Source: Lentisphaera araneosa HTCC2155
Lineage (GTDB): Bacteria; Verrucomicrobiota; Lentisphaeria; Lentisphaerales; Lentisphaeraceae
Assembly (NCBI RefSeq): GCF_000170755.1
Contig: NZ_ABCK01000021.1
Location: 1-64,000, forward strand
Reading direction: 5' to 3'
DNA: 64,000 bases
Both the position numbers and the translations under genes were made by a program. Under the pieces are notes generated by a model. It was not told the DNA's origin. It ran no database searches and saw nothing but the letters and a program-made list of their open reading frames with translations. Each line of letters opens with the position of its first letter. Within the stretch, counting starts at the first letter, position 1. Below, one piece after another: positions 1 to 64,000 of this stretch.

Positions 1-881
1 TCTACTCTAGATAAACTAAGTGATGGAAATAAATAATATTCCTCCCATCCCCCTGACAAACCCAAGCCTTGATCACTCAAGTAAAGTTCCTTCACAAAGA
101 TTAAATGACGCTTTAATTCCAGACATAAACCCTTCGGTAAAAAAACCTCACGTTTCATCTCCCCTTTATCACTCATCACTCTCACCATTGCCTTCCGCAA
201 ATCCACATCCCCAAGCCTAAGTTTATAAACCTCTCCACAACGTAAGCCACAGCCATACATCAACTTCACTAACAGTAAATCCACACCTTCCAAATACTGA
301 AAAAGTTCCCTAATCAACTCCCGACTCATAATACTAGGTAGCACCTTAAGCTTTTTTGCCCGCAAAGTTTGAGGCTTAGAGGCTAAATCCACCTTCAATA
401 CCTTTTCAAAAAAACATCTCAAAGCAGAAATAGCTTGATTCTGACTCGCAATAGACACCCCCTGGTCTGCCACAATCACTTTAATAAAAGTCCTAAAATC
501 ATCAAAATCCCACCCTCTTTCTTTCCCACTCCATAATAAAAACTTTTCTGCCCAAAACATATAGGCTTCTAAAGTCTTAAAAGAATTAGCCGCAGCCCCC
601 ATTTCTTTCTCTAGCTCTTTCAACAAACTCACATATAGCGATTCTTTCTGCCCTTTTCTCCAAAAAATATATTGTCGCACAGCATCTTCTGCTTGACTCA
701 CTTTCCATTCTGCATTTAAACGGCCACTCGCTTTCATGTATGCCTGTATACTGTCTTCCCCCCAATAATCCCGATGACGATCATCACAAAAATCTGCATA
801 ATTCATCACCCAGGCGACATAATGACTGAGCTGTTTTTCACTCACTCCTTGCACTCTTAAAAACTCCTTAAATCCTTTCAC
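1..881 (-). CDS. intI: integron integrase IntI (C-terminus beyond window)
   Basis: Tyrosine recombinase that inserts and excises cassettes at attI and attC. The open frame runs from GTG at 881 off the left edge, giving 293 residues. The core-binding domain is near residues 100-185. The catalytic domain shows LMYGCGLRCGEV with the first catalytic Arg at residue 214, a beta-strand Lys in MSDKGEMKREV, and the IntI-type stretch GGWEEYYLFPS. The HxLR and Tyr motifs lie outside the window. The gene is divergent from a cassette array starting at 1421, as expected for intI. In typical IntI the first Arg is near residue 135-146, so there is an N-terminal extension of about 70-80 residues that itself looks SAM-like. 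The start is the only GTG/ATG downstream of an in-frame stop (TGA about 20 bases upstream) that keeps the first helix. Confidence 0.88.
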   Translation of the reverse strand, partial: MKGFKEFLRVQGVSEKQLSHYVAWVMNYADFCDDRHRDYWGEDSIQAYMKASGRLNAEWKVSQAEDAVRQYIFWRKGQKESLYVSLLKELEKEMGAAANSFKTLEAYMFWAEKFLLWSGKERGWDFDDFRTFIKVIVADQGVSIASQNQAISALRCFFEKVLKVDLASKPQTLRAKKLKVLPSIMSRELIRELFQYLEGVDLLLVKLMYGCGLRCGEVYKLRLGDVDLRKAMVRVMSDKGEMKREVFLPKGLCLELKRHLIFVKELYLSDQGLGLSGGWEEYYLFPSLSLSRV

Positions 882-905
882 TTTTCCACACTTCCTATTT
901 CATCG

Positions 906-939
906 AGGGTAATTAATGGACATGTCCATTAATTACCCT
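906..939. promoter_or_regulatory. 34-base perfect palindrome upstream of intI
   Basis: The half AGGGTAATTAATGGACA is followed by its exact reverse complement, centred on GGACATGTCC. It ends about 25 bases upstream of the intI start codon, a position suited to an operator over the intI promoter or 5' leader. It could instead be an accessory IntI binding site of attI. Confidence 0.55.
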
Positions 940-1049
940 AATCCTCATTTTTGAGTTCAAAACTCAGTAAAACTTAGAAGATCAAAGCTTCAAAAACAAA
1001 CTTTCCTTAACAAAAGAGTAATTTCTGGACATACCCTCTCCTATTTTTC

Positions 1050-1083
1050 AGGGTAATTAATGGACATGTCCATTAATTACCCT
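1050..1083. promoter_or_regulatory. second identical 34-base palindrome
   Basis: It is base-for-base identical to the palindrome at 906-939, 144 bases further from intI. Identity over 34 bases in otherwise diverged sequence suggests a maintained protein-binding site. Confidence 0.55.
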
Positions 1084-1387
1084 AAACCTGTTAGGAAACA
1101 GTGATTTCAGCTTTCAATCAGCATTTTTACACTTGTAAAAAACACAGCAAAATACTATCCTAAAACATAATGAAACTGGAGAGGAGTTTTTATACACATA
1201 CTGACCATAGCCCCTTTTTACATTGGTGCCCTCAGCACTTTTGATGCGGAGCCTGTCTCGTCCAGACAACAATAACAAGCAAAAAAGTAAACCTTACCAC
1301 CACACTCAAAAACAAAAAATTAGCACTGTCCAGAAATCACCCAAATTTCGAAAAAAAAGCCAAATCAGCCCAAACTCCCAAAAAAAA

Positions 1388-1416
1388 GGTAATTTCCGGA
1401 CATGTCCACTAATAAC
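1388..1416. promoter_or_regulatory. partial palindrome copy at attI
   Basis: GGTAATTTCCGGACATGTCC followed by ACTAATAAC repeats the core of the two perfect palindromes and ends 4 bases before the recombination point at 1420. It may form part of attI. Confidence 0.45.
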
Positions 1417-1436
1417 AATGTTCGGTAATAATAAAA

Positions 1437-1775
1437 ATGAAATCACTACTCATAATAATCTCTTTACTTACCACATCCTGTTCTTCTCAAAAATGTACGA
1501 AACCTCAGACTGAATTGAAAATGGCAAGAATACTTATTGAACAAAAAAAATATAAAGAAAGTTGTGCCATATTAGAAAAAATATTAACTAAAGATCCAAC
1601 TAATGTTGAAGTATCAAAGCAATTATATTTAGTGTATACACAGATAAATGGTAACTCAACAAAACAAGAAAATATCAAAGATATAAATTTTGATTGGAAT
1701 AACCCTAATATAGACATTGGTATAAATGTTAGACGAAATGAATTTAATGAACTACTACCTAGTGAAATGAACTAA
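1437..1775 (+). CDS. cassette 1: small TPR-like lipoprotein
   Basis: 112 residues. The N-terminus MKSLLIIISLLTTSC is a lipoprotein signal with lipobox LTTSC. Residues about 28-65 (ARILIEQKKYKESCAILEK then KDPTNVEV) read as one tetratricopeptide repeat, a protein-protein interaction motif. The ATG is 16 bases into the cassette, the usual spacing in this array. It is the most recently placed position (next to attI), so it should be the best expressed from a Pc promoter if one exists. Specific role unknown. Confidence 0.8.
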   Translation: MKSLLIIISLLTTSCSSQKCTKPQTELKMARILIEQKKYKESCAILEKILTKDPTNVEVSKQLYLVYTQINGNSTKQENIKDINFDWNNPNIDIGINVRRNEFNELLPSEMN

Positions 1776-1778
1776 AAA

Positions 1779-1844
1779 ACCGAACCAACAAATCGAAGGA
1801 AGATTTTCGTTTCACTCAAATCTCCCTCATTTAAATCGTTCGAT
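1779..1844 (+). repeat. attC 1
   Basis: Class a; R'' ACCGAAC, R' GTTCGAT. Confidence 0.9.
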
Positions 1845-1879
1845 AAGAAATAAAAAACAATCATATATAGTGAATCACA

Positions 1880-2518
1880 ATGAACTCTGAAATTAACTTA
1901 TACTGGAATGAACGTCCTAAATGGAAAATGCTTGGAACAGATAGTGAACCGTATAAATACGAAGAAATATATTTATATGTTTTCAATGGCATCCAATTAC
2001 CGACTTCTCCCATAGCTTTTATTTCACTCATAAACCCATACTACCTGGGTATATCAGATGATGACAGTGAATGGTTCTGTCAAAGTTTTGATGAAATACA
2101 TCATGCTGTAAAAACAACTAATAATACTGAAATTCATCGTATATGTACTACTGTGAGAAATGCTATACTGGCTAAAAAAGAAGACTTATTAAACGGTGAA
2201 TTTAAGGAACGTTTCGAAGGTTCTATTAAAGAAGGTAACGCATTCGAAGGTATACATAAAATTGGTCTTGAAGCCATATTAAAATTTCTAAATGTATTAA
2301 TTGAAGAGTCTGCTAAAAGACCAAATGACGACAGCTATTGGTATCTAGTTTATATTCTTGATGGTAAAGATCCTGACATATCTCTGCTTGAAGAGTACGG
2401 AAAATTTAATCAAGTAGTGAATCAACGAATATTAGATGAGTATTGTGAAGGAGAAACATACGAAGTTAAATGGAAGGGACTTTGGGATGATGATAATGAT
2501 GAATGGGAAGATGAATAA
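1880..2518 (+). CDS. cassette 2: hypothetical protein, duplicated as cassette 24
   Basis: 212 residues, soluble, with an acidic tail (WDDDNDEWEDE). No signal peptide and no family that I recognise. The complete cassette, including 40 bases of leader and the attC body, recurs at 11360-12105 with an identical protein. The leader before the ATG is longer than in most cassettes and has no clear Shine-Dalgarno sequence. Confidence 0.8.
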   Translation: MNSEINLYWNERPKWKMLGTDSEPYKYEEIYLYVFNGIQLPTSPIAFISLINPYYLGISDDDSEWFCQSFDEIHHAVKTTNNTEIHRICTTVRNAILAKKEDLLNGEFKERFEGSIKEGNAFEGIHKIGLEAILKFLNVLIEESAKRPNDDSYWYLVYILDGKDPDISLLEEYGKFNQVVNQRILDEYCEGETYEVKWKGLWDDDNDEWEDE

Positions 2519-2524
2519 GGAAAT

Positions 2525-2590
2525 ATCGAACCAGGAGCTGCAGAGGAATTTCTTCGCTTCGCTCGAAATCCCTAATCTCGGTCGTTAGTC
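2525..2590 (+). repeat. attC 2
   Basis: Class d; R'' ATCGAAC, R' GTTAGTC. Confidence 0.9.
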
Positions 2591-2601
2591 GGTAATAAGA
2601 A

Positions 2602-3069
2602 ATGATTAGATTAGAAATAAAACCACATATTGGAATAGGACCTATTCTCTTAGGATCTACAAAAGAAGAAGCACGTACTGCATTATCACAAATTGGATTT
2701 GAATTAGAACACTCCATAGACGTAATGGATTATTTCTGTAATTCTGGTATTCAAATAGAATATTCAAAAACAGGAATTGTAGAATTTATAGGTACATCAT
2801 GTGAACCTAATCACTTCACAGTCATTTATAATGATGTAAACGTTTTTAACACAAAAGCAACTGAATTATTCGAATTAATCAACCAAAACGAATCAGAATT
2901 AAAACCTTATAATGATTATGAATTTATGTTCCCTGATCAAATAATTACTTTATGGGATGCTCAAGAACAATATGATAGATACGAAAATGAATCAAGAGTT
3001 ATTTGGGCACAAGTAGGACTTGGAAATGAATCATATAAAAAAGAAGTTGAAGAAATAATAAACGACTAA
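2602..3069 (+). CDS. cassette 3: hypothetical protein
   Basis: 155 residues, cytosolic, acidic. The opening (HIGIGPILLGSTKEEARTAL) resembles the short glycine-rich start seen in many small uncharacterised proteins of the type 'iGpi.LG.t.eEv', but I cannot name a family. The ATG is 17 bases into the cassette. The stop overlaps the R'' box. Confidence 0.75.
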   Translation: MIRLEIKPHIGIGPILLGSTKEEARTALSQIGFELEHSIDVMDYFCNSGIQIEYSKTGIVEFIGTSCEPNHFTVIYNDVNVFNTKATELFELINQNESELKPYNDYEFMFPDQIITLWDAQEQYDRYENESRVIWAQVGLGNESYKKEVEEIIND

Positions 3070-3181
3070 CCAACGAATCGAGCTGATACCTATGTATGTC
3101 ATGCAACATGTTACGGTATCATCTCTTGACGTGAAACATGTTTCACGCCAAACAGGTACCAGCTCATTCTGGATGTTCTAC
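3064..3181 (+). repeat. attC 3, long form
   Basis: Class g, 118 bases; R'' GACTAAC, R' GTTCTAC. The extra arm contains the inverted repeat GTGAAACATGTTTCAC. Confidence 0.85.
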
Positions 3182-3200
3182 TAATCAAAATAACAAAATC

Positions 3201-3614
3201 ATGAAACACATAATCATCACACTATTCTTTATATTCTCACACATAGCTAGCTCAAATGAAACTTTAATTGATGCAAGAGATATAACTCTTTATCAGACTT
3301 ACATAAAAGTAATCGATAAAGAAACTAAGCAACCCATTAAAATAAGTGTGATAAGGCATCAGTTAAAAATCTCTAATTATCTAAAAAAAGATAACTCTAT
3401 AGATTCCGAAAAAAGCATCATGGAATTAACTAATGAAAAGTTTAAAATCACATGGATTGATTTAAAAAATCAGAAAGCCAAAATCATGATACAATCAGAA
3501 GGTTATAAAAGTGTTCAAATCCCAGATAATTATATTATGAAAATAAATGGTGAACGAATACTAGGTGGATTTTATAAACCTAAAATAATCGAAATGGAAA
3601 AACTGAAAAAGTAG
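3201..3614 (+). CDS. cassette 4: small secreted protein
   Basis: 137 residues from the ATG at 3201. An upstream in-frame ATG at 3138 lies inside attC 3 and is not credible. The N-terminus MKHIIITLFFIFSHIASS is a classical signal peptide. The mature part is basic and predicted beta-rich (IKVIDKETKQPIKISVI resembles a carboxypeptidase-regulatory-like start), but no family is certain. The stop overlaps the R'' box. Confidence 0.75.
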   Translation: MKHIIITLFFIFSHIASSNETLIDARDITLYQTYIKVIDKETKQPIKISVIRHQLKISNYLKKDNSIDSEKSIMELTNEKFKITWIDLKNQKAKIMIQSEGYKSVQIPDNYIMKINGERILGGFYKPKIIEMEKLKK

Positions 3615-3691
3615 AACCAAAAAATCGAACTGATATTTTCGTTTTAAATCAAATTTTAAATAGAAAATACAGCTCATTTAGGTCGTTAGAG
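3611..3691 (+). repeat. attC 4
   Basis: Class e; R'' GTAGAAC, R' GTTAGAG. Confidence 0.9.
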
Positions 3692-3707
3692 CAGAATTAA
3701 TATAAAT

Positions 3708-4175
3708 ATGAAAACAGTAATTATCACAATCTTATCAGTTCTTTTTACTAGTTGTAGCACTCACGAAATGAAGATGAAAAGCTCTTCAATGGAGCCGACA
3801 ATTACGAAAGGGTCTATAGTCACTCTTACAAAAAATTATAATGAAGTAAATAGATTTGACATCATGGTGTTTAACCCTGACCAATTCCCTGAAAATTACT
3901 TTATTTTCAGAGTAATAGGACTTCCTGGAGAACATATAAAATTAGAAGGTGAATCAGTTTATATAAATGGTAAAAACTTAGATATTCCTAACGATCTAAA
4001 ATATGTTGAATTAGAAGCAAAATTTAATAATATCACACTGAAAGAAAATGAATTCTATTTAATGGGAGATAATACAACTAATAGTAATGATTCACGATTT
4101 TTAGGCCCTATAAGAACAAATCAATTTGTATCTAAACTAAAGAAATCAAAAGCTCTAACCATTAGATCCACCTGA
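3708..4175 (+). CDS. cassette 5: signal peptidase I (S26)-like lipoprotein, catalytic Lys not found
   Basis: 155 residues. The S26 boxes are visible: SSSMEPTITKG near residues 25-35 (nucleophile Ser), NRFDIMVFNP, FRVIGLPGEHI, and MGDNTTNSNDSRFLGPI. In active bacterial enzymes the third box reads KRxIGLPGD with a catalytic Lys; here the aligned residue is Phe (IFRVIG) and no Lys is adjacent. The N-terminus MKTVIITILSVLFTSCSTHE is a lipoprotein signal (lipobox FTSC) instead of the usual membrane anchor. It is shorter than typical LepB. It may be inactive, may use another base, or may be a divergent processing enzyme. The reading frame ends inside attC 5. Confidence 0.8.
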   Translation: MKTVIITILSVLFTSCSTHEMKMKSSSMEPTITKGSIVTLTKNYNEVNRFDIMVFNPDQFPENYFIFRVIGLPGEHIKLEGESVYINGKNLDIPNDLKYVELEAKFNNITLKENEFYLMGDNTTNSNDSRFLGPIRTNQFVSKLKKSKALTIRST

Positions 4176-4216
4176 TACTCTCGTACCTCGAGCACAGGTG
4201 ATCTAGGACGTTCTGT
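4153..4216 (+). repeat. attC 5
   Basis: Unusual body (ATTAGATCCACCTGATACTC, short arm) related to class f; R'' CTCTAAC, R' GTTCTGT. Confidence 0.87.
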
Positions 4217-4227
4217 AGTAATAAAAA

Positions 4228-4596
4228 ATGAAATTCAAAGCAATTGACATAACATTCAGTGAAGATATCACCGATGATATCGTTCAATTATACATATCAT
4301 CACAATATGAAGTACAAGGTGATCTTGAGTATAACTATCCATATATAAACCTTAGTAGGAACTACGAATTCCCAAACTCACCAGCTACTATTCAATGGTA
4401 TGACTCAAATGACAAAGAACATCACGGAAGTAACTCTATTACAGAAATAATAATTTCTAGAGACTGTATTCTTATAAAATTGAATGACGGAGAAATCATT
4501 GAAATCTATATTGACACTTCTTATGAGATATATCTAAAACTCCAAACTTATATTCAAACTATCATTAACGGACATGGAAAATTAATTATAAAATAA
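4228..4596 (+). CDS. cassette 6: hypothetical protein, duplicated as cassette 8
   Basis: 122 residues, soluble, predicted beta-rich, no recognised family. The protein is identical to that of cassette 8 (4904-5272); I see one silent base change in the coding start and one in the leader. The ATG follows the A-rich leader GTAATAAAAA with no Shine-Dalgarno sequence. Confidence 0.78.
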   Translation: MKFKAIDITFSEDITDDIVQLYISSQYEVQGDLEYNYPYINLSRNYEFPNSPATIQWYDSNDKEHHGSNSITEIIISRDCILIKLNDGEIIEIYIDTSYEIYLKLQTYIQTIINGHGKLIIK

Positions 4597-4598
4597 AC

Positions 4599-4662
4599 AC
4601 AGAACCAAGGGTCGCAGTGAATACCCTCGTTCCTCGAGTATCACTAAACCCAGACGTTCTGT
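4599..4662 (+). repeat. attC 6
   Basis: Class f; R'' ACAGAAC, R' GTTCTGT. Confidence 0.9.
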
Positions 4663-4886
4663 AGAATAAAGAATAATGAAAGAAACGACGATCCAATAAA
4701 TCGCGGATGCACACATTTAATCTTATCTGAAGCTAGAAATTCTAGAGCAAAAGTTGAATCCTCAATTTAGAATTATGCTAAGTCAGCAATAATCTTATAG
4801 AAATAAAAAATAGAAAATAGAAAATACAGAACCAAAAGCTGGAAGGAAGATTTTCGCTAAGGCTCAAATCTCCCTCAGCTTAGACG
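4657..4886 (+). other. cassette 7: non-coding, family C copy 1
   Basis: No ORF above 10 codons. It repeats as cassette 21 (10155-10384) almost exactly. It has a 7-codon mini-frame (MKETTIQ) at the usual gene start position, then CGAT/ATCG arms and GCGGATGCACACATT, shared with family B. The tail AAGTCAGCAATAATCTTATAG is shared with family F. Confidence 0.75.
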
Positions 4887-4892
4887 TTCTGT
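4826..4892 (+). repeat. attC 7
   Basis: Class b; R'' ACAGAAC, R' GTTCTGT. Confidence 0.9.
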
Positions 4893-4903
4893 GGTAATAA
4901 AAA

Positions 4904-5272
4904 ATGAAATTCAAAGCAATAGACATAACATTCAGTGAAGATATCACCGATGATATCGTTCAATTATACATATCATCACAATATGAAGTACAAGGTGATC
5001 TTGAGTATAACTATCCATATATAAACCTTAGTAGGAACTACGAATTCCCAAACTCACCAGCTACTATTCAATGGTATGACTCAAATGACAAAGAACATCA
5101 CGGAAGTAACTCTATTACAGAAATAATAATTTCTAGAGACTGTATTCTTATAAAATTGAATGACGGAGAAATCATTGAAATCTATATTGACACTTCTTAT
5201 GAGATATATCTAAAACTCCAAACTTATATTCAAACTATCATTAACGGACATGGAAAATTAATTATAAAATAA
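4904..5272 (+). CDS. cassette 8: copy of cassette 6 hypothetical protein
   Basis: 122 residues, amino acid for amino acid the same as cassette 6. Only cassette 7 separates the two copies, which fits recent excision and reinsertion or tandem duplication. Confidence 0.78.
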   Translation: MKFKAIDITFSEDITDDIVQLYISSQYEVQGDLEYNYPYINLSRNYEFPNSPATIQWYDSNDKEHHGSNSITEIIISRDCILIKLNDGEIIEIYIDTSYEIYLKLQTYIQTIINGHGKLIIK

Positions 5273-5274
5273 AC

Positions 5275-5338
5275 ACAGAACCAAGGGTCGCAGTGAATAC
5301 TCTCGTTCCTCGAGTATCACTAAACCCAGACGTTAGGA
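5275..5338 (+). repeat. attC 8
   Basis: Class f; R'' ACAGAAC, R' GTTAGGA. Differs from attC 6 by ATACTCTCG against ATACCCTCG. Confidence 0.9.
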
Positions 5339-5354
5339 TAGAATAAAAACAATA

Positions 5355-5834
5355 ATGAATAACAAGCTCAAAGAACTAAATCTACCCAATATATTTCAAA
5401 ACATATTGAATGGAAACATACCTGTAGAACTCAATACAGAATGTCAACAACCTACAACTTATGAGTACCTAAAAAAGGAATATCCTGAAGATTGTGATAT
5501 ACATAAATTCCTTATCCCATTATGGGAAACAAATGGAGATTCAATCACAGGCTATCTTGAAAATAAAAAGGTTTTTATAAAACATTATTTTGAAGACCCT
5601 ACTGATAAATACCAAGTTTTAGGAGAAAATTACAATGAGTTTATTTGTGAACTGTTTCTTGGGTATATTTATGCTGGATGGGAAGATGATGAACTAATTG
5701 AAATCAATAAATATGTTGAATTCCCATACTTAGATTATTTCTTAGACGAAATAAATACAAATATTGAACTTGAAGGAAATGAATGGGATGAATTCATTAC
5801 AAAACTGAAATTAAATATAAGAACTAAATCCTAA
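5355..5834 (+). CDS. cassette 9: SMI1/KNR4-like (SUKH) candidate
   Basis: 159 residues, cytosolic, strongly acidic. The segment FLIPLWETNGDSITGYLENK and the later aromatic, acidic helices resemble SUKH proteins, a fold common among bacterial immunity proteins. The similarity is by eye and weak. No toxin gene is adjacent. The stop overlaps R''. Confidence 0.7.
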   Translation: MNNKLKELNLPNIFQNILNGNIPVELNTECQQPTTYEYLKKEYPEDCDIHKFLIPLWETNGDSITGYLENKKVFIKHYFEDPTDKYQVLGENYNEFICELFLGYIYAGWEDDELIEINKYVEFPYLDYFLDEINTNIELEGNEWDEFITKLKLNIRTKS

Positions 5835-5895
5835 CCAAAAACTGGAAGGAAGATCCTCGCTAAGGCTCGGATCTCCCTCAGTTAAGTCGTTAGGT
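5829..5895 (+). repeat. attC 9
   Basis: Class c; R'' TCCTAAC, R' GTTAGGT. Confidence 0.9.
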
Positions 5896-5899
5896 AATA

Positions 5900-6226
5900 A
5901 TGAAAATGAAGAAACTTAAAGAAAATATAATTTTTCTCATCATTCTATTACCCTTTTTTGCTGTAGGTAATCATCCAGTATATGACATCATTTTTATCAC
6001 ATTTCTTATTCTATTATTTCTAACACACTTTATATACAAAAAAATTAAAAAAGATGATAAATCTGAAGCTACAATTGAAGATATTGAATATATGATTACA
6101 CATGTAGAAAATGATCAAGAAATCAGCGAAAAAGAAAAAACTGAATTAATAAATGAGTTAGATAATATCAAAAAAGAAATGGATATTAACTCCCATAATA
6201 AATTAGAAATAAATGAAAATACCTAA
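5900..6226 (+). CDS. cassette 10: small membrane protein with charged tail
   Basis: 108 residues. Two hydrophobic segments (about 9-24 and 29-47) form a hairpin, followed by a charged helical tail rich in Glu and Lys that probably lies in the cytosol. A second ATG at 5906 is equally possible as start. Family unknown. Confidence 0.72.
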   Translation: MKMKKLKENIIFLIILLPFFAVGNHPVYDIIFITFLILLFLTHFIYKKIKKDDKSEATIEDIEYMITHVENDQEISEKEKTELINELDNIKKEMDINSHNKLEINENT

Positions 6227-6302
6227 CAAGAAACTGGAGTTGATACTTTCGTTGTGAGTCACAATTTAGATAGAAAGTACGAACTCAGTTTAGACGTTCT
6301 GT
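6221..6302 (+). repeat. attC 10
   Basis: Class e variant (GTACGAACTCAGTTTAGACGTT arm, split by GTTGTGAGTCAC); R'' ACCTAAC, R' GTTCTGT. Confidence 0.88.
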
Positions 6303-6313
6303 GATAATAAATA

Positions 6314-6577
6314 ATGAAAAAAATTAACAATAAAAATTCATTCCTCCTGTACATAATTATTACAGGTTTTGGAGCATACGTATACACTCCTTTTCCCTTC
6401 TCAATGATAACTCATTTAATTGCGATCATCGCATTTTTTCTTATCTCAAGAAAAACAAAAAATAATGCAATTGTAAACATGAATGTATTTATGTATTTAG
6501 CGTTTATTGCATCTATTTTATTAATGTACTTTTTACTGGATTGGAACAAACTACAAGGTACCCCAATCCTCAGATAA
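6314..6577 (+). CDS. cassette 11: small integral membrane protein
   Basis: 87 residues, almost entirely hydrophobic with about three membrane segments (12-30, 33-45, 57-76). Family unknown. About 30 bases separate the stop from attC 11. Confidence 0.68.
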   Translation: MKKINNKNSFLLYIIITGFGAYVYTPFPFSMITHLIAIIAFFLISRKTKNNAIVNMNVFMYLAFIASILLMYFLLDWNKLQGTPILR

Positions 6578-6607
6578 AACTTATTATGAAACAATGGAAA
6601 GAAACAC

Positions 6608-6673
6608 ACAGAACCAGCAAATCGAAGGAAGATTTTCGTTTCACTCAAATCTCCCTCATTTAAATCGTTAGGC
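6608..6673 (+). repeat. attC 11
   Basis: Class a; R'' ACAGAAC, R' GTTAGGC. Confidence 0.9.
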
Positions 6674-6687
6674 AACAATAAACAATT

Positions 6688-7584
6688 ATGAAATTCAACA
6701 AAAAAGACACTAATGAAGCCCAAAGAATCTTAGACATTTATAATGAAGATTTTGAAGAAGATGGTGAAAAACTATTAGCAGAAATAATGCTATTACAGAA
6801 ATTCTGTATTAACTCTGAACCAGATAAACAGATTAATTTTATAGTTAGTGCGTTAGGACATTTAAGTAAATACTTTTTTGATAAAGGGATATTTACAAGA
6901 GTTCTAAACGAAAATTTACCTTTCATGATAAAAGCAATTTCAACTAGTACAAGATTATCTTATACAGCAGATATACTTGCAGATCCAAGTTATTCTGGAG
7001 GTTATGATTGTTTACATGTTTTTAACATGTTTAAAGCTCTCTCTATAAATGAAACAAATGTAATAAATGCATATTTGCAAAACACAAAGCCACCTTTTAA
7101 AAATGGTCATCAATCAACGGTACTACTGTGTAATGGCCTTTATGCAATTTTAGGAAAACACCCTGCACCTGATGTAATTATACAAAAACTTAAATCTAGA
7201 AAAGAATCCTCATTTTTCAGGGCTATGTATGATTGTATGTATTCATTATTAGAAAAAAATGATGAAGTATTTTTCAGAGGGTATGAAGGGTTAATCAAAG
7301 GTAACAAAAGACAAAGTTCTCATTCAAGTCTTGAAAAAATGATTTGCTTAACAGCTCATGCTTTTAAGAATTTATATGAAAGATTAAATGGAGAGAGTGA
7401 AAAATTTAATAATTACTCAAAACTTCCATTTGATGAAGAATTAAATCTCCACTTAAAAACTGTAAAAAAACATGAATCATTTGATTTATCATACGAAAGT
7501 GAAGTTATAAATAACTGGATTAATACATTACCCACTTCTATTAATCATACAGATCTAATGACAGAAATATATAACAGAGCCTAA
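6688..7584 (+). CDS. cassette 12: hypothetical helical protein
   Basis: 298 residues, among the larger cassette products. Soluble and mostly helical by composition, no signal peptide, no motif that I recognise. It fills the cassette to the R'' box. The ATG is 20 bases from the cassette start. Confidence 0.78.
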   Translation: MKFNKKDTNEAQRILDIYNEDFEEDGEKLLAEIMLLQKFCINSEPDKQINFIVSALGHLSKYFFDKGIFTRVLNENLPFMIKAISTSTRLSYTADILADPSYSGGYDCLHVFNMFKALSINETNVINAYLQNTKPPFKNGHQSTVLLCNGLYAILGKHPAPDVIIQKLKSRKESSFFRAMYDCMYSLLEKNDEVFFRGYEGLIKGNKRQSSHSSLEKMICLTAHAFKNLYERLNGESEKFNNYSKLPFDEELNLHLKTVKKHESFDLSYESEVINNWINTLPTSINHTDLMTEIYNRA

Positions 7585-7645
7585 CCAAAAGCCGGAAGGA
7601 AGATTTTCGCTAAGGCTCAAATCTCCCTCAGCTTAGACGTTATGC
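7579..7645 (+). repeat. attC 12
   Basis: Class b; R'' GCCTAAC, R' GTTATGC. Confidence 0.9.
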
Positions 7646-7656
7646 AGGAATAATTT

Positions 7657-7836
7657 ATGAGTAGAAGTTATCATCAAACACATAAAAGTGTTTTAGGCGG
7701 AAAGTCTATAAATCAAATAAATGAAATGATCACAAATGATGATCCAGATCTAAATCAACTCGTAGAAAAAAGTCAAATAAAAAAAGACATAAAACGTAAA
7801 CGAAAAGCTAATAGAAAGCAGAACTTTGATCAGTAA
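7657..7836 (+). CDS. cassette 13: 59-residue basic protein
   Basis: ATG at 7657 in the normal cassette start position and stop TAA at 7834. The product begins MSRSYHQTHKSVLGGKSINQ and ends in a strongly basic segment (KKDIKRKRKANRKQN) that could bind nucleic acid. No other frame in this cassette is open. Function unknown. Confidence 0.6.
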   Translation: MSRSYHQTHKSVLGGKSINQINEMITNDDPDLNQLVEKSQIKKDIKRKRKANRKQNFDQ

Positions 7837-7888
7837 TCTTATCAAGAAATATGATCAAATATTATGCAGAAAATTTAATGGGAATAAT

Positions 7889-7955
7889 GCATAACCAAAA
7901 ACTGGAAGGAAGATCCTCGCTAAGGCTCGGATCTCCCTCAGTTAAGTCGTTAGAT
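7889..7955 (+). repeat. attC 13
   Basis: Class c; R'' GCATAAC, R' GTTAGAT. Confidence 0.9.
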
Positions 7956-8225
7956 CAGAATAAAATTTAAAATATATTTTGTCTTAATACGTCATCTACT
8001 TAGCAAATCACAGAATTAAGCTGAGAAAATGCGAACTCAGAAATTCACCAGAAGTAAACGCAAACTGTGCATCAATCACAATTCCTAGTAGATGCGAAGT
8101 CAGCAAATAAAAAAAATAAAAGTCTAATTATAAACAATAAAAGAGAAAAGATCTAACAAATCACTGGAGTAGATACTTTCGTTTCGAGTCAAATTTTAAA
8201 TAGAAAGTACTACTCAGTTCAGACG
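7950..8225 (+). other. cassette 14: non-coding, family A copy 1
   Basis: The cassette has no ordinary gene. It has the family A head ATCAGAATAAA, the unit CTGAG-AAAATGCGAA-CTCAG, and a second unit TAGATGCGAAGTCAGCAAAT. A micro-ORF at 8029-8088 starts in the loop of the first unit and would give 19 residues (MRTQKFTRSKRKLCINHNS). The first stem here is one base shorter than in the other copies. Confidence 0.72.
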
Positions 8226-8231
8226 TTAGGT
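8151..8231 (+). repeat. attC 14
   Basis: Class e variant; R'' ATCTAAC, R' GTTAGGT. Confidence 0.88.
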
Positions 8232-8255
8232 AAGAATAAAAATAAAGGAATCAAA

Positions 8256-8498
8256 ATGGATAAAGAATCTCTAGAACTTATACATTCATCACTCTCACAA
8301 GAATACACTGAAGACAATAAAACTGTTTCGATTGAAATTTATAGTAGTGGTAAAGATGATTGGCTACTAGAAATAGTCGATGAATCAGGAAATTCTAACG
8401 TCTATGACGATGAGTTTAAAACAGATAAATTAGCTTTTGAGCAGTTTATTAAAGATGTAAAAAATGAAGGTATTGATGCATTTATTGCAAACGGTTAA
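8256..8498 (+). CDS. cassette 15: small acidic protein
   Basis: 80 residues, acidic, soluble. The ATG is preceded by AAAGGAATCAAA, one of the few plausible Shine-Dalgarno sequences in the array. Alternating polar and hydrophobic strands (VSIEIYSSGKDDWLLEIVDE) suggest a small alpha/beta fold. Family unknown. About 50 bases of untranslated DNA precede attC 15. Confidence 0.68.
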   Translation: MDKESLELIHSSLSQEYTEDNKTVSIEIYSSGKDDWLLEIVDESGNSNVYDDEFKTDKLAFEQFIKDVKNEGIDAFIANG

Positions 8499-8548
8499 AA
8501 TGCACTCTTTACTCATTTGAATCATCGAATAAAAAAATTAAAAACAAT

Positions 8549-8615
8549 ACCTAACCAAAAGCCGGAAGGAAGATTTTCGCTTAGGCTCAAATCTCCCTCA
8601 GCTTAGACGTTAGGG
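8549..8615 (+). repeat. attC 15
   Basis: Class b; R'' ACCTAAC, R' GTTAGGG. Confidence 0.9.
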
Positions 8616-8624
8616 TAACATATA

Positions 8625-8990
8625 ATGACAAAAAGAAAGAAGATCATACTTATATTAATTACATGCTCAATACTGAGTGTAATTACATATAGATTTTACA
8701 CAACTCTTTCTTTTATAGCTACAGGGATCTATGAGCGTTCACCAAATGCATCTAAAGTAGCTCATATACACGAACACAATGTGGAACATTTTTGGGGAGG
8801 AGATAGAAATTACTCTACAATAAAAATAAAAGACAAAAATGGAAAGCTACTTAAATACGAAAAACATGAACATGGAACAGATAGATATAATTGGTACTCT
8901 CAAGGAAAAATTATATGGACATCTGAACAAAATTTAGAATTCAAAATAAAAGACAAAACAATTATCGAAATTGAATTAAACAAACCCTAA
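8625..8990 (+). CDS. cassette 16: membrane-anchored small protein
   Basis: 121 residues. One N-terminal hydrophobic stretch (residues 6-34) after MTKRKK acts as signal anchor; the rest is a probable periplasmic domain with HIHEHNVEHFWGGDRNYSTI and short beta strands. Family unknown. The stop overlaps the R'' box. Confidence 0.7.
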   Translation: MTKRKKIILILITCSILSVITYRFYTTLSFIATGIYERSPNASKVAHIHEHNVEHFWGGDRNYSTIKIKDKNGKLLKYEKHEHGTDRYNWYSQGKIIWTSEQNLEFKIKDKTIIEIELNKP

Positions 8991-9051
8991 CCAAAAACTG
9001 GAAGGAAGATCCTCGCTAAGGCTCGGATCTCCCTCAGTTAAGTCGTTAGAT
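8985..9051 (+). repeat. attC 16
   Basis: Class c; R'' CCCTAAC, R' GTTAGAT. Confidence 0.9.
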
Positions 9052-9322
9052 CAGAATAAATTTAAAATATATTTTATCTTATTACGTCATATTTTTAGTA
9101 ACTCACTTTATTCTTGGAATCACAGAATTAAGCTGAGAAAATGCGAACTCAGCAATTCACCAGAAGTAAACGCAAACTGTGCATCAATCACAATTCCTAG
9201 TAGATGCGAAGTCAGCAAATAAAAAAAATAAAAGTCTAATTATCAACAATAAAAGAGAAAAGATCTAACAAGAAGCCGGAAGGAAGATTTTCGCTAAGGC
9301 TCAATCTCCCTCAGCTTAGACG
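9046..9322 (+). other. cassette 17: non-coding, family A copy 2
   Basis: The first hairpin is complete, GCTGAG-AAAATGCGAA-CTCAGC, flanked by GAATT/AATTC. A second stem GCATC/GATGC follows. The micro-ORF 9141-9200 gives MRTQQFTRSKRKLCINHNS. It opens the longest gene-free run in the array (cassettes 17-21, 9046-10384). Confidence 0.72.
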
Positions 9323-9328
9323 TTAGAT
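9263..9328 (+). repeat. attC 17
   Basis: Class b with a one-base deletion (CTCAATCTCC); R'' ATCTAAC, R' GTTAGAT. Confidence 0.9.
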
Positions 9329-9615
9329 CAGAATAAATTTAAAATATATTTTGTCTTAATACGTCATCTACTTAGCAACTCACTTTATTCTTGGAGTCAC
9401 AGAATTAAGCTGAGTAAATGCGAACTCAGCAATTCACCAGAATTAAACGCAAACTATGCATCAATCACAATTCCTAGTAGATGCGAAGTCAGCAAATAAA
9501 AAGAAAAATAAGTCTAATTATCAACAATAAAAAAGAAAAGATCTAACAAACGGATCGATCTGATACTTTCGTTGTGAGTCACAATTTAGATAGAAAGTAC
9601 AGATCATCCTCGACG
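9323..9615 (+). other. cassette 18: non-coding, family A copy 3
   Basis: Head, hairpin unit, second unit and tail as in copy 2, with scattered substitutions. The micro-ORF 9418-9477 gives MRTQQFTRIKRKLCINHNS. Confidence 0.72.
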
Positions 9616-9621
9616 TTAGTA
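9541..9621 (+). repeat. attC 18
   Basis: Class e variant ending CATCCTCGACGTT; R'' ATCTAAC, R' GTTAGTA. Confidence 0.88.
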
Positions 9622-9854
9622 TAGAATAAATTTTAATGTCAGAAACGATTATCCCATGAATCGCAGATGCACACATTCACAATGATCAGAACTTAGATAA
9701 TTTTAGAACTAAATTGAATCAGAAATAATTATCTCAAATGATCAGATTTTATAAATTAAAAAACAAAAAAAAGACGAAATACTAACCAAAAAATCGAACT
9801 GATATTTTCGTTTTGAATCAAATTTTAAATAGAAAATACAGCTCATTTAGGTCG
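9616..9854 (+). other. cassette 19: non-coding, family B copy 1
   Basis: The mini-frame MSETIIP-stop at the gene start position is followed by ACGATTATCCCATGAATCGC (CGAT/ATCG arms, 9646-9663) and GATGCACACATTC. The inverted repeat AGATAATT (9695-9702)/AATTATCT (9727-9734) lies between two TGATCA boxes. Copies 2 and 3 are cassettes 26 and 35. Confidence 0.72.
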
Positions 9855-9860
9855 TTCTGT
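9780..9860 (+). repeat. attC 19
   Basis: Class e; R'' TACTAAC, R' GTTCTGT. Confidence 0.9.
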
Positions 9861-10154
9861 AGGAATAATGGGAAAATAATTTTAGAGTAAATCGAATCTT
9901 AAAAAGCAACTCACTCTATTCTTGGAATCACAGAATTAAGCTGAGTAAATGCGAACTCAGCAATTCACCAGAAGTAAACGCAAACTTTGCATCAAATACG
10001 ATTCCAAGTATATGCGAAGTCAGCAAATAGAATGTAGTTTTATCGGAAATAAAAAATAGAAAATACAGAACAAACGGATGCACCTGATACTTTAGCTTGG
10101 CACTCAAAATGCGAAGCATTTTTCACGCCAATCTAGTACAGGTAATCCTCGACG
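9855..10154 (+). other. cassette 20: non-coding, family A core with a different head
   Basis: The family A core (TCACTCTATTCTTGGAATCAC through TGCGAAGTCAGCAAAT) sits behind a head like that of family F. The micro-ORF 9949-10059 is the longest of the family, 36 residues (starts MRTQQFTRSKRKLCIKYDSK). The minus strand has an open frame here, but it does not persist in the other copies. Confidence 0.7.
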
Positions 10155-10160
10155 TTCTGT
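10065..10160 (+). repeat. attC 20, long form
   Basis: Class g, 96 bases; R'' ACAGAAC, R' GTTCTGT. The arm has AAATGCGAAGCATTTTTCAC. Confidence 0.87.
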
Positions 10161-10384
10161 AGAATAAAGAATAATGAAAGAAACGACGATCCAATAAATC
10201 GCGGATGCACACATTTAATCTTATCTGAACCTAGAAATTCTAGAGCAAAAGTTGAATCCTCAATTTAGAATTATGCTAAGTCAGCAATAATCTTATAGAA
10301 ATAAAAAATAGAAAATAGAAAATACAGAACCAAAAGCTGGAAGGAAGATTTTCGCTAAGGCTCAAATCTCCCTCAGCTTAGACG
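10155..10384 (+). other. cassette 21: non-coding, family C copy 2
   Basis: Matches cassette 7 almost base for base, including the mini-frame MKETTIQ. One visible change is GAACCTAG against GAAGCTAG. Confidence 0.75.
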
Positions 10385-10390
10385 TTCTGC
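10324..10390 (+). repeat. attC 21
   Basis: Class b; R'' ACAGAAC, R' GTTCTGC. Confidence 0.9.
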
Positions 10391-10400
10391 ATAAATAAAA

Positions 10401-10766
10401 ATGAAAAAAGACACTCAACAATTTTATAAAATGGACTATAGCTACGATGTAGTTGTAGATGATGGTGAAGAGATAGAAAGTTCAACTCTTATCACTAATA
10501 GAGATTCTTTAAAAAAACTGAATGAACAAATCACAGAAATTCTAAACCAAAATGATGAAGATGACTTTTTCCAAATAAATTACCCGGAATCACAAGATCT
10601 AGAAAAAGTACCATTTAATCATATCAAATTTCAAGATGATCCTGAGGAAGAAGTTGAAATGGACAATTCATTAGGTATTGGATGTTGGATCACTATTATA
10701 ATTCTCACACTAATTGTTATTTCAATTTTAGGGTTAGCACTACTGGGATTAAAACAAATTATATAA
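10401..10766 (+). CDS. cassette 22: acidic protein with C-terminal membrane anchor
   Basis: 121 residues. The first 95 are soluble and acidic (MDYSYDVVVDDGEEIESS, PEEEVEMDNS). The last 26 form one hydrophobic segment (WITIIILTLIVISILGLALLG), so the protein is tail-anchored with its bulk in the cytosol. Family unknown. Confidence 0.72.
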   Translation: MKKDTQQFYKMDYSYDVVVDDGEEIESSTLITNRDSLKKLNEQITEILNQNDEDDFFQINYPESQDLEKVPFNHIKFQDDPEEEVEMDNSLGIGCWITIIILTLIVISILGLALLGLKQII

Positions 10767-10769
10767 AAA

Positions 10770-10865
10770 GCAGAACCAAGAAATCGAGCTGATACTTCAG
10801 CTTGGCACTCGAAATACGGAGCATTTCTCACGCCAATCTAGTACAGCTCATTTAGGTCGTTCTGC
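10770..10865 (+). repeat. attC 22, long form
   Basis: Class g, 96 bases; R'' GCAGAAC, R' GTTCTGC. Confidence 0.88.
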
Positions 10866-10876
10866 ATAACAAAATA

Positions 10877-11299
10877 ATGAAAAAGAAATACAAAATAATA
10901 AACAGTACAATCATAGCTGTACTACTTGTTTTTCTTATCTCTTGTTTAATTCCAAAACACCCTATTGAAGGTAAGTACACGAATGAGAAATTCAGGTGTA
11001 CTTGTAACCATAGAGGAGAATTAGTTTTTAAAAATGGAACTATTGAAATGGTATTTGCGGTTCACGCAGAAATAGATGGTTGGATAGATAAAATAGGAAC
11101 ATATCGAAAACTAAAAGAGAATATATATTTGGTCGAAGTTGATTGGAGAGACAACAAAAATACTCATGTAATTGAAGTAAATTCCAATCGAACTATGGAA
11201 ATAGAAATTTATCGAAATCAACCAGAATTATTATACGAATCTAAGTTCTCATTAAAAGAATATTTATTAAATATTTTATGGAAATGGAATCACACATAA
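10877..11299 (+). CDS. cassette 23: putative lipoprotein
   Basis: 140 residues. N-terminal hydrophobic stretch VLLVFLISCLIPKHP with candidate lipobox FLISC near residue 23. The mature part has IEGKYTNEKFRCTCNHRGELVF and alternating beta strands, as in small lipocalin-like or SH3-like domains. No firm family. Confidence 0.72.
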   Translation: MKKKYKIINSTIIAVLLVFLISCLIPKHPIEGKYTNEKFRCTCNHRGELVFKNGTIEMVFAVHAEIDGWIDKIGTYRKLKENIYLVEVDWRDNKNTHVIEVNSNRTMEIEIYRNQPELLYESKFSLKEYLLNILWKWNHT

Positions 11300-11365
11300 G
11301 CAGAACCAAAAACTGGAAGGAAGATTTTCGTTTCACTCAAATCTCCCTCAGTTAAGTCGTTCGAT
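11300..11365 (+). repeat. attC 23, hybrid of classes a and c
   Basis: Outer arms of class c (ACTGGAAGG, CAGTTAAGTCGTT) with the class a middle (TTTTCGTTTCACTC); R'' GCAGAAC, R' GTTCGAT. Confidence 0.9.
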
Positions 11366-11400
11366 AAGAAATAAAAAACAATCATATATAGTGAATCACA

Positions 11401-12039
11401 ATGAACTCTGAAATTAACTTATACTGGAATGAACGTCCTAAATGGAAAATGCTTGGAACAGATAGTGAACCGTATAAATACGAAGAAATATATTTATATG
11501 TTTTCAATGGCATCCAATTACCGACTTCTCCCATAGCTTTTATTTCACTCATAAACCCATACTACCTGGGTATATCAGATGATGACAGTGAATGGTTCTG
11601 TCAAAGTTTTGATGAAATACATCATGCTGTAAAAACAACTAATAATACTGAAATTCATCGTATATGTACTACTGTGAGAAATGCTATACTGGCTAAAAAA
11701 GAAGACTTATTAAACGGTGAATTTAAGGAACGTTTCGAAGGTTCTATTAAAGAAGGTAACGCATTCGAAGGTATACATAAAATTGGTCTTGAAGCCATAT
11801 TAAAATTTCTAAATGTATTAATTGAAGAGTCTGCTAAAAGACCAAATGACGACAGCTATTGGTATCTAGTTTATATTCTTGATGGTAAAGATCCTGACAT
11901 ATCTCTGCTTGAAGAGTACGGAAAATTTAATCAAGTAGTGAATCAACGAATATTAGATGAGTATTGTGAAGGAGAAACATACGAAGTTAAATGGAAGGGA
12001 CTTTGGGATGATGATAATGATGAATGGGAAGATGAATAA
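11401..12039 (+). CDS. cassette 24: identical copy of cassette 2 hypothetical protein
   Basis: 212 residues, the same protein as 1880-2518. Leader and attC body are also the same, so the whole cassette was copied and reinserted 21 positions further along. Function unknown. Confidence 0.8.
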   Translation: MNSEINLYWNERPKWKMLGTDSEPYKYEEIYLYVFNGIQLPTSPIAFISLINPYYLGISDDDSEWFCQSFDEIHHAVKTTNNTEIHRICTTVRNAILAKKEDLLNGEFKERFEGSIKEGNAFEGIHKIGLEAILKFLNVLIEESAKRPNDDSYWYLVYILDGKDPDISLLEEYGKFNQVVNQRILDEYCEGETYEVKWKGLWDDDNDEWEDE

Positions 12040-12045
12040 GGAAAT

Positions 12046-12111
12046 ATCGAACCAGGAGCTGCAGAGGAATTTCTTCGCTTCGCTCGAAATCCCTAATCTC
12101 GGTCGTTATGT
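12046..12111 (+). repeat. attC 24
   Basis: Class d; R'' ATCGAAC, R' GTTATGT. Confidence 0.9.
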
Positions 12112-12122
12112 GAGAATAAAAA

Positions 12123-12383
12123 ATGAATGAAATTATCAAAGTAATACACAGATTTACATGCTATATCTTTTTGATTTTTTTCGGTCTAGGTACAGTTGCA
12201 AGTATTTGTAACTTACTCAAAATTAGTCATACAGAAATTTATTTTTTTGGACTTACTGGAGAATCTAATAAAGAATTGATCATCATATTTATATGTTGTT
12301 TATCTGCATTATTATGGATTATTCGATCTTTACGAAAACCATGGGTAGATCCTACAAAAATAAAGAAAGAAGAAAACACATAA
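12123..12383 (+). CDS. cassette 25: small membrane protein
   Basis: 86 residues with two membrane segments (about 10-31 and 45-66) and a short basic C-terminus (RKPWVDPTKIKKEE). Family unknown. The stop overlaps the R'' box. Confidence 0.7.
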   Translation: MNEIIKVIHRFTCYIFLIFFGLGTVASICNLLKISHTEIYFFGLTGESNKELIIIFICCLSALLWIIRSLRKPWVDPTKIKKEENT

Positions 12384-12443
12384 CCAAAAACTGGAAGGAA
12401 GATCTTCGCTAAGGCTCGATCTCCCTCAGTTAAGTCGTTAGTA
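12378..12443 (+). repeat. attC 25
   Basis: Class c variant (GATCTTCGCT); R'' ACATAAC, R' GTTAGTA. Confidence 0.9.
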
Positions 12444-12675
12444 TAGAATAAATTTAAATGTCAGAAACGATTATCCCATGAATCGCGGATGCACACATTC
12501 ACAATGATCAGAACTTAGATAATTTTAGAACGATATTGAATCAGAAATAATTATCTCAAATGATCAGATTTTATAAATTAAAAAACAAAAAAAGACGAAA
12601 TACTAACCAAAAAATCGAACTGATATTTTCGTTTTGAATCAAATTTTAAATAGAAAATACAGCTCATTTAGGTCG
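12438..12675 (+). other. cassette 26: non-coding, family B copy 2
   Basis: Nearly identical to cassette 19; the mini-frame MSETIIP-stop, CGAT/ATCG arms and the AGATAATT/AATTATCT inverted repeat are all present. Confidence 0.72.
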
Positions 12676-12681
12676 TTCTAC
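12601..12681 (+). repeat. attC 26
   Basis: Class e; R'' TACTAAC, R' GTTCTAC. Confidence 0.9.
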
Positions 12682-12704
12682 ATGAATAAAATAAAGGATA
12701 GAAT

Positions 12705-13004
12705 TTGATAATGGACACAGGAACTATTGGTGCAATTGCTGGAGCAATAATTGGCTTATTAGGATCATTTATTGGTGTCTATTGCAGTATAAGCCAGAGT
12801 AAATCAGAAGATGAACGACAGTATGTTATTAAATCTAGTGTTGTCTTTACATTTGGTGTTTTAGCCTTTTTAGGACTCTTGTTTTATTTACCAAAGCCAT
12901 ATAATCATTTGATATGGATTCCCTATTCAATCTTGCTCCCTATCTCAATTAAAAAGATGAATAAACGAATAGAAGAAATTAGAAATAAAGAAACGAAAAT
13001 GTAG
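12705..13004 (+). CDS. cassette 27: small membrane protein
   Basis: 99 residues from TTG at 12705, or 97 from ATG at 12711. AAAGGA at 12694-12698 is spaced better for the TTG. Three membrane segments (GAIAGAIIGLLGSFIGVY, SSVVFTFGVLAFLGLLF, LIWIPYSILLPISI) and a basic tail. The first segment is glycine-rich. Family unknown. Confidence 0.68.
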   Translation: MIMDTGTIGAIAGAIIGLLGSFIGVYCSISQSKSEDERQYVIKSSVVFTFGVLAFLGLLFYLPKPYNHLIWIPYSILLPISIKKMNKRIEEIRNKETKM

Positions 13005-13067
13005 AACCAAAAGCCGGAAGGAAGATTTTCGCTAAGGCTCAAATCTCCCTCAGCTTAGACGTTAGTT
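13001..13067 (+). repeat. attC 27
   Basis: Class b; R'' GTAGAAC, R' GTTAGTT. Confidence 0.9.
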
Positions 13068-13078
13068 TAATATAAAAT

Positions 13079-13447
13079 ATGATAGATTTACACTCAATAC
13101 CATTTTTACTTTGTCCATGGGTATTTTTTCATACCTTAATCAATCGAATTAATATTTTACCAACTGAGTCTTTTATCAGTTTTAAATCATTGATTTTAGG
13201 TTTTGTATTTCTTCTTTGTTTGAGTCCTCTACTATTTGGAAGTAACAAATCAAAAATGAATTCGATTATAATAATCATGAACTCAGTGATTTCATTTTTA
13301 GTAATTTTAACAGGTCATTCAGAACGAATATTCTATGACCTCTTAAAGGTATTATCAGGTTCAGGTATAATTCTTTCCCCTATCTTGATACTGGTATTAA
13401 TTGCCATTTTACTTCCAGATAAAAATAAAGAAAAAAACAAAAACTAA
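13079..13447 (+). CDS. cassette 28: four-segment membrane protein
   Basis: 122 residues, hydrophobic throughout, with about four membrane segments (8-24, 37-52, 62-78, 90-113) and a charged tail KNKEKNKN. Family unknown. Confidence 0.7.
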   Translation: MIDLHSIPFLLCPWVFFHTLINRINILPTESFISFKSLILGFVFLLCLSPLLFGSNKSKMNSIIIIMNSVISFLVILTGHSERIFYDLLKVLSGSGIILSPILILVLIAILLPDKNKEKNKN

Positions 13448-13507
13448 CCATGAGCTGCAGAGGAATTTCTTCGCTTCGCTCGAAATCCCTAATCTCGGTC
13501 GTTAGAG
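13442..13507 (+). repeat. attC 28
   Basis: Class d; R'' AACTAAC, R' GTTAGAG. Confidence 0.9.
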
Positions 13508-13517
13508 TAGAAAAATA

Positions 13518-13832
13518 ATGAAAGATAATCAATTCTCAGAAGACATTATAACAATAACCATTTCAAACGATAAACGCTTATTGAAGTATCGTTGGTTTTA
13601 TCTTGTTTCAGCAGTTATTTTTGGATTAATCTCACTATTCTTTTTCTGGGTGTTTTTAAAAGATCATCCTGAACAGGATGAAGATAAAATCTTTGTATAT
13701 TTATTAGTCAACTATCTCATATTCGAGTATTTGAGGTCTAAATTGAAACATATAAAAACCATTAAATTTTATCAGCAATTAATTAAAAAAGACAAAACTC
13801 TAACCAAAAACTGGAAGGAAGATCCTCGCTAA
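13518..13832 (+). CDS. cassette 29: small membrane protein reading into attC
   Basis: 104 residues with two membrane segments (WFYLVSAVIFGLISLFFFWV and IFVYLLVNYLIFEYL) and basic loops. The frame has no stop before attC and uses it for its last 11-12 residues (LTKNWKEDPR), so attC choice affects the protein end. Confidence 0.7.
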   Translation: MKDNQFSEDIITITISNDKRLLKYRWFYLVSAVIFGLISLFFFWVFLKDHPEQDEDKIFVYLLVNYLIFEYLRSKLKHIKTIKFYQQLIKKDKTLTKNWKEDPR

Positions 13833-13864
13833 GGCTCGGATCTCCCTCAGTTAAGTCGTTAGTG
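13798..13864 (+). repeat. attC 29
   Basis: Class c; R'' CTCTAAC, R' GTTAGTG. Confidence 0.9.
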
Positions 13865-13873
13865 AGAAAAAAA

Positions 13874-14278
13874 ATGATAAAAAAACTCTTATTAATTCTA
13901 ATAATAAACACTGTATTAACAGGTTGTTCATGTGCCATATATACCCGTGAACTATCTGATAAAAACAATACTAAACTAGATGAATCTATTGTTAATAATA
14001 CCTTACTCAACAATGGTTTCAAAATTAGAAAAGTAACTAATGACGAATCAGATTTTCAAAAAGGACCATTGTACGCACAATATTCAGAAGAAACTAATTC
14101 CATAAAATTTCATGGTGCATTTTGTCCGATCTTATTTTTCAGAATGGACTATAAATCATTTTATAAACAGTGTGATCAAGATAGCACAAACATAATAAAG
14201 TCGTTCAAAAAAGACAATATCGAACTAGTCGACACAGAAGAATATTTGATCCCAATTCAAAAAACAAACAATCACTAA
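13874..14278 (+). CDS. cassette 30: lipoprotein
   Basis: 134 residues from ATG 13874; a GTG at 13862 is in frame but would add only RKK. The N-terminus MIKKLLLILIINTVLTGCSC has a clear lipobox LTGC. The mature part is charged, with Cys in GAFCPILFF and KQCDQD. Family unknown. Confidence 0.75.
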   Translation: MIKKLLLILIINTVLTGCSCAIYTRELSDKNNTKLDESIVNNTLLNNGFKIRKVTNDESDFQKGPLYAQYSEETNSIKFHGAFCPILFFRMDYKSFYKQCDQDSTNIIKSFKKDNIELVDTEEYLIPIQKTNNH

Positions 14279-14338
14279 CCATGAGCTGCAGAGGAATTTC
14301 TTCGCTTCGCTCGAAATCCCTAATCTCGGTCGTTAGGT
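14273..14338 (+). repeat. attC 30
   Basis: Class d; R'' CACTAAC, R' GTTAGGT. Confidence 0.9.
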
Positions 14339-14351
14339 GAATAAAAATATA

Positions 14352-14717
14352 ATGAAAAATGATAATAAAGAATCAGGAAAAATCTTTGGATTTAGTATTC
14401 TAGCAATCTTTCTAGGCTTAGTACAGCTCTTTTGTCTAATGGGAGATATGATGTCCGACACCAAGAGCGCTACAATTTTTGAAAGTCTTATTATCCCTTC
14501 TCTTATAATTTTCCCAATAATGCTATTAGCAGGATATGTAACTCGCAAAAGAAAAAATTGTTGGCTTATATTTTTCATCTCTGCTATGGCTCCATATTTA
14601 TTACTTCTCTTTCTTATGAAAATAGTAGATGCAATATTAATCGCTATAATTTTATCCATCAATATTGGACTCAGTAGCTATATCGGAACAAGATTCATAA
14701 AAAACAAAAACACCTAA
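14352..14717 (+). CDS. cassette 31: membrane protein
   Basis: 121 residues from ATG 14352. About four membrane segments (IFGFSILAIFLGLVQLF, IPSLIIFPIMLLAGYV, NCWLIFFISAMAPYLLLLF, AILIAIILSINIGLSSYI). A GTG at 14337 inside the cassette head is a less likely start. Family unknown. Confidence 0.7.
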   Translation: MKNDNKESGKIFGFSILAIFLGLVQLFCLMGDMMSDTKSATIFESLIIPSLIIFPIMLLAGYVTRKRKNCWLIFFISAMAPYLLLLFLMKIVDAILIAIILSINIGLSSYIGTRFIKNKNT

Positions 14718-14777
14718 CCATGAGCTGCAGAGGAATTTCTTCGCTTCGCTCGAAATCCCTAATCTCGGTCGTTAGAG
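14712..14777 (+). repeat. attC 31
   Basis: Class d; R'' ACCTAAC, R' GTTAGAG. Confidence 0.9.
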
Positions 14778-14792
14778 AATAAATAAAAAATA

Positions 14793-15176
14793 ATGAATGA
14801 ATTAAAACAAATTGAGTCAAAAATTTTGAAGGCCCTTGGTCTTATTTTTGTAGCACCATTTATATTTGCTTACTGGTACGATGCTTTAAATATTGATATT
14901 TTTAGTTTAATACTTATGAACTCTGCATGCACCCTAACACAAAACCCAAAATTCAGATCAATAACAATTCTTCAAACTGGATTATATCTTTATTCCGTAA
15001 TATATGGGATCGCATCCATTGGATGTTGGGGGATCGAAAAAAATACTTCTATAGTCATATCAATACTTAGTACAATTTTATATATAAGCATATCTATCAT
15101 TTCATACAGATCTGCCAAATTATTAACACCATACATTGCAAATAAACCAATTAATACAGAAATAGGCAATCTCTAA
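14793..15176 (+). CDS. cassette 32: membrane protein
   Basis: 127 residues with about four membrane segments (ALGLIFVAPFIFAYW, IFSLILMNSACTL, LYSVIYGIASIGCW, IVISILSTILYISISII). Family unknown. The stop overlaps R''. Confidence 0.7.
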   Translation: MNELKQIESKILKALGLIFVAPFIFAYWYDALNIDIFSLILMNSACTLTQNPKFRSITILQTGLYLYSVIYGIASIGCWGIEKNTSIVISILSTILYISISIISYRSAKLLTPYIANKPINTEIGNL

Positions 15177-15236
15177 CCAACAAATCGAAGGAAGATTTTC
15201 GTTTCACTCAAATCTCCCTCATTTAAATCGTTAGAT
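15171..15236 (+). repeat. attC 32
   Basis: Class a; R'' CTCTAAC, R' GTTAGAT. Confidence 0.9.
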
Positions 15237-15255
15237 TAATAAAAAAAGAGCAAGC

Positions 15256-15672
15256 ATGACACAAGAAGATTTCATAAACCGCTTCCCTTGGAGTAAACTT
15301 CAAGAAAAAGTCAGAGACAAACTACCTACACTATTCAACAACTGTAAAGTCGTTGAAAATGTAATTGATATTACTATATGGATTGACTCAAATGGTGGAC
15401 TAAACTTTGACGGTTATCAAGAATTTGATAATGGTTACACTCTCATAAGAGTTGGAGACACAATAAAAGATTGGAATGACGATTTATATCAATTTGATGT
15501 TTTAGACGGAATTATAGTTGAAGCATTTGATAATGGATTTCTAGACATTGGTTACGAATTTGATAAAAGACTTCAAGAAATTGTAAAAACAGAAGTCTAC
15601 CAACTTCAAGTAAACAATTTTGGTTATCCAAATGAAGTAAAATTAAACATCAAAATCCAAGACGAAATCTAA
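15256..15672 (+). CDS. cassette 33: hypothetical acidic protein
   Basis: 138 residues, soluble, acidic, rich in aromatic and Asp/Asn residues (DGYQEFDNGYTLIRVGDTI). AAAAGAGCAAGC before the ATG gives a weak Shine-Dalgarno sequence. Family unknown. Confidence 0.72.
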   Translation: MTQEDFINRFPWSKLQEKVRDKLPTLFNNCKVVENVIDITIWIDSNGGLNFDGYQEFDNGYTLIRVGDTIKDWNDDLYQFDVLDGIIVEAFDNGFLDIGYEFDKRLQEIVKTEVYQLQVNNFGYPNEVKLNIKIQDEI

Positions 15673-15733
15673 CAAGAAGCTGGAAGGAAGATTTTCGCTT
15701 AGGCTCAAATCTCCCTCAGCTTAGACGTTATGT
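15667..15733 (+). repeat. attC 33
   Basis: Class b; R'' ATCTAAC, R' GTTATGT. Confidence 0.9.
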
Positions 15734-16069
15734 AGATAAAAAATGATGATCTTTGATAACGATATATTCAAGAATCGAAACGTAGTCAGTTAGTATCAGA
15801 AAGAATTTCAGATAATTTGAAACATGGAATCTCACAAGAATTAAAGAACAACAAAACGACCTATTCTAAATCTGAAGAAACATGATAACGATGCAGCTGA
15901 CTATTCGATTAAATATCATTTTGGCAGCTGATCTTAGAATGAAACATCTGAAAAAGATAGACCAAATACGAAGTTAAATCACGATATTCAAGATCAAAAA
16001 ACAAACAATACATAACCATGAGCTGCAGAGGAATTTCTTCGCTTCGCTCGAAATCCCTAATCTCGGTCG
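15728..16069 (+). other. cassette 34: non-coding, unique
   Basis: 342 bases with no ORF above 20 codons on the plus strand. A short frame (MMIFDNDIFKNRNVVS) starts at the gene position and stops early. The inverted repeat GCAGCTGA (near 15893) and CAGCTGATC (near 15923) is visible. It is unrelated to families A-C, and could be a decayed gene or a structured RNA. Confidence 0.6.
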
Positions 16070-16075
16070 TTAGTA
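16010..16075 (+). repeat. attC 34
   Basis: Class d; R'' ACATAAC, R' GTTAGTA. Confidence 0.9.
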
Positions 16076-16308
16076 TAGAATAAATTTAAATGTTAGAAAC
16101 GATTATCTCATGAATCGCAGATGCACACATTTACAATGATCAGAACTTAGATAATTTTAGAACTAAATTGAATCAGAAATAATTATCTCAAATGATCAGA
16201 TTTTATAAATTAAAAAACAAAAAAAAGACGAAATACTAACCAAAAAATCGAACTGATATTTTCGTTTTGAATCAAATTTCAAATAGAAAATACAGCTCAT
16301 TTAGGTCG
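16070..16308 (+). other. cassette 35: non-coding, family B copy 3
   Basis: As cassettes 19 and 26, with the mini-frame changed to MLETIIS but its length of seven codons kept. Confidence 0.72.
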
Positions 16309-16314
16309 TTAGAC
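16234..16314 (+). repeat. attC 35
   Basis: Class e; R'' TACTAAC, R' GTTAGAC. Confidence 0.9.
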
Positions 16315-16336
16315 TGACAAGATAGAAGAAAATTAT

Positions 16337-16756
16337 ATGAAAGAAAAAATAAAAAAAACCTTAAAGCAATTCAGCTTTTTAATAGTTGGAATGCTTATTG
16401 GAGTCATCGCAACTTATTTTATATCAAAACAAGCTTTATGGATGATATATGGTGATTCAAGTAGACGACACCTTCACTATTTAGTATCTACTATAGAAAC
16501 AGTAAAAGATCAAGAACCAAGTGCTGTCAGAGATAAATGTATCTCTAACTTATACTTTTATACTGATAGAATTAATACACTAAAAAATGATAAGGCATTT
16601 AATTTCATAATCTCCGAAAAAAATTTAGATAGCCTTTTAACTTCATGTAAAAAACGTTTAAACAACAAAAATATAGATTTAGAATCTTTAAAATTAAAAA
16701 ACGAAAAATTAGAATCACATATTAGAGGCATTATCGAAACATTGGAGAAATATTAA
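16337..16756 (+). CDS. cassette 36: membrane-anchored helical protein
   Basis: 139 residues. One membrane segment (FSFLIVGMLIGVIATYFIS, about 12-31), then a helical domain ending in a coiled-coil-like stretch (SLKLKNEKLESHIRGIIETLEKY). Family unknown. Confidence 0.72.
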   Translation: MKEKIKKTLKQFSFLIVGMLIGVIATYFISKQALWMIYGDSSRRHLHYLVSTIETVKDQEPSAVRDKCISNLYFYTDRINTLKNDKAFNFIISEKNLDSLLTSCKKRLNNKNIDLESLKLKNEKLESHIRGIIETLEKY

Positions 16757-16759
16757 AAA

Positions 16760-16825
16760 GTCTAACCAACAAATCGAAGGAAGATTTTCGTTTCACTCAA
16801 ATCTCCCTCATTTAAATCGTTCTGC
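16760..16825 (+). repeat. attC 36
   Basis: Class a; R'' GTCTAAC, R' GTTCTGC. Confidence 0.9.
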
Positions 16826-16831
16826 AATAAA

Positions 16832-17233
16832 ATGAATAAAGAAACAAAACAAGATCATATATTTTATATACTATTAAGTACAGGGTTAGGTTTATTTATA
16901 ATCTTTTCTATCTACTTATCCATGAATTACTCTGTAGTTGAATTTCAAAAACTAGAACGTTTTTTCACATCATACAGACCTCATTCAATTAGAGATTATG
17001 TACAATCTACATATGACTTATTTATGTTTATCAAACTACAACCAATCTTAACTTGCTTGATCTGGTTAATAACAAATTTAATTTTTATCATCATACGAAT
17101 CTTTAATGAACGTGAACAACTCATTAATTATTATTTTGGTATATTAGTTTCATTAATCATCATGTTAGTATTAGTAGGAATACAATTTAATTCAGTAATT
17201 GAACAAGTCTTAGATCCAAATTGGAAAATATAA
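16832..17233 (+). CDS. cassette 37: membrane protein
   Basis: 133 residues with three membrane segments (IFYILLSTGLGLFIIFSIYL, LTCLIWLITNLIFIIIRIF, YYFGILVSLIIMLVLVGIQF) and a hydrophilic loop of about 40 residues after the first. Family unknown. The ATG is only 12 bases into the cassette. Confidence 0.7.
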   Translation: MNKETKQDHIFYILLSTGLGLFIIFSIYLSMNYSVVEFQKLERFFTSYRPHSIRDYVQSTYDLFMFIKLQPILTCLIWLITNLIFIIIRIFNEREQLINYYFGILVSLIIMLVLVGIQFNSVIEQVLDPNWKI

Positions 17234-17236
17234 AAA

Positions 17237-17302
17237 GCAGAACCAACAAATCGAAGGAAGATTTTAGTTTCACTCAAATCTCCCTCATTTAAATCGTTAG
17301 AT
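17237..17302 (+). repeat. attC 37
   Basis: Class a with one change (ATTTTAGTTTC); R'' GCAGAAC, R' GTTAGAT. Confidence 0.9.
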
Positions 17303-17575
17303 CAGAATAAATTTAAAATACATTTTGTCTTAATACGTCATCTTGTGAGCAATCCACTCTATTCTTTGAGTCACGGAATTAAGCTGAGTAAATGCGAAGT
17401 CAGCAATTCACCAGAAGTGAACGCAAACTATGCATCAAATACGATTCCGAGTATATGCGGAATCAGCAATAAAAAAGAAAAATTAATCTAATTATCAACA
17501 GTAAAAAAAGAAAAGATCTAACAAGAAGCCGGAAGGAAGATTTTCGCTAAGGCTCAATCTCCCTCAGCTTAGACG
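17297..17575 (+). other. cassette 38: non-coding, family A copy 5
   Basis: Near-identical to cassette 51. The hairpin stem has a G-G mismatch (GCTGAG/GTCAGC). The micro-ORF 17392-17472 gives 26 residues (starts MRSQQFTRSERKLCIKYDSE). Confidence 0.72.
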
Positions 17576-17581
17576 TTATGT
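17516..17581 (+). repeat. attC 38
   Basis: Class b with the one-base deletion also seen in attC 17; R'' ATCTAAC, R' GTTATGT. Confidence 0.9.
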
Positions 17582-17593
17582 GAACAATAAAAA

Positions 17594-17977
17594 ATGGCAT
17601 TTTCAGTATTAATTCTCATTGTAGCAGTCGGTAGTTTTCTCTATTGGCTAGTTGTTGGCATAATATGGCTCATCAACAAAAATGACTTATCATTAAACTC
17701 GGATGTAAAAAGGCAAACTGACTTAATCAACACAATAGTTGATCAACTTTCTTCAAATCCAGATGAATATGAAAAGGTTGAAGTTAAACAGAATATTGAA
17801 ATAGAATTAATCATGTTAGTACACACACTTGAATCTATAGAAAGTAAAAGATTAAAGAAAAAAATTCTATATACATTCGATAAAGTTATTAATGCACATT
17901 CTAAAAAGAAATTAATTCTTAGCAACGAAACATTAAATTCAATTATACAAAAAAAAACACATAACCAAAAGCTGTAG
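17594..17977 (+). CDS. cassette 39: membrane-anchored protein reading into attC
   Basis: 127 residues. The N-terminal segment MAFSVLILIVAVGSFLYWLV continues to about residue 27; the rest is a helical, charged cytosolic domain. The last residues (HNQKL) come from attC 39, where the stop lies. Family unknown. Confidence 0.7.
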   Translation: MAFSVLILIVAVGSFLYWLVVGIIWLINKNDLSLNSDVKRQTDLINTIVDQLSSNPDEYEKVEVKQNIEIELIMLVHTLESIESKRLKKKILYTFDKVINAHSKKKLILSNETLNSIIQKKTHNQKL

Positions 17978-18023
17978 AGGAAAATCTTCGTACCTCAGAT
18001 TTCCCTAAGCTGAGTCGTTAGAT
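17959..18023 (+). repeat. attC 39, unique body
   Basis: Body AAGCTGTAGAGGAAAATCTTCG then ATTTCCCTAAGCTGAGTCGTT is seen only here; R'' ACATAAC, R' GTTAGAT. Confidence 0.87.
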
Positions 18024-18042
18024 CAAGATAATAATAAATAAA

Positions 18043-18258
18043 ATGAACGAAGAACCAAAAAATTGCCTGATATGTGAAGGCAAATTAACAACAGGCTATT
18101 TAGAGTCTGGTCATTTAATAAAATGGATAAACGATAGTGATCATTTTATAACAAAGCTTCTGACTATAGGCGAAGCAATTGGAGAAGGATTATCTGTCAA
18201 AGGTAACTATTGTCCAAACTGTAAACAAATTACATTAAACAATATAGAAATTGAATGA
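18043..18258 (+). CDS. cassette 40: small zinc-ribbon protein
   Basis: 71 residues with two CxxC knuckles, CLIC at 8-11 and CPNC near 61-64, spaced as in zinc ribbons, separated by a GYLESGHLIKWI stretch. This layout resembles small uncharacterised zinc-ribbon proteins of the DUF6487 type; the family name is a guess. The role is unknown; metal binding is likely. Confidence 0.72.
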   Translation: MNEEPKNCLICEGKLTTGYLESGHLIKWINDSDHFITKLLTIGEAIGEGLSVKGNYCPNCKQITLNNIEIE

Positions 18259-18264
18259 AAAAAG

Positions 18265-18330
18265 ATCTAACCAACAAATCGAAGGAAGATTTTCGTTTCA
18301 CTCAAATCTCCCTCATTTAAATCGTTAGTC
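18265..18330 (+). repeat. attC 40
   Basis: Class a; R'' ATCTAAC, R' GTTAGTC. Confidence 0.9.
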
Positions 18331-18341
18331 TATAATAAAAT

Positions 18342-18602
18342 ATGAAGAAAAAACACAAACACGATCAATTCTGTAAAGCTATGATTGATGATGATTATAG
18401 ACAAAAACTGATTAAAAAATATCAAGTTACTAGAATTAAATATTTGATTTCCATTTTCATACTAATTGGTTTTACAGTGTATGATTATCTACAAAATAGT
18501 TCATATAATTTGATCATCATTTTTGCCCTATTGTGTTCATTTGGTTTTCTACAAAATGAAAATGATCTCAGAATATTAAAAAGAAATAAAACAAAAGACT
18601 AA
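18342..18602 (+). CDS. cassette 41: small membrane protein
   Basis: 86 residues. Basic, His-rich N-terminus (MKKKHKHDQFCK), then two short membrane segments (IKYLISIFILIGFTVYDYL and YNLIIIFALLCSFGFL) and a basic tail. Family unknown. Confidence 0.68.
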   Translation: MKKKHKHDQFCKAMIDDDYRQKLIKKYQVTRIKYLISIFILIGFTVYDYLQNSSYNLIIIFALLCSFGFLQNENDLRILKRNKTKD

Positions 18603-18663
18603 CCAAAAACTGGAAGGAAGATCCTCGCTAAGGCTCGGATCTCCCTCAGTTAAGTCGTTCTGC
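18597..18663 (+). repeat. attC 41
   Basis: Class c; R'' GACTAAC, R' GTTCTGC. Confidence 0.9.
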
Positions 18664-18675
18664 AGAAATAAAAAT

Positions 18676-19170
18676 ATGAAAAATAATTTATCACCTCAAG
18701 TAACTCCAGAGTTAAATAATAAAATCATTGACACAATAAATAAAATCAGTTGTGAAGATGAACCTGGAACTATACAAGTATCAGAAAATTACGACATTAA
18801 GATTGAAGACGAAAATTGGAAACCTAATTCACCTCTCGTTATATGTCCTGAGTGGTATTCAAGTATTTTAAAGTCTTTACCACTAAGTGGTTTATTCTTT
18901 TTGGCACCTGAACCCGAAGAAAAGTATATGGAAGAACATGAATTTTTAGAACTAACAGGATGGGAAAACGTTTTAGAGTATTATCCATTTTTTATTCCAG
19001 ACATGGTCAACTCAAAACATTATCCAATAGCTTCATCAGGTTATGGCTACCTTGTAATAAATCATGATTCCACACCTAATGATCCTATCTACAGATGGGA
19101 CGGAAGTGCAATGGAATATCAAAAAGCATTTAATAGCTTTTCAGATCTACTCGATTCTATCGACAATTAA
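18676..19170 (+). CDS. cassette 42: SMI1/KNR4-like (SUKH) candidate
   Basis: 164 residues, soluble, acidic. The C-terminal half shows the SUKH-like order: FFIPDMVNS, then GYGYLVINHDSTPNDPIYRWDGS, then a helix FNSFSDLLDSI. SUKH proteins act as immunity partners of polymorphic toxins or as regulators. The call rests on visual similarity only. Confidence 0.72.
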   Translation: MKNNLSPQVTPELNNKIIDTINKISCEDEPGTIQVSENYDIKIEDENWKPNSPLVICPEWYSSILKSLPLSGLFFLAPEPEEKYMEEHEFLELTGWENVLEYYPFFIPDMVNSKHYPIASSGYGYLVINHDSTPNDPIYRWDGSAMEYQKAFNSFSDLLDSIDN

Positions 19171-19176
19171 AAACAA

Positions 19177-19242
19177 GCAGAACCATGAGCTGCAGAGGAA
19201 TTTCTTCGCTTCGCTCGAAATCCCTAATCTCGGTCGTTAGTT
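19177..19242 (+). repeat. attC 42
   Basis: Class d; R'' GCAGAAC, R' GTTAGTT. Confidence 0.9.
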
Positions 19243-19267
19243 GAACAAGAAACAAGGAGGTAAACAA

Positions 19268-19603
19268 ATGGAAAACAATGTATTATTTTTAGGTATAAAA
19301 GGAAGTGTAGTAGCACTCAATAAAAAGACAGGAAAACAGATTTGGAAAACACACCTAAAGTCCAGTCAATATGTAACTATAACACAAGATAAAGAACAAG
19401 TTTATGCTCACACAAATGGTGAGTTATTTTGCCTTCAGAAGAAGTCTGGTAAGTTATTATGGAAAAACGGTTTATCAGGTCTAGGATACGGGTATGCGAG
19501 TATCGCAATTAATAATGGAAACGAAGTAAATCCAACTGTATATCAAGCCATGCAATCAGATCAATCATCATCCACAGCGTCAGCAGCTGGGACAGTACAT
19601 TAA
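19268..19603 (+). CDS. cassette 43: short PQQ-like beta-propeller protein
   Basis: 111 residues from the ATG at 19268, chosen because AAGGAGG lies at a perfect distance; an in-frame TTG at 19241 lies in the cassette head. Two PQQ/BamB-like blade motifs are visible: SVVALNKKTGKQIWKTHL and ELFCLQKKSGKLLWKNGL. Full propellers have 7-8 blades, so this is a fragment-sized product that may oligomerise or be a remnant. There is no signal peptide, unlike BamB. The tail is Ser/Ala-rich. Confidence 0.78.
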   Translation: MENNVLFLGIKGSVVALNKKTGKQIWKTHLKSSQYVTITQDKEQVYAHTNGELFCLQKKSGKLLWKNGLSGLGYGYASIAINNGNEVNPTVYQAMQSDQSSSTASAAGTVH

Positions 19604-19623
19604 AGAAATTAAGAAAGAAAAAC

Positions 19624-19689
19624 AACTAACCATAAGCCGGAAGGAAGATTTTCGTTTCACTCAAATCTCCCTCAGCTTGGACGTTAGTT
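19624..19689 (+). repeat. attC 43, hybrid of classes a and b
   Basis: Class b arms (GCCGGAAGG, CAGCTTGGACGTT) with the class a middle (TTCGTTTCACTC); R'' AACTAAC, R' GTTAGTT. Confidence 0.9.
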
Positions 19690-19730
19690 GGGGATTAAAT
19701 ATAGTATAGAAATGGAGGAAAGGAGAAAAA

Positions 19731-19976
19731 ATGAAAGACAAAATAATTTACTGGATCACTATTATATTCATGGGAGTATTACTCGGAATAGGAGTAGGAA
19801 TATATAATTTATATGATCCAGACAGTTATCACAGAAGACAAGTACTCACTAAAGATTGGGAAACAATTAAACTGTATTTCAATTTTGGATTTTGGGCTAC
19901 ATTTGTTGGAACTGTTTTTGTTGGATTTAAATTTTATGGACAATTCACTGAATTCTTAAAAACAGATGAAAAATAG
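19731..19976 (+). CDS. cassette 44: two-segment membrane protein
   Basis: 81 residues. Segments IIYWITIIFMGVLLGIGVGIY and FGFWATFVGTVFVGF flank a charged loop (DPDSYHRRQVLTKDWE). AAAGGAG before the ATG is a good Shine-Dalgarno sequence, so cassettes 43 and 44 differ from most others in translation signals. Family unknown. Confidence 0.72.
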   Translation: MKDKIIYWITIIFMGVLLGIGVGIYNLYDPDSYHRRQVLTKDWETIKLYFNFGFWATFVGTVFVGFKFYGQFTEFLKTDEK

Positions 19977-19982
19977 AAAAAC

Positions 19983-20048
19983 AACTAACCAACAAATCGA
20001 AGGAAGATTTTCGTTCTACTCAAATCTCCCTCATTTAAAACGTTAGCT
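19983..20048 (+). repeat. attC 44
   Basis: Class a; R'' AACTAAC, R' GTTAGCT. Confidence 0.9.
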
Positions 20049-20059
20049 AAGGAAATAAA

Positions 20060-20563
20060 ATGAAAAAAATATTAATCCTCATACTCACATTTACTGTACA
20101 AGGTTATTCAATAGATTTAACTGATCTTCCATACTTCAAGGAAGGCTCGTTTACGGGAAAAGCGACTTATAAATTCCCTGACAACAAAATTGAAACTGGA
20201 AACGGACTAGAAATTAAAAATCATATTAATAAAAAAGAAAAAATCCTAATATCCGAAGGAAGTTACAAACAAGCCGATAATACCATTAAATTAATGACGA
20301 ACATTTCACTAGTTACAAACAAAAATGGAAATTACGAATTTACACTTAAAAGTAATCAAGGGCTTAATCTTACTGGATTTATAAAAGTCATATCTGAAAC
20401 AGAATACCATACCGTCATTTTAAATGGCAACATAAAATATATGATAACAAAAACATCGTTTGATACAAAAAAACAATTAATATTAAGCTCTATTTCCTAT
20501 AATCCAGATAACACTGAATACATGAAATCAGTTACTGTCTATCAATACAAAAAAAATGAATAG
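20060..20563 (+). CDS. cassette 45: secreted beta-rich protein
   Basis: 167 residues. Signal peptide MKKILILILTFTVQGYS. The mature part has repeated short beta strands (SFTGKATYKFPDNKIETGNG, EFTLKSNQGLNLTGFIKVI). Likely periplasmic or outer-surface. The ATG is preceded by AAGGAAATAAA. Family unknown. Confidence 0.73.
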   Translation: MKKILILILTFTVQGYSIDLTDLPYFKEGSFTGKATYKFPDNKIETGNGLEIKNHINKKEKILISEGSYKQADNTIKLMTNISLVTNKNGNYEFTLKSNQGLNLTGFIKVISETEYHTVILNGNIKYMITKTSFDTKKQLILSSISYNPDNTEYMKSVTVYQYKKNE

Positions 20564-20627
20564 CTAACCATGAGCTGCAGAGGAATTTCTTCGCTTCGCT
20601 CGAAATCCCTAATCTCGGTCGTTCTGT
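20562..20627 (+). repeat. attC 45
   Basis: Class d; R'' AGCTAAC, R' GTTCTGT. Confidence 0.9.
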
Positions 20628-20636
20628 AAATAAATA

Positions 20637-20873
20637 ATGGATATAACTGGATCACTAATTTTCGCAGCATTTGAAGTCTTATTCGATCTTTTTCTAAGTG
20701 CAGTAAGACACTTATTTGATTTGTTTATGGCAACTTTTAGCAAAACACATCGGATAAAATTAAAAAAAGAATGGAACGATTCTTTTGGTAATAAAATCAT
20801 GATAACTGTATGTACTTTAGGTAGTTTCAGTATCATCGGATTTATATTGCACTTAATTATGCAAATAAACTAA
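20637..20873 (+). CDS. cassette 46: small protein with C-terminal membrane segment
   Basis: 78 residues. An amphipathic N-terminal half (SLIFAAFEVLFDLFLSAVRHLFDLF), a basic linker (KTHRIKLKKEW), then a membrane segment (IMITVCTLGSFSIIGFILHLIM). Family unknown. Confidence 0.67.
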   Translation: MDITGSLIFAAFEVLFDLFLSAVRHLFDLFMATFSKTHRIKLKKEWNDSFGNKIMITVCTLGSFSIIGFILHLIMQIN

Positions 20874-20883
20874 ATAGAAAAAT

Positions 20884-20949
20884 ACAGAACCAACAAATCG
20901 AAGGAAGATTTTCGTTTCACTCAAATCTCCCTCATTTAAATCGTTCTGT
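20884..20949 (+). repeat. attC 46
   Basis: Class a; R'' ACAGAAC, R' GTTCTGT. Confidence 0.9.
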
Positions 20950-21273
20950 AGGGATAATAAAAAATAAATTTTAAGTAAACCGAATCTAAAAAAGTGTATC
21001 TCCAAAGACTCAATAATTGATCTATCATTACAAGAAAATACGAAACATAAATCAATCACATCAAAGTGAATCCCCTACTCTACAAAACGCAGTTTTAATC
21101 TGTGTAGATGTGAACTCAGTATTTCACCAAACTTAAACGCAACTCACACCTCAAAACAATCTGAGTATATGCGAAGTCAGCAATTATCTTATAGAAATGA
21201 AAAATAGAAAAATACAGAACCAACAAATCGAAGGAAGATTTTCGTTCCACTCAAATCTCCCTCATTTAAATCG
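20944..21273 (+). other. cassette 47: non-coding, family F copy 1
   Basis: A diverged relative of family A: TGTAGATGTGAACTCAGTATTTCACC and later GTATATGCGAAGTCAGCAATT. The micro-ORF is destroyed here (ATG directly followed by TGA at 21108). It is followed at once by its near-copy, cassette 48. Confidence 0.7.
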
Positions 21274-21279
21274 TTCTGT
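21214..21279 (+). repeat. attC 47
   Basis: Class a; R'' ACAGAAC, R' GTTCTGT. Confidence 0.9.
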
Positions 21280-21603
21280 AGGGATAATAAAAAATAAATT
21301 TTAAGTAAACCGGATCTAAAAAAGCGTATCTCCAAAGACTCAATAATTAATCTATCATTACAAGAAAACACGAAACATAAATCAATCACATCAAAGTGAA
21401 TCCCCTACTCTACAAAACTCAGTTTTAAGCTGTGTAGATGCGAACTCAGTATTTCACCAAACTTAAACGCAAATCATACCTCAAAACAACCTGAGTAGAT
21501 GCGAAGTCAGCAATTATCTTATAGAAATGAAAAATAGAAAAATACAGAACCAGCAAATCGAAGGAAGATTTTCGTTTCACTCAAATCTCCCTCATTTAAA
21601 TCG
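21274..21603 (+). other. cassette 48: non-coding, family F copy 2
   Basis: A tandem copy of cassette 47 with about a dozen substitutions. The micro-ORF 21438-21494 is intact and gives MRTQYFTKLKRKSYLKTT, like the family A peptide. Confidence 0.7.
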
Positions 21604-21609
21604 TTAGGA
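21544..21609 (+). repeat. attC 48
   Basis: Class a; R'' ACAGAAC, R' GTTAGGA. Confidence 0.9.
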
Positions 21610-21625
21610 TAGAATAAAAAATATT

Positions 21626-21826
21626 ATGAATGAAGAAGATATTAAAACAATGTTCAAACTCATGAAAGAATATAGTGAGGAAGAAATGGATCAATGGGAC
21701 TCATGGAAGTTTGATTCGAAATATGGTAAGGTTTACATAAGTTTTGATAGAAAATCAAATGGATATGAAGATTCGTATCATGATATATCTGAGTTACTAA
21801 AACAAGAAAAAAATAAAAAATCCTAA
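21626..21826 (+). CDS. cassette 49: small acidic protein
   Basis: 66 residues, acidic helix at the start (MNEEDIKTMFKLMKEYSEEEMDQW), then a short beta segment (KVYISFDRKSNGYEDSYHD). Cytosolic. Family unknown. Confidence 0.65.
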   Translation: MNEEDIKTMFKLMKEYSEEEMDQWDSWKFDSKYGKVYISFDRKSNGYEDSYHDISELLKQEKNKKS

Positions 21827-21887
21827 CCATGGGTCGCAGAGGAATTTCTTCGCTTCGCTCAGAAATCCCTAAACCCGGTCGTTAGTG
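21821..21887 (+). repeat. attC 49
   Basis: Class d variant (GGGTCGCAGAGG, AAACCCGGTCGTT); R'' TCCTAAC, R' GTTAGTG. Confidence 0.9.
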
Positions 21888-21918
21888 TAAAAAATAAATT
21901 AATAAAAAATTGAATAGA

Positions 21919-22164
21919 ATGAACCAACTTTTCCAAATCATATTAAATCAACTAGCATTTCATGAATTATCCGATGATGATTCAATTGATCCTGATGTAG
22001 CAGTTCAACAATTAGAGCAAATTATTTATGAAGTATGTCATTTAGATCCAGAAATTTTAAACGATTTTAAGAGATACACAAAAATGATGGAAGACAAAGA
22101 AGAAAATGACGAATTAAAGAATGTTTATAAATGCACAATTGATAGCATTGAAATGAACATCTAA
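21919..22164 (+). CDS. cassette 50: small helical acidic protein
   Basis: 81 residues from ATG 21919 (an in-frame TTG at 21910 is possible). Helical and acidic, no membrane segment. Its attC has been split by the IS element that follows, so this cassette can probably no longer be excised normally. Confidence 0.65.
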   Translation: MNQLFQIILNQLAFHELSDDDSIDPDVAVQQLEQIIYEVCHLDPEILNDFKRYTKMMEDKEENDELKNVYKCTIDSIEMNI

Positions 22165-22179
22165 TTGAAAAACAATAAA

Positions 22180-22194
22180 CACTAACCATGAGCT
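22180..22194 (+). repeat. attC 50, left part (interrupted by IS)
   Basis: R'' CACTAAC and the first bases CATGAGCT of a class d site. The rest is at 24112-24164. Confidence 0.85.
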
Positions 22195-22658
22195 ACCTTT
22201 AGGCTACTTTTGCCAATTGAGTTGCAGAAAAAGAAACATTTTTCTTATTAAGGATGGCTGAATGATTTTGCTTTTGTCTTTAAAAAACCCTAAGTTTTTA
22301 GCGATTCTGACAAATTCTAAATGCCGCGAAGGGCAATAACTTCTAATATTAAATTAAGGCATGAGATCTACTTCCATTTTAGAGGGATTAAAACAAGGTT
22401 TCAGAAAGTCCTTTTCACTGACGAGTCTACCCATTTGGATGTGTCGATTTCGACCATCGGTCATACTTTTCAGAACATGTAAAAAAGGCCTACACCAAGT
22501 GACGGGAATTGTGCATTGACGATCATTTCTCAGATGGAGAATGATAAGCTCATGGTGATCATCTTGGCGTAGGTAAACTGATAAATTGTAAGAATCCTAT
22601 TTGATTGATGCTAGAGTTTTTTTATTGATATTTTGTATTTAAGATTTGTTTTGAGAGT
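22195..22658 (-). ncRNA. candidate bridge RNA region of the IS
   Basis: No gene fits here. IS110-family elements encode a guide (bridge) RNA in the long non-coding end; in the IS1111 subgroup this is downstream of the transposase, as here. Inverted repeats such as GTCGATTTCGAC at about 22443 are compatible with a folded RNA. The exact RNA boundaries cannot be set by eye. Confidence 0.35.
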
Positions 22659-23975
22659 TCAACTAATGGCTTCGAGTACTTCTTGAGAATTTAGTTTTTC
22701 ATAACTCCCTCGATCAATAAAAAGTCGCCTCGAATCAAAGCTTTGATGACTTCGATATATCCCAAAAAATGATTTCAAAAACCTCTTCATAAAAATACAC
22801 ATAACTAATTTCCCCGGTTTATCTTTTTGAGTTTTGATACGGTGATAATCTGGACCATAAAGAGCCTTTTGTGTCGTCAAAGGTAGCACAACTAAGGATA
22901 ATACTTTTCTAGCGAGGGAACGGCCTCGTTTACTTAAACGTACCCTACCCTGATATTCGCCACTCTGGCGTTCACGTAGGTTGAGTCCTAGATATTTTGT
23001 AAGTTGCTTTAAATTCTTAAAATCACTAAGGGGACCGGTCTCTGCAAGCAACCTCGCTATATGGAACTCGGAAATGAAGTTTACACGTGCTTGAGGAATG
23101 CGATCATCTTGCTCACGGATTTCACTTAGAATTGTTTTCATCTCCGTTTTCAAGCTCGCTTTACGCTCAAGTCCACGTAGACAATTTTCATAGTGATCAC
23201 TCAAAATAGATTCTAGAGTTGAAGCTGCATCAGAACAATGATTTCTGACACTCTCTTCAGCATCTCGATAAATTTGCTTCAGAGTTGATGACCACACACC
23301 TTTGCAATGAGTTCGCATACGCCGTTCGAAATAACTATAATTATAGGAGACTATTTTCCAGGGATTAAAACCGTAACACCGATATAGGGCCTGACCGGTA
23401 CTAGCATACAGTAGAGATAGTTTTGAGGAGTAATCAGGCCACAGCTGCTTCAGTGTATTATGAACTTGATTACGTGCCGAAACATAGGCTTTGTCAACAT
23501 CTTCGTAATGGCTATTGAGCATTCGTAAGCGCGTGTAGTTTGCTGAGTAAGTCCGATGAATCAGCACCTTATTACGCTCGGCTAAACTATTAATGAGTTC
23601 CGCATCCACTAAGTCGTTTTTGTTCGTCCCATTGAATTCGATGATCTTTGAATTCTTGACCGCCTCACCACTGACGTAGGCAGTCAAACAGTTTAAATGG
23701 GTCGCCATTGACAGAAGGTTCAAGGAATAAGGCCCCGTTGGTTCACAGACAATTCGCAAATTCAAAAAGCCTTTAGACTGTGCCAATGATAAGTAGTTTT
23801 TTAACGCCTTCTCTATTTCTACACTACGGTTAAGGATTTGCTCTCGATAGACTTCGCGCTTGTTAAGTTGCAGGGGACACTCAAAATGAACATCCAGTTT
23901 GCGACTGGAGACATCTACGCCAATATTTAGGATGTGATTGGCATTGACTTCTAATGTTTTTTCTGTTATTTTCAT
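22659..23975 (-). CDS. IS110-family transposase
   Basis: 438 residues. The N-terminal RuvC-like DEDD domain shows IGVDVSSRKLDVHFE (Asp), RIVCEPTGPYS (Glu) and GTNKNDLVDAELI (Asp pair). The C-terminal Transposase_20 domain shows LLAETGPLSDFKNLKQLTKY and LGLNLRERQSGEYQGRV, with the Ser that forms the covalent DNA link. A coiled-coil linker lies between. GAGG precedes the ATG. The length is normal for an intact enzyme, so the element may be active. Confidence 0.95.
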   Translation of the reverse strand: MKITEKTLEVNANHILNIGVDVSSRKLDVHFECPLQLNKREVYREQILNRSVEIEKALKNYLSLAQSKGFLNLRIVCEPTGPYSLNLLSMATHLNCLTAYVSGEAVKNSKIIEFNGTNKNDLVDAELINSLAERNKVLIHRTYSANYTRLRMLNSHYEDVDKAYVSARNQVHNTLKQLWPDYSSKLSLLYASTGQALYRCYGFNPWKIVSYNYSYFERRMRTHCKGVWSSTLKQIYRDAEESVRNHCSDAASTLESILSDHYENCLRGLERKASLKTEMKTILSEIREQDDRIPQARVNFISEFHIARLLAETGPLSDFKNLKQLTKYLGLNLRERQSGEYQGRVRLSKRGRSLARKVLSLVVLPLTTQKALYGPDYHRIKTQKDKPGKLVMCIFMKRFLKSFFGIYRSHQSFDSRRLFIDRGSYEKLNSQEVLEAIS

Positions 23976-24111
23976 TCTAACCTCACTTAGATTTGTTGAA
24001 GGTTTAGAAAGGAGAAACTTTGGTCGGTGGCTCCTTTCTTTTTTTCTCTTCGAAGGACAATATATGGCAAGAACCTATCTCACTGAAATTTTAAACTTCA
24101 TTAATAGTATG

Positions 24112-24164
24112 TGCAGAGGAATTTCTTCGCTTCGCTCAGAAATCCCTGATCTCGGTCGTTAGAT
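24112..24164 (+). repeat. attC 50, right part
   Basis: GCAGAGGAATTTCTTCG to CTGATCTCGGTCGTT, class d variant; R' GTTAGAT. Confidence 0.85.
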
Positions 24165-24437
24165 CAGAATAAATTTAAAATACATTTTGTCTTAATACGT
24201 CATCTTGTGAGCAATCCACTCTATTCTTTGAGTCACGGAATTAAGCTGAGTAAATGCGAAGTCAGCAATTCACCAGAAGTGAACGCAAACTATGCATCAA
24301 ATACGATTCCGAGTATATGCGGAATCAGCAATAAAAAAGAAAAATTAATCTTATTATCAACAGTAAAAAAAGAAAAGATCTAACAAGAAGCCGGAAGGAA
24401 GATTTTCGCTAAGGCTCAATCTCCCTCAGCTTAGACG
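24159..24437 (+). other. cassette 51: non-coding, family A copy 6
   Basis: Near-exact copy of cassette 38, with one visible change in the tail (TTAATCTTATT against TTAATCTAATT). The micro-ORF 24254-24334 has the same 26 residues. Confidence 0.72.
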
Positions 24438-24443
24438 TTAGAT
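24378..24443 (+). repeat. attC 51
   Basis: Class b with one-base deletion; R'' ATCTAAC, R' GTTAGAT. Confidence 0.9.
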
Positions 24444-24451
24444 AATAAAAA

Positions 24452-24982
24452 ATGAAACTTAAATATAAATCCAATTCAAGTACAATACTTACTCGTGAAT
24501 ATTCGTATATTCAAAAAGCTAGTCCACATAAAGAAACTAAACGATTACACTCTTTAAATTATCTAGCTCGTATTAATTTGTACCTTTCTCTAATCCTTCT
24601 TCCGTTCCTATGTGTGAATTTCCCTCCAAATAAAATTCTTATAATTCTATTTTGGCTTTTCATTCTCACTATATTAGGGATGAATTATTACCTTAGATAT
24701 GATAAACAATTACTTAAATCAATAATCAAGGATCATAATTCCAGAAGTGAAGATCATCCATATTCAGAATATGTAATTACTGACACTCAGTTTATATGGA
24801 TGGATTTAGGAAATTCTTATTCCTTATTTTTGAAAAACTTAATAAATGTAGAAAATGATGAGAGACGTTTAATTCTTACATTTTCAGATAGTTATCAAAT
24901 CTACATGGTATCAGAACTCTTTTCATCACTAGAAGAACAATCTAAATGGTCAACATATCTCAAAGAAAAAATCAATATCTAA
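24452..24982 (+). CDS. cassette 52: YcxB-like membrane protein
   Basis: 176 residues. Two adjacent membrane segments (LNYLARINLYLSLILLPFLCV and ILIILFWLFILTILGMNYYL) follow a beta-strand start, and the C-terminal part (SEYVITDTQFIWMDLGNSYSLFLKNLINVEN then LILTFSDSYQIYMVSELF) resembles the YcxB-like C-terminal domain. The topology fits that family; function unknown. Related to its neighbour, cassette 53. Confidence 0.72.
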   Translation: MKLKYKSNSSTILTREYSYIQKASPHKETKRLHSLNYLARINLYLSLILLPFLCVNFPPNKILIILFWLFILTILGMNYYLRYDKQLLKSIIKDHNSRSEDHPYSEYVITDTQFIWMDLGNSYSLFLKNLINVENDERRLILTFSDSYQIYMVSELFSSLEEQSKWSTYLKEKINI

Positions 24983-25043
24983 CCATGGGTCGCAGAGGAA
25001 TTTCTTCGCTTCGCTCAGAGATCCCTAAACCCGGACGTTAGGT
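24977..25043 (+). repeat. attC 52
   Basis: Class d variant (GGGTCGCAGAGG, AAACCCGGACGTT); R'' ATCTAAC, R' GTTAGGT. Confidence 0.9.
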
Positions 25044-25053
25044 CAGATATAAA

Positions 25054-25569
25054 ATGAAATTAAATTTCAAATCAACTATTGAGCAAGGAGTCGATTGTCA
25101 AATACGACAATTGAAGATCAATAATGTTTATGATAAAAACAAAAAAACATCAATATTAGTCAAAAGTTCTTTCTTATTTCTTCTGATGTTTTCAATGAAT
25201 ATTACTTTAGGTTATCACACTATGATTTATTCAATTCTTATCACAATTATTTACTCTTTATATTCATTTTATACCTACGATAAGAATACCATTAAAAACT
25301 TATATAAATTCGGTTTAGATTCACGAGGAACTGATAGCCCATTAGATGCTGAATACGAAATAACCGAAAAATTTTTAATTTATAAATTTTGTAATGACGA
25401 ATCACATTTTTCATGGAAGAACTTAGAAACAGTGAAAATGCATGCATCTGACATTCAAGTAGATTTTGGGCATTCAGGAATGGCACTCTTGCATAATGAA
25501 ATATTTCCTGATGATGAGACCAAAGAAATATGGTTTAAATTATTAAAAACAAAAGAAAAAAAGACCTAA
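25054..25569 (+). CDS. cassette 53: YcxB-like membrane protein
   Basis: 171 residues with the same plan as cassette 52: MKLNFKS start, two membrane segments (SSFLFLLMFSMNITLGY, IYSILITIIYSLYSFYTY), then a beta domain (AEYEITEKFLIYKFCNDESHFSWKNLETVKMH). The two proteins look like diverged paralogues that sit next to each other. Confidence 0.72.
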   Translation: MKLNFKSTIEQGVDCQIRQLKINNVYDKNKKTSILVKSSFLFLLMFSMNITLGYHTMIYSILITIIYSLYSFYTYDKNTIKNLYKFGLDSRGTDSPLDAEYEITEKFLIYKFCNDESHFSWKNLETVKMHASDIQVDFGHSGMALLHNEIFPDDETKEIWFKLLKTKEKKT

Positions 25570-25629
25570 CAAACAAATCGAAGAAAGATTTTCGTTTCAC
25601 TCAAATCTCCCTCATTTAAATCGTTAGTC
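25564..25629 (+). repeat. attC 53
   Basis: Class a variant (GAAGAAAG); R'' ACCTAAC, R' GTTAGTC. Confidence 0.9.
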
Positions 25630-25640
25630 TAAAAGGAAAT

Positions 25641-26891
25641 ATGAAGAAGAAAATTAAAAGATTTATAATAATCAGTAGCATAATTATAACTACATTAATC
25701 ATTATATTTATCTCATGGTATTCATATGATATTGATCCAATTGAGGACAAAGCATATTTACCAACGCCTATTTCAAATCCTTCAAATCACAGTAACGGAT
25801 ATACGTCTTTATTGAAATTAGATGAGGAGTTTAGATCTAATCCCACTAAGTATACTCCCAGTCTATTTAATAAAATCAAATTCGAGCAAATTAATGATGA
25901 AGAATTATTTAAACATCCCTTTGTAAAAAAATTACCTCACAGACTGAACGAAATTAATTTAGATGAAGAATATCAAGAAAACATACTAACAGATTATTTA
26001 GGGAAAAGACCATATTTATTATCGTCTAAATATTTCACTGATATCATATGTAAATATTCATTACACTTATGGAAAGTAAATAAACGACATGAAGCACTAT
26101 CAAATCTACTGACGATTGATAAATTCATCAATAAACTTAGAAGTCAAAGACGTACTTATCACTATTTTCTGACAGTGACTGCAATGCACGATGCCCTAGA
26201 TAATACAAGATTAGAAATTTTAGAAACTAAAAACTTAACTAAAGATAATTTTCAACAATTACTTCAATTTCAAGATAGACCTTATATAACCTCACAAATG
26301 CGTGAGTTATTAAAATGGGATTATAAATTAAGTTTTGAATATTATGCCAATAACACAAAAGGTATAAAACGTATAGCGTATTGTGAAAACAGAACTAAAA
26401 AATTCTGGATAGATTTAATGTTTCCAATATTTGAATCATTAAATAGAGATGAATTATATTTAGACGATAAATATTTCATAGAATATAGTGATAGAATCGA
26501 AGGTTATATGTCGGATATTTTTTCTGGTAGAAACGCAATAGGCAGAATGTATATGTCAGCAAATACACCTCCTATTTATACATTTTTATATAAGATAAAA
26601 AGAATGTTAATAAAGCGTGATATCGTAACTATTTATACTTATTTAAAACAATATAAATTTATAAATGGTAAGTACCCTGTTTCTTTAGATCAATTAAATA
26701 TTGATCTCCCAAAAGATGCTTGGTCTAACTATAAATCTGAATATAAATATTCAGTAAAAACAAAAAAATTATATTCTATCGGTAGCAATAAACTGGATGA
26801 TTCTGGTGATTATAAATCTGAATCAAAAAATGGTCAAATTGATAAAATTTTTAATCATATGTCACCAGATTTTGGAATCAATATTAAATAG
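25641..26891 (+). CDS. cassette 54: large membrane-anchored protein
   Basis: 416 residues, the largest cassette product. Basic start, one membrane segment (FIIISSIIITTLIIIFISWYSY), then a large extracytoplasmic domain. The C-terminus (QYKFINGKYPVSLDQLNIDLPKDAW to LYSIGSNKLDDSGDY) matches the pseudopilin GspG pattern 'YP.sLdqL...DpW..y.Y...YsiGsdg.Dd', common in planctomycete and Lentisphaera proteins. Role unknown. Confidence 0.75.
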   Translation: MKKKIKRFIIISSIIITTLIIIFISWYSYDIDPIEDKAYLPTPISNPSNHSNGYTSLLKLDEEFRSNPTKYTPSLFNKIKFEQINDEELFKHPFVKKLPHRLNEINLDEEYQENILTDYLGKRPYLLSSKYFTDIICKYSLHLWKVNKRHEALSNLLTIDKFINKLRSQRRTYHYFLTVTAMHDALDNTRLEILETKNLTKDNFQQLLQFQDRPYITSQMRELLKWDYKLSFEYYANNTKGIKRIAYCENRTKKFWIDLMFPIFESLNRDELYLDDKYFIEYSDRIEGYMSDIFSGRNAIGRMYMSANTPPIYTFLYKIKRMLIKRDIVTIYTYLKQYKFINGKYPVSLDQLNIDLPKDAWSNYKSEYKYSVKTKKLYSIGSNKLDDSGDYKSESKNGQIDKIFNHMSPDFGINIK

Positions 26892-26900
26892 AAAATGAAA

Positions 26901-26966
26901 GACTAACCAACAAATGGAAGGAAGATTTTCGTTTCACTCAAATCTCCCTCATTTAAATCGTTATGA
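26901..26966 (+). repeat. attC 54
   Basis: Class a variant (AATGGAAGG); R'' GACTAAC, R' GTTATGA, so the R' box differs from the R'' consensus complement at one position only in the next cassette. Confidence 0.88.
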
Positions 26967-26977
26967 AATAAAAAATT

Positions 26978-27487
26978 ATGTCAATACAATCACAAATACC
27001 ATTGATCTCCGAGTTCATACACAAAGGGAAAGCTTCAAAAATCATTGAACTTTTTGAAGAAAACAAAACGTTAATACATCAAAAACCAGCAGGTTGGTCA
27101 TGGTTACATATGGCTTGTGAAGAAAATAACCTGGAAGTTGTCAAATTACTTTTAAACTATGGCTTAAATATTAACGAAAGAGATGACTATTCTCAAACTC
27201 CATTAACTCGCGCTGTATCCCATAACCAACTTATAATTGCAAAATATTTACTAGATAACGGTGCTGATGTAGATGCAAAAATAGATAATAGTAAAACAAA
27301 TATTATGATAGCTATTCAAGAAGGTAATTTAGAAATAGTAAAATTACTTATTGAATACGGTGCTAATCTAAGTTCATCATATATAAGAAATGATAACAAA
27401 GTCATTACGCCTTTGATATTATCTAAAGAATATGGGTGGAAAAATATAATTAATTATATCGAACAACAAATAATCAAAAATTCATAA
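26978..27487 (+). CDS. cassette 55: ankyrin repeat protein
   Basis: 169 residues, cytosolic. Four ankyrin repeats are visible: AGWSWLHMACEENNLEVVKLLLNYGLNIN, then SQTPLTRAVSHNQLIIAKYLLDNGADVD, then TNIMIAIQEGNLEIVKLLIEYGANL, and a last partial repeat. Ankyrin arrays bind partner proteins; the partner is unknown. Confidence 0.88.
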   Translation: MSIQSQIPLISEFIHKGKASKIIELFEENKTLIHQKPAGWSWLHMACEENNLEVVKLLLNYGLNINERDDYSQTPLTRAVSHNQLIIAKYLLDNGADVDAKIDNSKTNIMIAIQEGNLEIVKLLIEYGANLSSSYIRNDNKVITPLILSKEYGWKNIINYIEQQIIKNS

Positions 27488-27548
27488 CCAAAAGCTGGAA
27501 GGAAGATTTTCGCTTAGGCTCAAATCTCCCTCAGCTTAGACGTTAGCT
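27482..27548 (+). repeat. attC 55
   Basis: Class b; R'' TCATAAC, R' GTTAGCT. Confidence 0.9.
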
Positions 27549-27559
27549 AGGAATGAAAA

Positions 27560-28093
27560 ATGAGATCCACAACTCTACTTATTATATTCATCTCGTTATT
27601 AGGGTTTGCCTCAGATAAACAAGTCATCCGTTGTATCGCTTGCAAAGAAATATGTTCTCAAACTATTGATATAAAAGATGATATATCTAAACCAAGCAAG
27701 AACATAACTATATGGAATCGCAGTATGTGTCCAAATTTTCATTCTTATGGTTTTATATGTCCTAAAGATTTTTATGCTTATTCATCATATGAAAAACAAT
27801 GGAATTTATCTACCGTCAACAAAGATGCATTCACTATAAAATTAAATAGCAGTATTTATAACGTACCTATTCCTAAGCAAACAATAAATTTAGTTGTTTA
27901 TGATCAAACTATCACAAAAAAGAAAAAGAATGAATCCCTCTGTTTTTGGATAAAAATAGATGAAACCTATATCCAAGAAATAAAAAAATACTGCCAACAA
28001 AATGACTTAACCCTTAAGATTCATAATGAGAAAAACAATACTTGCTATATCGAAATCATTAAAAAAACAATAGCTAACAAAAGATCGGAGTGA
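27560..28093 (+). CDS. cassette 56: secreted Cys-containing protein reading into attC
   Basis: 177 residues. Signal peptide MRSTTLLIIFISLLGFAS; mature start CIACKEICS and further Cys (MCPNF, ICPKD, CFW, YCQQ, CYIE) suggest disulphides or a metal site. The last residues (ANKRSE) are encoded by attC 56. Family unknown. Confidence 0.72.
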   Translation: MRSTTLLIIFISLLGFASDKQVIRCIACKEICSQTIDIKDDISKPSKNITIWNRSMCPNFHSYGFICPKDFYAYSSYEKQWNLSTVNKDAFTIKLNSSIYNVPIPKQTINLVVYDQTITKKKKNESLCFWIKIDETYIQEIKKYCQQNDLTLKIHNEKNNTCYIEIIKKTIANKRSE

Positions 28094-28135
28094 ATACTCT
28101 CGTACCTCGAGTATCACTCAATCCAGACGTTAGTG
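28072..28135 (+). repeat. attC 56
   Basis: Class f variant; R'' AGCTAAC, R' GTTAGTG. Confidence 0.88.
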
Positions 28136-28145
28136 TAGAATAAAA

Positions 28146-28439
28146 ATGAAAAAACTTTTATACATTACTCTGCTTATTACTCTTATGTCATGTTCATCAA
28201 AATCAGAACATTACAGAGTGAGTGATATTACAACAACTATACACGAAGATGGTTCATATACTGAATCTTGGACATGTTCATGTAGTATGGGACAATATTC
28301 AAAATATGATAAGTCTGGTGATTATTTTGAAAGCGGAACGATTGGATATTCAGACAAAACACTTGATGAACTTGCTATAGAATGGTCAATCGAAGAAATA
28401 CCAAATGAACAGAATATTGAAACTAAAAACAAACACTAA
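28146..28439 (+). CDS. cassette 57: small lipoprotein
   Basis: 97 residues. MKKLLYITLLITLMSCSSKSE has lipobox LMSC. The mature part is acidic with a CSC motif (SWTCSCSMGQY). Family unknown. Confidence 0.73.
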   Translation: MKKLLYITLLITLMSCSSKSEHYRVSDITTTIHEDGSYTESWTCSCSMGQYSKYDKSGDYFESGTIGYSDKTLDELAIEWSIEEIPNEQNIETKNKH

Positions 28440-28499
28440 CCAGGAGCTGCAGAGGAATTTCTTCGCTTCGCTCGAAATCCCTAATCTCGGTCGTTAGGT
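28434..28499 (+). repeat. attC 57
   Basis: Class d; R'' CACTAAC, R' GTTAGGT. Confidence 0.9.
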
Positions 28500-28512
28500 G
28501 GAAAATAGAAAA

Positions 28513-29187
28513 ATGAAAAGACTACGAAAAATAGCATTAAATCTTAATAGATCTGATTGGCCAAATGATTATGGTTATCAATTTCTTTTACGGTCAAGAT
28601 GCCTTTGTAATTACATTGAACGTAGACTTAAAAAAGAAATAGTTGAACTTATCGATTCTACTAAAATTGTGATTACAGGAGAAAAACGTGAAAACAGTCA
28701 ATTCTATATCAATTCTTCGAATATCGCCTGTTTAAATGTTCCGTTTAATCCTGAAACATATGACCTTTTAAAAGAACATGAATACAATGCTTACATGGTA
28801 AATTTTTTGAAAGAGCATATCACAAATGAACCTAATATCTGTAATCAAGAAGCAAATAAATTATTTGATATAATAACTGATTTTGAAAATGAAGGATCCA
28901 TAAATAAATTCATTTATAAAAAGAAAATAAATAAAGATAAAAAATTAAAAATTATCCTCGAGCAAACCCTCACGGTTAGTGAGTTCGTTTTAAAACTAGA
29001 TATACAAAAATCAAAAGAAAGTGTTTATTCAAAAATAATTTTAAAAACAGATCCTGATGAACTAGCATTCCACTATAGATACAAAGACATTGTTTTTGAA
29101 GATAATTTTTTAATTGTAACTAGTCGAACAAGTGAACCACTGATAAAGCTGAATTTAGACGAAATTGAGCATAAAAACAACACCTAA
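28513..29187 (+). CDS. cassette 58: hypothetical soluble protein
   Basis: 224 residues from ATG 28513; an in-frame GTG at 28498 lies on the recombination site and is less likely. Basic helical start (MKRLRKIALNLNRSDWPND), Cys-containing segment, beta-rich C-terminus. No signal peptide, no recognised family. Confidence 0.72.
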   Translation: MKRLRKIALNLNRSDWPNDYGYQFLLRSRCLCNYIERRLKKEIVELIDSTKIVITGEKRENSQFYINSSNIACLNVPFNPETYDLLKEHEYNAYMVNFLKEHITNEPNICNQEANKLFDIITDFENEGSINKFIYKKKINKDKKLKIILEQTLTVSEFVLKLDIQKSKESVYSKIILKTDPDELAFHYRYKDIVFEDNFLIVTSRTSEPLIKLNLDEIEHKNNT

Positions 29188-29278
29188 CCATGAGCTGCAG
29201 AGGAATTTCTTCGCTTGGCAAAAAAAATGAAACATTTTTAGATGCCAATCTCGAAATCCCTAATCTCGGTCGTTAGGA
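29182..29278 (+). repeat. attC 58 with extended terminal hairpin
   Basis: Class d site with about 31 extra bases in the central loop that form their own stem (TTGGCA...TGCCAA, 29214-29249); R'' ACCTAAC, R' GTTAGGA. Confidence 0.88.
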
Positions 29279-29286
29279 TATAAAAT

Positions 29287-29736
29287 ATGAAAACAATATT
29301 CATCATACTCTTAGCACTTGTATCGTCATGTGACTTTATAGAAGTTACATCTACGAAAGAACCAAAAACTGAACGAGAGGCACTCAATTTGGCCGGAATT
29401 ATATATGATCAAGAAATTGAATTCATTGATTTCACTTATTCCCCTGGTTTTCAAGATGATGGGATGGAAATAGTATTTGATATACCAAAAGAAAATATAA
29501 AATGGTTTTGGTACCATTCACCATTTTATGAAGAAGAAAAAATAGAATATAGTGTAGATAACAAGGACAATATAAAGTTCCCAATTTACGGAAATGGTAA
29601 ATTATGGAAAGAAGCAGAAAATGCTACATCTGGATTATATTCAGTAGCTAGAGTGAATGGCAACGATTATAGCAAAATATTTGTAACTCAAAAAGGTAAA
29701 ATATATAGATGTTATTTAAAATGGATAGAAATGTAA
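29287..29736 (+). CDS. cassette 59: lipoprotein
   Basis: 149 residues. MKTIFIILLALVSSCDFIE has lipobox VSSC followed by Asp, which in Gram-negative bacteria can signal inner-membrane retention. The mature part is acidic with WFWYHSPFYEEE. Family unknown. Confidence 0.74.
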   Translation: MKTIFIILLALVSSCDFIEVTSTKEPKTEREALNLAGIIYDQEIEFIDFTYSPGFQDDGMEIVFDIPKENIKWFWYHSPFYEEEKIEYSVDNKDNIKFPIYGNGKLWKEAENATSGLYSVARVNGNDYSKIFVTQKGKIYRCYLKWIEM

Positions 29737-29739
29737 GAA

Positions 29740-29805
29740 TCCTAACCAACAAATCGAAGGAAGATTTTCGTTTCACTCAAATCTCCCTCATTTAAAACGT
29801 TAGTC
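29740..29805 (+). repeat. attC 59
   Basis: Class a; R'' TCCTAAC, R' GTTAGTC. Confidence 0.9.
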
Positions 29806-29831
29806 AAAAAAATCAACAACGGAAAAACATC

Positions 29832-30284
29832 ATGAACAAATACTTAATTATATCTTTCATAAGTTTCTTTTTATTTTCTTGTTCGGAACAAACAGAGACA
29901 TCATCAGCTCCAACTACAGAAATAAAAAAAAATGAAAATAAGATCGTAGGAAATGTGCTCGATGGTTATGTGCCGGTAGCAGATAGTCCCGAAGAATTTT
30001 TGATCAATACATTTAAAAAGGTAAATAGCGGACAAATGACTTTAAAAGATTTTACAGCTATTTATACGGAAAAAGAATTAATTACGAATAAATTTGCTCC
30101 CAAGAGAAAATTTGAGAGTATAAAGAAATTAGATCTAACTAAAAGGTTTGATTTAAAATCACGTGACTATAAGGAAACTGGTTCGCGACAAATTATCATA
30201 AAATCTGAGGGAGAAACGACAGGAGATTTTTTTGTTAAAAAAATTGATGGTAAATACCGCTTTACAAATATGGACGGCGAGTAA
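29832..30284 (+). CDS. cassette 60, gene 1: lipoprotein
   Basis: 150 residues. MNKYLIISFISFFLFSCSEQ has lipobox LFSC. The mature domain ends EGETTGDFFVKKIDGKYRFTNMDGE, typical of small NTF2-like or DUF4878-like lipoproteins, which is a guess. It shares its cassette with a second lipoprotein gene 3 bases downstream. Confidence 0.75.
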   Translation: MNKYLIISFISFFLFSCSEQTETSSAPTTEIKKNENKIVGNVLDGYVPVADSPEEFLINTFKKVNSGQMTLKDFTAIYTEKELITNKFAPKRKFESIKKLDLTKRFDLKSRDYKETGSRQIIIKSEGETTGDFFVKKIDGKYRFTNMDGE

Positions 30285-30287
30285 AAC

Positions 30288-30707
30288 ATGACCACTAGTT
30301 TGAACGTACTATTAGCCTTATGCATTAGTTGTTTATTAACATCATGCTCACAACAAAATGAAGAAACCCCACAAGAGGGGTTAGAAGCAATCATAGATTT
30401 ATATGAAACTAAAAACATTACTAAACTTGTTAACGAAAGATATACAGAAATTCATAAATTTAAAAATGAAGAAGATAAACAAGAAGTGATTAATAAAATA
30501 ACAAAATACATTTCTAATGAAAAAAAATATGAAGAAATGATTCTATTCTTTAAATCTGTACAAAACACAGAACCAAACTTTTCACAAACAGATCCAAAAT
30601 GGGTACAACCCACTGAAACTGGTGAAAGTGCAAACTTCAAAGGGAAACCAGGACAAACTTATACATTGTATGAAATGAAAAATGGTCTATGGGGTTTCCG
30701 CATGTAA
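30288..30707 (+). CDS. cassette 60, gene 2: lipoprotein
   Basis: 139 residues. MTTSLNVLLALCISCLLTSCSQQ has lipobox LTSC. The C-terminus WVQPTETGESANFKGKPGQTYTLYEMKNGLWGFRM is similar in plan to gene 1 (a domain ending in a short beta hairpin), so the two may be paralogues working together. One of two cassettes with two genes. Confidence 0.75.
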   Translation: MTTSLNVLLALCISCLLTSCSQQNEETPQEGLEAIIDLYETKNITKLVNERYTEIHKFKNEEDKQEVINKITKYISNEKKYEEMILFFKSVQNTEPNFSQTDPKWVQPTETGESANFKGKPGQTYTLYEMKNGLWGFRM

Positions 30708-30714
30708 TGAACAT

Positions 30715-30795
30715 GACTAACCAAAAAATCGAACTGATATTTTCGTTTTGAATCAAATTTTAAATAGAAAATACAGCTCATTTAAGTCGTTAGAT
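30715..30795 (+). repeat. attC 60
   Basis: Class e; R'' GACTAAC, R' GTTAGAT. Confidence 0.9.
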
Positions 30796-30818
30796 AATCA
30801 TAAAATTTAAGGTAAGAA

Positions 30819-31031
30819 ATGAAGCAAAATTTAATCCTATGTATAGTTTTTTTATGCATATCTGGCTTTTTTGGAAAGAACTTAATTTCTAAAAAAGAAT
30901 CACTAAACACAAGACAAAACTCTGCTCAAACGACAAGTATGATAATCACAGGTTTATTTACTTCATTCGGTCTAGTTTATGGATATAGAGCATTCACTGT
31001 AAAAAGAAATAAAGAAACGGACAATATCTAA
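30819..31031 (+). CDS. cassette 61: small membrane protein
   Basis: 70 residues with two hydrophobic segments (LILCIVFLCISGFFG and TSMIITGLFTSFGLVYGY) joined by a basic loop. AAGGTAAG precedes the ATG. Family unknown. Confidence 0.67.
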   Translation: MKQNLILCIVFLCISGFFGKNLISKKESLNTRQNSAQTTSMIITGLFTSFGLVYGYRAFTVKRNKETDNI

Positions 31032-31091
31032 CCAACAAATCGAAGGAAGATTTTCGTTCCACTCAAATCTCCCTCATTTAAATCGTTATGA
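31026..31091 (+). repeat. attC 61
   Basis: Class a; R'' ATCTAAC, R' GTTATGA. Confidence 0.9.
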
Positions 31092-31102
31092 GATAATATA
31101 AT

Positions 31103-31627
31103 ATGAAAGAAAACCTTGAAAATATATATGGCATATTTGTCTTCAATGAAGAAGACGAAAAATACTTCTTAAAAAACGATCACTATGATTACTCTATTTA
31201 TGAAGAATTTTTAAACAAATACACTTTTGATATAATTGAAGAAATCATTAAATATGTAGAAAGTAACTTGGACTTCATTTACAAAAGTGCATCTGATAAA
31301 CTTTTAAATACATATAATGAAGGTTGGAGATTTGACGAAGTTTACTGGAATGGTTTAACCATTTCAGAATTCTATGCAAAGTATCCTGGTGAAAAAGGAG
31401 ACGAAATAGAAATTGTGGAAACTCGAGAAAGGTTACCAGAATTAACGGAAAAAGATTTTATCAAAAGGTTATATTACAAAGGTATAGTCTTTGATTATAA
31501 CGAAGATGATCCATACGAGTACCCCGTACAAGTATATATAAATACAGTAAATGATTTATTTACTGAACATTCAATCAGTGTTTCTTTGAATATAAAAAAT
31601 GAAATAATGAGTGTTGGATTAGCATAA
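31103..31627 (+). CDS. cassette 62: hypothetical acidic protein
   Basis: 174 residues, soluble, very acidic, rich in Tyr (YEEFLNKYTFDIIEEIIKYVE). The middle WNGLTISEFYAKYPGEKGDEI is distinctive. Family unknown. Confidence 0.72.
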   Translation: MKENLENIYGIFVFNEEDEKYFLKNDHYDYSIYEEFLNKYTFDIIEEIIKYVESNLDFIYKSASDKLLNTYNEGWRFDEVYWNGLTISEFYAKYPGEKGDEIEIVETRERLPELTEKDFIKRLYYKGIVFDYNEDDPYEYPVQVYINTVNDLFTEHSISVSLNIKNEIMSVGLA

Positions 31628-31635
31628 TAGAAAAC

Positions 31636-31702
31636 TCATAACCAAAAACTGGAAGGAAGATCCTCGCTAAGGCTCGGATCTCCCTCAGTTAAGTCGTTAG
31701 AT
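31636..31702 (+). repeat. attC 62
   Basis: Class c; R'' TCATAAC, R' GTTAGAT. Confidence 0.9.
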
Positions 31703-31715
31703 CAAATAAAAAACA

Positions 31716-32210
31716 ATGAAAATATTCGCAGTAATCACAATAATTATAGTATTAATCCTAAGCGCATTTATAGGCCTCAACGTATTTATCAAAAATATCT
31801 ATGAAGAAACTAAAGCTCAAGATGACAGTATTACTTTCACTCTTAAGGAAGTAGATCAGTCTGATCAGGTATTCATTGATAACATTACGTCTACATGGGA
31901 AGAGACACGTTTGAAAGACAACCTTGTAGAAATGGTTATTCAAAATCAAAAAACAAAGCCTTCAATGGATGCCGTCATACTACTCTTTACATCAAAAATG
32001 GACAACTATTCCTATTTCAAGTGGGAACGAAACATGAAACATATTGCAGAAGGAAGTGTTCGTTCCATTGTACAACTATACTGTAATGATCAAATTATTT
32101 ATCATTCAAAAAAACAAAATTATGTTTATATTAAATCTAAAAATATAATTCATTACTACACTGTTTCAGGTAATAAAATCTTAGAAATAAAATACGAAAA
32201 AAAGATCTAA
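31716..32210 (+). CDS. cassette 63: membrane-anchored protein
   Basis: 164 residues. The N-terminal anchor IFAVITIIIVLILSAFIGLNVFI is followed by an extracytoplasmic domain with alternating strands. No Cys lipobox. Family unknown. A frame on the same strand at 31895 is a shadow. Confidence 0.72.
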   Translation: MKIFAVITIIIVLILSAFIGLNVFIKNIYEETKAQDDSITFTLKEVDQSDQVFIDNITSTWEETRLKDNLVEMVIQNQKTKPSMDAVILLFTSKMDNYSYFKWERNMKHIAEGSVRSIVQLYCNDQIIYHSKKQNYVYIKSKNIIHYYTVSGNKILEIKYEKKI

Positions 32211-32270
32211 CCAACAAATCGAAGGAAGATTTTCGTTCCACTCAAATCTCCCTCATTTAAATCGTTATAG
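32205..32270 (+). repeat. attC 63
   Basis: Class a; R'' ATCTAAC, R' GTTATAG. Confidence 0.9.
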
Positions 32271-32344
32271 AATAAAATGAAAAAACCACAACTATATGGT
32301 AAATATATAAGTACAGAACTATAGTACAACAAATGGAGAACATC

Positions 32345-32536
32345 ATGTCTGTAGCTATACAACGATCAACTATAATAAAAGCCGTTCAGGATCTCCCTGA
32401 AGAAACAAGCGTAGAAGCAGCGATTGAAAAATTATATTTAATATCTAAAATTAAAAAAGGTATTAATCAAGCTGATGCAGGGCAAACATTATCACATACA
32501 GAAGTAAAGAATAGACTTGGTAAATGGCTGAAATAA
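32345..32536 (+). CDS. cassette 64, gene 1: antitoxin of a ParE-type module
   Basis: 63 residues from ATG 32345, chosen over ATG 32333 because GGAG sits 6 bases upstream. Helical, with EETSVEAAIEKLYLISKIKKGINQADAGQTLSHTEVKNRLGKW; this layout (short helix, then 'G...s.eEv..r...W') is usual for antitoxins paired with RelE/ParE toxins. The gene overlaps the toxin start by 13 bases. The cassette has about 75 bases before the ATG, longer than most, likely holding its own autoregulated promoter. Confidence 0.85.
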   Translation: MSVAIQRSTIIKAVQDLPEETSVEAAIEKLYLISKIKKGINQADAGQTLSHTEVKNRLGKWLK

Positions 32537-32835
32537 GGTGGAGTACACAAGCTAGTGAAGATGTAGAAGCTATAGCTGAATTCATTGCTAGAGATTCAGA
32601 ATTTTACGCAAAAATATTTGTTACCGAATTGTTCAACACAGTTGAACGACTCGAGACTTTTCCTGAGTCAGGAAGAATGATTCCTGAGTTTGAAGTACCT
32701 AATATCAGAGAAATCATTTTAGGTAATTATCGCATTATCTATAGAATAGAAAAAGAGCGCCCTGAAATACTAACAATTCACCACTCTTCTCAACTATTCA
32801 ACAAAAGTCTAAACGGCCTTAGATCCACGATATAA
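32524..32835 (+). CDS. cassette 64, gene 2: RelE/ParE-family toxin
   Basis: 103 residues, the usual length. The ParE pattern is clear: IRWSTQASEDVEAIAEFIARDS, then ETFPESGRMIPEF, then IREIILGNYRIIYRIEKERPEILTIHHSSQ. ParE toxins act on DNA gyrase and RelE toxins on ribosomal mRNA; the Arg/Tyr pattern favours the ParE branch. It is the only recognisable toxin-antitoxin pair in the array and sits next to its distal end. Confidence 0.9.
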   Translation: MAEIRWSTQASEDVEAIAEFIARDSEFYAKIFVTELFNTVERLETFPESGRMIPEFEVPNIREIILGNYRIIYRIEKERPEILTIHHSSQLFNKSLNGLRSTI

Positions 32836-32843
32836 AAAACGAT

Positions 32844-32909
32844 CTATAACCATGAGCTGCAGAGGAATTTCTTCGCTTCGCTCGAAATCCCTAATCTCGG
32901 TCGTTAGAG
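32844..32909 (+). repeat. attC 64
   Basis: Class d; R'' CTATAAC, R' GTTAGAG. Confidence 0.9.
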
Positions 32910-33184
32910 TAGAATAAAAATAAAGATTTAGAGCATTAAGAATGCGAAGAATCTTTTTATCTAAATGCATGTCAAACATACAAAGTCGAGAATTATCTAA
33001 ATGCGACGCATAGCACACATGCGAATCAATCTTATCTTAAATGTGGAACGCAAAGTAAACGAATCTAAGAATCGAAATACAAATCAAATTATCTGGAGTC
33101 AAACAAGAATCGAAATGTTTGGCGAAGCACACATATTTATAAATTAATCGCTAATTATCAACAATAAAAGAGAAAAGATCTAAC
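32904..33184 (+). other. cassette 65: last cassette, non-coding, attC lost
   Basis: It opens with TTAGAG but ends ATCTAAC, which does not pair, and no attC follows. The last 36 bases (CTAATTATCAACAATAAAAG onwards) equal the tail of family A cassette 17, so this is a hybrid or deletion product. Two MR-starting frames are visible, 23 residues near 32941 and 42 residues at 33019-33147; neither has a clear ribosome binding site. Confidence 0.65.
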
Positions 33185-33227
33185 AAAAATCTGTAAAGAG
33201 CATTTTTTATCAGAGTTTGATATAAAA

Positions 33228-35315
33228 TCAGTCCTCAAAGTTCTCTACTAAGGGAAAATCCTCAATCGCATTAAGCACCCACCAAGAACTCGTTCCACCG
33301 CTGTCGTTATTACCAGGAATGCCATTTGGACCCGGTTGAAATTGGTACTTCATAACTGCTTTTATAACTTCCTGAGTTCTTTCAGGCTTCGAAGACCATT
33401 GATAGGCATAAGGCGCCTCCATATCACATTCGTTGTTGAGTCCTTCAAAGCGAAACTTACGTAACTGACGTGGGAAGCCCTCTATTCCATCTGGTGAAAC
33501 TGTACCAGCTTCAATATCTTTAAAACCAAAAAAGGTATCCAAAAGTTCCGTGAATTTTTCTTTTCCACCGGCTAATTTCACGCGCTCCTCCATGGCAAAA
33601 TGCGGTCGGAAAGAATAGTTCCACTGAGTCCCTTCATAGTAGTCGCCCTCTTTGAGCAAACCGGTTTCAGAGTCATATACTTTTTGCCAAATATTGCGGT
33701 GTTCTGCATATTTATCATATAGGCTTTGAAGACCCTCTCCTTTTGCAATAAAACAAATCGCCGCAAAGGCAGAGGAGACATCTAGGGTGTGGGTATTAGA
33801 TAAACCCTCAGCATGACCATTTTTAAGTATCTCTTGCACGCGGTCCATCTGAGCAAATTTATCCGCATTTTTCAATGCTTTTTTCCAGTCAATGCCACCA
33901 AGTTTACCCTTGTGTTTGTAGGCATAGGCTAGCGTAACCCACTCCATGCCCGTACATTGACCGTCAAATTTCTTCATGTTTTTGGGGTCACACTTCTGAT
34001 AACCACAAGGGAAGTAACCATGGGTATCCATGGCATTAATCATGCCCTTAATAACTTTTGATCCGTATTCTGGGTAGTATTTAACAAGCAGAGGAATTTG
34101 CGTTTTGTACACATCCCAAAGAGTTGAAAAATCCGTAACAAAAACTTCATCTTCCCAAAATGGGCTCTCATTATCGCAAATGGATGGTTTGACTAATGAA
34201 TGGTAGAGGTTGGAATAGAACAGTTTTTTATCGCGCTCATCCTTAGCCTTGTAATCAAGTCGTGTAAGGCATTGCTCCCAAGTCGATTCTGCTTGAGACC
34301 TGGCTTCGTCAAATGAGTTTGGTGCACTCATAAGATTGGCTTTGGCCTGCTCAACAGACCTGAACGAAAAGGCAATCTTTAACTCAATATTGGAGCCAGG
34401 CTCTGCGTCAAAGACATAATCGAGATAGAACATACGGCTATTTTTTCTCGTAAGTTTATTGATTTTAATTTCAGCTTTATCCGTGGACTTTTCGGGATCT
34501 GGGTTTGGAATCACAACTTTTCTTTTCTTATTATTGCCTTTACTTCGCTCTGGCCTTTCTCCAATCACATGATAGAAGGAACCATTTTTAAAGGAAACAC
34601 TCGACTTGACGGCAAAATAATAATTAAAACCTATATGATTGAACTCACCTGTTAAAAGTGTCTCACTTTCTTTCTGCGCTTTGACATTACGAACATTATC
34701 CTCACGTGTATCTAAGCCCCCCTCAGAAAAGTCAATAGAAATTTGTGGGCTCTCCATATTCGCTGGGATATGATAACGATGAAAGCCAACTTTTTGCGAA
34801 GCAGTTAATTCGACCTTCACATCATTTTCAGCGATAGTGCAGTTGAAATAACCTGGATGAGCATTTTGCTCATTCATTTTAAAACGAGTTTTACGTGTTT
34901 CTTTGTTGTAGTTTGTCGTAGGACTAACGCGAAGAAAATTATAATAAATTCCTATTGTACCCGTGCCTGATTGCTGCATGTGAGTAAAGCCATAGGCAGC
35001 ATCTTTATACTTATCAAAGTACTGAGCTTTACCAGTAAAAGTTTTTTTATTAGCTCCATAGCCAGTCGGATAAGCACCGGTGTAAGGAATGATTGATACC
35101 ATACCAAAGGGCATTTGCGGCCCAGGGTGCGTATTCCCCTGCTGGGCTTTTTCCCAGTTCCAGGCTGCTGCCACGCCCTTTGCAGGTGGGATATCCGTAC
35201 CAGCATTACCATAAAAAGGGTCGGCGTATTTTAGCGCCTCGTTCAGGTGACCCTGTTGAGCACTTAGGCTCAAAATCCCTATTGATAAGGAACAGAGTAT
35301 TTTTGTGAAATTCAT
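33228..35315 (-). CDS. GH92 family alpha-mannosidase-like protein
   Basis: 695 residues with signal peptide (MNFTKILCSLSIGILSLSAQ). GH92 enzymes are calcium-dependent exo-alpha-mannosidases of the periplasm. Landmarks: YADPFYGNAGTDIPP, GNTHPGPQMPFGMVSI, FVTDFSTLWDVYKTQIPLL, INAMDTHGYFPCGYQ, and PGPNGIPGNNDSGGTSSWWV. In characterised members the last motif has two acidic residues before Cys/Ala-Gly-Gln; here the first is Asn and Gln is Gly. The protein stops just after this motif (EDFPLVENFED), short of the final beta strands that usual members of about 750 residues have. It converges with the cassette array, 43 bases away. Confidence 0.88.
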   Translation of the reverse strand: MNFTKILCSLSIGILSLSAQQGHLNEALKYADPFYGNAGTDIPPAKGVAAAWNWEKAQQGNTHPGPQMPFGMVSIIPYTGAYPTGYGANKKTFTGKAQYFDKYKDAAYGFTHMQQSGTGTIGIYYNFLRVSPTTNYNKETRKTRFKMNEQNAHPGYFNCTIAENDVKVELTASQKVGFHRYHIPANMESPQISIDFSEGGLDTREDNVRNVKAQKESETLLTGEFNHIGFNYYFAVKSSVSFKNGSFYHVIGERPERSKGNNKKRKVVIPNPDPEKSTDKAEIKINKLTRKNSRMFYLDYVFDAEPGSNIELKIAFSFRSVEQAKANLMSAPNSFDEARSQAESTWEQCLTRLDYKAKDERDKKLFYSNLYHSLVKPSICDNESPFWEDEVFVTDFSTLWDVYKTQIPLLVKYYPEYGSKVIKGMINAMDTHGYFPCGYQKCDPKNMKKFDGQCTGMEWVTLAYAYKHKGKLGGIDWKKALKNADKFAQMDRVQEILKNGHAEGLSNTHTLDVSSAFAAICFIAKGEGLQSLYDKYAEHRNIWQKVYDSETGLLKEGDYYEGTQWNYSFRPHFAMEERVKLAGGKEKFTELLDTFFGFKDIEAGTVSPDGIEGFPRQLRKFRFEGLNNECDMEAPYAYQWSSKPERTQEVIKAVMKYQFQPGPNGIPGNNDSGGTSSWWVLNAIEDFPLVENFED

Positions 35316-35636
35316 GGTGATAGATCTCCAGCTAACAAAAAGCGTTATTAATAATATGAATATTCTTTGTAGACCTATTTCGAATGTTTAGGACAAAAAA
35401 AGACACTAAATAAAATTAAATTCATTAAGCTAGTTATCGCGTATCATAACTTACCTCATCCCATCACAGTCATTTACTTTTTCGATTGGGTAGATAGTAC
35501 TGCTAGTCGTTTTCTTTAATGCTTCGCACATGAGGGACCTGTCCCCCCTCACGCTCCCCGCAAGAGCCTGCCGGTCCTTGAACCGGTAAATAAGCTGCTT
35601 TGCAGTCTTCCAACTGCCTTAGCTACTTAATTGATT
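35316..35636. other. intergenic region: GH92 promoter and GC-rich hairpin block
   Basis: The part next to GH92 holds TTTGTAGACCTAT (35366-35378), shared with the region upstream of the DUF1552 operon at 44695. The part near 35515-35630 is richer in G and C than its surroundings and has several small hairpins (GGGACCTGTCCC, CCGGTCCTTGAACCGG, CTGCTTTGCAG), possibly a terminator for the kinase gene or a dispersed repeat. Confidence 0.5.
35366..35385 (-). promoter_or_regulatory. shared promoter-like motif upstream of GH92
   Basis: On the minus strand it reads ATTCGAAATAGGTCTACAAA; nearly the same string precedes the operon starting at 44674. The spacing and form suit an ECF-sigma promoter (about -35 to -10), ending 51 bases before the GH92 start. 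Confidence 0.4.
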
Positions 35637-37625
35637 CTACTCTTTAGGTACGACTTCAACTACTCTCACTCGGATTGATCTTGGTAATTTAGATATTTGT
35701 TTATCATCTAACTGCCCTTCATAGCCTACCAACTCAGAGAGTTTTTTTAATGTATAAAGCTTGTTTAAGTCTTTAATTGGAGTGTCTCTAATATCTAGTG
35801 TTTGGATTTTGATGGATTTGAGTTGAGCTAAATCTTCTACTGCTGAACCTTTGAGATTCAACTTATCTATCCGCATAAATCTTAAGATTGATTGGCCTGA
35901 ACTCTCGTCATCCGAACCTTTCAGATACTTAATTTGAGGGGAAGTTAAATCCAGTTTGTTACGATTATTCGAATACTCATAACCACTACCATCCCATTGC
36001 GGATTAAGAATTTTTATGAGTTCCTTCACTACATGTCCAAAGCTAGCTGTATATTTTGACTTTTCAGAAACGTAAGCCAACATCTTCTCACCTACTGAAT
36101 AATGATTCTTGACTTTGCCCTTTAATTCCCCAATCAATTGAGCAAGGTTTATTGGCGTCAATTGATTTGTTTTTGCACTAATTAATGGCGCATATTTTTC
36201 ACATAGCTGTGAAATTTCAGGATAATTATTTGTATATGGAGAACGAAGTACATCATCAAAACGCTGCATAATAAATAGCGCATAAATAAAGTGTTCTTGC
36301 GCAACTGGATGCCCTGGAATTGTTGTCAAAATCTTTTGTGACTGATCAAGAGTTCGGGCCAATGATTCAGATGGATATTGGTAGATAAAGGTTTTTGAGG
36401 CGAGCTCAGCTTCTTCCAAAAAAGTCGAGGTTAGTTCATCGAGTAAACTACTCGCTTTAGCTGCAGCAGATTGTGCCTTTTCGCTAGCTATTCTCGTCTC
36501 ATTGACTTCTTTTTTAAGGGCATCTATAAAATAAAAACTTATAAAAACAATCACTAGTAATGCCGAAAAACTAACAAAAGAAGTCGCTTTATTGCGTTTT
36601 ATAAAAAGTTTAAATTCTTTATACAGGTTACTATCTTCAGCCAATGTTGAGTAGCCTGCCAAGTATTTTTGAATATCGCCTTTGAGCTCAAGTACGCTAC
36701 TATAACGATGATCGGGTTCTAAGGCCATGGCTTTTTTCACCACTGCAATCAAGCTATTTGGTAATGAGAAATCAACTAGCGATTGAGGGTCTCTAACATT
36801 CCCCTTTAAGGTGCTCTTTAGTATATATTCAACACTACCTTCCAAAGGTCGATGATGAGTTAATATCGAATACAGAATACAGCCTAAAGAATAGATATCT
36901 GAGCGTTTATCAGACTCTCCATTCAGATTAATTTGCTCAGGAGACATATAACCAGGTGTGCCAACTACTTTATTTTTAGAACTTATATGATTTAATAAGT
37001 CAACTTCTAATAATGTTTCTTCAACACCTACTATTTCTGTATTATTTAATATTTTGCCTAGTCCCCAGTCACAAACGAGAACTTCACCAAAATGCCCCAC
37101 CTGAATATTGTCCGGTTTAAGGTCTAGGTGGATAATATTTTTAGAATGGGCATAGGAGATAGCTTCACATATTTTGACAAAAATCATAAGGAGTTCATGC
37201 AATGAATAAGTCTCTAAATACTCCTCGTCTTTGGTATTTAAGTTTTTAAAGATTTCCCCCAATGAGTCCCCTTCTTTAAGATCCATGGTAAAATAAGGTT
37301 GCCCCAAATCATTAAGTCCCACATCGTGAATTGAAATAATATTTGGATGCTCAAGTAAAGCGGTGAGGCGTGCCTCTCTTAAAAAAACTTCATACAAATG
37401 TTTATCGTTGGGCTTACCTAATTCTGCAAAGGCTATGTAACGAGAGGTTGATAAATCAAAGGCACGTTTAATTGATTTCATTCCTCCGGTAGCCACCTGC
37501 TTTAATTCAGTATAACGCTCTTCAATATCACTGAGCTCGGAATAAATTGGAGAGTCTTGAAAATCAGCGGGTTCTTCATGAAAGAAATTTTTTAATTTTT
37601 TTGCCAAAGCCCTATCATCTGGCAT
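35637..37625 (-). CDS. membrane-anchored Ser/Thr protein kinase with WNK-like lysine placement
   Basis: 662 residues from ATG 37625, which directly follows the sigma factor stop (TAA at 37627) and has GGAGAA upstream; a longer frame from 37679 is unlikely. Kinase motifs: HLDLKPDN catalytic loop, VCDWGLGK for DFG, GTPGYMSPEQ, SDIYSLGCILYSIL. The glycine loop reads ATGGMKSIKRAFD and strand 3 IAFAELGK, so the usual VAIK Lys is Ala and a Lys sits in the loop, as in eukaryotic WNK kinases. Then a membrane segment (SFVSFSALLVIVFISFYF), a coiled coil, and a C-terminal leucine-rich-like domain (KLNLKGSAVEDLAQLKSIKIQTLDIRDT). It probably senses envelope state and modulates the sigma factor. Confidence 0.9.
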   Translation of the reverse strand: MPDDRALAKKLKNFFHEEPADFQDSPIYSELSDIEERYTELKQVATGGMKSIKRAFDLSTSRYIAFAELGKPNDKHLYEVFLREARLTALLEHPNIISIHDVGLNDLGQPYFTMDLKEGDSLGEIFKNLNTKDEEYLETYSLHELLMIFVKICEAISYAHSKNIIHLDLKPDNIQVGHFGEVLVCDWGLGKILNNTEIVGVEETLLEVDLLNHISSKNKVVGTPGYMSPEQINLNGESDKRSDIYSLGCILYSILTHHRPLEGSVEYILKSTLKGNVRDPQSLVDFSLPNSLIAVVKKAMALEPDHRYSSVLELKGDIQKYLAGYSTLAEDSNLYKEFKLFIKRNKATSFVSFSALLVIVFISFYFIDALKKEVNETRIASEKAQSAAAKASSLLDELTSTFLEEAELASKTFIYQYPSESLARTLDQSQKILTTIPGHPVAQEHFIYALFIMQRFDDVLRSPYTNNYPEISQLCEKYAPLISAKTNQLTPINLAQLIGELKGKVKNHYSVGEKMLAYVSEKSKYTASFGHVVKELIKILNPQWDGSGYEYSNNRNKLDLTSPQIKYLKGSDDESSGQSILRFMRIDKLNLKGSAVEDLAQLKSIKIQTLDIRDTPIKDLNKLYTLKKLSELVGYEGQLDDKQISKLPRSIRVRVVEVVPKE

Positions 37626-37626
37626 T

Positions 37627-38238
37627 TTATTCTCCAAATAAATACATTTCTGACTTGAGATTAGAAATCTCAACGACAAGCCTTTCTTTAACGCGATTTT
37701 TAAGCTTACTTACTGACGTAAATGCAATATCTAATTTCTCAGCTATTTCGGTTGAGGGTACGTTATCCATACTCATTTCAAAAACGGCCATAGCTTTACC
37801 TGAGAAATTATTTCGAATACGTTCAAGAGCCGTCTGGACGACATAAACTTCCCATTCATTTTGAATAATCTTTTCTATATCAGGCTGAACAACAGAAAGT
37901 TGTTTCTTATTTTCATCCCAGAACTTTGAAGTCTTGTTTGCCTGACTATTAACTTTTCTGTAATAATCAATAACTTTATTGTGTATTACTGTACTCATCC
38001 AAGTCCGAAAACGAGCCTTGCTTTTATCCAGCTCAAAAGTTGGGAGACTTTTCCATAGGGAGAGAAGAACGATCTGAGAAAGGTCATCTTTATCATTTGA
38101 ATTCACCCCCATCTCACTTAAGACCACTTTAACAAAATTTGAGTAATAAAAAGTAAATTCATCCCAAGCGTGATGATCATTCGGATTTTTAGCTCTTTGC
38201 AATAATGAGAGGCGAGTATTCCAATTATTTTCACTCAT
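37627..38238 (-). CDS. ECF-type RNA polymerase sigma factor
   Basis: 203 residues. Region 2 is clear (WDEFTFYYSNFVKVVL, DDLSQIVLLSLWKSL, KSKARFRTWMSTVIHNKVIDYYRK). Region 4 helix-turn-helix is STEIAEKLDIAFTSVSKLKNRVKERL. It is co-transcribed with the kinase downstream by a 1-base-spaced stop/start, the pairing known from planctomycetes and relatives in which the kinase replaces an anti-sigma factor. No target promoter is proven; a candidate motif is at 35366 and 44695. Confidence 0.92.
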   Translation of the reverse strand: MSENNWNTRLSLLQRAKNPNDHHAWDEFTFYYSNFVKVVLSEMGVNSNDKDDLSQIVLLSLWKSLPTFELDKSKARFRTWMSTVIHNKVIDYYRKVNSQANKTSKFWDENKKQLSVVQPDIEKIIQNEWEVYVVQTALERIRNNFSGKAMAVFEMSMDNVPSTEIAEKLDIAFTSVSKLKNRVKERLVVEISNLKSEMYLFGE

Positions 38239-38436
38239 AATTCAACTCTTTAATTAAGTATTGGTTTGTTACTAAAATACACATTCAATTTTTATACTCA
38301 GCATTAATTACACTAAATTTATTTCGAACTCAAATAAATATACTATCAAAATCCACCCATTTTTAGTCTACTCGAATCCTTTAGAGAAATTAATTAGTAA
38401 AACATGACTTAACTCACCATTATCTTACGCCTAAAA

Positions 38437-39123
38437 TTACTCGAAATTAATAAGGTTAATACGACTTGATTTGAACTGATAACCCTCGCCGCTGATTACA
38501 TTATTCTCGGCAATATGGCCATCGACAAAAGCAGCTACAAACCTTGGGTTTCCCGGCTCATGATTAAAACGTAAATATTGAGAACTTGGCTCAAATATCC
38601 ATATATAATAGTCTTTCTCAACTATAGCCGCCATGGTGCTGGTATTATAAATATCAGAACTTCTTAAGCTACCTTCGTCAGAATCTAAATCGTCAGCAGT
38701 TTCTTTCCTTTGTACTCCATGGTAATAACAACCTTTTTGGGAGAAATATTTATACCCATTACTTTCTGCAATTGGGCAGTTAGCTACTGGCACCTCTTCA
38801 CCGTCAGAATCATGCCCCAAATAAGTGTTCACAGGGCGCTCCGTTACATCCATTGCGTGTTTAGCCTGTGTTCCTTTTTGTCCGAACCAATGAGTCCCAT
38901 TATTTTCAGAAATAGAGGAATCTAGTCCAGAAAAACTTGGATAATATTCATTATTATCTTCTTGGTACAGAGTTGTTGCTAAAGAAATATTTTTAAGATT
39001 TGATTTACAAACAGCTGCTCTTGCTTTGAGCCTAGCCTTTGATAAGCCTGGAATAAGTAAGGAGGCCAAAATACCGATAATGGCGACAACAAGAAGTAGT
39101 TCAATTAAGGTGAATTTTTTCAT
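38437..39123 (-). CDS. prepilin-type N-terminal domain protein (type II secretion-like)
   Basis: 228 residues. [27 protein letters not shown] is the class III signal and hydrophobic helix of pseudopilins, with Lys rather than Gly before the cleavage site, as is frequent in this group. The C-terminus has the H-X9-DG element (FNHEPGNPRFVAAFVDGH). Proteins of this kind occur in large numbers in Lentisphaera and planctomycete genomes; most have no known role. Confidence 0.9.
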   Translation of the reverse strand: MKKFTLIELLLVVAIIGILASLLIPGLSKARLKARAAVCKSNLKNISLATTLYQEDNNEYYPSFSGLDSSISENNGTHWFGQKGTQAKHAMDVTERPVNTYLGHDSDGEEVPVANCPIAESNGYKYFSQKGCYYHGVQRKETADDLDSDEGSLRSSDIYNTSTMAAIVEKDYYIWIFEPSSQYLRFNHEPGNPRFVAAFVDGHIAENNVISGEGYQFKSSRINLINFE

Positions 39124-39230
39124 TTTTGTGACTCTCTTAGCTTATTATTAATAAACAAGTTCGAAATCAAAACAGCAAAAGAGACAGTTATATACAAAAA
39201 AAAATAAAAAATTATTTTAAGCTTCGATAT

Positions 39231-40289
39231 TTAAAGAATTAACATTGAACCTGAACCAATTTTATGTTCCTTAAATAACTTCAAAGACCCATCCTTATTA
39301 ATTTTAAATTGATAGGTCATGTCAGTTTTCACCGATGAGGTAAACAAAAACCCTCCACTTTTATCCACAATAATTCCCCTTGGGCCTTTAGCGGGTATTT
39401 CAAAAGTACCCACTCGAGATATAACCTCACCACTTTGGGGATCAAGGCGAAACGTCGTTATTGATGTAGGAGACTTTTTTTTCTTTGTCCCCCTATTGGG
39501 TGTGAACAAGAATTCATTATTAGGAGATAAAACTACTGTTGTGGGCAGGACATGAACTCCCTCATCAACAGTCGAAAACTCCTGCCAAAGTTTTACGCCA
39601 TTTTCATCATACTTCAAAGAAGCTAGCCCACCCCCCTTTTCATAGGTACAATAAAGGACATTTTTGTGGGGATGAAAAGCCAAGCTACGAAAAGCCGAAA
39701 AACCCTTATCTTCAAATTTTGCCCCCTCGATATATGGTGTACTCAAAGGCTGAAGTTTACCGGAATCTGCATTAAGACTAAATTGATAAAGTCGATTATG
39801 CCCATTATGGGGGACAAATACCAATGCCCCATCATTGGAAACTCCGATATCATGAGGGTTTTTAGTTGTCGTGATCTCCTGGAACTGCCTGCCCGTATGA
39901 AGATTATCCTTCATCTCCAATACCGAAACCGTGTTAGCTTTGTAATTATACTTAAAATAAAAACGACCACATCTAGAAATAGTACCGCTACCACCACTTG
40001 CGATAGCTGCTTTACCTAAAAAAGTGAGCTTACCTTGATCCCCGATCAGAGCTGTTCCCAATTCACTTGAACTCTCATTGCTGATCGAGAAATAAAGGTG
40101 TTTCCCATCGGGTGAAAGCGTGAGTCCACCCGGGCCACCTGGAATACCCAGTTGATTAAGCAAATGTAAATCGCCATTATCTTTGAGCAGGTACTGTTCA
40201 ATCAGATTTTCACTCTTTTTAGAGAGGTAAAAATACTGATCCGCATTAGCAAAGGGAATGATAAAAATGATTAGTAAGAACCGAATCAT
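39231..40289 (-). CDS. lactonase-family beta-propeller protein, secreted
   Basis: 352 residues with signal peptide (MIRFLLIIFIIPFANA). Repeated blades such as GGPGGLTLSPDGKHLYFSIS, NPHDIGVSNDGALVFVPHN and RSLAFHPHKNVLYCTYE match the lactonase / 6-phosphogluconolactonase-like seven-bladed propeller. The substrate is unknown; being exported it is unlikely to serve the pentose phosphate pathway. Its start overlaps the DUF1080 gene stop by 4 bases, so it is the last gene of the four-gene operon. Confidence 0.88.
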   Translation of the reverse strand: MIRFLLIIFIIPFANADQYFYLSKKSENLIEQYLLKDNGDLHLLNQLGIPGGPGGLTLSPDGKHLYFSISNESSSELGTALIGDQGKLTFLGKAAIASGGSGTISRCGRFYFKYNYKANTVSVLEMKDNLHTGRQFQEITTTKNPHDIGVSNDGALVFVPHNGHNRLYQFSLNADSGKLQPLSTPYIEGAKFEDKGFSAFRSLAFHPHKNVLYCTYEKGGGLASLKYDENGVKLWQEFSTVDEGVHVLPTTVVLSPNNEFLFTPNRGTKKKKSPTSITTFRLDPQSGEVISRVGTFEIPAKGPRGIIVDKSGGFLFTSSVKTDMTYQFKINKDGSLKLFKEHKIGSGSMLIL

Positions 40290-41014
40290 AAGGCTTTGAC
40301 CCTAACATTTCGCCATTTAACACTAATGACTTGTTTTTGACCTTTAGGATGCCCCGTCATACCAAGTACAATTGGACCACTCATGGGCTCTTCACTTTTT
40401 ACTAAACTGTTTTTTTCTAGAGTCTCTCTCACGTTTTTGAGTTCCGCAACTAACAGGTCATCGAACCAATGTTGAATTGAGTTATCCTTCACAACAATTT
40501 TGACTTTGTGCCATTTGTTTTTTTGAAACTCGACTTCTTTGTGATCTGCTATCAGACTCTTACTCCCCGTATAACGTATCTCGGCTTCACCAGTCGTTTT
40601 TGGCCAATTGCCGAAACCATAAGAAAAGCCGTGAAGGCTTTTATACTTGCGCCCCTTTCCCTTCCACTGAGTATCCAGAAACTGACCATGATAACCCACA
40701 AAGGCACAGCTTCTAAGATCACTTGTCATGACTTCCGCTTCGAAGATAAAGTTATTATAAGTCTTCTTTGTACAGAGAAACTTTCCTATGCTTTGATAAT
40801 GGGATTCAACCACAAAAGCATCTTCTTTTACGCTAAAATTTTTGGGTGATTTTTTATTTAAGCGACGGCTATTAAAACCATTTTCTTTGAGTTCCCAATC
40901 TTCTTCAAAGTTGCTCGGTGAATAATCCTTCCAGTCATTTTCAGTTGTTGCATTTACAGAATTATAACTGGACATCAACAGACATACAGAAAGACATATT
41001 AAATGTAATCTCAA
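40286..41014 (-). CDS. DUF1080 (3-keto-disaccharide hydrolase-like) protein
   Basis: 242 residues with signal peptide (MRLHLICLSVCLLMSSYNSVNA). A concanavalin/LamG-like fold is indicated by NFIFEAEVMTSDLRSCAFVGYHG and WHKVKIVVKDNSIQHWFDDLLVAEL, the DUF1080 signature order. Members bind or hydrolyse glycans, and some cleave 3-keto-glucosides. Third gene of the operon, 10 bases after DUF1592. Confidence 0.85.
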   Translation of the reverse strand: MRLHLICLSVCLLMSSYNSVNATTENDWKDYSPSNFEEDWELKENGFNSRRLNKKSPKNFSVKEDAFVVESHYQSIGKFLCTKKTYNNFIFEAEVMTSDLRSCAFVGYHGQFLDTQWKGKGRKYKSLHGFSYGFGNWPKTTGEAEIRYTGSKSLIADHKEVEFQKNKWHKVKIVVKDNSIQHWFDDLLVAELKNVRETLEKNSLVKSEEPMSGPIVLGMTGHPKGQKQVISVKWRNVRVKAL

Positions 41015-41024
41015 TTTTGCTCTC

Positions 41025-43424
41025 CTATTTCATAGTAAATTCATTGCTAAGAACTATATCAGAAATAATATCTCTTAGCTTATAGTCATTGCTTTTTGCC
41101 TTTGCCGATAACTGGTCAACTAAAGCCCCATCAGCAAATCCAACTTTCCGTGCGAAGGCATAGGAGCACAATTGCTCAATGAAGGCCTTAGCAAAATTAT
41201 CTTTATTATTCAAAAGTAATTTTCGTTGCTCAAAATAATTTTTATAGGAGCCTAAACCCGGAAGTTTGCCTTCGACTACATTTTTATTCTGTTTATTAAT
41301 CCCCACCCATTGACCTGATTGATCAAAGGATTCCAAGCCAAAGCCCGCTGGATCAATTGTTTTATGGCAAGAAGCACATTGAGCTTGTTCCTGGTGCGCC
41401 TTTAACTTATCTTTGATATTGCCCTGAGTTTGAATTTCCAGATCTGGCACATTAGGCGGAGGCGGAGGCGATGCCATGCCCATCATTTTTGTCAAAACAA
41501 AATTCCCGCGCAAGACGGGTGAACTTCTATCCCCATTGCCCAACATTGCAAGAATTGCCCCCATTCCCATAAGCCCTCCCCTGGGAGAGTCACTTGGCAA
41601 TTTCACTATTTGAAATTTGTTCTCCGAAACCTTTACTGGTAGCTTGTAGTAGGATGCCAAAGTTTGATTTAATACCAAAAATTCTGAATCCAACAAATTG
41701 CTTATACTCAAATTGCGCAGAATTAAAGCTCTAAAGAATTCAAGAGGTTCTTGTTTTAAGAGTTGTTCCAATTGCAGGCTGTACTTTTGCGGGCCCGAGT
41801 CATGAGCATTTTTAACTTCGATAAGATCTAGGTTCTCCATCTCCAACCACTTCTTGAAAAAACCCTCACTAAAGGCTCGTGAACGGGGATCCTTTAGCAT
41901 TCTTATAAGTTGTTGATTTAAAACACTTTTACTTCTTAATTCCCTACTAGAAACTAGCTTATACAACTCCTTATCTGGTGGGGCACTCCACAGAAAGTAA
42001 GAAAGTCGTATCGCCAATTCCAAATCAGAAATACTCTTACTACTGCCGGAGGCTTCTGTTAGGTAGACAAACTTTGGTGAGGAAAGGATGATCACTAATG
42101 GCTCCTTTATGGCCGCAATTTCGTCCATGCCATTTTTTACATTTTCTTTATATATCCCCATCAAAAACTTATAAAAATCAAATGTAATCTGACGTCCCCG
42201 ATAAGCTCTAAGTGCAAAATGTTTGATCACTTTACCTGCGTAACGTTCATGTGATTCGCTACTTTTTTTACCAACTGGAAAAATCTTTTTGTAAGAAGCT
42301 TCAGTAGCTCCCGTTTCTCTGTGTTCTATAGCGAAAGAACTTAAAATGAGCTTAGGTCCCCCCACACTTATATCGGGAAAACCACCTTTGGATTTATTTT
42401 TCCTCTTTCGTTTTCCCCTGTTCTGTTGCGTCTGACTCGCGAAAAACTTTAGCTTAAAAACTGTTTTTATACTGCAGTAAACATCAAAAACAAGCACTTG
42501 CTTCTTAGTCGACAGTTCGGAAATATCTAAGTGACGATCCCCAATGACTAAATAGGCCTTATCCCCAGTTTTGAGATTCTTTAGCTGAGCTTCGATCGCT
42601 ATTTTATAATTTCCCAAGCCATTAAATAAGCCATTTCTGCCCTCTTTCGTCGTAAATTTAACTTCTTGGTCATGTTCAATGACAAGCCCCTTTTGAGCTT
42701 CAGCTTGCTTCAGGTAAGCCTTGAGATAATCATACTCGGCTTTTTGCTCTTCGACTCGGCCCTTTTTCCCTGAACTCTTTTTGCTTTGAGACTTATCCTT
42801 TTCAAATCCTGCCAACTTCTTTTTAATCCAATCATTTTTTTCCTGAGCCAAATTTTTCTTTTTATAGCTTGTGACTTTTGGCGCTTCCTGAGCAAAAACT
42901 TTGCTTAAGGCTTCATTGGCATATTCACGATATTTCCCTAATAAAAAAGAAGAAACATAAAGACCTTCACCATGATTATCGTATTCTGCAGTTGATTGAT
43001 CGTCGATTATATCTTTTTCATCAAAGCGCACTCCAGTGAGTTCAAACATGGTGTTGATATATTCACGTTTATTAAGGCGACGCATCACTACTTCACGGTT
43101 TTTCCCATAATGGTGTTTTTTGGCCTTCTCTATTTCGTAAGTCAAGACCTCAAGAACTTCGGTCAATTCTTTTTTTGATGGCTGCGGTTCATCTTCAGGT
43201 GGCATTGTCGCACCATTTAATTCATCTAAAATGAATTGCCATTGCTCGGCGCTCTCTAAGCTTGAAAAATTCATAGAGATATTATCTAAACGCAACTTCC
43301 CCTTTTGTTTCTCAACACCATGACATGAAATGCAGTGCTGCTCAAAAAAGGGCTTAATTGTTTGCTCAAAATCACCGGCTTGAAGTGAGGCCAAACAAAA
43401 CAAAGTTAGAATAAAGTATTTCAT
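41025..43424 (-). CDS. DUF1592-family cytochrome-like protein (copy 1)
   Basis: 799 residues, exported (MKYFILTLFCLASLQAG). A haem-binding CISCH lies near residue 33 (PFFEQHCISCHGVEKQKG) and CASCH near 685 (AQCASCHKTIDPAGFGLESF). The planctomycete-type order DUF1587 (KREYINTMFELTGV), DUF1595, DUF1592 (ELAIRLSYFLWSAPPD), DUF1588 (RGGLMGMGAILAML) and DUF1585 can be followed. A low-complexity Lys-rich insert lies near residues 195-215. Possibly oxidative or redox work on polysaccharides or sulfated compounds, but unproven. Its start overlaps the DUF1552 stop by 4 bases. Confidence 0.92.
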   Translation of the reverse strand: MKYFILTLFCLASLQAGDFEQTIKPFFEQHCISCHGVEKQKGKLRLDNISMNFSSLESAEQWQFILDELNGATMPPEDEPQPSKKELTEVLEVLTYEIEKAKKHHYGKNREVVMRRLNKREYINTMFELTGVRFDEKDIIDDQSTAEYDNHGEGLYVSSFLLGKYREYANEALSKVFAQEAPKVTSYKKKNLAQEKNDWIKKKLAGFEKDKSQSKKSSGKKGRVEEQKAEYDYLKAYLKQAEAQKGLVIEHDQEVKFTTKEGRNGLFNGLGNYKIAIEAQLKNLKTGDKAYLVIGDRHLDISELSTKKQVLVFDVYCSIKTVFKLKFFASQTQQNRGKRKRKNKSKGGFPDISVGGPKLILSSFAIEHRETGATEASYKKIFPVGKKSSESHERYAGKVIKHFALRAYRGRQITFDFYKFLMGIYKENVKNGMDEIAAIKEPLVIILSSPKFVYLTEASGSSKSISDLELAIRLSYFLWSAPPDKELYKLVSSRELRSKSVLNQQLIRMLKDPRSRAFSEGFFKKWLEMENLDLIEVKNAHDSGPQKYSLQLEQLLKQEPLEFFRALILRNLSISNLLDSEFLVLNQTLASYYKLPVKVSENKFQIVKLPSDSPRGGLMGMGAILAMLGNGDRSSPVLRGNFVLTKMMGMASPPPPPNVPDLEIQTQGNIKDKLKAHQEQAQCASCHKTIDPAGFGLESFDQSGQWVGINKQNKNVVEGKLPGLGSYKNYFEQRKLLLNNKDNFAKAFIEQLCSYAFARKVGFADGALVDQLSAKAKSNDYKLRDIISDIVLSNEFTMK

Positions 43425-44674
43425 GCGCGTATTTGCTCTATGAGGCTATTGCTATGAGAAAAGGTCTCCATTTCCAATCCAGCACTTTGCAAGAGTGTTA
43501 GCCAAAGGTTGCTCAAGCGATTTTTACCCTCTTGGAGTTCAACATACCCTGCGGGTTTAATCTTACCCTGCCCTCCCCCGGTTACAATCAAGGGTAATTT
43601 GGCATTCATATGACCACTACGAACACCACTGCCATAAGTCAAAATTGTATTGTCGAAAAGACTCAAACCATCAAAATCTTTAGTTGCCTTCAAACGATCT
43701 ATTAAGTACGAAAACAACTCACTCTGAGCCTGATCTTTGATGATGGATTGTTCTATTAACGAACTGTTTCCACCGTGATGATTAATGGGATGAGCATTAC
43801 TTAAAGACAACTCTTTTAACAAGGCGTTGAGCGGTTGTCTATAGGATATGACTCGTGTTAGATCTGTTTGAAGTGCCGCCACCATGAGATCATACATCAC
43901 TTTTATTTGCTCTTTTCCTTGCAAACCTTTTTTGGGTCGTGGCACCCCCGCTTTAGGCTTTGGTGTATCGATCCACTGCTCCGATTTTGCCAAGTTTTTT
44001 TCTATATGTCTGATAGAGGTAAAATACTCATCTAGTTTATCCTTATCCGTTTTTGAGACTCTTTTCTCTAAAAGACGACTCTGGTAACGAAACGCATCCA
44101 TGATACTTCTTTCTTTTTGAATCATTTGGCGACGTTGTTCAACGGTCACTTTGCCGTCCCCAAACAACTCATTAAACAAGGCTACTGGATCAGTATAACC
44201 AGGCACAGGCTTGCCATATTTATCCCAGGATAAAGACAAACCAGCTCCTGCACCTTCATTGCCTAAACAACTTAATTGCAGTGAGGAATAACGCGTATCC
44301 TTCCCAAGTTTTTCTGCGGCGAGTTGGTCACAGGAAATTAAATCATAAGCCCCATCCTTAGGCTGCCTAAAGTTCATGCAGGTCAAATAATAAGCCAGGG
44401 TATTATGGGGGTGATGAGCATTGTGCAAGGGCGAAATATTTTTAAAGATGGTGAGATCATCTTTATGTTTCTCAAGCGGTTTCAAACCTTTTGTAATCTG
44501 AAAATTTTTACCTGTTGAATTTGGAAACCAATTATCTTTATTAGTTACTCCCCACGGAAAGCCAATAAACATAAGGCGAAGCGGCACCCCTGCACTCTTC
44601 TCATTAGCATAAGTCTCAAGCATTGGTAAAGTTAATAGCACGCCGGCGCCCTGCAAAAAATGTCTTCGATTCAT
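43421..44674 (-). CDS. DUF1552 protein (copy 1)
   Basis: 417 residues. MNRRHFLQGAGVLLTLPMLE is a Tat-like signal. The DUF1552 fold belongs to the alkaline-phosphatase-like group without a known reaction; landmarks FIGFPWGVTNKDNWFPN, DDLTIFKNISPLHNAHHPHN, FDNTILTYGSGVRSGHMNAKLPLIVTGGG. It is always found paired with DUF1592 proteins in this bacterial group. First gene of the operon, with the shared promoter-like motif 21 bases upstream. Confidence 0.92.
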   Translation of the reverse strand: MNRRHFLQGAGVLLTLPMLETYANEKSAGVPLRLMFIGFPWGVTNKDNWFPNSTGKNFQITKGLKPLEKHKDDLTIFKNISPLHNAHHPHNTLAYYLTCMNFRQPKDGAYDLISCDQLAAEKLGKDTRYSSLQLSCLGNEGAGAGLSLSWDKYGKPVPGYTDPVALFNELFGDGKVTVEQRRQMIQKERSIMDAFRYQSRLLEKRVSKTDKDKLDEYFTSIRHIEKNLAKSEQWIDTPKPKAGVPRPKKGLQGKEQIKVMYDLMVAALQTDLTRVISYRQPLNALLKELSLSNAHPINHHGGNSSLIEQSIIKDQAQSELFSYLIDRLKATKDFDGLSLFDNTILTYGSGVRSGHMNAKLPLIVTGGGQGKIKPAGYVELQEGKNRLSNLWLTLLQSAGLEMETFSHSNSLIEQIRA

Positions 44675-44923
44675 GAAAAAACCTTCCGTCTTAATTTGTA
44701 GACCTATACGAATCCAAAGTATATAAAAAGACAGCAGTGATTTTTTAAAATTATTTCAACTACTGTCTTTCAGGTTTCATCAAAAACGTAAAGGTCTTAA
44801 AATAAGCAGGATTAAAATCATTCAGAAGAAAAACTTCTGTTAACAGTTTTCCCGATCAATATTTACGGGACATCTACTATTCTAGAAAATTTTAAAAACA
44901 CACTTTACGGAGAAAAATAATTA
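44675..44923. promoter_or_regulatory. divergent promoter region
   Basis: 249 bases between the leftward DUF1552 operon and the rightward sulfatase gene. The minus-strand motif ATTCGTATAGGTCTACAAA (44695-44713) matches the one upstream of GH92. On the plus strand ACGGGACATCTACTATTC (near 44865) is a weaker look-alike toward the sulfatase. TTACGGAGAAAA gives the sulfatase its ribosome binding site. Confidence 0.45.
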
Positions 44924-46426
44924 ATGAGATATTTTTGTATATTCTTAATCTTTACAAACCTTATGTATTCAAAAGAAAAAGTTAATTTCCTTTTCATTAC
45001 AGCAGATGATATGAATTGGAACAGTGTTGGTTGTTTTGGTGCCGAAATCAAAGAAACTACCCCCAAGATTGATCAACTTGCTAAAGAAGGGATGCGCTTT
45101 GCCAACGCTCATGTGGCGACAACTGTCTGCATGCCTTCTCGAAACGCCATCAACTCAGGGCGCCTCCCACATAGAAGCGGAGGAGAGGGCTTTCACCACT
45201 TTACCATTCCCAATGTTCCCACGATACCATCTGTTTTAAGTAAGAATGGATACAAAGTCGGCATTCTCGGTAAGGTTGGTCATAGTACACCCTATAAAGA
45301 CACACCCTGGGATCATGCGGAAGAAGTGGGGCGCAATACAGAAGAGATCACCAAAAAGGCCGCCGCCTTTGCGGACTCAGCAATTAATGAAGACAAACCA
45401 TTTTACCTCATCGTAAACTCACATGATCCTCACCGCCCTTATTACAATTGGAAAAACGAAGGCAAAAAGCAACGAAATCACAAGGGGAAAAACCCTAACT
45501 CTCACCCCAGTAAAGTTTTTAAACCTCAAGACATGATCGTTCCTGCCTTCCTACCAGACACTAAGGAGATCCGTCATGAATTGGCCAATTATTACTGTTC
45601 TGTTCGTCGATGCGATGATTTAGTTGGTCGTCTAGTGAACATGATTCAAGAAAAAGGTTTGCAGAACAATACTATGATTGTTTTTCTTTCTGATCACGGA
45701 ATGGGTGCGCCTTCCGCAAAAGCGAATGCCTATGTAAACAGCACAAAAACGCCAATGATCATAAAATACCCTACTTTAATTAAAGCGGGTTCTGTTCATA
45801 AAGAATTTAGCTCTGTACTTGACCTTTTCCCCACTATGCTTGATTTAGCTGAAATAGAATCACCAGGAGGGTTTGATGGTCAAAGTCTAAAGGCAGTATT
45901 TAGTGGCGGAAAATTAAAAGATCGAAACAAACTATTTTTTACGTATTTTTATGCTAAAAATGGCAACAGTCACTACAATATGCGCACCGCACTTGATCAT
46001 AAGTACTCTTATACTTTCAACAGTTTTTACACTGGAAAAAGACTCTACGCCACCTCTTCACTCGGCGGCAACTTTTTCACATCCATAGTGCAACAAGGAA
46101 AAACTGATCCCTACTGGAATAAACGCGCTGAATTTATTTTAAGACGTGCTCCAGAAGAGCTCTATGACCTTGAAAAAGACCCCTATGGTTTTAACAATTT
46201 AGCAAATAATCCCGAATACAAAGAACTTATGAATAAATTCCGTAAGGCCATGGCCACCAATATGGAAAAAACAAAAGATTTTGTCAGCCCAGTCTTTAAA
46301 ACTTATCAGGAAACAAAGGATGTCAAAAAAATGCGTGCGGCCTACGAAAAAGTTCAAGCAAGTGGAACCTTTGTGGGAAATATTCCAAAAAGAGAGAAAG
46401 ACATCAGCAAGTGGTCAAATCCATAA
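44924..46426 (+). CDS. sulfatase (formylglycine type), copy 1
   Basis: 500 residues, signal peptide MRYFCIFLIFTNLMYS. Active-site CxPSR is CMPSR (TTVCMPSRNAINSGRLPHRSG, near residue 70), whose Cys is converted to formylglycine by an FGE encoded elsewhere. Metal ligands TADDMNWN near the N-terminus and FLSDHGMG near residue 255. Removes sulfate esters from a glycan or other organic sulfate in the periplasm. Divergent from the DUF1552 operon. Confidence 0.95.
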   Translation: MRYFCIFLIFTNLMYSKEKVNFLFITADDMNWNSVGCFGAEIKETTPKIDQLAKEGMRFANAHVATTVCMPSRNAINSGRLPHRSGGEGFHHFTIPNVPTIPSVLSKNGYKVGILGKVGHSTPYKDTPWDHAEEVGRNTEEITKKAAAFADSAINEDKPFYLIVNSHDPHRPYYNWKNEGKKQRNHKGKNPNSHPSKVFKPQDMIVPAFLPDTKEIRHELANYYCSVRRCDDLVGRLVNMIQEKGLQNNTMIVFLSDHGMGAPSAKANAYVNSTKTPMIIKYPTLIKAGSVHKEFSSVLDLFPTMLDLAEIESPGGFDGQSLKAVFSGGKLKDRNKLFFTYFYAKNGNSHYNMRTALDHKYSYTFNSFYTGKRLYATSSLGGNFFTSIVQQGKTDPYWNKRAEFILRRAPEELYDLEKDPYGFNNLANNPEYKELMNKFRKAMATNMEKTKDFVSPVFKTYQETKDVKKMRAAYEKVQASGTFVGNIPKREKDISKWSNP

Positions 46427-46561
46427 ATCATTCTTTAGCAAAAAATACCTTACCCCGTGATCTGGCTTTGAAATAACCAAAGGTTTTTTCATTATTACTG
46501 TCCTTGTAGAACACTGAGTTACGAAAAAGTTTATATAAATTGTAATTTATGAGAGCGCATT

Positions 46562-47209
46562 ATGAAGAAAACAAAGTTTAGCTTAATTGAACTCCTTGTT
46601 GTCGTGGCGATAATTGGAATCCTTGCGAGTTTCTTACTTCCTACACTGAGTAAAGCTAGAAAAAAAGCACAAAGTTCCGTATGCCAAAACAAGCTCAAGC
46701 AAATCTCCACAGCTTCATTTATGTACGCTGAAGATAACGATAATTTTGCCCCACTTAACGACGCTAAAAACAGTAACTATTGGTCAAAAAGAATGTCCCA
46801 AGGTGGCTATCTCCCAGCGATTACTGCAGCAAACAGTAATGAAAATGGAAGTCCCTACAAATGTCCCAATGGGGCAGCGCTCGATACTTATTACACCAAC
46901 AATTATTCCCAAAACTACCGCTTAGGCCAAATAGATAGTGGTGGTGCAGTTTACACTCCTTATCAATTAACAAGTAGTCACAGCAATGAAACAGCTTTTT
47001 ATATGGATGCCTGGAACGTTAAAAACAACCTCTTCAAATCTTATTTTTCAGAAGCTAAGATTTACGATTCAAATAAAGAAAAAGCCATTGCCCGTCATCA
47101 GAGTAAAGCCAACATCGTTTATGTAGATGGACATGCTAGCACATTAACAGGCAGTCAATTGCTCATCATTGGCAGCGAGGCGAATACTACAGAATTTTGG
47201 ATTCCTTAA
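46562..47209 (+). CDS. prepilin-type N-terminal domain protein
   Basis: 215 residues. [29 protein letters not shown] is the prepilin-like signal and helix; the C-terminus has [20 protein letters not shown] (H-X9-DG). It lies alone between the sulfatase and the DUF1552 gene. Confidence 0.9.
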
Positions 47210-47367
47210 TTAGAAAATTTGAAACTTTACTTCCACACAAGTCTCGATTGTTTTATTCAGAAATTTCAATAAAAATATCAGACTACTGTCTCATGTATTA
47301 CAAATCTTACGTACTTGTCTAAAAAGTCTTATTACTTTCTGCCAACTCGTAAGCATAGGTATTTTTC

Positions 47368-48585
47368 GTGAACAGAAGAAATTTCATCAAAGCTACAGGA
47401 TTTAGCCTGCCACTTCCTCTCTTAGCTTTTAACAGAGCTCCAAAGCAAAAGGCTCCCATGCGCTTGGTCGTTGTAGGTAATCCCTATGGAATGCATCCAG
47501 AAAGCTTTTTCCCAAAAACTTTTGGCAAGGATTATAAAACCACCATCGAACTTCAGTGCCTTGATTGGATTCGTGATGAGATGACTATTTTTTCTCATAT
47601 AGATCACAAAATGGAGAGTGGACACAACAAAGAATCGGCCTTTCTTTCGGGAATTTTAAAGCGTGATGCCAGTCAATATCCCGACGGCAACATCAGTCTC
47701 GATCAAATGATTGGCGAATACCTGCGCAGCGAAGTACGCTTTCCAACTTTGAACGTGAGTGCGGGTCCAAGCATTCAAGAAAGTTGGAGTCGCACTGGCG
47801 TGCCCACGCCCATTTTAAATACGACGCAGATGTACAACAAGCTTTTTAATAATAGCTCAGCTAGCGAAAAAAAAGCTGAACTCGAGGTATGGCAGCGCAA
47901 TCAGGAAATGCTCAAAGTACTTCATGGTCAACACGCTTATTCATTTAGAAATTTAGGTCAAGATGACAAGGTACAAATGGATCAGTACTTAAGCTCTTTG
48001 AGTGACTTAAACCGCGAGATTAATTCCATGCGCAAGTGGCAAAATAAAGCCAAGCCAAAATTTAATATGCCCAGCTTTATCGATTATGAGCAGGAGTACA
48101 ACACCATTTTCGATATGCTCGTCCTAGGGCTGCAGTCAAATTCGACACGCGTTGCTACAGTTACTTTTCCGGGACAATTCAAAACTCGAGATATTGGACT
48201 CGCAGGCAATTATCATTCCTACACCCACAATGGCAAAAAGCCCGATGCTGTAAATGGCTTACAACAAATAGAGATCTTCCAGCTCAAACAAGTCTCGCGC
48301 TTTATTAAAAAGTTAAAAGCCATAAAAGAACCCGGTCAAAATGGCTCCATGCTGGATCATACCATCGTTATGTTTGGCAGTTCAATGGGATATGGTGGAA
48401 CACATAGTAATCGCAATTTACCTATTCTTCTTGTTGGTGGTGGATTAAAACACAAAGGCCATGTCGATATGAAAAGGAAAAATGGCGAAAACACCATGCT
48501 CTGCAATCTCTACTTGAGCATTCTTCATAAATTTGGCATTGAACGCGAGAGCTTCAATACCAGCGTCGGCACTGTGGACATTTAA
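47368..48585 (+). CDS. DUF1552 protein (copy 2)
   Basis: 405 residues. Tat-like start MNRRNFIKATGFSLPLPLLAF. Landmarks VVGNPYGMHPESFFPK, DEMTIFSHIDHKMESGHNKE, LDHTIVMFGSSMGYGGTHSNRNLPILLVGGG. Clearly a distant paralogue of 43421-44674. Its start codon is GTG or ATG region CGTGAACAG; the annotated start at 47368 gives the complete twin-Arg signal. One base separates its stop from the next start. Confidence 0.92.
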   Translation: MNRRNFIKATGFSLPLPLLAFNRAPKQKAPMRLVVVGNPYGMHPESFFPKTFGKDYKTTIELQCLDWIRDEMTIFSHIDHKMESGHNKESAFLSGILKRDASQYPDGNISLDQMIGEYLRSEVRFPTLNVSAGPSIQESWSRTGVPTPILNTTQMYNKLFNNSSASEKKAELEVWQRNQEMLKVLHGQHAYSFRNLGQDDKVQMDQYLSSLSDLNREINSMRKWQNKAKPKFNMPSFIDYEQEYNTIFDMLVLGLQSNSTRVATVTFPGQFKTRDIGLAGNYHSYTHNGKKPDAVNGLQQIEIFQLKQVSRFIKKLKAIKEPGQNGSMLDHTIVMFGSSMGYGGTHSNRNLPILLVGGGLKHKGHVDMKRKNGENTMLCNLYLSILHKFGIERESFNTSVGTVDI

Positions 48586-48586
48586 T

Positions 48587-50992
48587 ATGCTTAGGTTACT
48601 CCCCTTTTTCTTAAGCCTAGCCATAGGCCTACACGCAGAAGCGATACGCCCGAGTTCTTTATTTATTAAAAATTGTCAAGAATGCCACAATCCTAAAAAG
48701 TCTAAAGGGAAATTTTCTTTAAGTGATTTAAGTGGTGGAGTCAAAGCTAAAAACATAGATAAATGGCACGATGTTTTAGATCAGCTTGAAAGCCATGAAA
48801 TGCCACCAGAAGATCAAGCACCAATTGCACCCCAAAATCGTAAACTCATGCTAAGCTGGGTCAAATCTAAAATTGCTCAGTACAATGCTTCCACACCAAG
48901 CCAAGTCAAAAAACCACTGACCAAAAGACTGACTTTGGAGGAGTATCAACATACGCTCCGCGACTTGCTCGGAGTCGAACACCTGGGCACCAACTCTCCC
49001 AGTCAAGAACTTTTAGAAGATGCCTATGAGGATGGCTTTAATAACAATGCCAAGAACTTAAGTATGAGTTCATATCACATGAACGCCTACCTCAACACCG
49101 CTCGCAAAATCCTAGACAATTTCATTTTAGACGACCAAAAACCTGAGTCAAAAAAATATGATTTTAAACCCCATTATTTTAAAAAAGTACGATGGACGAC
49201 AAAAGGATCTCCTGGCAATGGTAAAGATCACCTAGATTTAATTGCGCCTTCTCATCATCAAAGTATTGCCCGCTTCCCTGAATTTCCCGAAACAGGTTAT
49301 TATAAAATCACCATCGATGCTCAAGCCATTGATCGCAATTACCCCTATAAAGAAGAGCATATAGGAGTCCACAAAAGCGACCCCATTAAAATGAGTATAA
49401 AAATTGGCTCAAAAAACTTCATTCAGCCCCTCCAGGATAAGCGAAAGACTTATACCCTAAATACATGGGTTTCCAAAGGCTCCGATTTAGGCTTCGGACT
49501 CGATACCGACGGCCTTAAAATGGTGCTTAATGGCAACTTCAAGTTTTATGGAAGTCTTCCCAAGCGCTACCCCGAAATTCATCCTGGGATAAAGGCCGAA
49601 GCTAAAAAATACCCTAATGAAACGACGGCAAAATCAAACTCTTGGAGCTGGAAATACTGGCGTGGACCAAGAGTGCGTATCTTTGGTGTTAAGCTTGAGG
49701 GCCCCTACTATAAATCCTGGCCACCTGAAGTCGAAGCCAAGCTCATCGGCGCTAAGCCTAGTACTCAAAATATAAAAACGACTCTGCTTGAATTTGCCCA
49801 AAAAGCCTATCGACGGGAAGTGAGCTCCAAAGAGATTTTGCCGATCATCAATTACACCCATTCCTTAGCCAAGAAAACCAGTATGAAGGAGGCTATTAAA
49901 GAAGGGCTTACACTCATTCTCAGTTCATCGTCCTTCCTTTACATCAATCAAAAATCATCGCCTCAATACTCATTGGCCTCGAAATTGAGTTACGCCCTTT
50001 GGTCATCTACGCCAGATACACTTCTTATGCAGCTGGCAAAGCAAAATAAATTAAACTCAAATGCCAATTTAGATAAGTTGGTTCGCCTCATGCTTAAAAG
50101 TCCCAAGAGCCAGGCTTTTATTGACAACTTCCCAAATGCTTGGTTTGAACTAAACATGCTGGGTTTTATGCCTCCAGATCCAGATTTGTACCATTACTTT
50201 CATCGAAAAGATCTGATGATAGATATGAAAAATGAAGTCAAAACTTTCTTTGCTCACGCGCTTAAAGAAAACTTGAGCCTAATGGATTTCATCAAGGCCG
50301 ATTACTCATTCATCAACGAAGATTTAGCCAAAATTTATGGCATTACAAACATCAAAGGATCAATGCTGCGCAAATACCACTTTAAAGACGGTCGGCGTGG
50401 TGGCATCCTAGGCATGGGAGCTATTCTAAGTTTAAGCTCCGACACACAAGTCACTTCGCCAATTCACCGCGGCGTTTGGCTCAAAGAAAACCTTTTTGGC
50501 AGCCACCCTTCTCCGCCACCCCCCGAGCTTATGATCGAAGAGCCCGACATCAGAAACTCCAAAAATATTCGCGAGGCTTTAGCTAAACACACCTCACAAG
50601 CCGATTGCCGAAGTTGCCACGCAAAGATTGACCCTTGGGGCTGGGCTTTCGAAAATTTTGGGCCCGCTGGCGAGTGGCGTGATCACTATGTAAAAATTAA
50701 CCAAGGAAGAAAAGGCCCTACTAGTAAAAAAGCTGACATTGTCGATGCTTCATCACAACTAGCCGATGGTAGAAAATATGAGGACATTCATGATTTTAAA
50801 AAAATAATGGCAAGTCAAGATCGCAAAATTGTCGCCTGCTTCATTCGCAAACTCATCACTTATATTAATGGCCAAGAACCAGGTTACGAAATGGATACTG
50901 AGATTGATCGAATCGTAACTTTATCGAGGCAACAAAACTACAAAATCATCAATACCATGATTGCCGTTTTTCAAAGTCCATATATTCGCTAA
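48587..50992 (+). CDS. DUF1592-family cytochrome-like protein (copy 2)
   Basis: 801 residues from ATG 48587, right after the DUF1552 stop; a longer frame from 48533 would overlap that gene and lose the signal peptide MLRLLPFFLSLAIGLHA. Haem motif CQECH (NCQECHNPKKSKG) and CRSCH near residue 685 (ADCRSCHAKIDPWGWAFE). DUF1587 (TLEEYQHTLRDLLGV), DUF1592 (SLASKLSYALWSSTPD) and DUF1588 (RGGILGMGAILSL) motifs in order. Translationally coupled with DUF1552. Confidence 0.92.
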   Translation: MLRLLPFFLSLAIGLHAEAIRPSSLFIKNCQECHNPKKSKGKFSLSDLSGGVKAKNIDKWHDVLDQLESHEMPPEDQAPIAPQNRKLMLSWVKSKIAQYNASTPSQVKKPLTKRLTLEEYQHTLRDLLGVEHLGTNSPSQELLEDAYEDGFNNNAKNLSMSSYHMNAYLNTARKILDNFILDDQKPESKKYDFKPHYFKKVRWTTKGSPGNGKDHLDLIAPSHHQSIARFPEFPETGYYKITIDAQAIDRNYPYKEEHIGVHKSDPIKMSIKIGSKNFIQPLQDKRKTYTLNTWVSKGSDLGFGLDTDGLKMVLNGNFKFYGSLPKRYPEIHPGIKAEAKKYPNETTAKSNSWSWKYWRGPRVRIFGVKLEGPYYKSWPPEVEAKLIGAKPSTQNIKTTLLEFAQKAYRREVSSKEILPIINYTHSLAKKTSMKEAIKEGLTLILSSSSFLYINQKSSPQYSLASKLSYALWSSTPDTLLMQLAKQNKLNSNANLDKLVRLMLKSPKSQAFIDNFPNAWFELNMLGFMPPDPDLYHYFHRKDLMIDMKNEVKTFFAHALKENLSLMDFIKADYSFINEDLAKIYGITNIKGSMLRKYHFKDGRRGGILGMGAILSLSSDTQVTSPIHRGVWLKENLFGSHPSPPPPELMIEEPDIRNSKNIREALAKHTSQADCRSCHAKIDPWGWAFENFGPAGEWRDHYVKINQGRKGPTSKKADIVDASSQLADGRKYEDIHDFKKIMASQDRKIVACFIRKLITYINGQEPGYEMDTEIDRIVTLSRQQNYKIINTMIAVFQSPYIR

Positions 50993-51167
50993 AAAAAATC
51001 ACTAAAAATAGTCAGTATTTTTGAATTTAACTGTCTCTCATTAGCCTCAGTTATCGAATATGGCTTAAAGGATTTTTTAGTGATCAAATTATTGACATAT
51101 AAAATCGTCTTTAATGACACTAGAAAATCACTAAAAACTAAATTATATAGCAATACTTAGGTTATAC

Positions 51168-52733
51168 ATGAGTGAAGAATTTGACGATGAATCTTACGGA
51201 GTTTTAAGCTCCGAAGAATTGAAAGAGATTCAGGAACAGTACCGAAAACAAAAGTTAAAAGATACTCTAACCGGCCCGATAATATCGACTTGTATCCACA
51301 TCATAATTATCATTTGTGCTTCATTTTTTAAAGGTGAAACAAAAGCCAAAAATGCCAATGTCGAAATCAGTCAAAAAATGGAAGAAGTTATTGACGAACC
51401 TCCTCCACCGCCTCCTCCACCGCCTCCTCCACCTGAGCCAGAAATGGATACTGAGGCAGAAACAATAAACCCCGACATCACCGAAACGGTAGATGTAACA
51501 GAAGATATTGCTACTGAGGTAGACGAAATTACTGATGAACCACCTGCTGCAGAAGTCATGGACGATGTAGAACTCATGTCAGATGTAAAGCCCTCAACTT
51601 CTCCGTTAACTTCTGCGAAGATGTTTTCTTCCCGCTCACCCAACGCCAAAGCTAATGCAATAAGAAAGTATGGTGGTTCTGGTGTCGCACAACAATCACT
51701 TGGCAAAGCTCTTGACTGGCTGGCAAAAAACCAAAACCCGGATGGCACCTGGGGTAGCGGACACCCTCACTCTATGACTAGTCTTGCCGTCTTAACGTAT
51801 CTTGCCCATGGTGAAACAGGTAAATCAAAGCGCTATGGAAAGATCGTTTCAAAAGGTATATCCAATCTTGCAAAGTGGGGAAACTCAACGAGTAGCTTCC
51901 CTCTAGGAAGAGCAAAAGAGAGAAATGTTTATGAACATGCTCTTGTGGCTTATGCACTATCGGAAGCCTACGCCATGACTGGGAACTTTAACCTAAAAAC
52001 ACCCATGAATAACACCATCAGATTCATCTGTAATAATCAGCATGAAAATGGTGGCTATATGTATAGTTATAAAAAGACTGGAGACTCCAATTTTTCTAAT
52101 GCATGTTGGAATTGGCAATCCATGAAAGCTGCAAAAGTTGCGGGCTGTGATGTACCTGAACTACCAGCTGCGATTGAAAAATCAGTCGCTCACATGAAAA
52201 AACATGCTACTGCAACAGGCTTTTATTATCGTTTACAGAACAAAGACAAACGCGACCCCTCAATGCGTGCCGTTGGTGTTCTTTGTATGCAGCTTTTAGG
52301 TGCGCAAGATGATCCTGCCTGCCGCAGACTAGGTAACCTCATTGTGAAAGAAGATATCAAGCTACTAAAGTGGGAGGAACATGGTAAACACAACGCCCCT
52401 GCCGGCTTCTATCTTTATTGGATGTACTATGCAACTCAGGCAGTTTTTCAACGCGGGGGTAGTGATTGGACGAAATGGAATAAAATATTCCAAAAACAAC
52501 TCGTCGATAATCAGCACCCAGATGGCTACTGGTTGAGTCCTGCTACAAAAGGTATTGAAACAGACCGTAATGCCATGATTGATATTGATAACAAAGTCTA
52601 TTCAACCACGCTCTGTGCTTTGCAACTCACTGTTTATTATCGTTATTTACCCTCTTCCGTTATAAAAAAATCTGGGGCGACAAAAGCGAGCCCTAAAGTT
52701 AATGATGGAGAGGAAATTATTGATATTTTTTAG
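51168..52733 (+). CDS. TonB-like N-terminus fused to a prenyltransferase/squalene-oxidase-type repeat domain
   Basis: 521 residues. A short cytosolic start, one membrane segment (GPIISTCIHIIIIICASFF, about 37-55), then a 12-Pro run plus Glu-rich linker as in energy transducers such as TonB. Residues about 165-500 form an alpha/alpha toroid with repeats: QQSLGKALDWLAKNQNPDGTWG, NTIRFICNNQHENGGYMY, FQKQLVDNQHPDGYWLSP. These resemble prenyltransferase/squalene-oxidase repeats but lack an obvious DxDD catalytic motif, so a binding role is more likely than cyclisation. Confidence 0.85.
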   Translation: MSEEFDDESYGVLSSEELKEIQEQYRKQKLKDTLTGPIISTCIHIIIIICASFFKGETKAKNANVEISQKMEEVIDEPPPPPPPPPPPPEPEMDTEAETINPDITETVDVTEDIATEVDEITDEPPAAEVMDDVELMSDVKPSTSPLTSAKMFSSRSPNAKANAIRKYGGSGVAQQSLGKALDWLAKNQNPDGTWGSGHPHSMTSLAVLTYLAHGETGKSKRYGKIVSKGISNLAKWGNSTSSFPLGRAKERNVYEHALVAYALSEAYAMTGNFNLKTPMNNTIRFICNNQHENGGYMYSYKKTGDSNFSNACWNWQSMKAAKVAGCDVPELPAAIEKSVAHMKKHATATGFYYRLQNKDKRDPSMRAVGVLCMQLLGAQDDPACRRLGNLIVKEDIKLLKWEEHGKHNAPAGFYLYWMYYATQAVFQRGGSDWTKWNKIFQKQLVDNQHPDGYWLSPATKGIETDRNAMIDIDNKVYSTTLCALQLTVYYRYLPSSVIKKSGATKASPKVNDGEEIIDIF

Positions 52734-52844
52734 TCATCATATCAAACTTCCTGTATGAGTGTTATTTACTTAGTCGATAAAGTTATTTTAACTAGGCTCA
52801 ATCGCTCCCCGCAGCAATTTAATAATCATCAATAAGTTTAAACA

Positions 52845-53087
52845 ATGTACCGCTTTATTTTTACTCTTACCTTTTTGTGTCATTCACTTTTAGCCTTGGA
52901 AACTCACGTGCTCAATAAAGGTAAACTTCTTTTCCATACCGACTTTTCTGAACAAATCCCCATAAAGAAACCTCGGTTTTGGATCAAGCAAAATACGCGT
53001 TGGAAAGTAAAAAATGGAGAACTTGTCGGTACGCCCGCTACCATGGAGTACCAAAAAAAGAAAAAAAACTTGGCAAGGGCCATTTAG
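52845..53087 (+). CDS. DUF1080-like protein, 5' part (zero frame)
   Basis: 80 residues with signal peptide (MYRFIFTLTFLCHSLLA). The domain starts as FSEQIPIKKPRFWIKQNTRWKVKNGELVGTPATMEY, a LamG/DUF1080-like opening. It ends shortly after an A-rich run at TAG 53085. The continuation is in the -1 frame (53066-53545), giving one protein of about 233 residues. Either programmed frameshifting, an indel in a homopolymer, or a sequencing error. Confidence 0.75.
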   Translation: MYRFIFTLTFLCHSLLALETHVLNKGKLLFHTDFSEQIPIKKPRFWIKQNTRWKVKNGELVGTPATMEYQKKKKNLARAI

Positions 53088-53124
53088 GTGATTTCCCTAG
53101 AATTGGCCTAGGTAAAATGCCAAG
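53054..53124 (+). promoter_or_regulatory. candidate -1 ribosomal frameshift signal
   Basis: Two in-frame slippery heptamers follow each other, A-AAA-AAG (53054-53060, the heptamer used in dnaX) and A-AAA-AAC (53063-53069). Eight bases after the first begins a stem: CTTGGCA (53069-53075) pairs with TGCCAAG (53118-53124), and GGCCA (53078-53082) with TGGCC (53104-53108). GGAG (53045-53048) lies just upstream, as the stimulatory Shine-Dalgarno in dnaX does. Confidence 0.5.
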
Positions 53125-53545
53125 GTCATATATCATGAACTTTAAGTTTCAGGTGGATGATAAAATGGGGAATGATAAAACGCCTATGTTCGAGTTTGGT
53201 CATCATGTTTCTAGAATTTATTTTGGAGATAACGGAATTCAACTTTTAAGTGATACAGCAAAGCCAGTCACAAAAAAACTACATATGGAGATTAAGGGAT
53301 TTAAATTAGAGCCCTATAAATGGTACGAGGTTCTTGCTGAAGTTGGAGAAGAACATCTATTTGTCCAAATTAAAGATCAGCTTGGCCAAGTCACCAAATT
53401 TCAATGCCATAATCCAAAGTTCAAAACATCATCTAACAACTCTTTTCAGATTGCTTCTACGGTTCAGGGAACACTTAAAATGGATGATATCACCTTTTGG
53501 GAATCTAAAGGAAACAAGCAAGACTGGCAACAGGCTTTGAAATAA
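53066..53545 (+). CDS. DUF1080-like protein, 3' part (-1 frame)
   Basis: About 160 residues reading KLGKGHLGDFPRIGLGK onward, continuing the fold of the 5' part: SYIMNFKFQVDDKMGND, HHVSRIYFGDNGIQLLSD, KWYEVLAEVGEEHLFVQIKDQ, KMDDITFWES. It has no start codon with a ribosome binding site of its own near the junction. Similar in plan to 40286-41014, the DUF1080 protein of the other operon. Confidence 0.75.
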   Translation, partial: KLGKGHLGDFPRIGLGKMPRSYIMNFKFQVDDKMGNDKTPMFEFGHHVSRIYFGDNGIQLLSDTAKPVTKKLHMEIKGFKLEPYKWYEVLAEVGEEHLFVQIKDQLGQVTKFQCHNPKFKTSSNNSFQIASTVQGTLKMDDITFWESKGNKQDWQQALK

Positions 53546-53667
53546 AGCCATTATTCCAATACCAATCTCAACTTTTCAATAAACGCAGTATTATTCGCGC
53601 TTATTATTCCCCACACATCACAGGTAAGTCCCTTTGAGATCTAGCAATTGAAACCAGAAATTATACA

Positions 53668-54909
53668 TCAATTGGCTGAAGCTTTTCCTAAAAAGGCATC
53701 AAAATACTTTTGTGTGTAACTCTTAGTTCCATCAGCTCTGATGAGCCACATCCCTTTCATATCCTCATTTTTATAAACTTTACTTGGTTTAAGCTGAGGG
53801 TCATGCCTAAGTAACTCATTATCATACAGAGCCCATTGAAAAATAAACGGCACATCATGGTACATATAAACCGCCATCCATGTATCCCATAGCTCTTTGG
53901 TTTTCTTCATTGAGTTAGCCTGCTGATCATTTTCTTTTAAGCCAATCTCGCCAATATAAACTATTCTTTTGCCATTCATGTACTCAGACGGGCTCATTTG
54001 CTTCTTCAAATAGCCTATCCCCTCATGCATTAGTGAGCCATCATCATGTCCATATTTAATCCCATCGTAGGCTGACCAAGAGACCATGTCAATTTTTATC
54101 TTTGGCAGTATGTGAGAAGCTACGGTAGGAACGCCCTTTTTAGCATCAAAAACTTTATTCACTTCCACGGCATGAAAAACTTTACATTTAGACCTTTTTA
54201 TTTCGGACCTTGCTCTATCAACACCTTTTTGTCTTGCCATTAACCACTTGGTCAAAAGATTAGACTTTTCTCTCCAGTTTTTAGGGACGCCGATGGTCAC
54301 CCACTCATCAAATGCAGCTCTCATCATCCAGTCCCCTTCCCAGTTTTGAATAATAAAGGTTACATCCTGATTTTTATACTTTTTGAGTAAGTAAATGACC
54401 GCTTCATACATTTCATTTTCTATGCTTTTTTCAGTAACGGTAGGGTCACCATGTTTAAAAGCCTCCCAGGAATGCACACAGTCGAGTGCAAAAACTTTTA
54501 AGCCAGACGAAAAAGTTTTTTGAAAATACTCGTGTGAAATAACTTCTTTCAAAGTCATTCCCTGCTTGAGTTCCCAATCAGAATTGTAAAAATAATCTAA
54601 CGCATTTCCATCATGACTAATTTTTAACTCTGGGATAAATAATTTAATGAGCTCATACCCCAAGTCTTTTGTTTTTTTTACACCTTCAATAAGAATAGGT
54701 TTGTTCGTAAAATGATACTTGGGCGCAGCTAATGAAGTTCCAATTCTGTTTTGCCATTTAGAGGGAATAGATTGTAATTCTGAGGGCTTTAGTAAAGAAA
54801 GTTTCTCGAAATCGCGCTTTTTAGAAGTATCGGCATTTAAACCTGACATCATTGATAAGGTAAATATTAGAAAATAGTATCGCATAAAATATAGGGTCTT
54901 TGCTTTCAT
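53668..54909 (-). CDS. putative secreted TIM-barrel glycoside hydrolase
   Basis: 413 residues; signal peptide MRYYFLIFTLSMMSGLNA from an inner Met at 54885 (or from 54909). Pattern of a clan GH-A-like barrel: KDLGYELIKLFIPE, VTFIIQNWEGDW with a candidate acid/base Glu, IDMVSWSAYDGIKYG, and RIVYIGEIGLKEND with a candidate nucleophile Glu in IGEIG. I cannot assign a GH family. Directly abuts the stop of the small gene upstream, so it is in the same operon as the sulfatase at 55300. Confidence 0.7.
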   Translation of the reverse strand: MKAKTLYFMRYYFLIFTLSMMSGLNADTSKKRDFEKLSLLKPSELQSIPSKWQNRIGTSLAAPKYHFTNKPILIEGVKKTKDLGYELIKLFIPELKISHDGNALDYFYNSDWELKQGMTLKEVISHEYFQKTFSSGLKVFALDCVHSWEAFKHGDPTVTEKSIENEMYEAVIYLLKKYKNQDVTFIIQNWEGDWMMRAAFDEWVTIGVPKNWREKSNLLTKWLMARQKGVDRARSEIKRSKCKVFHAVEVNKVFDAKKGVPTVASHILPKIKIDMVSWSAYDGIKYGHDDGSLMHEGIGYLKKQMSPSEYMNGKRIVYIGEIGLKENDQQANSMKKTKELWDTWMAVYMYHDVPFIFQWALYDNELLRHDPQLKPSKVYKNEDMKGMWLIRADGTKSYTQKYFDAFLGKASAN

Positions 54910-55284
54910 CTATATGAAGATCTTTTGACCAACTTTCGTAGGTTTAATAACGCCCGGAATCTTTTTAGTTGCTTTTTGAACTTTAGGTTCTACAGCCTCT
55001 TCTTCTACCTTTAATTGAGTTTGCTTTTCTTTTTGTATCATAGGATTTTCATCATTTCCCGATGGGTGTAATGACTTCTTGACGTCCTGTTTTTTTTTCT
55101 TAGCCTCACGCTTCGCCTTTATAGCTTCTCGTTTGGCTTTTTCTTCCTTGAGAAATTCTTTCCACTCCTTAGAAGACATACTTTCTTTTTTCTTTTGCCT
55201 TTCTTCGGCAGCATTTTTGTGCTTATTTTCTGCATAAAGCGAAAATGCAGCAAAGACAAACATAAATACCACGTACTTTTTCAT
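54910..55284 (-). CDS. small secreted Lys/Glu-rich protein
   Basis: 124 residues. Signal peptide MKKYVVFMFVFAAFSLYA, then a highly charged low-complexity helix (KEFLKEEKAKREAIKAKREAKKKKQDVKK). Lies 15 bases after the sulfatase gene in the same operon. No family recognised; possibly a cell-wall or polyanion-binding protein. Confidence 0.75.
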   Translation of the reverse strand: MKKYVVFMFVFAAFSLYAENKHKNAAEERQKKKESMSSKEWKEFLKEEKAKREAIKAKREAKKKKQDVKKSLHPSGNDENPMIQKEKQTQLKVEEEAVEPKVQKATKKIPGVIKPTKVGQKIFI

Positions 55285-55299
55285 GTCATCACCATTCTT

Positions 55300-56817
55300 T
55301 TATTTTGATTTTCGTTTTTTTCTTTTAGATCGTTTATTCAAAGACGGTTGATCAGATTTCATTTCGTTAAGCTCACTGGGAACAGGGGCTTTTATTTGTT
55401 CATGCCAGTTTAGAAGCTCATTTAATAAGGCATTCCTCTTTTCAGGATTTGAGTTAGCCAAGTTATTAGATTCGCTTATATCATCTCTCAAATTGTAGAG
55501 TTCAACAGCATTATTTGTAGTCAATTTATCAAAACCACCATCAAGGCTCCATTCCTCCATGAAGAGGTGTAATTTCCAATCACCTTTGCGAATAACTGAA
55601 ACAGGACGTTGACGATAAGCAGGATCACGCGTACCTGTGTATTTAGAATTACCTATTAGGTAGCCGGGAAAGTGCCAATACATTGCGCGAGATTTTAAAT
55701 CTCCTCCATTGAGTAAAGGCATTAGACTGACGCCATCTATCGCATATGAACCGATGTGACTTTTTATATCTTCGACTCCGGCGAGTTCCATCATAGTGGG
55801 ATATAAATCAATCGCCATAACAGGTACATCAGATCGCCCCGGCTTAAATTCACCTGGCCAACTGATAATATACGGAACTCGAATTCCACCCTCGTAGTAT
55901 GAACCCTTGTATGCTCTGAGAGGCGCCTGAGTACACCTTGATGGCACACCACCATTATCGGATAAAAAAATTACAACCGTATTGTTCTTAATTTTCATTT
56001 CTTCAAGTTTATCTAAAATCATGCCGATAGATTCATCTGTATCGTACATCATTCCTGCATAATCGTTTGGGTTATTATGTGTATTCTCAGCGTGATTTAA
56101 CTGGAAAAGCTCTTCGCTGGCCGGGCGGCATCTCGTAGGGCCATGGACTGCGTGATGAGCCATGTAAATCAAAAAGGGTTTATCTTGCTGATAACTATGC
56201 TCCATAAATGAAATGGCCCGTTTGGTGTAGGTGAAAATCTTTTTTGGATCTATGTCTACATCTTCGATTTTTTTTAATTCAATAGCAGAATGCTCCAAAA
56301 CATCATCAAAGCCTTGCATTGCAGGTGAAACACCACCATTGACACCACTGCCATCTTTACCGTGTCCACTGACATGCCATTTACCATACATAGCTGTGGC
56401 ATAACCAGCTTTCTTTAAGGCTTCTGCAAAAGTAATTTTCTCATCTGCCAAAACCTGACCGTCTGTCACCTCATTTAGAGATAAACGATCAGTTCTTTTA
56501 TCGCCGCGGTTTATTCCCCAAACATTATAGAAATGAGTCCTAGGACTGTATTGGCCTGACAACAAGGCGCAGCGAGATGGGGCACAATTAGCTGCATTCA
56601 CGTAACCTTGATCAAAAATCACTCCCTCTTTAGCAATGCGATCAATCGAAGGCGTTTTTAAAAAAGTATTGCCATTGCCCCCCCAGTCTCTCCACCCCAT
56701 ATCATCGATAAAGAAAAATATAATATTGGGTTGCTTATCATCACTTTGACGCCCCTCAACAGAGAATGCAGCAAAGACAACAAGGCAAATAAGCAGCTGA
56801 TATATCTTGATTTTCAT
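55300..56817 (-). CDS. sulfatase (formylglycine type), copy 2
   Basis: 505 residues, signal peptide MKIKIYQLLICLVVFAAFSVEG. Active site CAPSR (NAANCAPSRCALLSGQYSPRTH), metal motifs FFFIDDMGWRDWGGNG and VIFLSDNGGVPS. Basic tail NKRSKRKKRKSK. The YMAHHAVHGP stretch is typical of carbohydrate sulfatases. Downstream of the esterase gene by 34 bases; probably co-transcribed. Confidence 0.95.
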   Translation of the reverse strand: MKIKIYQLLICLVVFAAFSVEGRQSDDKQPNIIFFFIDDMGWRDWGGNGNTFLKTPSIDRIAKEGVIFDQGYVNAANCAPSRCALLSGQYSPRTHFYNVWGINRGDKRTDRLSLNEVTDGQVLADEKITFAEALKKAGYATAMYGKWHVSGHGKDGSGVNGGVSPAMQGFDDVLEHSAIELKKIEDVDIDPKKIFTYTKRAISFMEHSYQQDKPFLIYMAHHAVHGPTRCRPASEELFQLNHAENTHNNPNDYAGMMYDTDESIGMILDKLEEMKIKNNTVVIFLSDNGGVPSRCTQAPLRAYKGSYYEGGIRVPYIISWPGEFKPGRSDVPVMAIDLYPTMMELAGVEDIKSHIGSYAIDGVSLMPLLNGGDLKSRAMYWHFPGYLIGNSKYTGTRDPAYRQRPVSVIRKGDWKLHLFMEEWSLDGGFDKLTTNNAVELYNLRDDISESNNLANSNPEKRNALLNELLNWHEQIKAPVPSELNEMKSDQPSLNKRSKRKKRKSK

Positions 56818-56851
56818 TAACGTGTTTACCTCAAATCAGTCAAACTATTAA

Positions 56852-58435
56852 CTAGGAATGCTTACTAGATTTTTCATTCTCGACCACCTCTTGCTGAGCT
56901 TTATTATCTTTTTGCGTTTCTCGCAAATCTTTTTTCTCCTTCTGAGCCTGCTGTTTTGCTTTTCTTGCTGCTTTCTCTTCTTTACTGGGTTTTAAACGAA
57001 TATTTGCCCTTGGACCAGGTATTTCATCATCCGTCATGAACGCTGATGCAGGTATACCATCTTTATTCATTAAACTGAAATTTGACGCGGCCTTATCACC
57101 CGCTCCCCCCTCTTTACTCTCTTTGACAGGAGGATTGGCATTGAATAAATAACGCACGTATTTGGGATTACTGACCGCGTCACACGTGACAAGCACTTCG
57201 TCACCATCAATCACAGCTTCGGCTGGGTGATATTTCACATCGTCGCCAGCCAATTCAAAATACTTTAGGCTCTTCTCACCCTTGCGTTCTACAAGTCCAT
57301 TGCCAACATGTTTAAACGTAAGACGAGCCGTATTTGGAGAGTAAGTCACCTGATCAAGAAGCGGCCCGGAGTAGACGAGATCAGTCTGACCGTAATCTTT
57401 AGCTAAAGCCAACAATGCCAAACGTTTTCCGGCAAGGCTTTTATCCGCTGGATGTAAGCCAGGGCCCTGCTCCCAGAAGATAGCCATCCCTGTATTCTCG
57501 GTAATTTCGAGGGCACGGCGCTGACGGTCGCGAACCCAGGGGAATTCGTAATTTCGCAGGTGAATATCTGTAGGAATCTGGATATAGTAGAACGGGAATT
57601 TACGCGTTTCTAAACCAGAGCGCTCTCCCCAGTCCTTGCGCCAGCTATCAAGAAAATGAACCGTCAGTTTATCGTACTCCAGAGCCGTATTCGACTTGGC
57701 ATTGCGCTCGCCCTGATACCATATGGCACCACGGATTGCGTAAGGGATAACTTCTTTTAGCTTGTCATTATACTGATAACCTGGTTTGCGCTGCTTCTTG
57801 GCTTCTTCACGCCATCCTTCTGGAATATTCAAGGCTTTACGCGCCACTTCTGCATCGTCCGCATTCATCCATGCTTGCATCGGAGTCCCACCATTATGGC
57901 GTGTGATCAAACCAATAGGTATATTTAATTCCTCGTAGAGATTAACCCCAAAGTAAAAAGCAACACGAGAGAGGCTTTTGGCTGATTTTTCATCAATTGA
58001 ATCCCAGCCTTTATTTCCTTTACCATTATAGCGCATCCGGCTGATTTTCTTTTTATCATATTTTGCAGGGAAAGGACTTTTATCACCAAAACGTCCTGCC
58101 ATATTTGACTGACCGGCACAGAGCCACACCTCACCAACCAGTACATCATTGAAACTCAGTTCATTAGAACCTTTCACGGTCAAAATCTGACCTTTGCTAG
58201 CAGTCTCTAGCGGATCAAGAACGACCTGCCATGAGCCATTATCACTTGTAGTTACAGTTTTTTCCTGACCGGCAAAACTAACACTCACCTGCTCACCCGG
58301 ATCTGCTTGACCCCAAACAGGAACAGGAAGTTCCCGTTGTAAGACCATGCCATCCCCAAACATCTTCGACATTTTCACATCCGCGGTGGCACTCATAGTA
58401 GCTGCAAGCGACAAAAGAATTCTTAATTTCTTCAT
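56852..58435 (-). CDS. sialate O-acetylesterase-type (SASA) esterase
   Basis: 527 residues. SGNH esterase with catalytic Ser in CAGQSNMAGRFG and GAIWYQGERNAKS; GLHPADKSLAGKRLALLALAK near residue 340 carries the His. The N-terminal beta domain (MFGDGMVLQRELPVPVWGQADPGEQVSV) is usual for the family. Signal peptide at the start. Removes acetyl groups from glycans. A Lys/Glu-rich tail after residue 480 is an addition to the usual family length. Confidence 0.93.
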   Translation of the reverse strand: MKKLRILLSLAATMSATADVKMSKMFGDGMVLQRELPVPVWGQADPGEQVSVSFAGQEKTVTTSDNGSWQVVLDPLETASKGQILTVKGSNELSFNDVLVGEVWLCAGQSNMAGRFGDKSPFPAKYDKKKISRMRYNGKGNKGWDSIDEKSAKSLSRVAFYFGVNLYEELNIPIGLITRHNGGTPMQAWMNADDAEVARKALNIPEGWREEAKKQRKPGYQYNDKLKEVIPYAIRGAIWYQGERNAKSNTALEYDKLTVHFLDSWRKDWGERSGLETRKFPFYYIQIPTDIHLRNYEFPWVRDRQRRALEITENTGMAIFWEQGPGLHPADKSLAGKRLALLALAKDYGQTDLVYSGPLLDQVTYSPNTARLTFKHVGNGLVERKGEKSLKYFELAGDDVKYHPAEAVIDGDEVLVTCDAVSNPKYVRYLFNANPPVKESKEGGAGDKAASNFSLMNKDGIPASAFMTDDEIPGPRANIRLKPSKEEKAARKAKQQAQKEKKDLRETQKDNKAQQEVVENEKSSKHS

Positions 58436-58605
58436 TTCATAACTCTCTAATAAATTAGTTCATAGTTGGGCGTTGAGGCGATATTAGCAAAAGCCCTGAT
58501 TCTTAAATACCTATGCGTTAAGAGTCATTAAAAAAAGACAGACTTTTGGGTAAAAGTATAAAGTTAATTCATTCCGATGTCTGTTTAATAAGGCTGTATA
58601 AAAAT

Positions 58606-61128
58606 TTATTTAAGTTTAATACTAATCACATCGCCTGTCTGTGTTGGAAAACTATAAAGCTCCACATCCACTTTCTGTGGTGTGAGTTCAGTTTCGTTAA
58701 TCGCGAATCTCAACTCTGATTTCGACTGAATGAAACAAACATTCCCCTTTAGAGACTTTATTTTAGCCTTATACAAGGCGCCTTCTTTCCAGTCTACATC
58801 CACTTCAAAAGCACCGCGAGCACGCAAGCCTTTCACCGAACCATTCTTCCAAACAGCTGGTAAGGCAGGCAAAAACTCTATGGCTCCCGCGTGAGACTGC
58901 AAAAGCATTTCTGCGATCCCCGCAGTTCCGCCAAAATTGCCATCAATTTGAAAGGGGGGATGATTATCGAATAAATTGGGGAGCGTTGATTTTGTAAGTA
59001 AAGCCAAAAGATTTTCATGGGATTTTTCTCCATCGTTCAATCGGGCTAAGAAATTGATAATCCAGGCACGGCTCCACCCCGTGTGCCCTCCTCCCGAACT
59101 CAAGCGATGATCCAAGCTTTTACGGGCGGCTTGGGCTAGTTTTGGCGTACGTGCCGTATTGATTTCCTTGGCGGGATAAAGTCCATAGAGATGTGAAATA
59201 TGACGGTGCCCTGGATCAACTTCTTCGAGTTCCTCGGCCCATTCCATAATGCGACCATCTTTAGCTATTTTTGTGGGGCTTAGCTTCTGTAGTATGAGAT
59301 TGAGCTCCTTGCGAAACTCTTGATCGATGTTGAGAATTTCAGCGCTTTTAATAGTATTGGTAAAAAGGTCGCGCATGATTTGATGATCCATGGTGGGGCC
59401 CATTGTTAGATTAGCCTCTTTACCATCGGGAGTTTTAAAACGGTTCTCCGGTGAGGTTGAGGGACCAGAGACTAACAAGCCCGTAGCGGGGTTTTCCACT
59501 AGCCAATCCATACAGAAAAGAGCTGCCCCTTTCATGATCGGGTAAGCACGATTTCTTAAAAAATCTTTATCGCCATTAAACTCGTAGTGTTCCCACAAGT
59601 GACGCGAGCACCAAGCTCCTCCCACCGGCCACATGCCATACTGTGGCTTGCCAATGAGACTGGCAAAGAACCAAGCATCGGTAGTGTGACCCGCGGTCCA
59701 ACCACGACAGCCAAAGTTCTTCTGAGCGACCTCCCGCCCCCGTTCTTGAAGACGTTCCAATAAATAAAAAGCTGGCATATGGCATTCGCTTAAGTTAGTC
59801 GTTTCAGCGTGCCAATAATTCATTTGAAAGTTAATATTGATATGGAAGTCCGAGTTCCACGCTGGCATGAGTCCATCCGTCCACAGCCCTTGAAGGTTAG
59901 CTGGCATGGTACCCGGTCTTGAACTACTGATGAGTAGGTAACGTCCATACTGAAAATACTGTTCAAAAAGCTGTGCATCATACTGTCCCTTTATAAGGTC
60001 AATGAGTCGTTGGTCTGTTGGCTTATGTGCAGAGGGAGAAGCACCGAGGTCGAGGTCAACGCGTTTAAATAATTTTTGATAATCTTGAATGTGATCCGTG
60101 CGCGCTTGATGATAGCTTTTTTGAGTCGCATGATTCAATTGCTTTTGGCAACTCGCCGTAAGCTTTTTGTCGCCGTAATAATCACTACTAGCCACTAAAA
60201 CCAAGGTAACCGCATCGGCATTTTCGACGCGAATTGAATCTTCTTCATAAAAAATCTTACCCCCTTCATTTAAAACCTTTAGATGGGTTTCAAAAGCCAC
60301 GCCCTTGGCGGCACTGGGGAATTGTTCAATAACTTTCTTTTTAGATGTCCGAGCCTGACCTTTTAAAACTAAAGCTCCATTTTCCATCATTTTCAGCTGA
60401 CTACTTTGAGGGCGAGTTAAACTCGCTGAAAAAGAAATTTTTGCTTTTTCATCACTGCTCAAGCGAAGGTAAATTGCCTGGTCAACGGCAGATGAAAAAA
60501 GTTCTCTTTTGTACGTTGTGCCCGCAAATTCATACTGCACACTTGAGATGGCATTTTCAAGGTTCAAGTCGCGACGATAGTTGCTAACCTCGTCTCGCTT
60601 GGGAAAAATAAGCTCCAAATCCGCCATCATCTGATAATTATGAGTCCCCCTACCCAAACTTGTACCCATCACTTTTTCTTCAACCACTTTCTGAGCTTCA
60701 ACATACTTCTCATCAAAAAGTAACTTCCGAGCTTCTGCAATGCCGGCCTGAACATTGGGCTTATCGCGCTCCACTGGCTCACCTGACCACATTGTGTCTT
60801 CATTGAGCTGGAGCCATTCTTTATTGATCCCGCCGTAAACCATCGCTCCGAGACGACCGTTACCCACTGGTAGGGCCTCGACCCAATGACTCGCTGGTTT
60901 TCGATACCAAAGACTCAAGTCATTAGCCGGAGCCACAGCTTCACCTGACAAACGGCATTTAGCCTTAGCTATGGCTTCAATTCTAGTATCTTTATTACGT
61001 ATCTTAAATAAACTATCTTGCTTGCTTTTACGATTTTTACGCGCGGCTTCAAGATTGGGTATCATGAAAACTACGGCTGTAATCATCAATAATGAAAAAG
61101 ATTTTATACTCGTCAATTTTTTGCTCAT
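58606..61128 (-). CDS. GH95 family alpha-L-fucosidase
   Basis: 840 residues from ATG 61128, five bases after the sulfatase stop; the frame extends to 61188 but that would overlap the sulfatase gene. Signal segment [22 protein letters not shown]95 landmarks: [102 protein letters not shown]. Cleaves alpha-fucosyl (or galactosyl) residues from glycans, in the periplasm. Confidence 0.95.
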
Positions 61129-61132
61129 TTGC

Positions 61133-62650
61133 TTATTTATTTTTTCCTCGTTTGCGCTTTTTTTGATCTCCCTCAAGCTCAGGATCAATACCCGGAAGCC
61201 TCCAGCGTGGGTGTACGGTATGCTCTTTTTCCATTATCTTTTCCATGCGTGCAACGATTTCCGGGTAATCCTTGGCGATGTTTTTTGCCTCGCTTATATC
61301 GGTGCTTAAATCATAAAGTTCAGTCTTTCCTTTAAGTCCATTCTTGCGGTAGGATTTCCATTTCCCCATGTGAACGGCTTGCTGTTTACCACGTTCATAA
61401 AATTCCCAATAAAGGTACTCTCGTTTAGTTTGTTGCTCGCTTTTACCTCGTAGAGTGGGCATAATTGAAATACCATCCATTTCCTCCGTGAGAGCTTTAC
61501 CACCCGCATCCGCAAGCGTGGGCATAAGGTCATACTGAGTCGTGGGAAGATCACAGGTACTGTTCGATTCAATAGTACCTGGCCACCAAGCTATCAAGGG
61601 TACGCGAATACCTCCCTCATAGAGGTAGCGTTTATACATTCGCAAATCGCCATTCCCCTTGAAAGTATCCGTTCTTAGATAGTAGCTATCTTCATCACCA
61701 TTATCACTAGTCCACATAATTATGGTATTATTTTGAATTCCCAAGTCTTCTACAGCATCAATAATTCGACCCACATTACGATCGTGATGAGTCATCAGTG
61801 CGCAGTAAACCTTTTCACGCAAAGTAAGTTCTTCATATTGATCATAGCCCGCCATGTCCGGTACGCGCATACCACCGGGCATGCCTCCATGAGGCACGGT
61901 TGAAGCCAGATAAATAAAGAAAGGTTTCTTGATTTCGCTATTCTTTTTAATAAACTCAATAGCTTTATCAACATAAAGATTTTCGGTAAAAGTTCCAACA
62001 CCAGGTGGAACCACACCGCCAGAAGTATTTTTATTTGAGGGGATGATTGTCCCCTCCAGTAAGTCAGGCCTATTTTTAGGGAGTTCGATTTGCTGACCAT
62101 TTTCATAAATGTGGTGGGGATAATAATCACGGCAGTCAAAATGACTTAAAAAACCAAGCCAGTAATCAAAGCCATAACCCGTTATGGTTTCAGGTTTTTC
62201 TGTACCGCCGGCACTGAGCTTGCCAAAGCCAGCTGTTGCGTAGCCCGCGTCACGGGCTACACTGCCCAACATGGGATGTTTTGGGGGCCAAAGTTCAACG
62301 GGTGGTTCTTTACTATTGGCACGCCAAGCGGCATTACCAGGGTGCTTTCCTGACATGAGGCTACAGCGTGAGGGACCGCAAACCGCATTGCCTGCATAAG
62401 CTCGGGTAAATTTCATTCCACCTTTGCGCAGTCGATCAATATTGGGGGTTTTTATGATTTTCTGACTAACTTCATCCATTTGATAAGCTGGGACTTTTCC
62501 AATCCCCCAGTCATCAGTATTGATGTAAATTATATTAGGCTGAATCTTCTCCGCCATTACTGAATTTGAAAAACTGATCACCGCAAAAGTATTTATAAAA
62601 AGGCCTAGCATATTTCTAATGTGGAAGTGTTTTGTGAAATTTAATTTCAT
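61133..62650 (-). CDS. sulfatase (formylglycine type), copy 3
   Basis: 505 residues. Signal peptide from about residue 11 ([21 protein letters not shown]). Active site CGPSR ([19 protein letters not shown]); metal motifs [11 protein letters not shown] and [11 protein letters not shown]. Basic tail [12 protein letters not shown] like that of copy 2. Upstream partner of GH95 in a coupled operon, so desulfation probably precedes defucosylation of the same glycan. Confidence 0.95.
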
Positions 62651-62666
62651 TGATCAAACTTTTTGT

Positions 62667-63899
62667 TTATTGATTAAAGGCAGGAAGAATTCTCTCAGGT
62701 GCCAAGTCAAGCATGGGGCCGCCACCTTTAATTTTAGCACTGGAAACTACGACTAAATCCATCTCAGGATAAATTAAAATAAATTGACCGGCTGCACCAC
62801 GACAGGAAATACAGCTCACTTTTTTCCCTCCAGAACGTTTACCTCCAATTTCTACATCTTTGTTCCAAATGAAGAAACCATAGGCTCCATTATGCTTGCC
62901 GGGCCAAATTGGTGACATCGCTTTTTTCATATACTCCTCAGGAATGAGTTGTTCACCATCCCATTTCCCATTAGCCATCATCATCAAACCAATCTTAAGC
63001 ATATCGCGCGAAGTCATTTCAACCCCTGCCGCAGCACGCGGCAAGTTATTTTTATCTTTGGGCCATTTATAGTTACTAATCCCCATCTTACCAAAGAACT
63101 CCTTACTTATGAATTCTTGAGCACTACTAGGTGCCACGGTATCTACAACAGTCATCGTAATCGTTGGATCAATCCCGCCATATTGCCATTGCTGTTTCTC
63201 TTTCACAATTGGCTGACTGGCACTAAACATGGCCTCTACCATTTTCTGTCCCTTCAACTTCTTGCCTGCTTTCTTCATCTTATTTTTGTCAAGCTTAATG
63301 CCTGAATGAAGATTCAAAACTTCAGCTAGAGTAACCTGCTCCGCTCCGTCGACCACCTTAGTCTTATCGACCTTAGTCAGAAAATCCAAAACTGGCTTAT
63401 CCAGATCAGCCATAGAGATGTAACCTAGCTGCATGGCACGACCTAGTGCCATTGCTGTAAGAGACTTTGATATAGACATGACAATATGTGGATGATCAAT
63501 ACGCCCTTTGCGGAAATAAGACTCCGAAATCAGTTTCCCCTTGTAAGCAATAAGTAGGCTATCAAACTTCTTCTTCGGGTCCTGAGACATTTCATCAACT
63601 AACTTAACAATCAATTCTTTCTTACCACCATCGATGCCAAGACTTCCTACAGGAATTCCATCGCCCAGACTTTTAGGTGCATGACTAATACTAAGCAGCT
63701 CTCCTGAAGGTTGAGGTAGTTCCCCCTCCGTGCTAGATTTTTTATTAAAATCAACGACTTCTTCTTTAAGACCATTATCTTGGTCTGAAGCATGGTTTTT
63801 TAAATGTGGCGAGAAGATAACACCGGCCAATAAAAGTGGGAAAAACTTAGTCAAACTTATCATTCTTGAAGTCTCAATATTATTAAATTTATAATTCAT
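62667..63899 (-). CDS. beta-lactamase-fold serine hydrolase
   Basis: 410 residues; the signal peptide probably begins at the inner Met (MISLTKFFPLLLAGVIFSP, 63863). Class C-like SxxK is SISK (VMSISKSLTAMALGRAMQLG). The second element is QWQYGGIDPTITMTVVD. The C-terminal part CRGAAGQFILIYPEMDLVVV is usual for esterase or peptidase members. Its role in the cluster may be ester removal from the glycan. 16 bases upstream of the sulfatase gene. Confidence 0.9.
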   Translation of the reverse strand: MNYKFNNIETSRMISLTKFFPLLLAGVIFSPHLKNHASDQDNGLKEEVVDFNKKSSTEGELPQPSGELLSISHAPKSLGDGIPVGSLGIDGGKKELIVKLVDEMSQDPKKKFDSLLIAYKGKLISESYFRKGRIDHPHIVMSISKSLTAMALGRAMQLGYISMADLDKPVLDFLTKVDKTKVVDGAEQVTLAEVLNLHSGIKLDKNKMKKAGKKLKGQKMVEAMFSASQPIVKEKQQWQYGGIDPTITMTVVDTVAPSSAQEFISKEFFGKMGISNYKWPKDKNNLPRAAAGVEMTSRDMLKIGLMMMANGKWDGEQLIPEEYMKKAMSPIWPGKHNGAYGFFIWNKDVEIGGKRSGGKKVSCISCRGAAGQFILIYPEMDLVVVSSAKIKGGGPMLDLAPERILPAFNQ

Positions 63900-63913
63900 T
63901 CGTACAGATGATT

Positions 63914-64000
63914 TTATTTACTTTGCACTGTAAACCATTTGTAGAGTTCTGGGTTTTTGAGCGTCTGCATAACAATGCCATGCCCCTCAGATTCATAGCT
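63914..64000 (-). CDS. C-terminal end of an alpha/beta hydrolase (partial)
   Basis: The last 28 residues are seen: SYESEGHGIVMQTLKNPELYKWFTVQSK, stop TAA at 63914. 'E-GHG' with a downstream helix is the usual site of the catalytic His in prolyl oligopeptidase or dienelactone hydrolase-like enzymes. The gene begins beyond the right edge. Confidence 0.6.
   Translation of the reverse strand, partial: SYESEGHGIVMQTLKNPELYKWFTVQSK

Follow-up and report, generated by a model that had tools for sequence, protein, structure and literature searches.

Long palindromes in the leader of a Lentisphaera araneosa integron: a possible integrase operator and accessory attI site

The leader of an integron of Lentisphaera araneosa HTCC2155 contains two identical, perfect 34-bp palindromes, one of which covers the putative -10 and +1 of the integrase gene, and a third, degenerate palindrome that reaches into attI. 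The observation is real and unusual. I put at roughly one half the probability that these palindromes constitute an operator bound by the integrase plus an accessory attI site. The sequence analysed, hereafter the window, is a stretch of 64,000 nucleotides whose base 1 is the start of contig C21; the genome scanned comprises 6,023,180 bp in 81 contigs, and the comparison set consists of two further integrons of the same genome, on contigs C10 and C47, one integron of a congener, G005, and the leader of a dead integron on contig C5.

The locus is an integron, in which an integron-type tyrosine recombinase gene is accompanied by attI followed by attC cassettes. The integrase gene, intI-A, is on the minus strand (3–881) and is represented by its 5' 293 codons, which begin with a GTG at 881; the remainder is lost at the contig end, and no contig carrying it was recognised. 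A leader of 538 bp leads from intI to attI, the core of which (1410–1427, plus strand) is composed of the L box CTAATAAC, the spacer AAT and G1420^TTCGGT. This assignment relies on the cassettes that follow attI, whose attC ends have the same ...G^TTMG..., and TAACAATGTT is kept in the attI of C10. The cassette array (1420–32950, plus strand) contains about 48 recognisable attC sites with paired R'' and R' boxes, from 1.8 to 32.9 kb; a cassette promoter Pc was not located in the window. Two clearly distinct attC families, of the ATCTCCCTCA type and of the GAGGAATTTC type, are mixed in this one array (1776–32950), and a cassette gene encoding 122 amino acids is present in two identical copies (4228–4596 and 4904–5272). 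The leader also includes a conserved block (1184–1263, plus strand) made of CTGGAG with its Shine-Dalgarno-like GGAG stretch, a small hairpin and then GATGCGGAGCCTGYCT, which is found in all four attI-bearing IntI-A leaders. The 3' end of the block, ATGCGGAGCCTGYCT, has 10 exact copies genome-wide, and the block is likewise encountered directly behind integrase genes elsewhere (L089, L069, L073, L090, L092, L071).

The preliminary description of the window had reported two identical perfect palindromes and at least three partial copies between intI and attI, and both statements hold. The palindromes P1 (906–939), centred 41 bp upstream of the start codon of intI, and P2 (1050–1083), whose centre is 144 bp from that of P1, both read AGGGTAATTAATGGACA|TGTCCATTAATTACCCT. 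The partial copies are two half-sites identified as sequence matches, AGAGTAATTTCTGGACAT on the plus strand (1015–1032) and GGTGATTTCTGGACA on the minus strand (1327–1341), and the degenerate third palindrome (1386–1417), read as AAGGTAATTTCCGGACATGTCCACTAATAAC over 1386–1416, which has its core CGGACATGTCCA at 1397–1408 and reaches as far as the crossover point of attI, G1420^T. The perfect arms of P1 and P2 are 17 bp long, as compared with a maximum of 9 bp in the rest of the window and of 7–12 bp in 30 Markov shuffles of it, which excludes a chance origin. No terminator was found at the palindromes, and a search of Rfam for a known RNA there yielded nothing but a miRNA match below threshold, which corresponds to the pair of inverted repeats.

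The genome contains six copies of the core GGACATGTCC, five of them in integron leaders: three in the window, one in the leader of the second integron (C10:165425) and one in that of an integrase gene that has decayed (C5:317340). The sixth (C4:296298) is within a sulfatase-like gene, so named from its sequence, and no copy was detected by the genome scan in non-coding DNA outside integron leaders. With as many as 3 mismatches allowed over 20 bases, the longer motif was found in these three leaders only. This confinement, the sulfatase-like gene apart, indicates that the palindrome is neither a mobile repeat nor the mark of a broad regulon; the genome scan, which the preliminary description had proposed, did not turn up the many unrelated copies that would betray a mobile element. 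A dispersed palindromic repeat of the REP type was rejected in the same way, as the scan provided no set of copies in unrelated intergenic regions. The presence of two identical copies 144 bp apart might nonetheless evoke a REP-like or transposon-derived repeat that landed in the leader by chance. Such an origin deserves almost no credence, given that no copies exist beyond integron leaders at the above threshold and that palindromes occupy the same positions in four other leaders.

A putative intI promoter can be delineated on the minus strand (931–960), with a -35 hexamer TTGAAC (960–955), an 18-nt spacer and a -10 hexamer GTAATT (936–931) inside P1. In all five aligned IntI-A leaders, TTGARC precedes the palindrome arm by 18 nt (spacing read from the alignment), and the -10 hexamer inside the first P1 arm is CATAAT in C47 and G005, CAAAAT in C10 and, poorly matched, GTAATT in the window. 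A generic consensus promoter scanner makes no call for it in the window, so the promoter stays a prediction, but its conservation supports the view that both the -10 and the +1 of intI are inside P1. P1 would then have the placement expected of an operator at the integrase gene, in line with the earlier proposal.

Perfect even palindromes of such length over the -10 and +1 are typical of operators bound by dimeric helix-turn-helix (HTH) proteins. One possibility is therefore that a dedicated repressor of this kind, rather than the integrase, represses Pint through P1 and P2. Bound to the third site, the copy next to attI, it would also mask attI and impede access of the integrase. This scenario requires several repressors, however, since C10 and C47 use unrelated cores in one genome, and the lists of open reading frames that flank these operons in C47 and G005, which cover cassettes and distant genes in part, show no conserved repressor gene next to the integrases. 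I regard it as unlikely, though worth keeping in mind.

The position of P1 also brings to mind the LexA (SOS) box, as in proteobacterial integrons, because LexA boxes overlap the -10 of Pint in Vibrio and in some mobile integrons (PMC3108266). The likeness to the CTGTN8ACAG box of those integrons lies in being a palindromic operator that overlaps the -10 of Pint; the Lentisphaera palindrome differs from it in being longer (34 bp), in having another sequence, in being present as two copies plus one at attI, and in varying between integrons. The preliminary description had envisaged a link with lexA and recA, but the palindrome motif is absent upstream of lexA (C4) and of recA (C55). These two promoters share instead a different element, ATTAGTTAGTWAAA (C4:53949–53962 and C55:3843–3856; L016, L086), which has no other exact copy in the genome, is absent from the integron leaders examined and is a candidate for the LexA box of Lentisphaera. 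Moreover, a survey of 1,103 intI promoters with 15 LexA motifs, in which L. araneosa was part of the species set, found boxes of the Escherichia coli type only (PMC3108266). Membership in the class of SOS-controlled integrons was rejected on the ground that the motif is not common to the lexA and recA promoters, and that the palindrome is the LexA box of the genus is very improbable.

The same layout is found in the other integrons with other letters. Palindromes corresponding to P1 and P2 are at matching places in the window, C10, C5, C47 and G005 despite different cores and arms: P1 is centred 38–43 bp before intI across the IntI-A leaders, and the distance from P1 to P2 is 144 bp in the window and C10, 145 bp in C5 and about 156 bp in C47 and G005. 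The leader of C10 contains a perfect palindrome of 40 bp, TTTAGGATAATTATCGGACATGTCCGATAATTATCCTAAA, and, 144 bp nearer to intI, AGGCAAAATAGCGGACATCTCCGATATTTTGCCT, in which 15 of 17 pairs are matched. The core is GGACATGTCC in the window and C10 and GAGTACTC in G005, whose P1 is CCATAATTATGTGAGTACTCACATAATTATGG; C47 combines a less regular version of this P1 with a regular P2, and the P2 of G005 is weak. In C5, where the integrase is reduced to fragments, the core of P1 has decayed. P1 and P2 are letter-identical in the window but differ from each other in C10, which suggests that the two window copies have been homogenised. When each leader was searched without bias for a pair of similar inverted repeats, the result placed the window and C10 above all shuffles and C47 and C5 at a marginal level, and paired operators in single-integrase (IntI-B-only) leaders were at the chance level given by shuffles. 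C47 and G005 are orthologous (85% identity between their IntI-A proteins) and hence do not count as independent cases. Two palindromic elements were also noticed elsewhere: a near-perfect palindrome, AATATTATACGAAGTTCGTATAATATT, similar to P2 of C47, about 118 bp upstream of an intI-like gene of L077 (G130:C59), a relative that belongs to another family; and, in the single-integrase integron L076 (G005:C1:652 kb), GACCGGCTCATA, which is to the left of attI and also in an inverted repeat of the leader.

Where the arms vary between integrons, both sides are altered together (GGGTAATTAAT, GGATAATTATC and GGCAAAATAGC), so that the symmetry of the palindrome is largely kept while its sequence shifts. 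Joint variation of this sort is what a structural element would display, that is, a DNA or RNA hairpin or cruciform selected for its fold rather than for sequence-specific binding of the double strand, and integrases of this family do bind attC as a folded single strand (PMC8946536). The operator of a dimeric protein changes symmetrically as well, however. Besides, the core is nearly fixed within a lineage (GGACAT), single unpaired half-sites occur, and the putative transcript begins inside P1, which would consequently not be contained as an entire hairpin in the RNA. Selection for a fold is thus a doubtful explanation, and I give it a low probability. That the cores of C10 and C47 differ within one genome is hard to reconcile with a single host factor and argues for a regulator encoded by the integron itself.

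The integrases offer a candidate for this role. In C10, C47 and G005 (L012, L069, L073), the leader is followed by a tandem operon of two integrase genes, IntI-A and then IntI-B; the window intI-A fragment is 50% identical to the full-length IntI-A of C10. TIGR02249 is the best family for both (E=2e-43 for the window fragment and 8e-63 for C10), with scores below the curated cut-off, and the closest solved structure is that of Vibrio IntI4 (2a3v). By comparison with the latter, box II, HTLRH, is intact in IntI-B; in IntI-A the corresponding sequence is ASFRD for C10 and DSLRH for C47 and G005, so that the catalytic histidine is replaced by A or D, respectively, while R and Y are retained. The window fragment ends before box II. 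IntI-A and IntI-B both have an N-terminal addition of about 80 residues, which in the IntI-A of the window and C10 matches a second SAM-like domain (PF13495) and may therefore provide these integrases with an extra DNA-binding module. As judged from the leaders compared, the palindromes are associated with IntI-A. Relatives of IntI-A at about 40% identity or more were found in this genus only among 388 genomes of the phylum; searches outside the genus produced none in genome contigs (by protein and by palindrome pattern) or in viral contigs (by protein), databases from which records close to this genome may be absent.

An additional site touching attI had also been put forward, and the third palindrome lends support to this. 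Its right half, TGTCCACTAATAAC, shares bases with the attI L box, begins 18 nt from the crossover and matches the P1 half-site at 12 of 16 positions (16-mer tested), a score equalled by 3e-5 of background windows. In a fixed-register test, the half-site of each integron was compared with the sequence to the left of its own G^TT, at starts from -15 to -21. The best start was -18 in four of four attI-bearing integrons, with 12, 10, 9 and 8 matches of 16 (background fractions 3e-5, 0.002, 0.012 and 0.044). The expectation was set by the window, so that the tests proper are C10 and the non-independent pair C47 and G005, two orthologues in which the half-site is individually weak. A search of the sequence left of attI against its own leader in free register exceeded shuffles for the window and, among single-integrase integrons, for G005c, but showed no excess over shuffles in C10, C47, G005A, C13 and G004. 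The idea that the operator tracks its own attI in every Lentisphaera leader was dropped after this failure, and the claim is accordingly limited to a common position of the half-site at attI in the IntI-A group, without tight co-evolution. To the eye, the half-site resembles the R box or the attC boxes (GTTMG...) only loosely. As a separate observation, two different integrons (L012, L072) have the same transposase-like gene, with the look of the IS91 family, starting right at their attI junction, GTTGTACTAAAAAAC.

The reading of the palindromes as operator and accessory site, already advanced in the preliminary description, is strengthened by the placement at the intI promoter, the site at attI and the restriction to integron leaders, and loses the connection with lexA and recA. 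In the explanation that I prefer, each palindrome consists of two inverted half-sites to which the integrase of the same integron would bind. Binding to P1, over the -10 and +1 of the intI promoter, would shut off the integrase operon by negative autoregulation; P2, 144 bp upstream, might cooperate with P1 in this repression; and the third copy, which shares a half-site with the attI L box, would serve attI as an accessory site. Among the possible binders, IntI-A, the divergent first gene product of the two-integrase operon, would be the likeliest, IntI-B with its intact box II being presumably the main recombinase. A regulator that had diverged in each integron could nevertheless give the same pattern. 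A more elaborate version is tentative and, taken as a whole, improbable: it holds that IntI-A, duplicated and altered in its catalytic box, has turned into an SOS-independent repressor that acts on attI and on the two-integrase operon to which it belongs, with operator and attI co-evolving.

What look like additional integrase half-sites to the left of the attI core are reminiscent of DR1 and DR2, the accessory integrase sites of attI1 in class 1 integrons. The Lentisphaera sites, however, are inverted pairs rather than direct repeats beside the core, an arrangement that does not fit that class, and two of the copies, 337–514 bp from attI, are located at the opposite end of the leader, where the integrase promoter lies. 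Integrases of the lambda type, which have arm-type sites and are subject to autoregulation, offer another analogy, insofar as both may combine at least two DNA-binding modules in one integrase with distant sites that could also serve in control; here the sites are palindromic, the extra domain is SAM-like and autoregulation of the integrase is putative. Control of integrase genes, as described in the literature consulted, is exerted by host regulators, namely LexA, CRP and the stringent response. If the present interpretation is true, a palindrome that is found both at Pint and at attI, and whose sequence is private to each integron, would suggest that the integron controls itself, and it would offer a direct way to ask how integrons that have no LexA box restrain their integrase.
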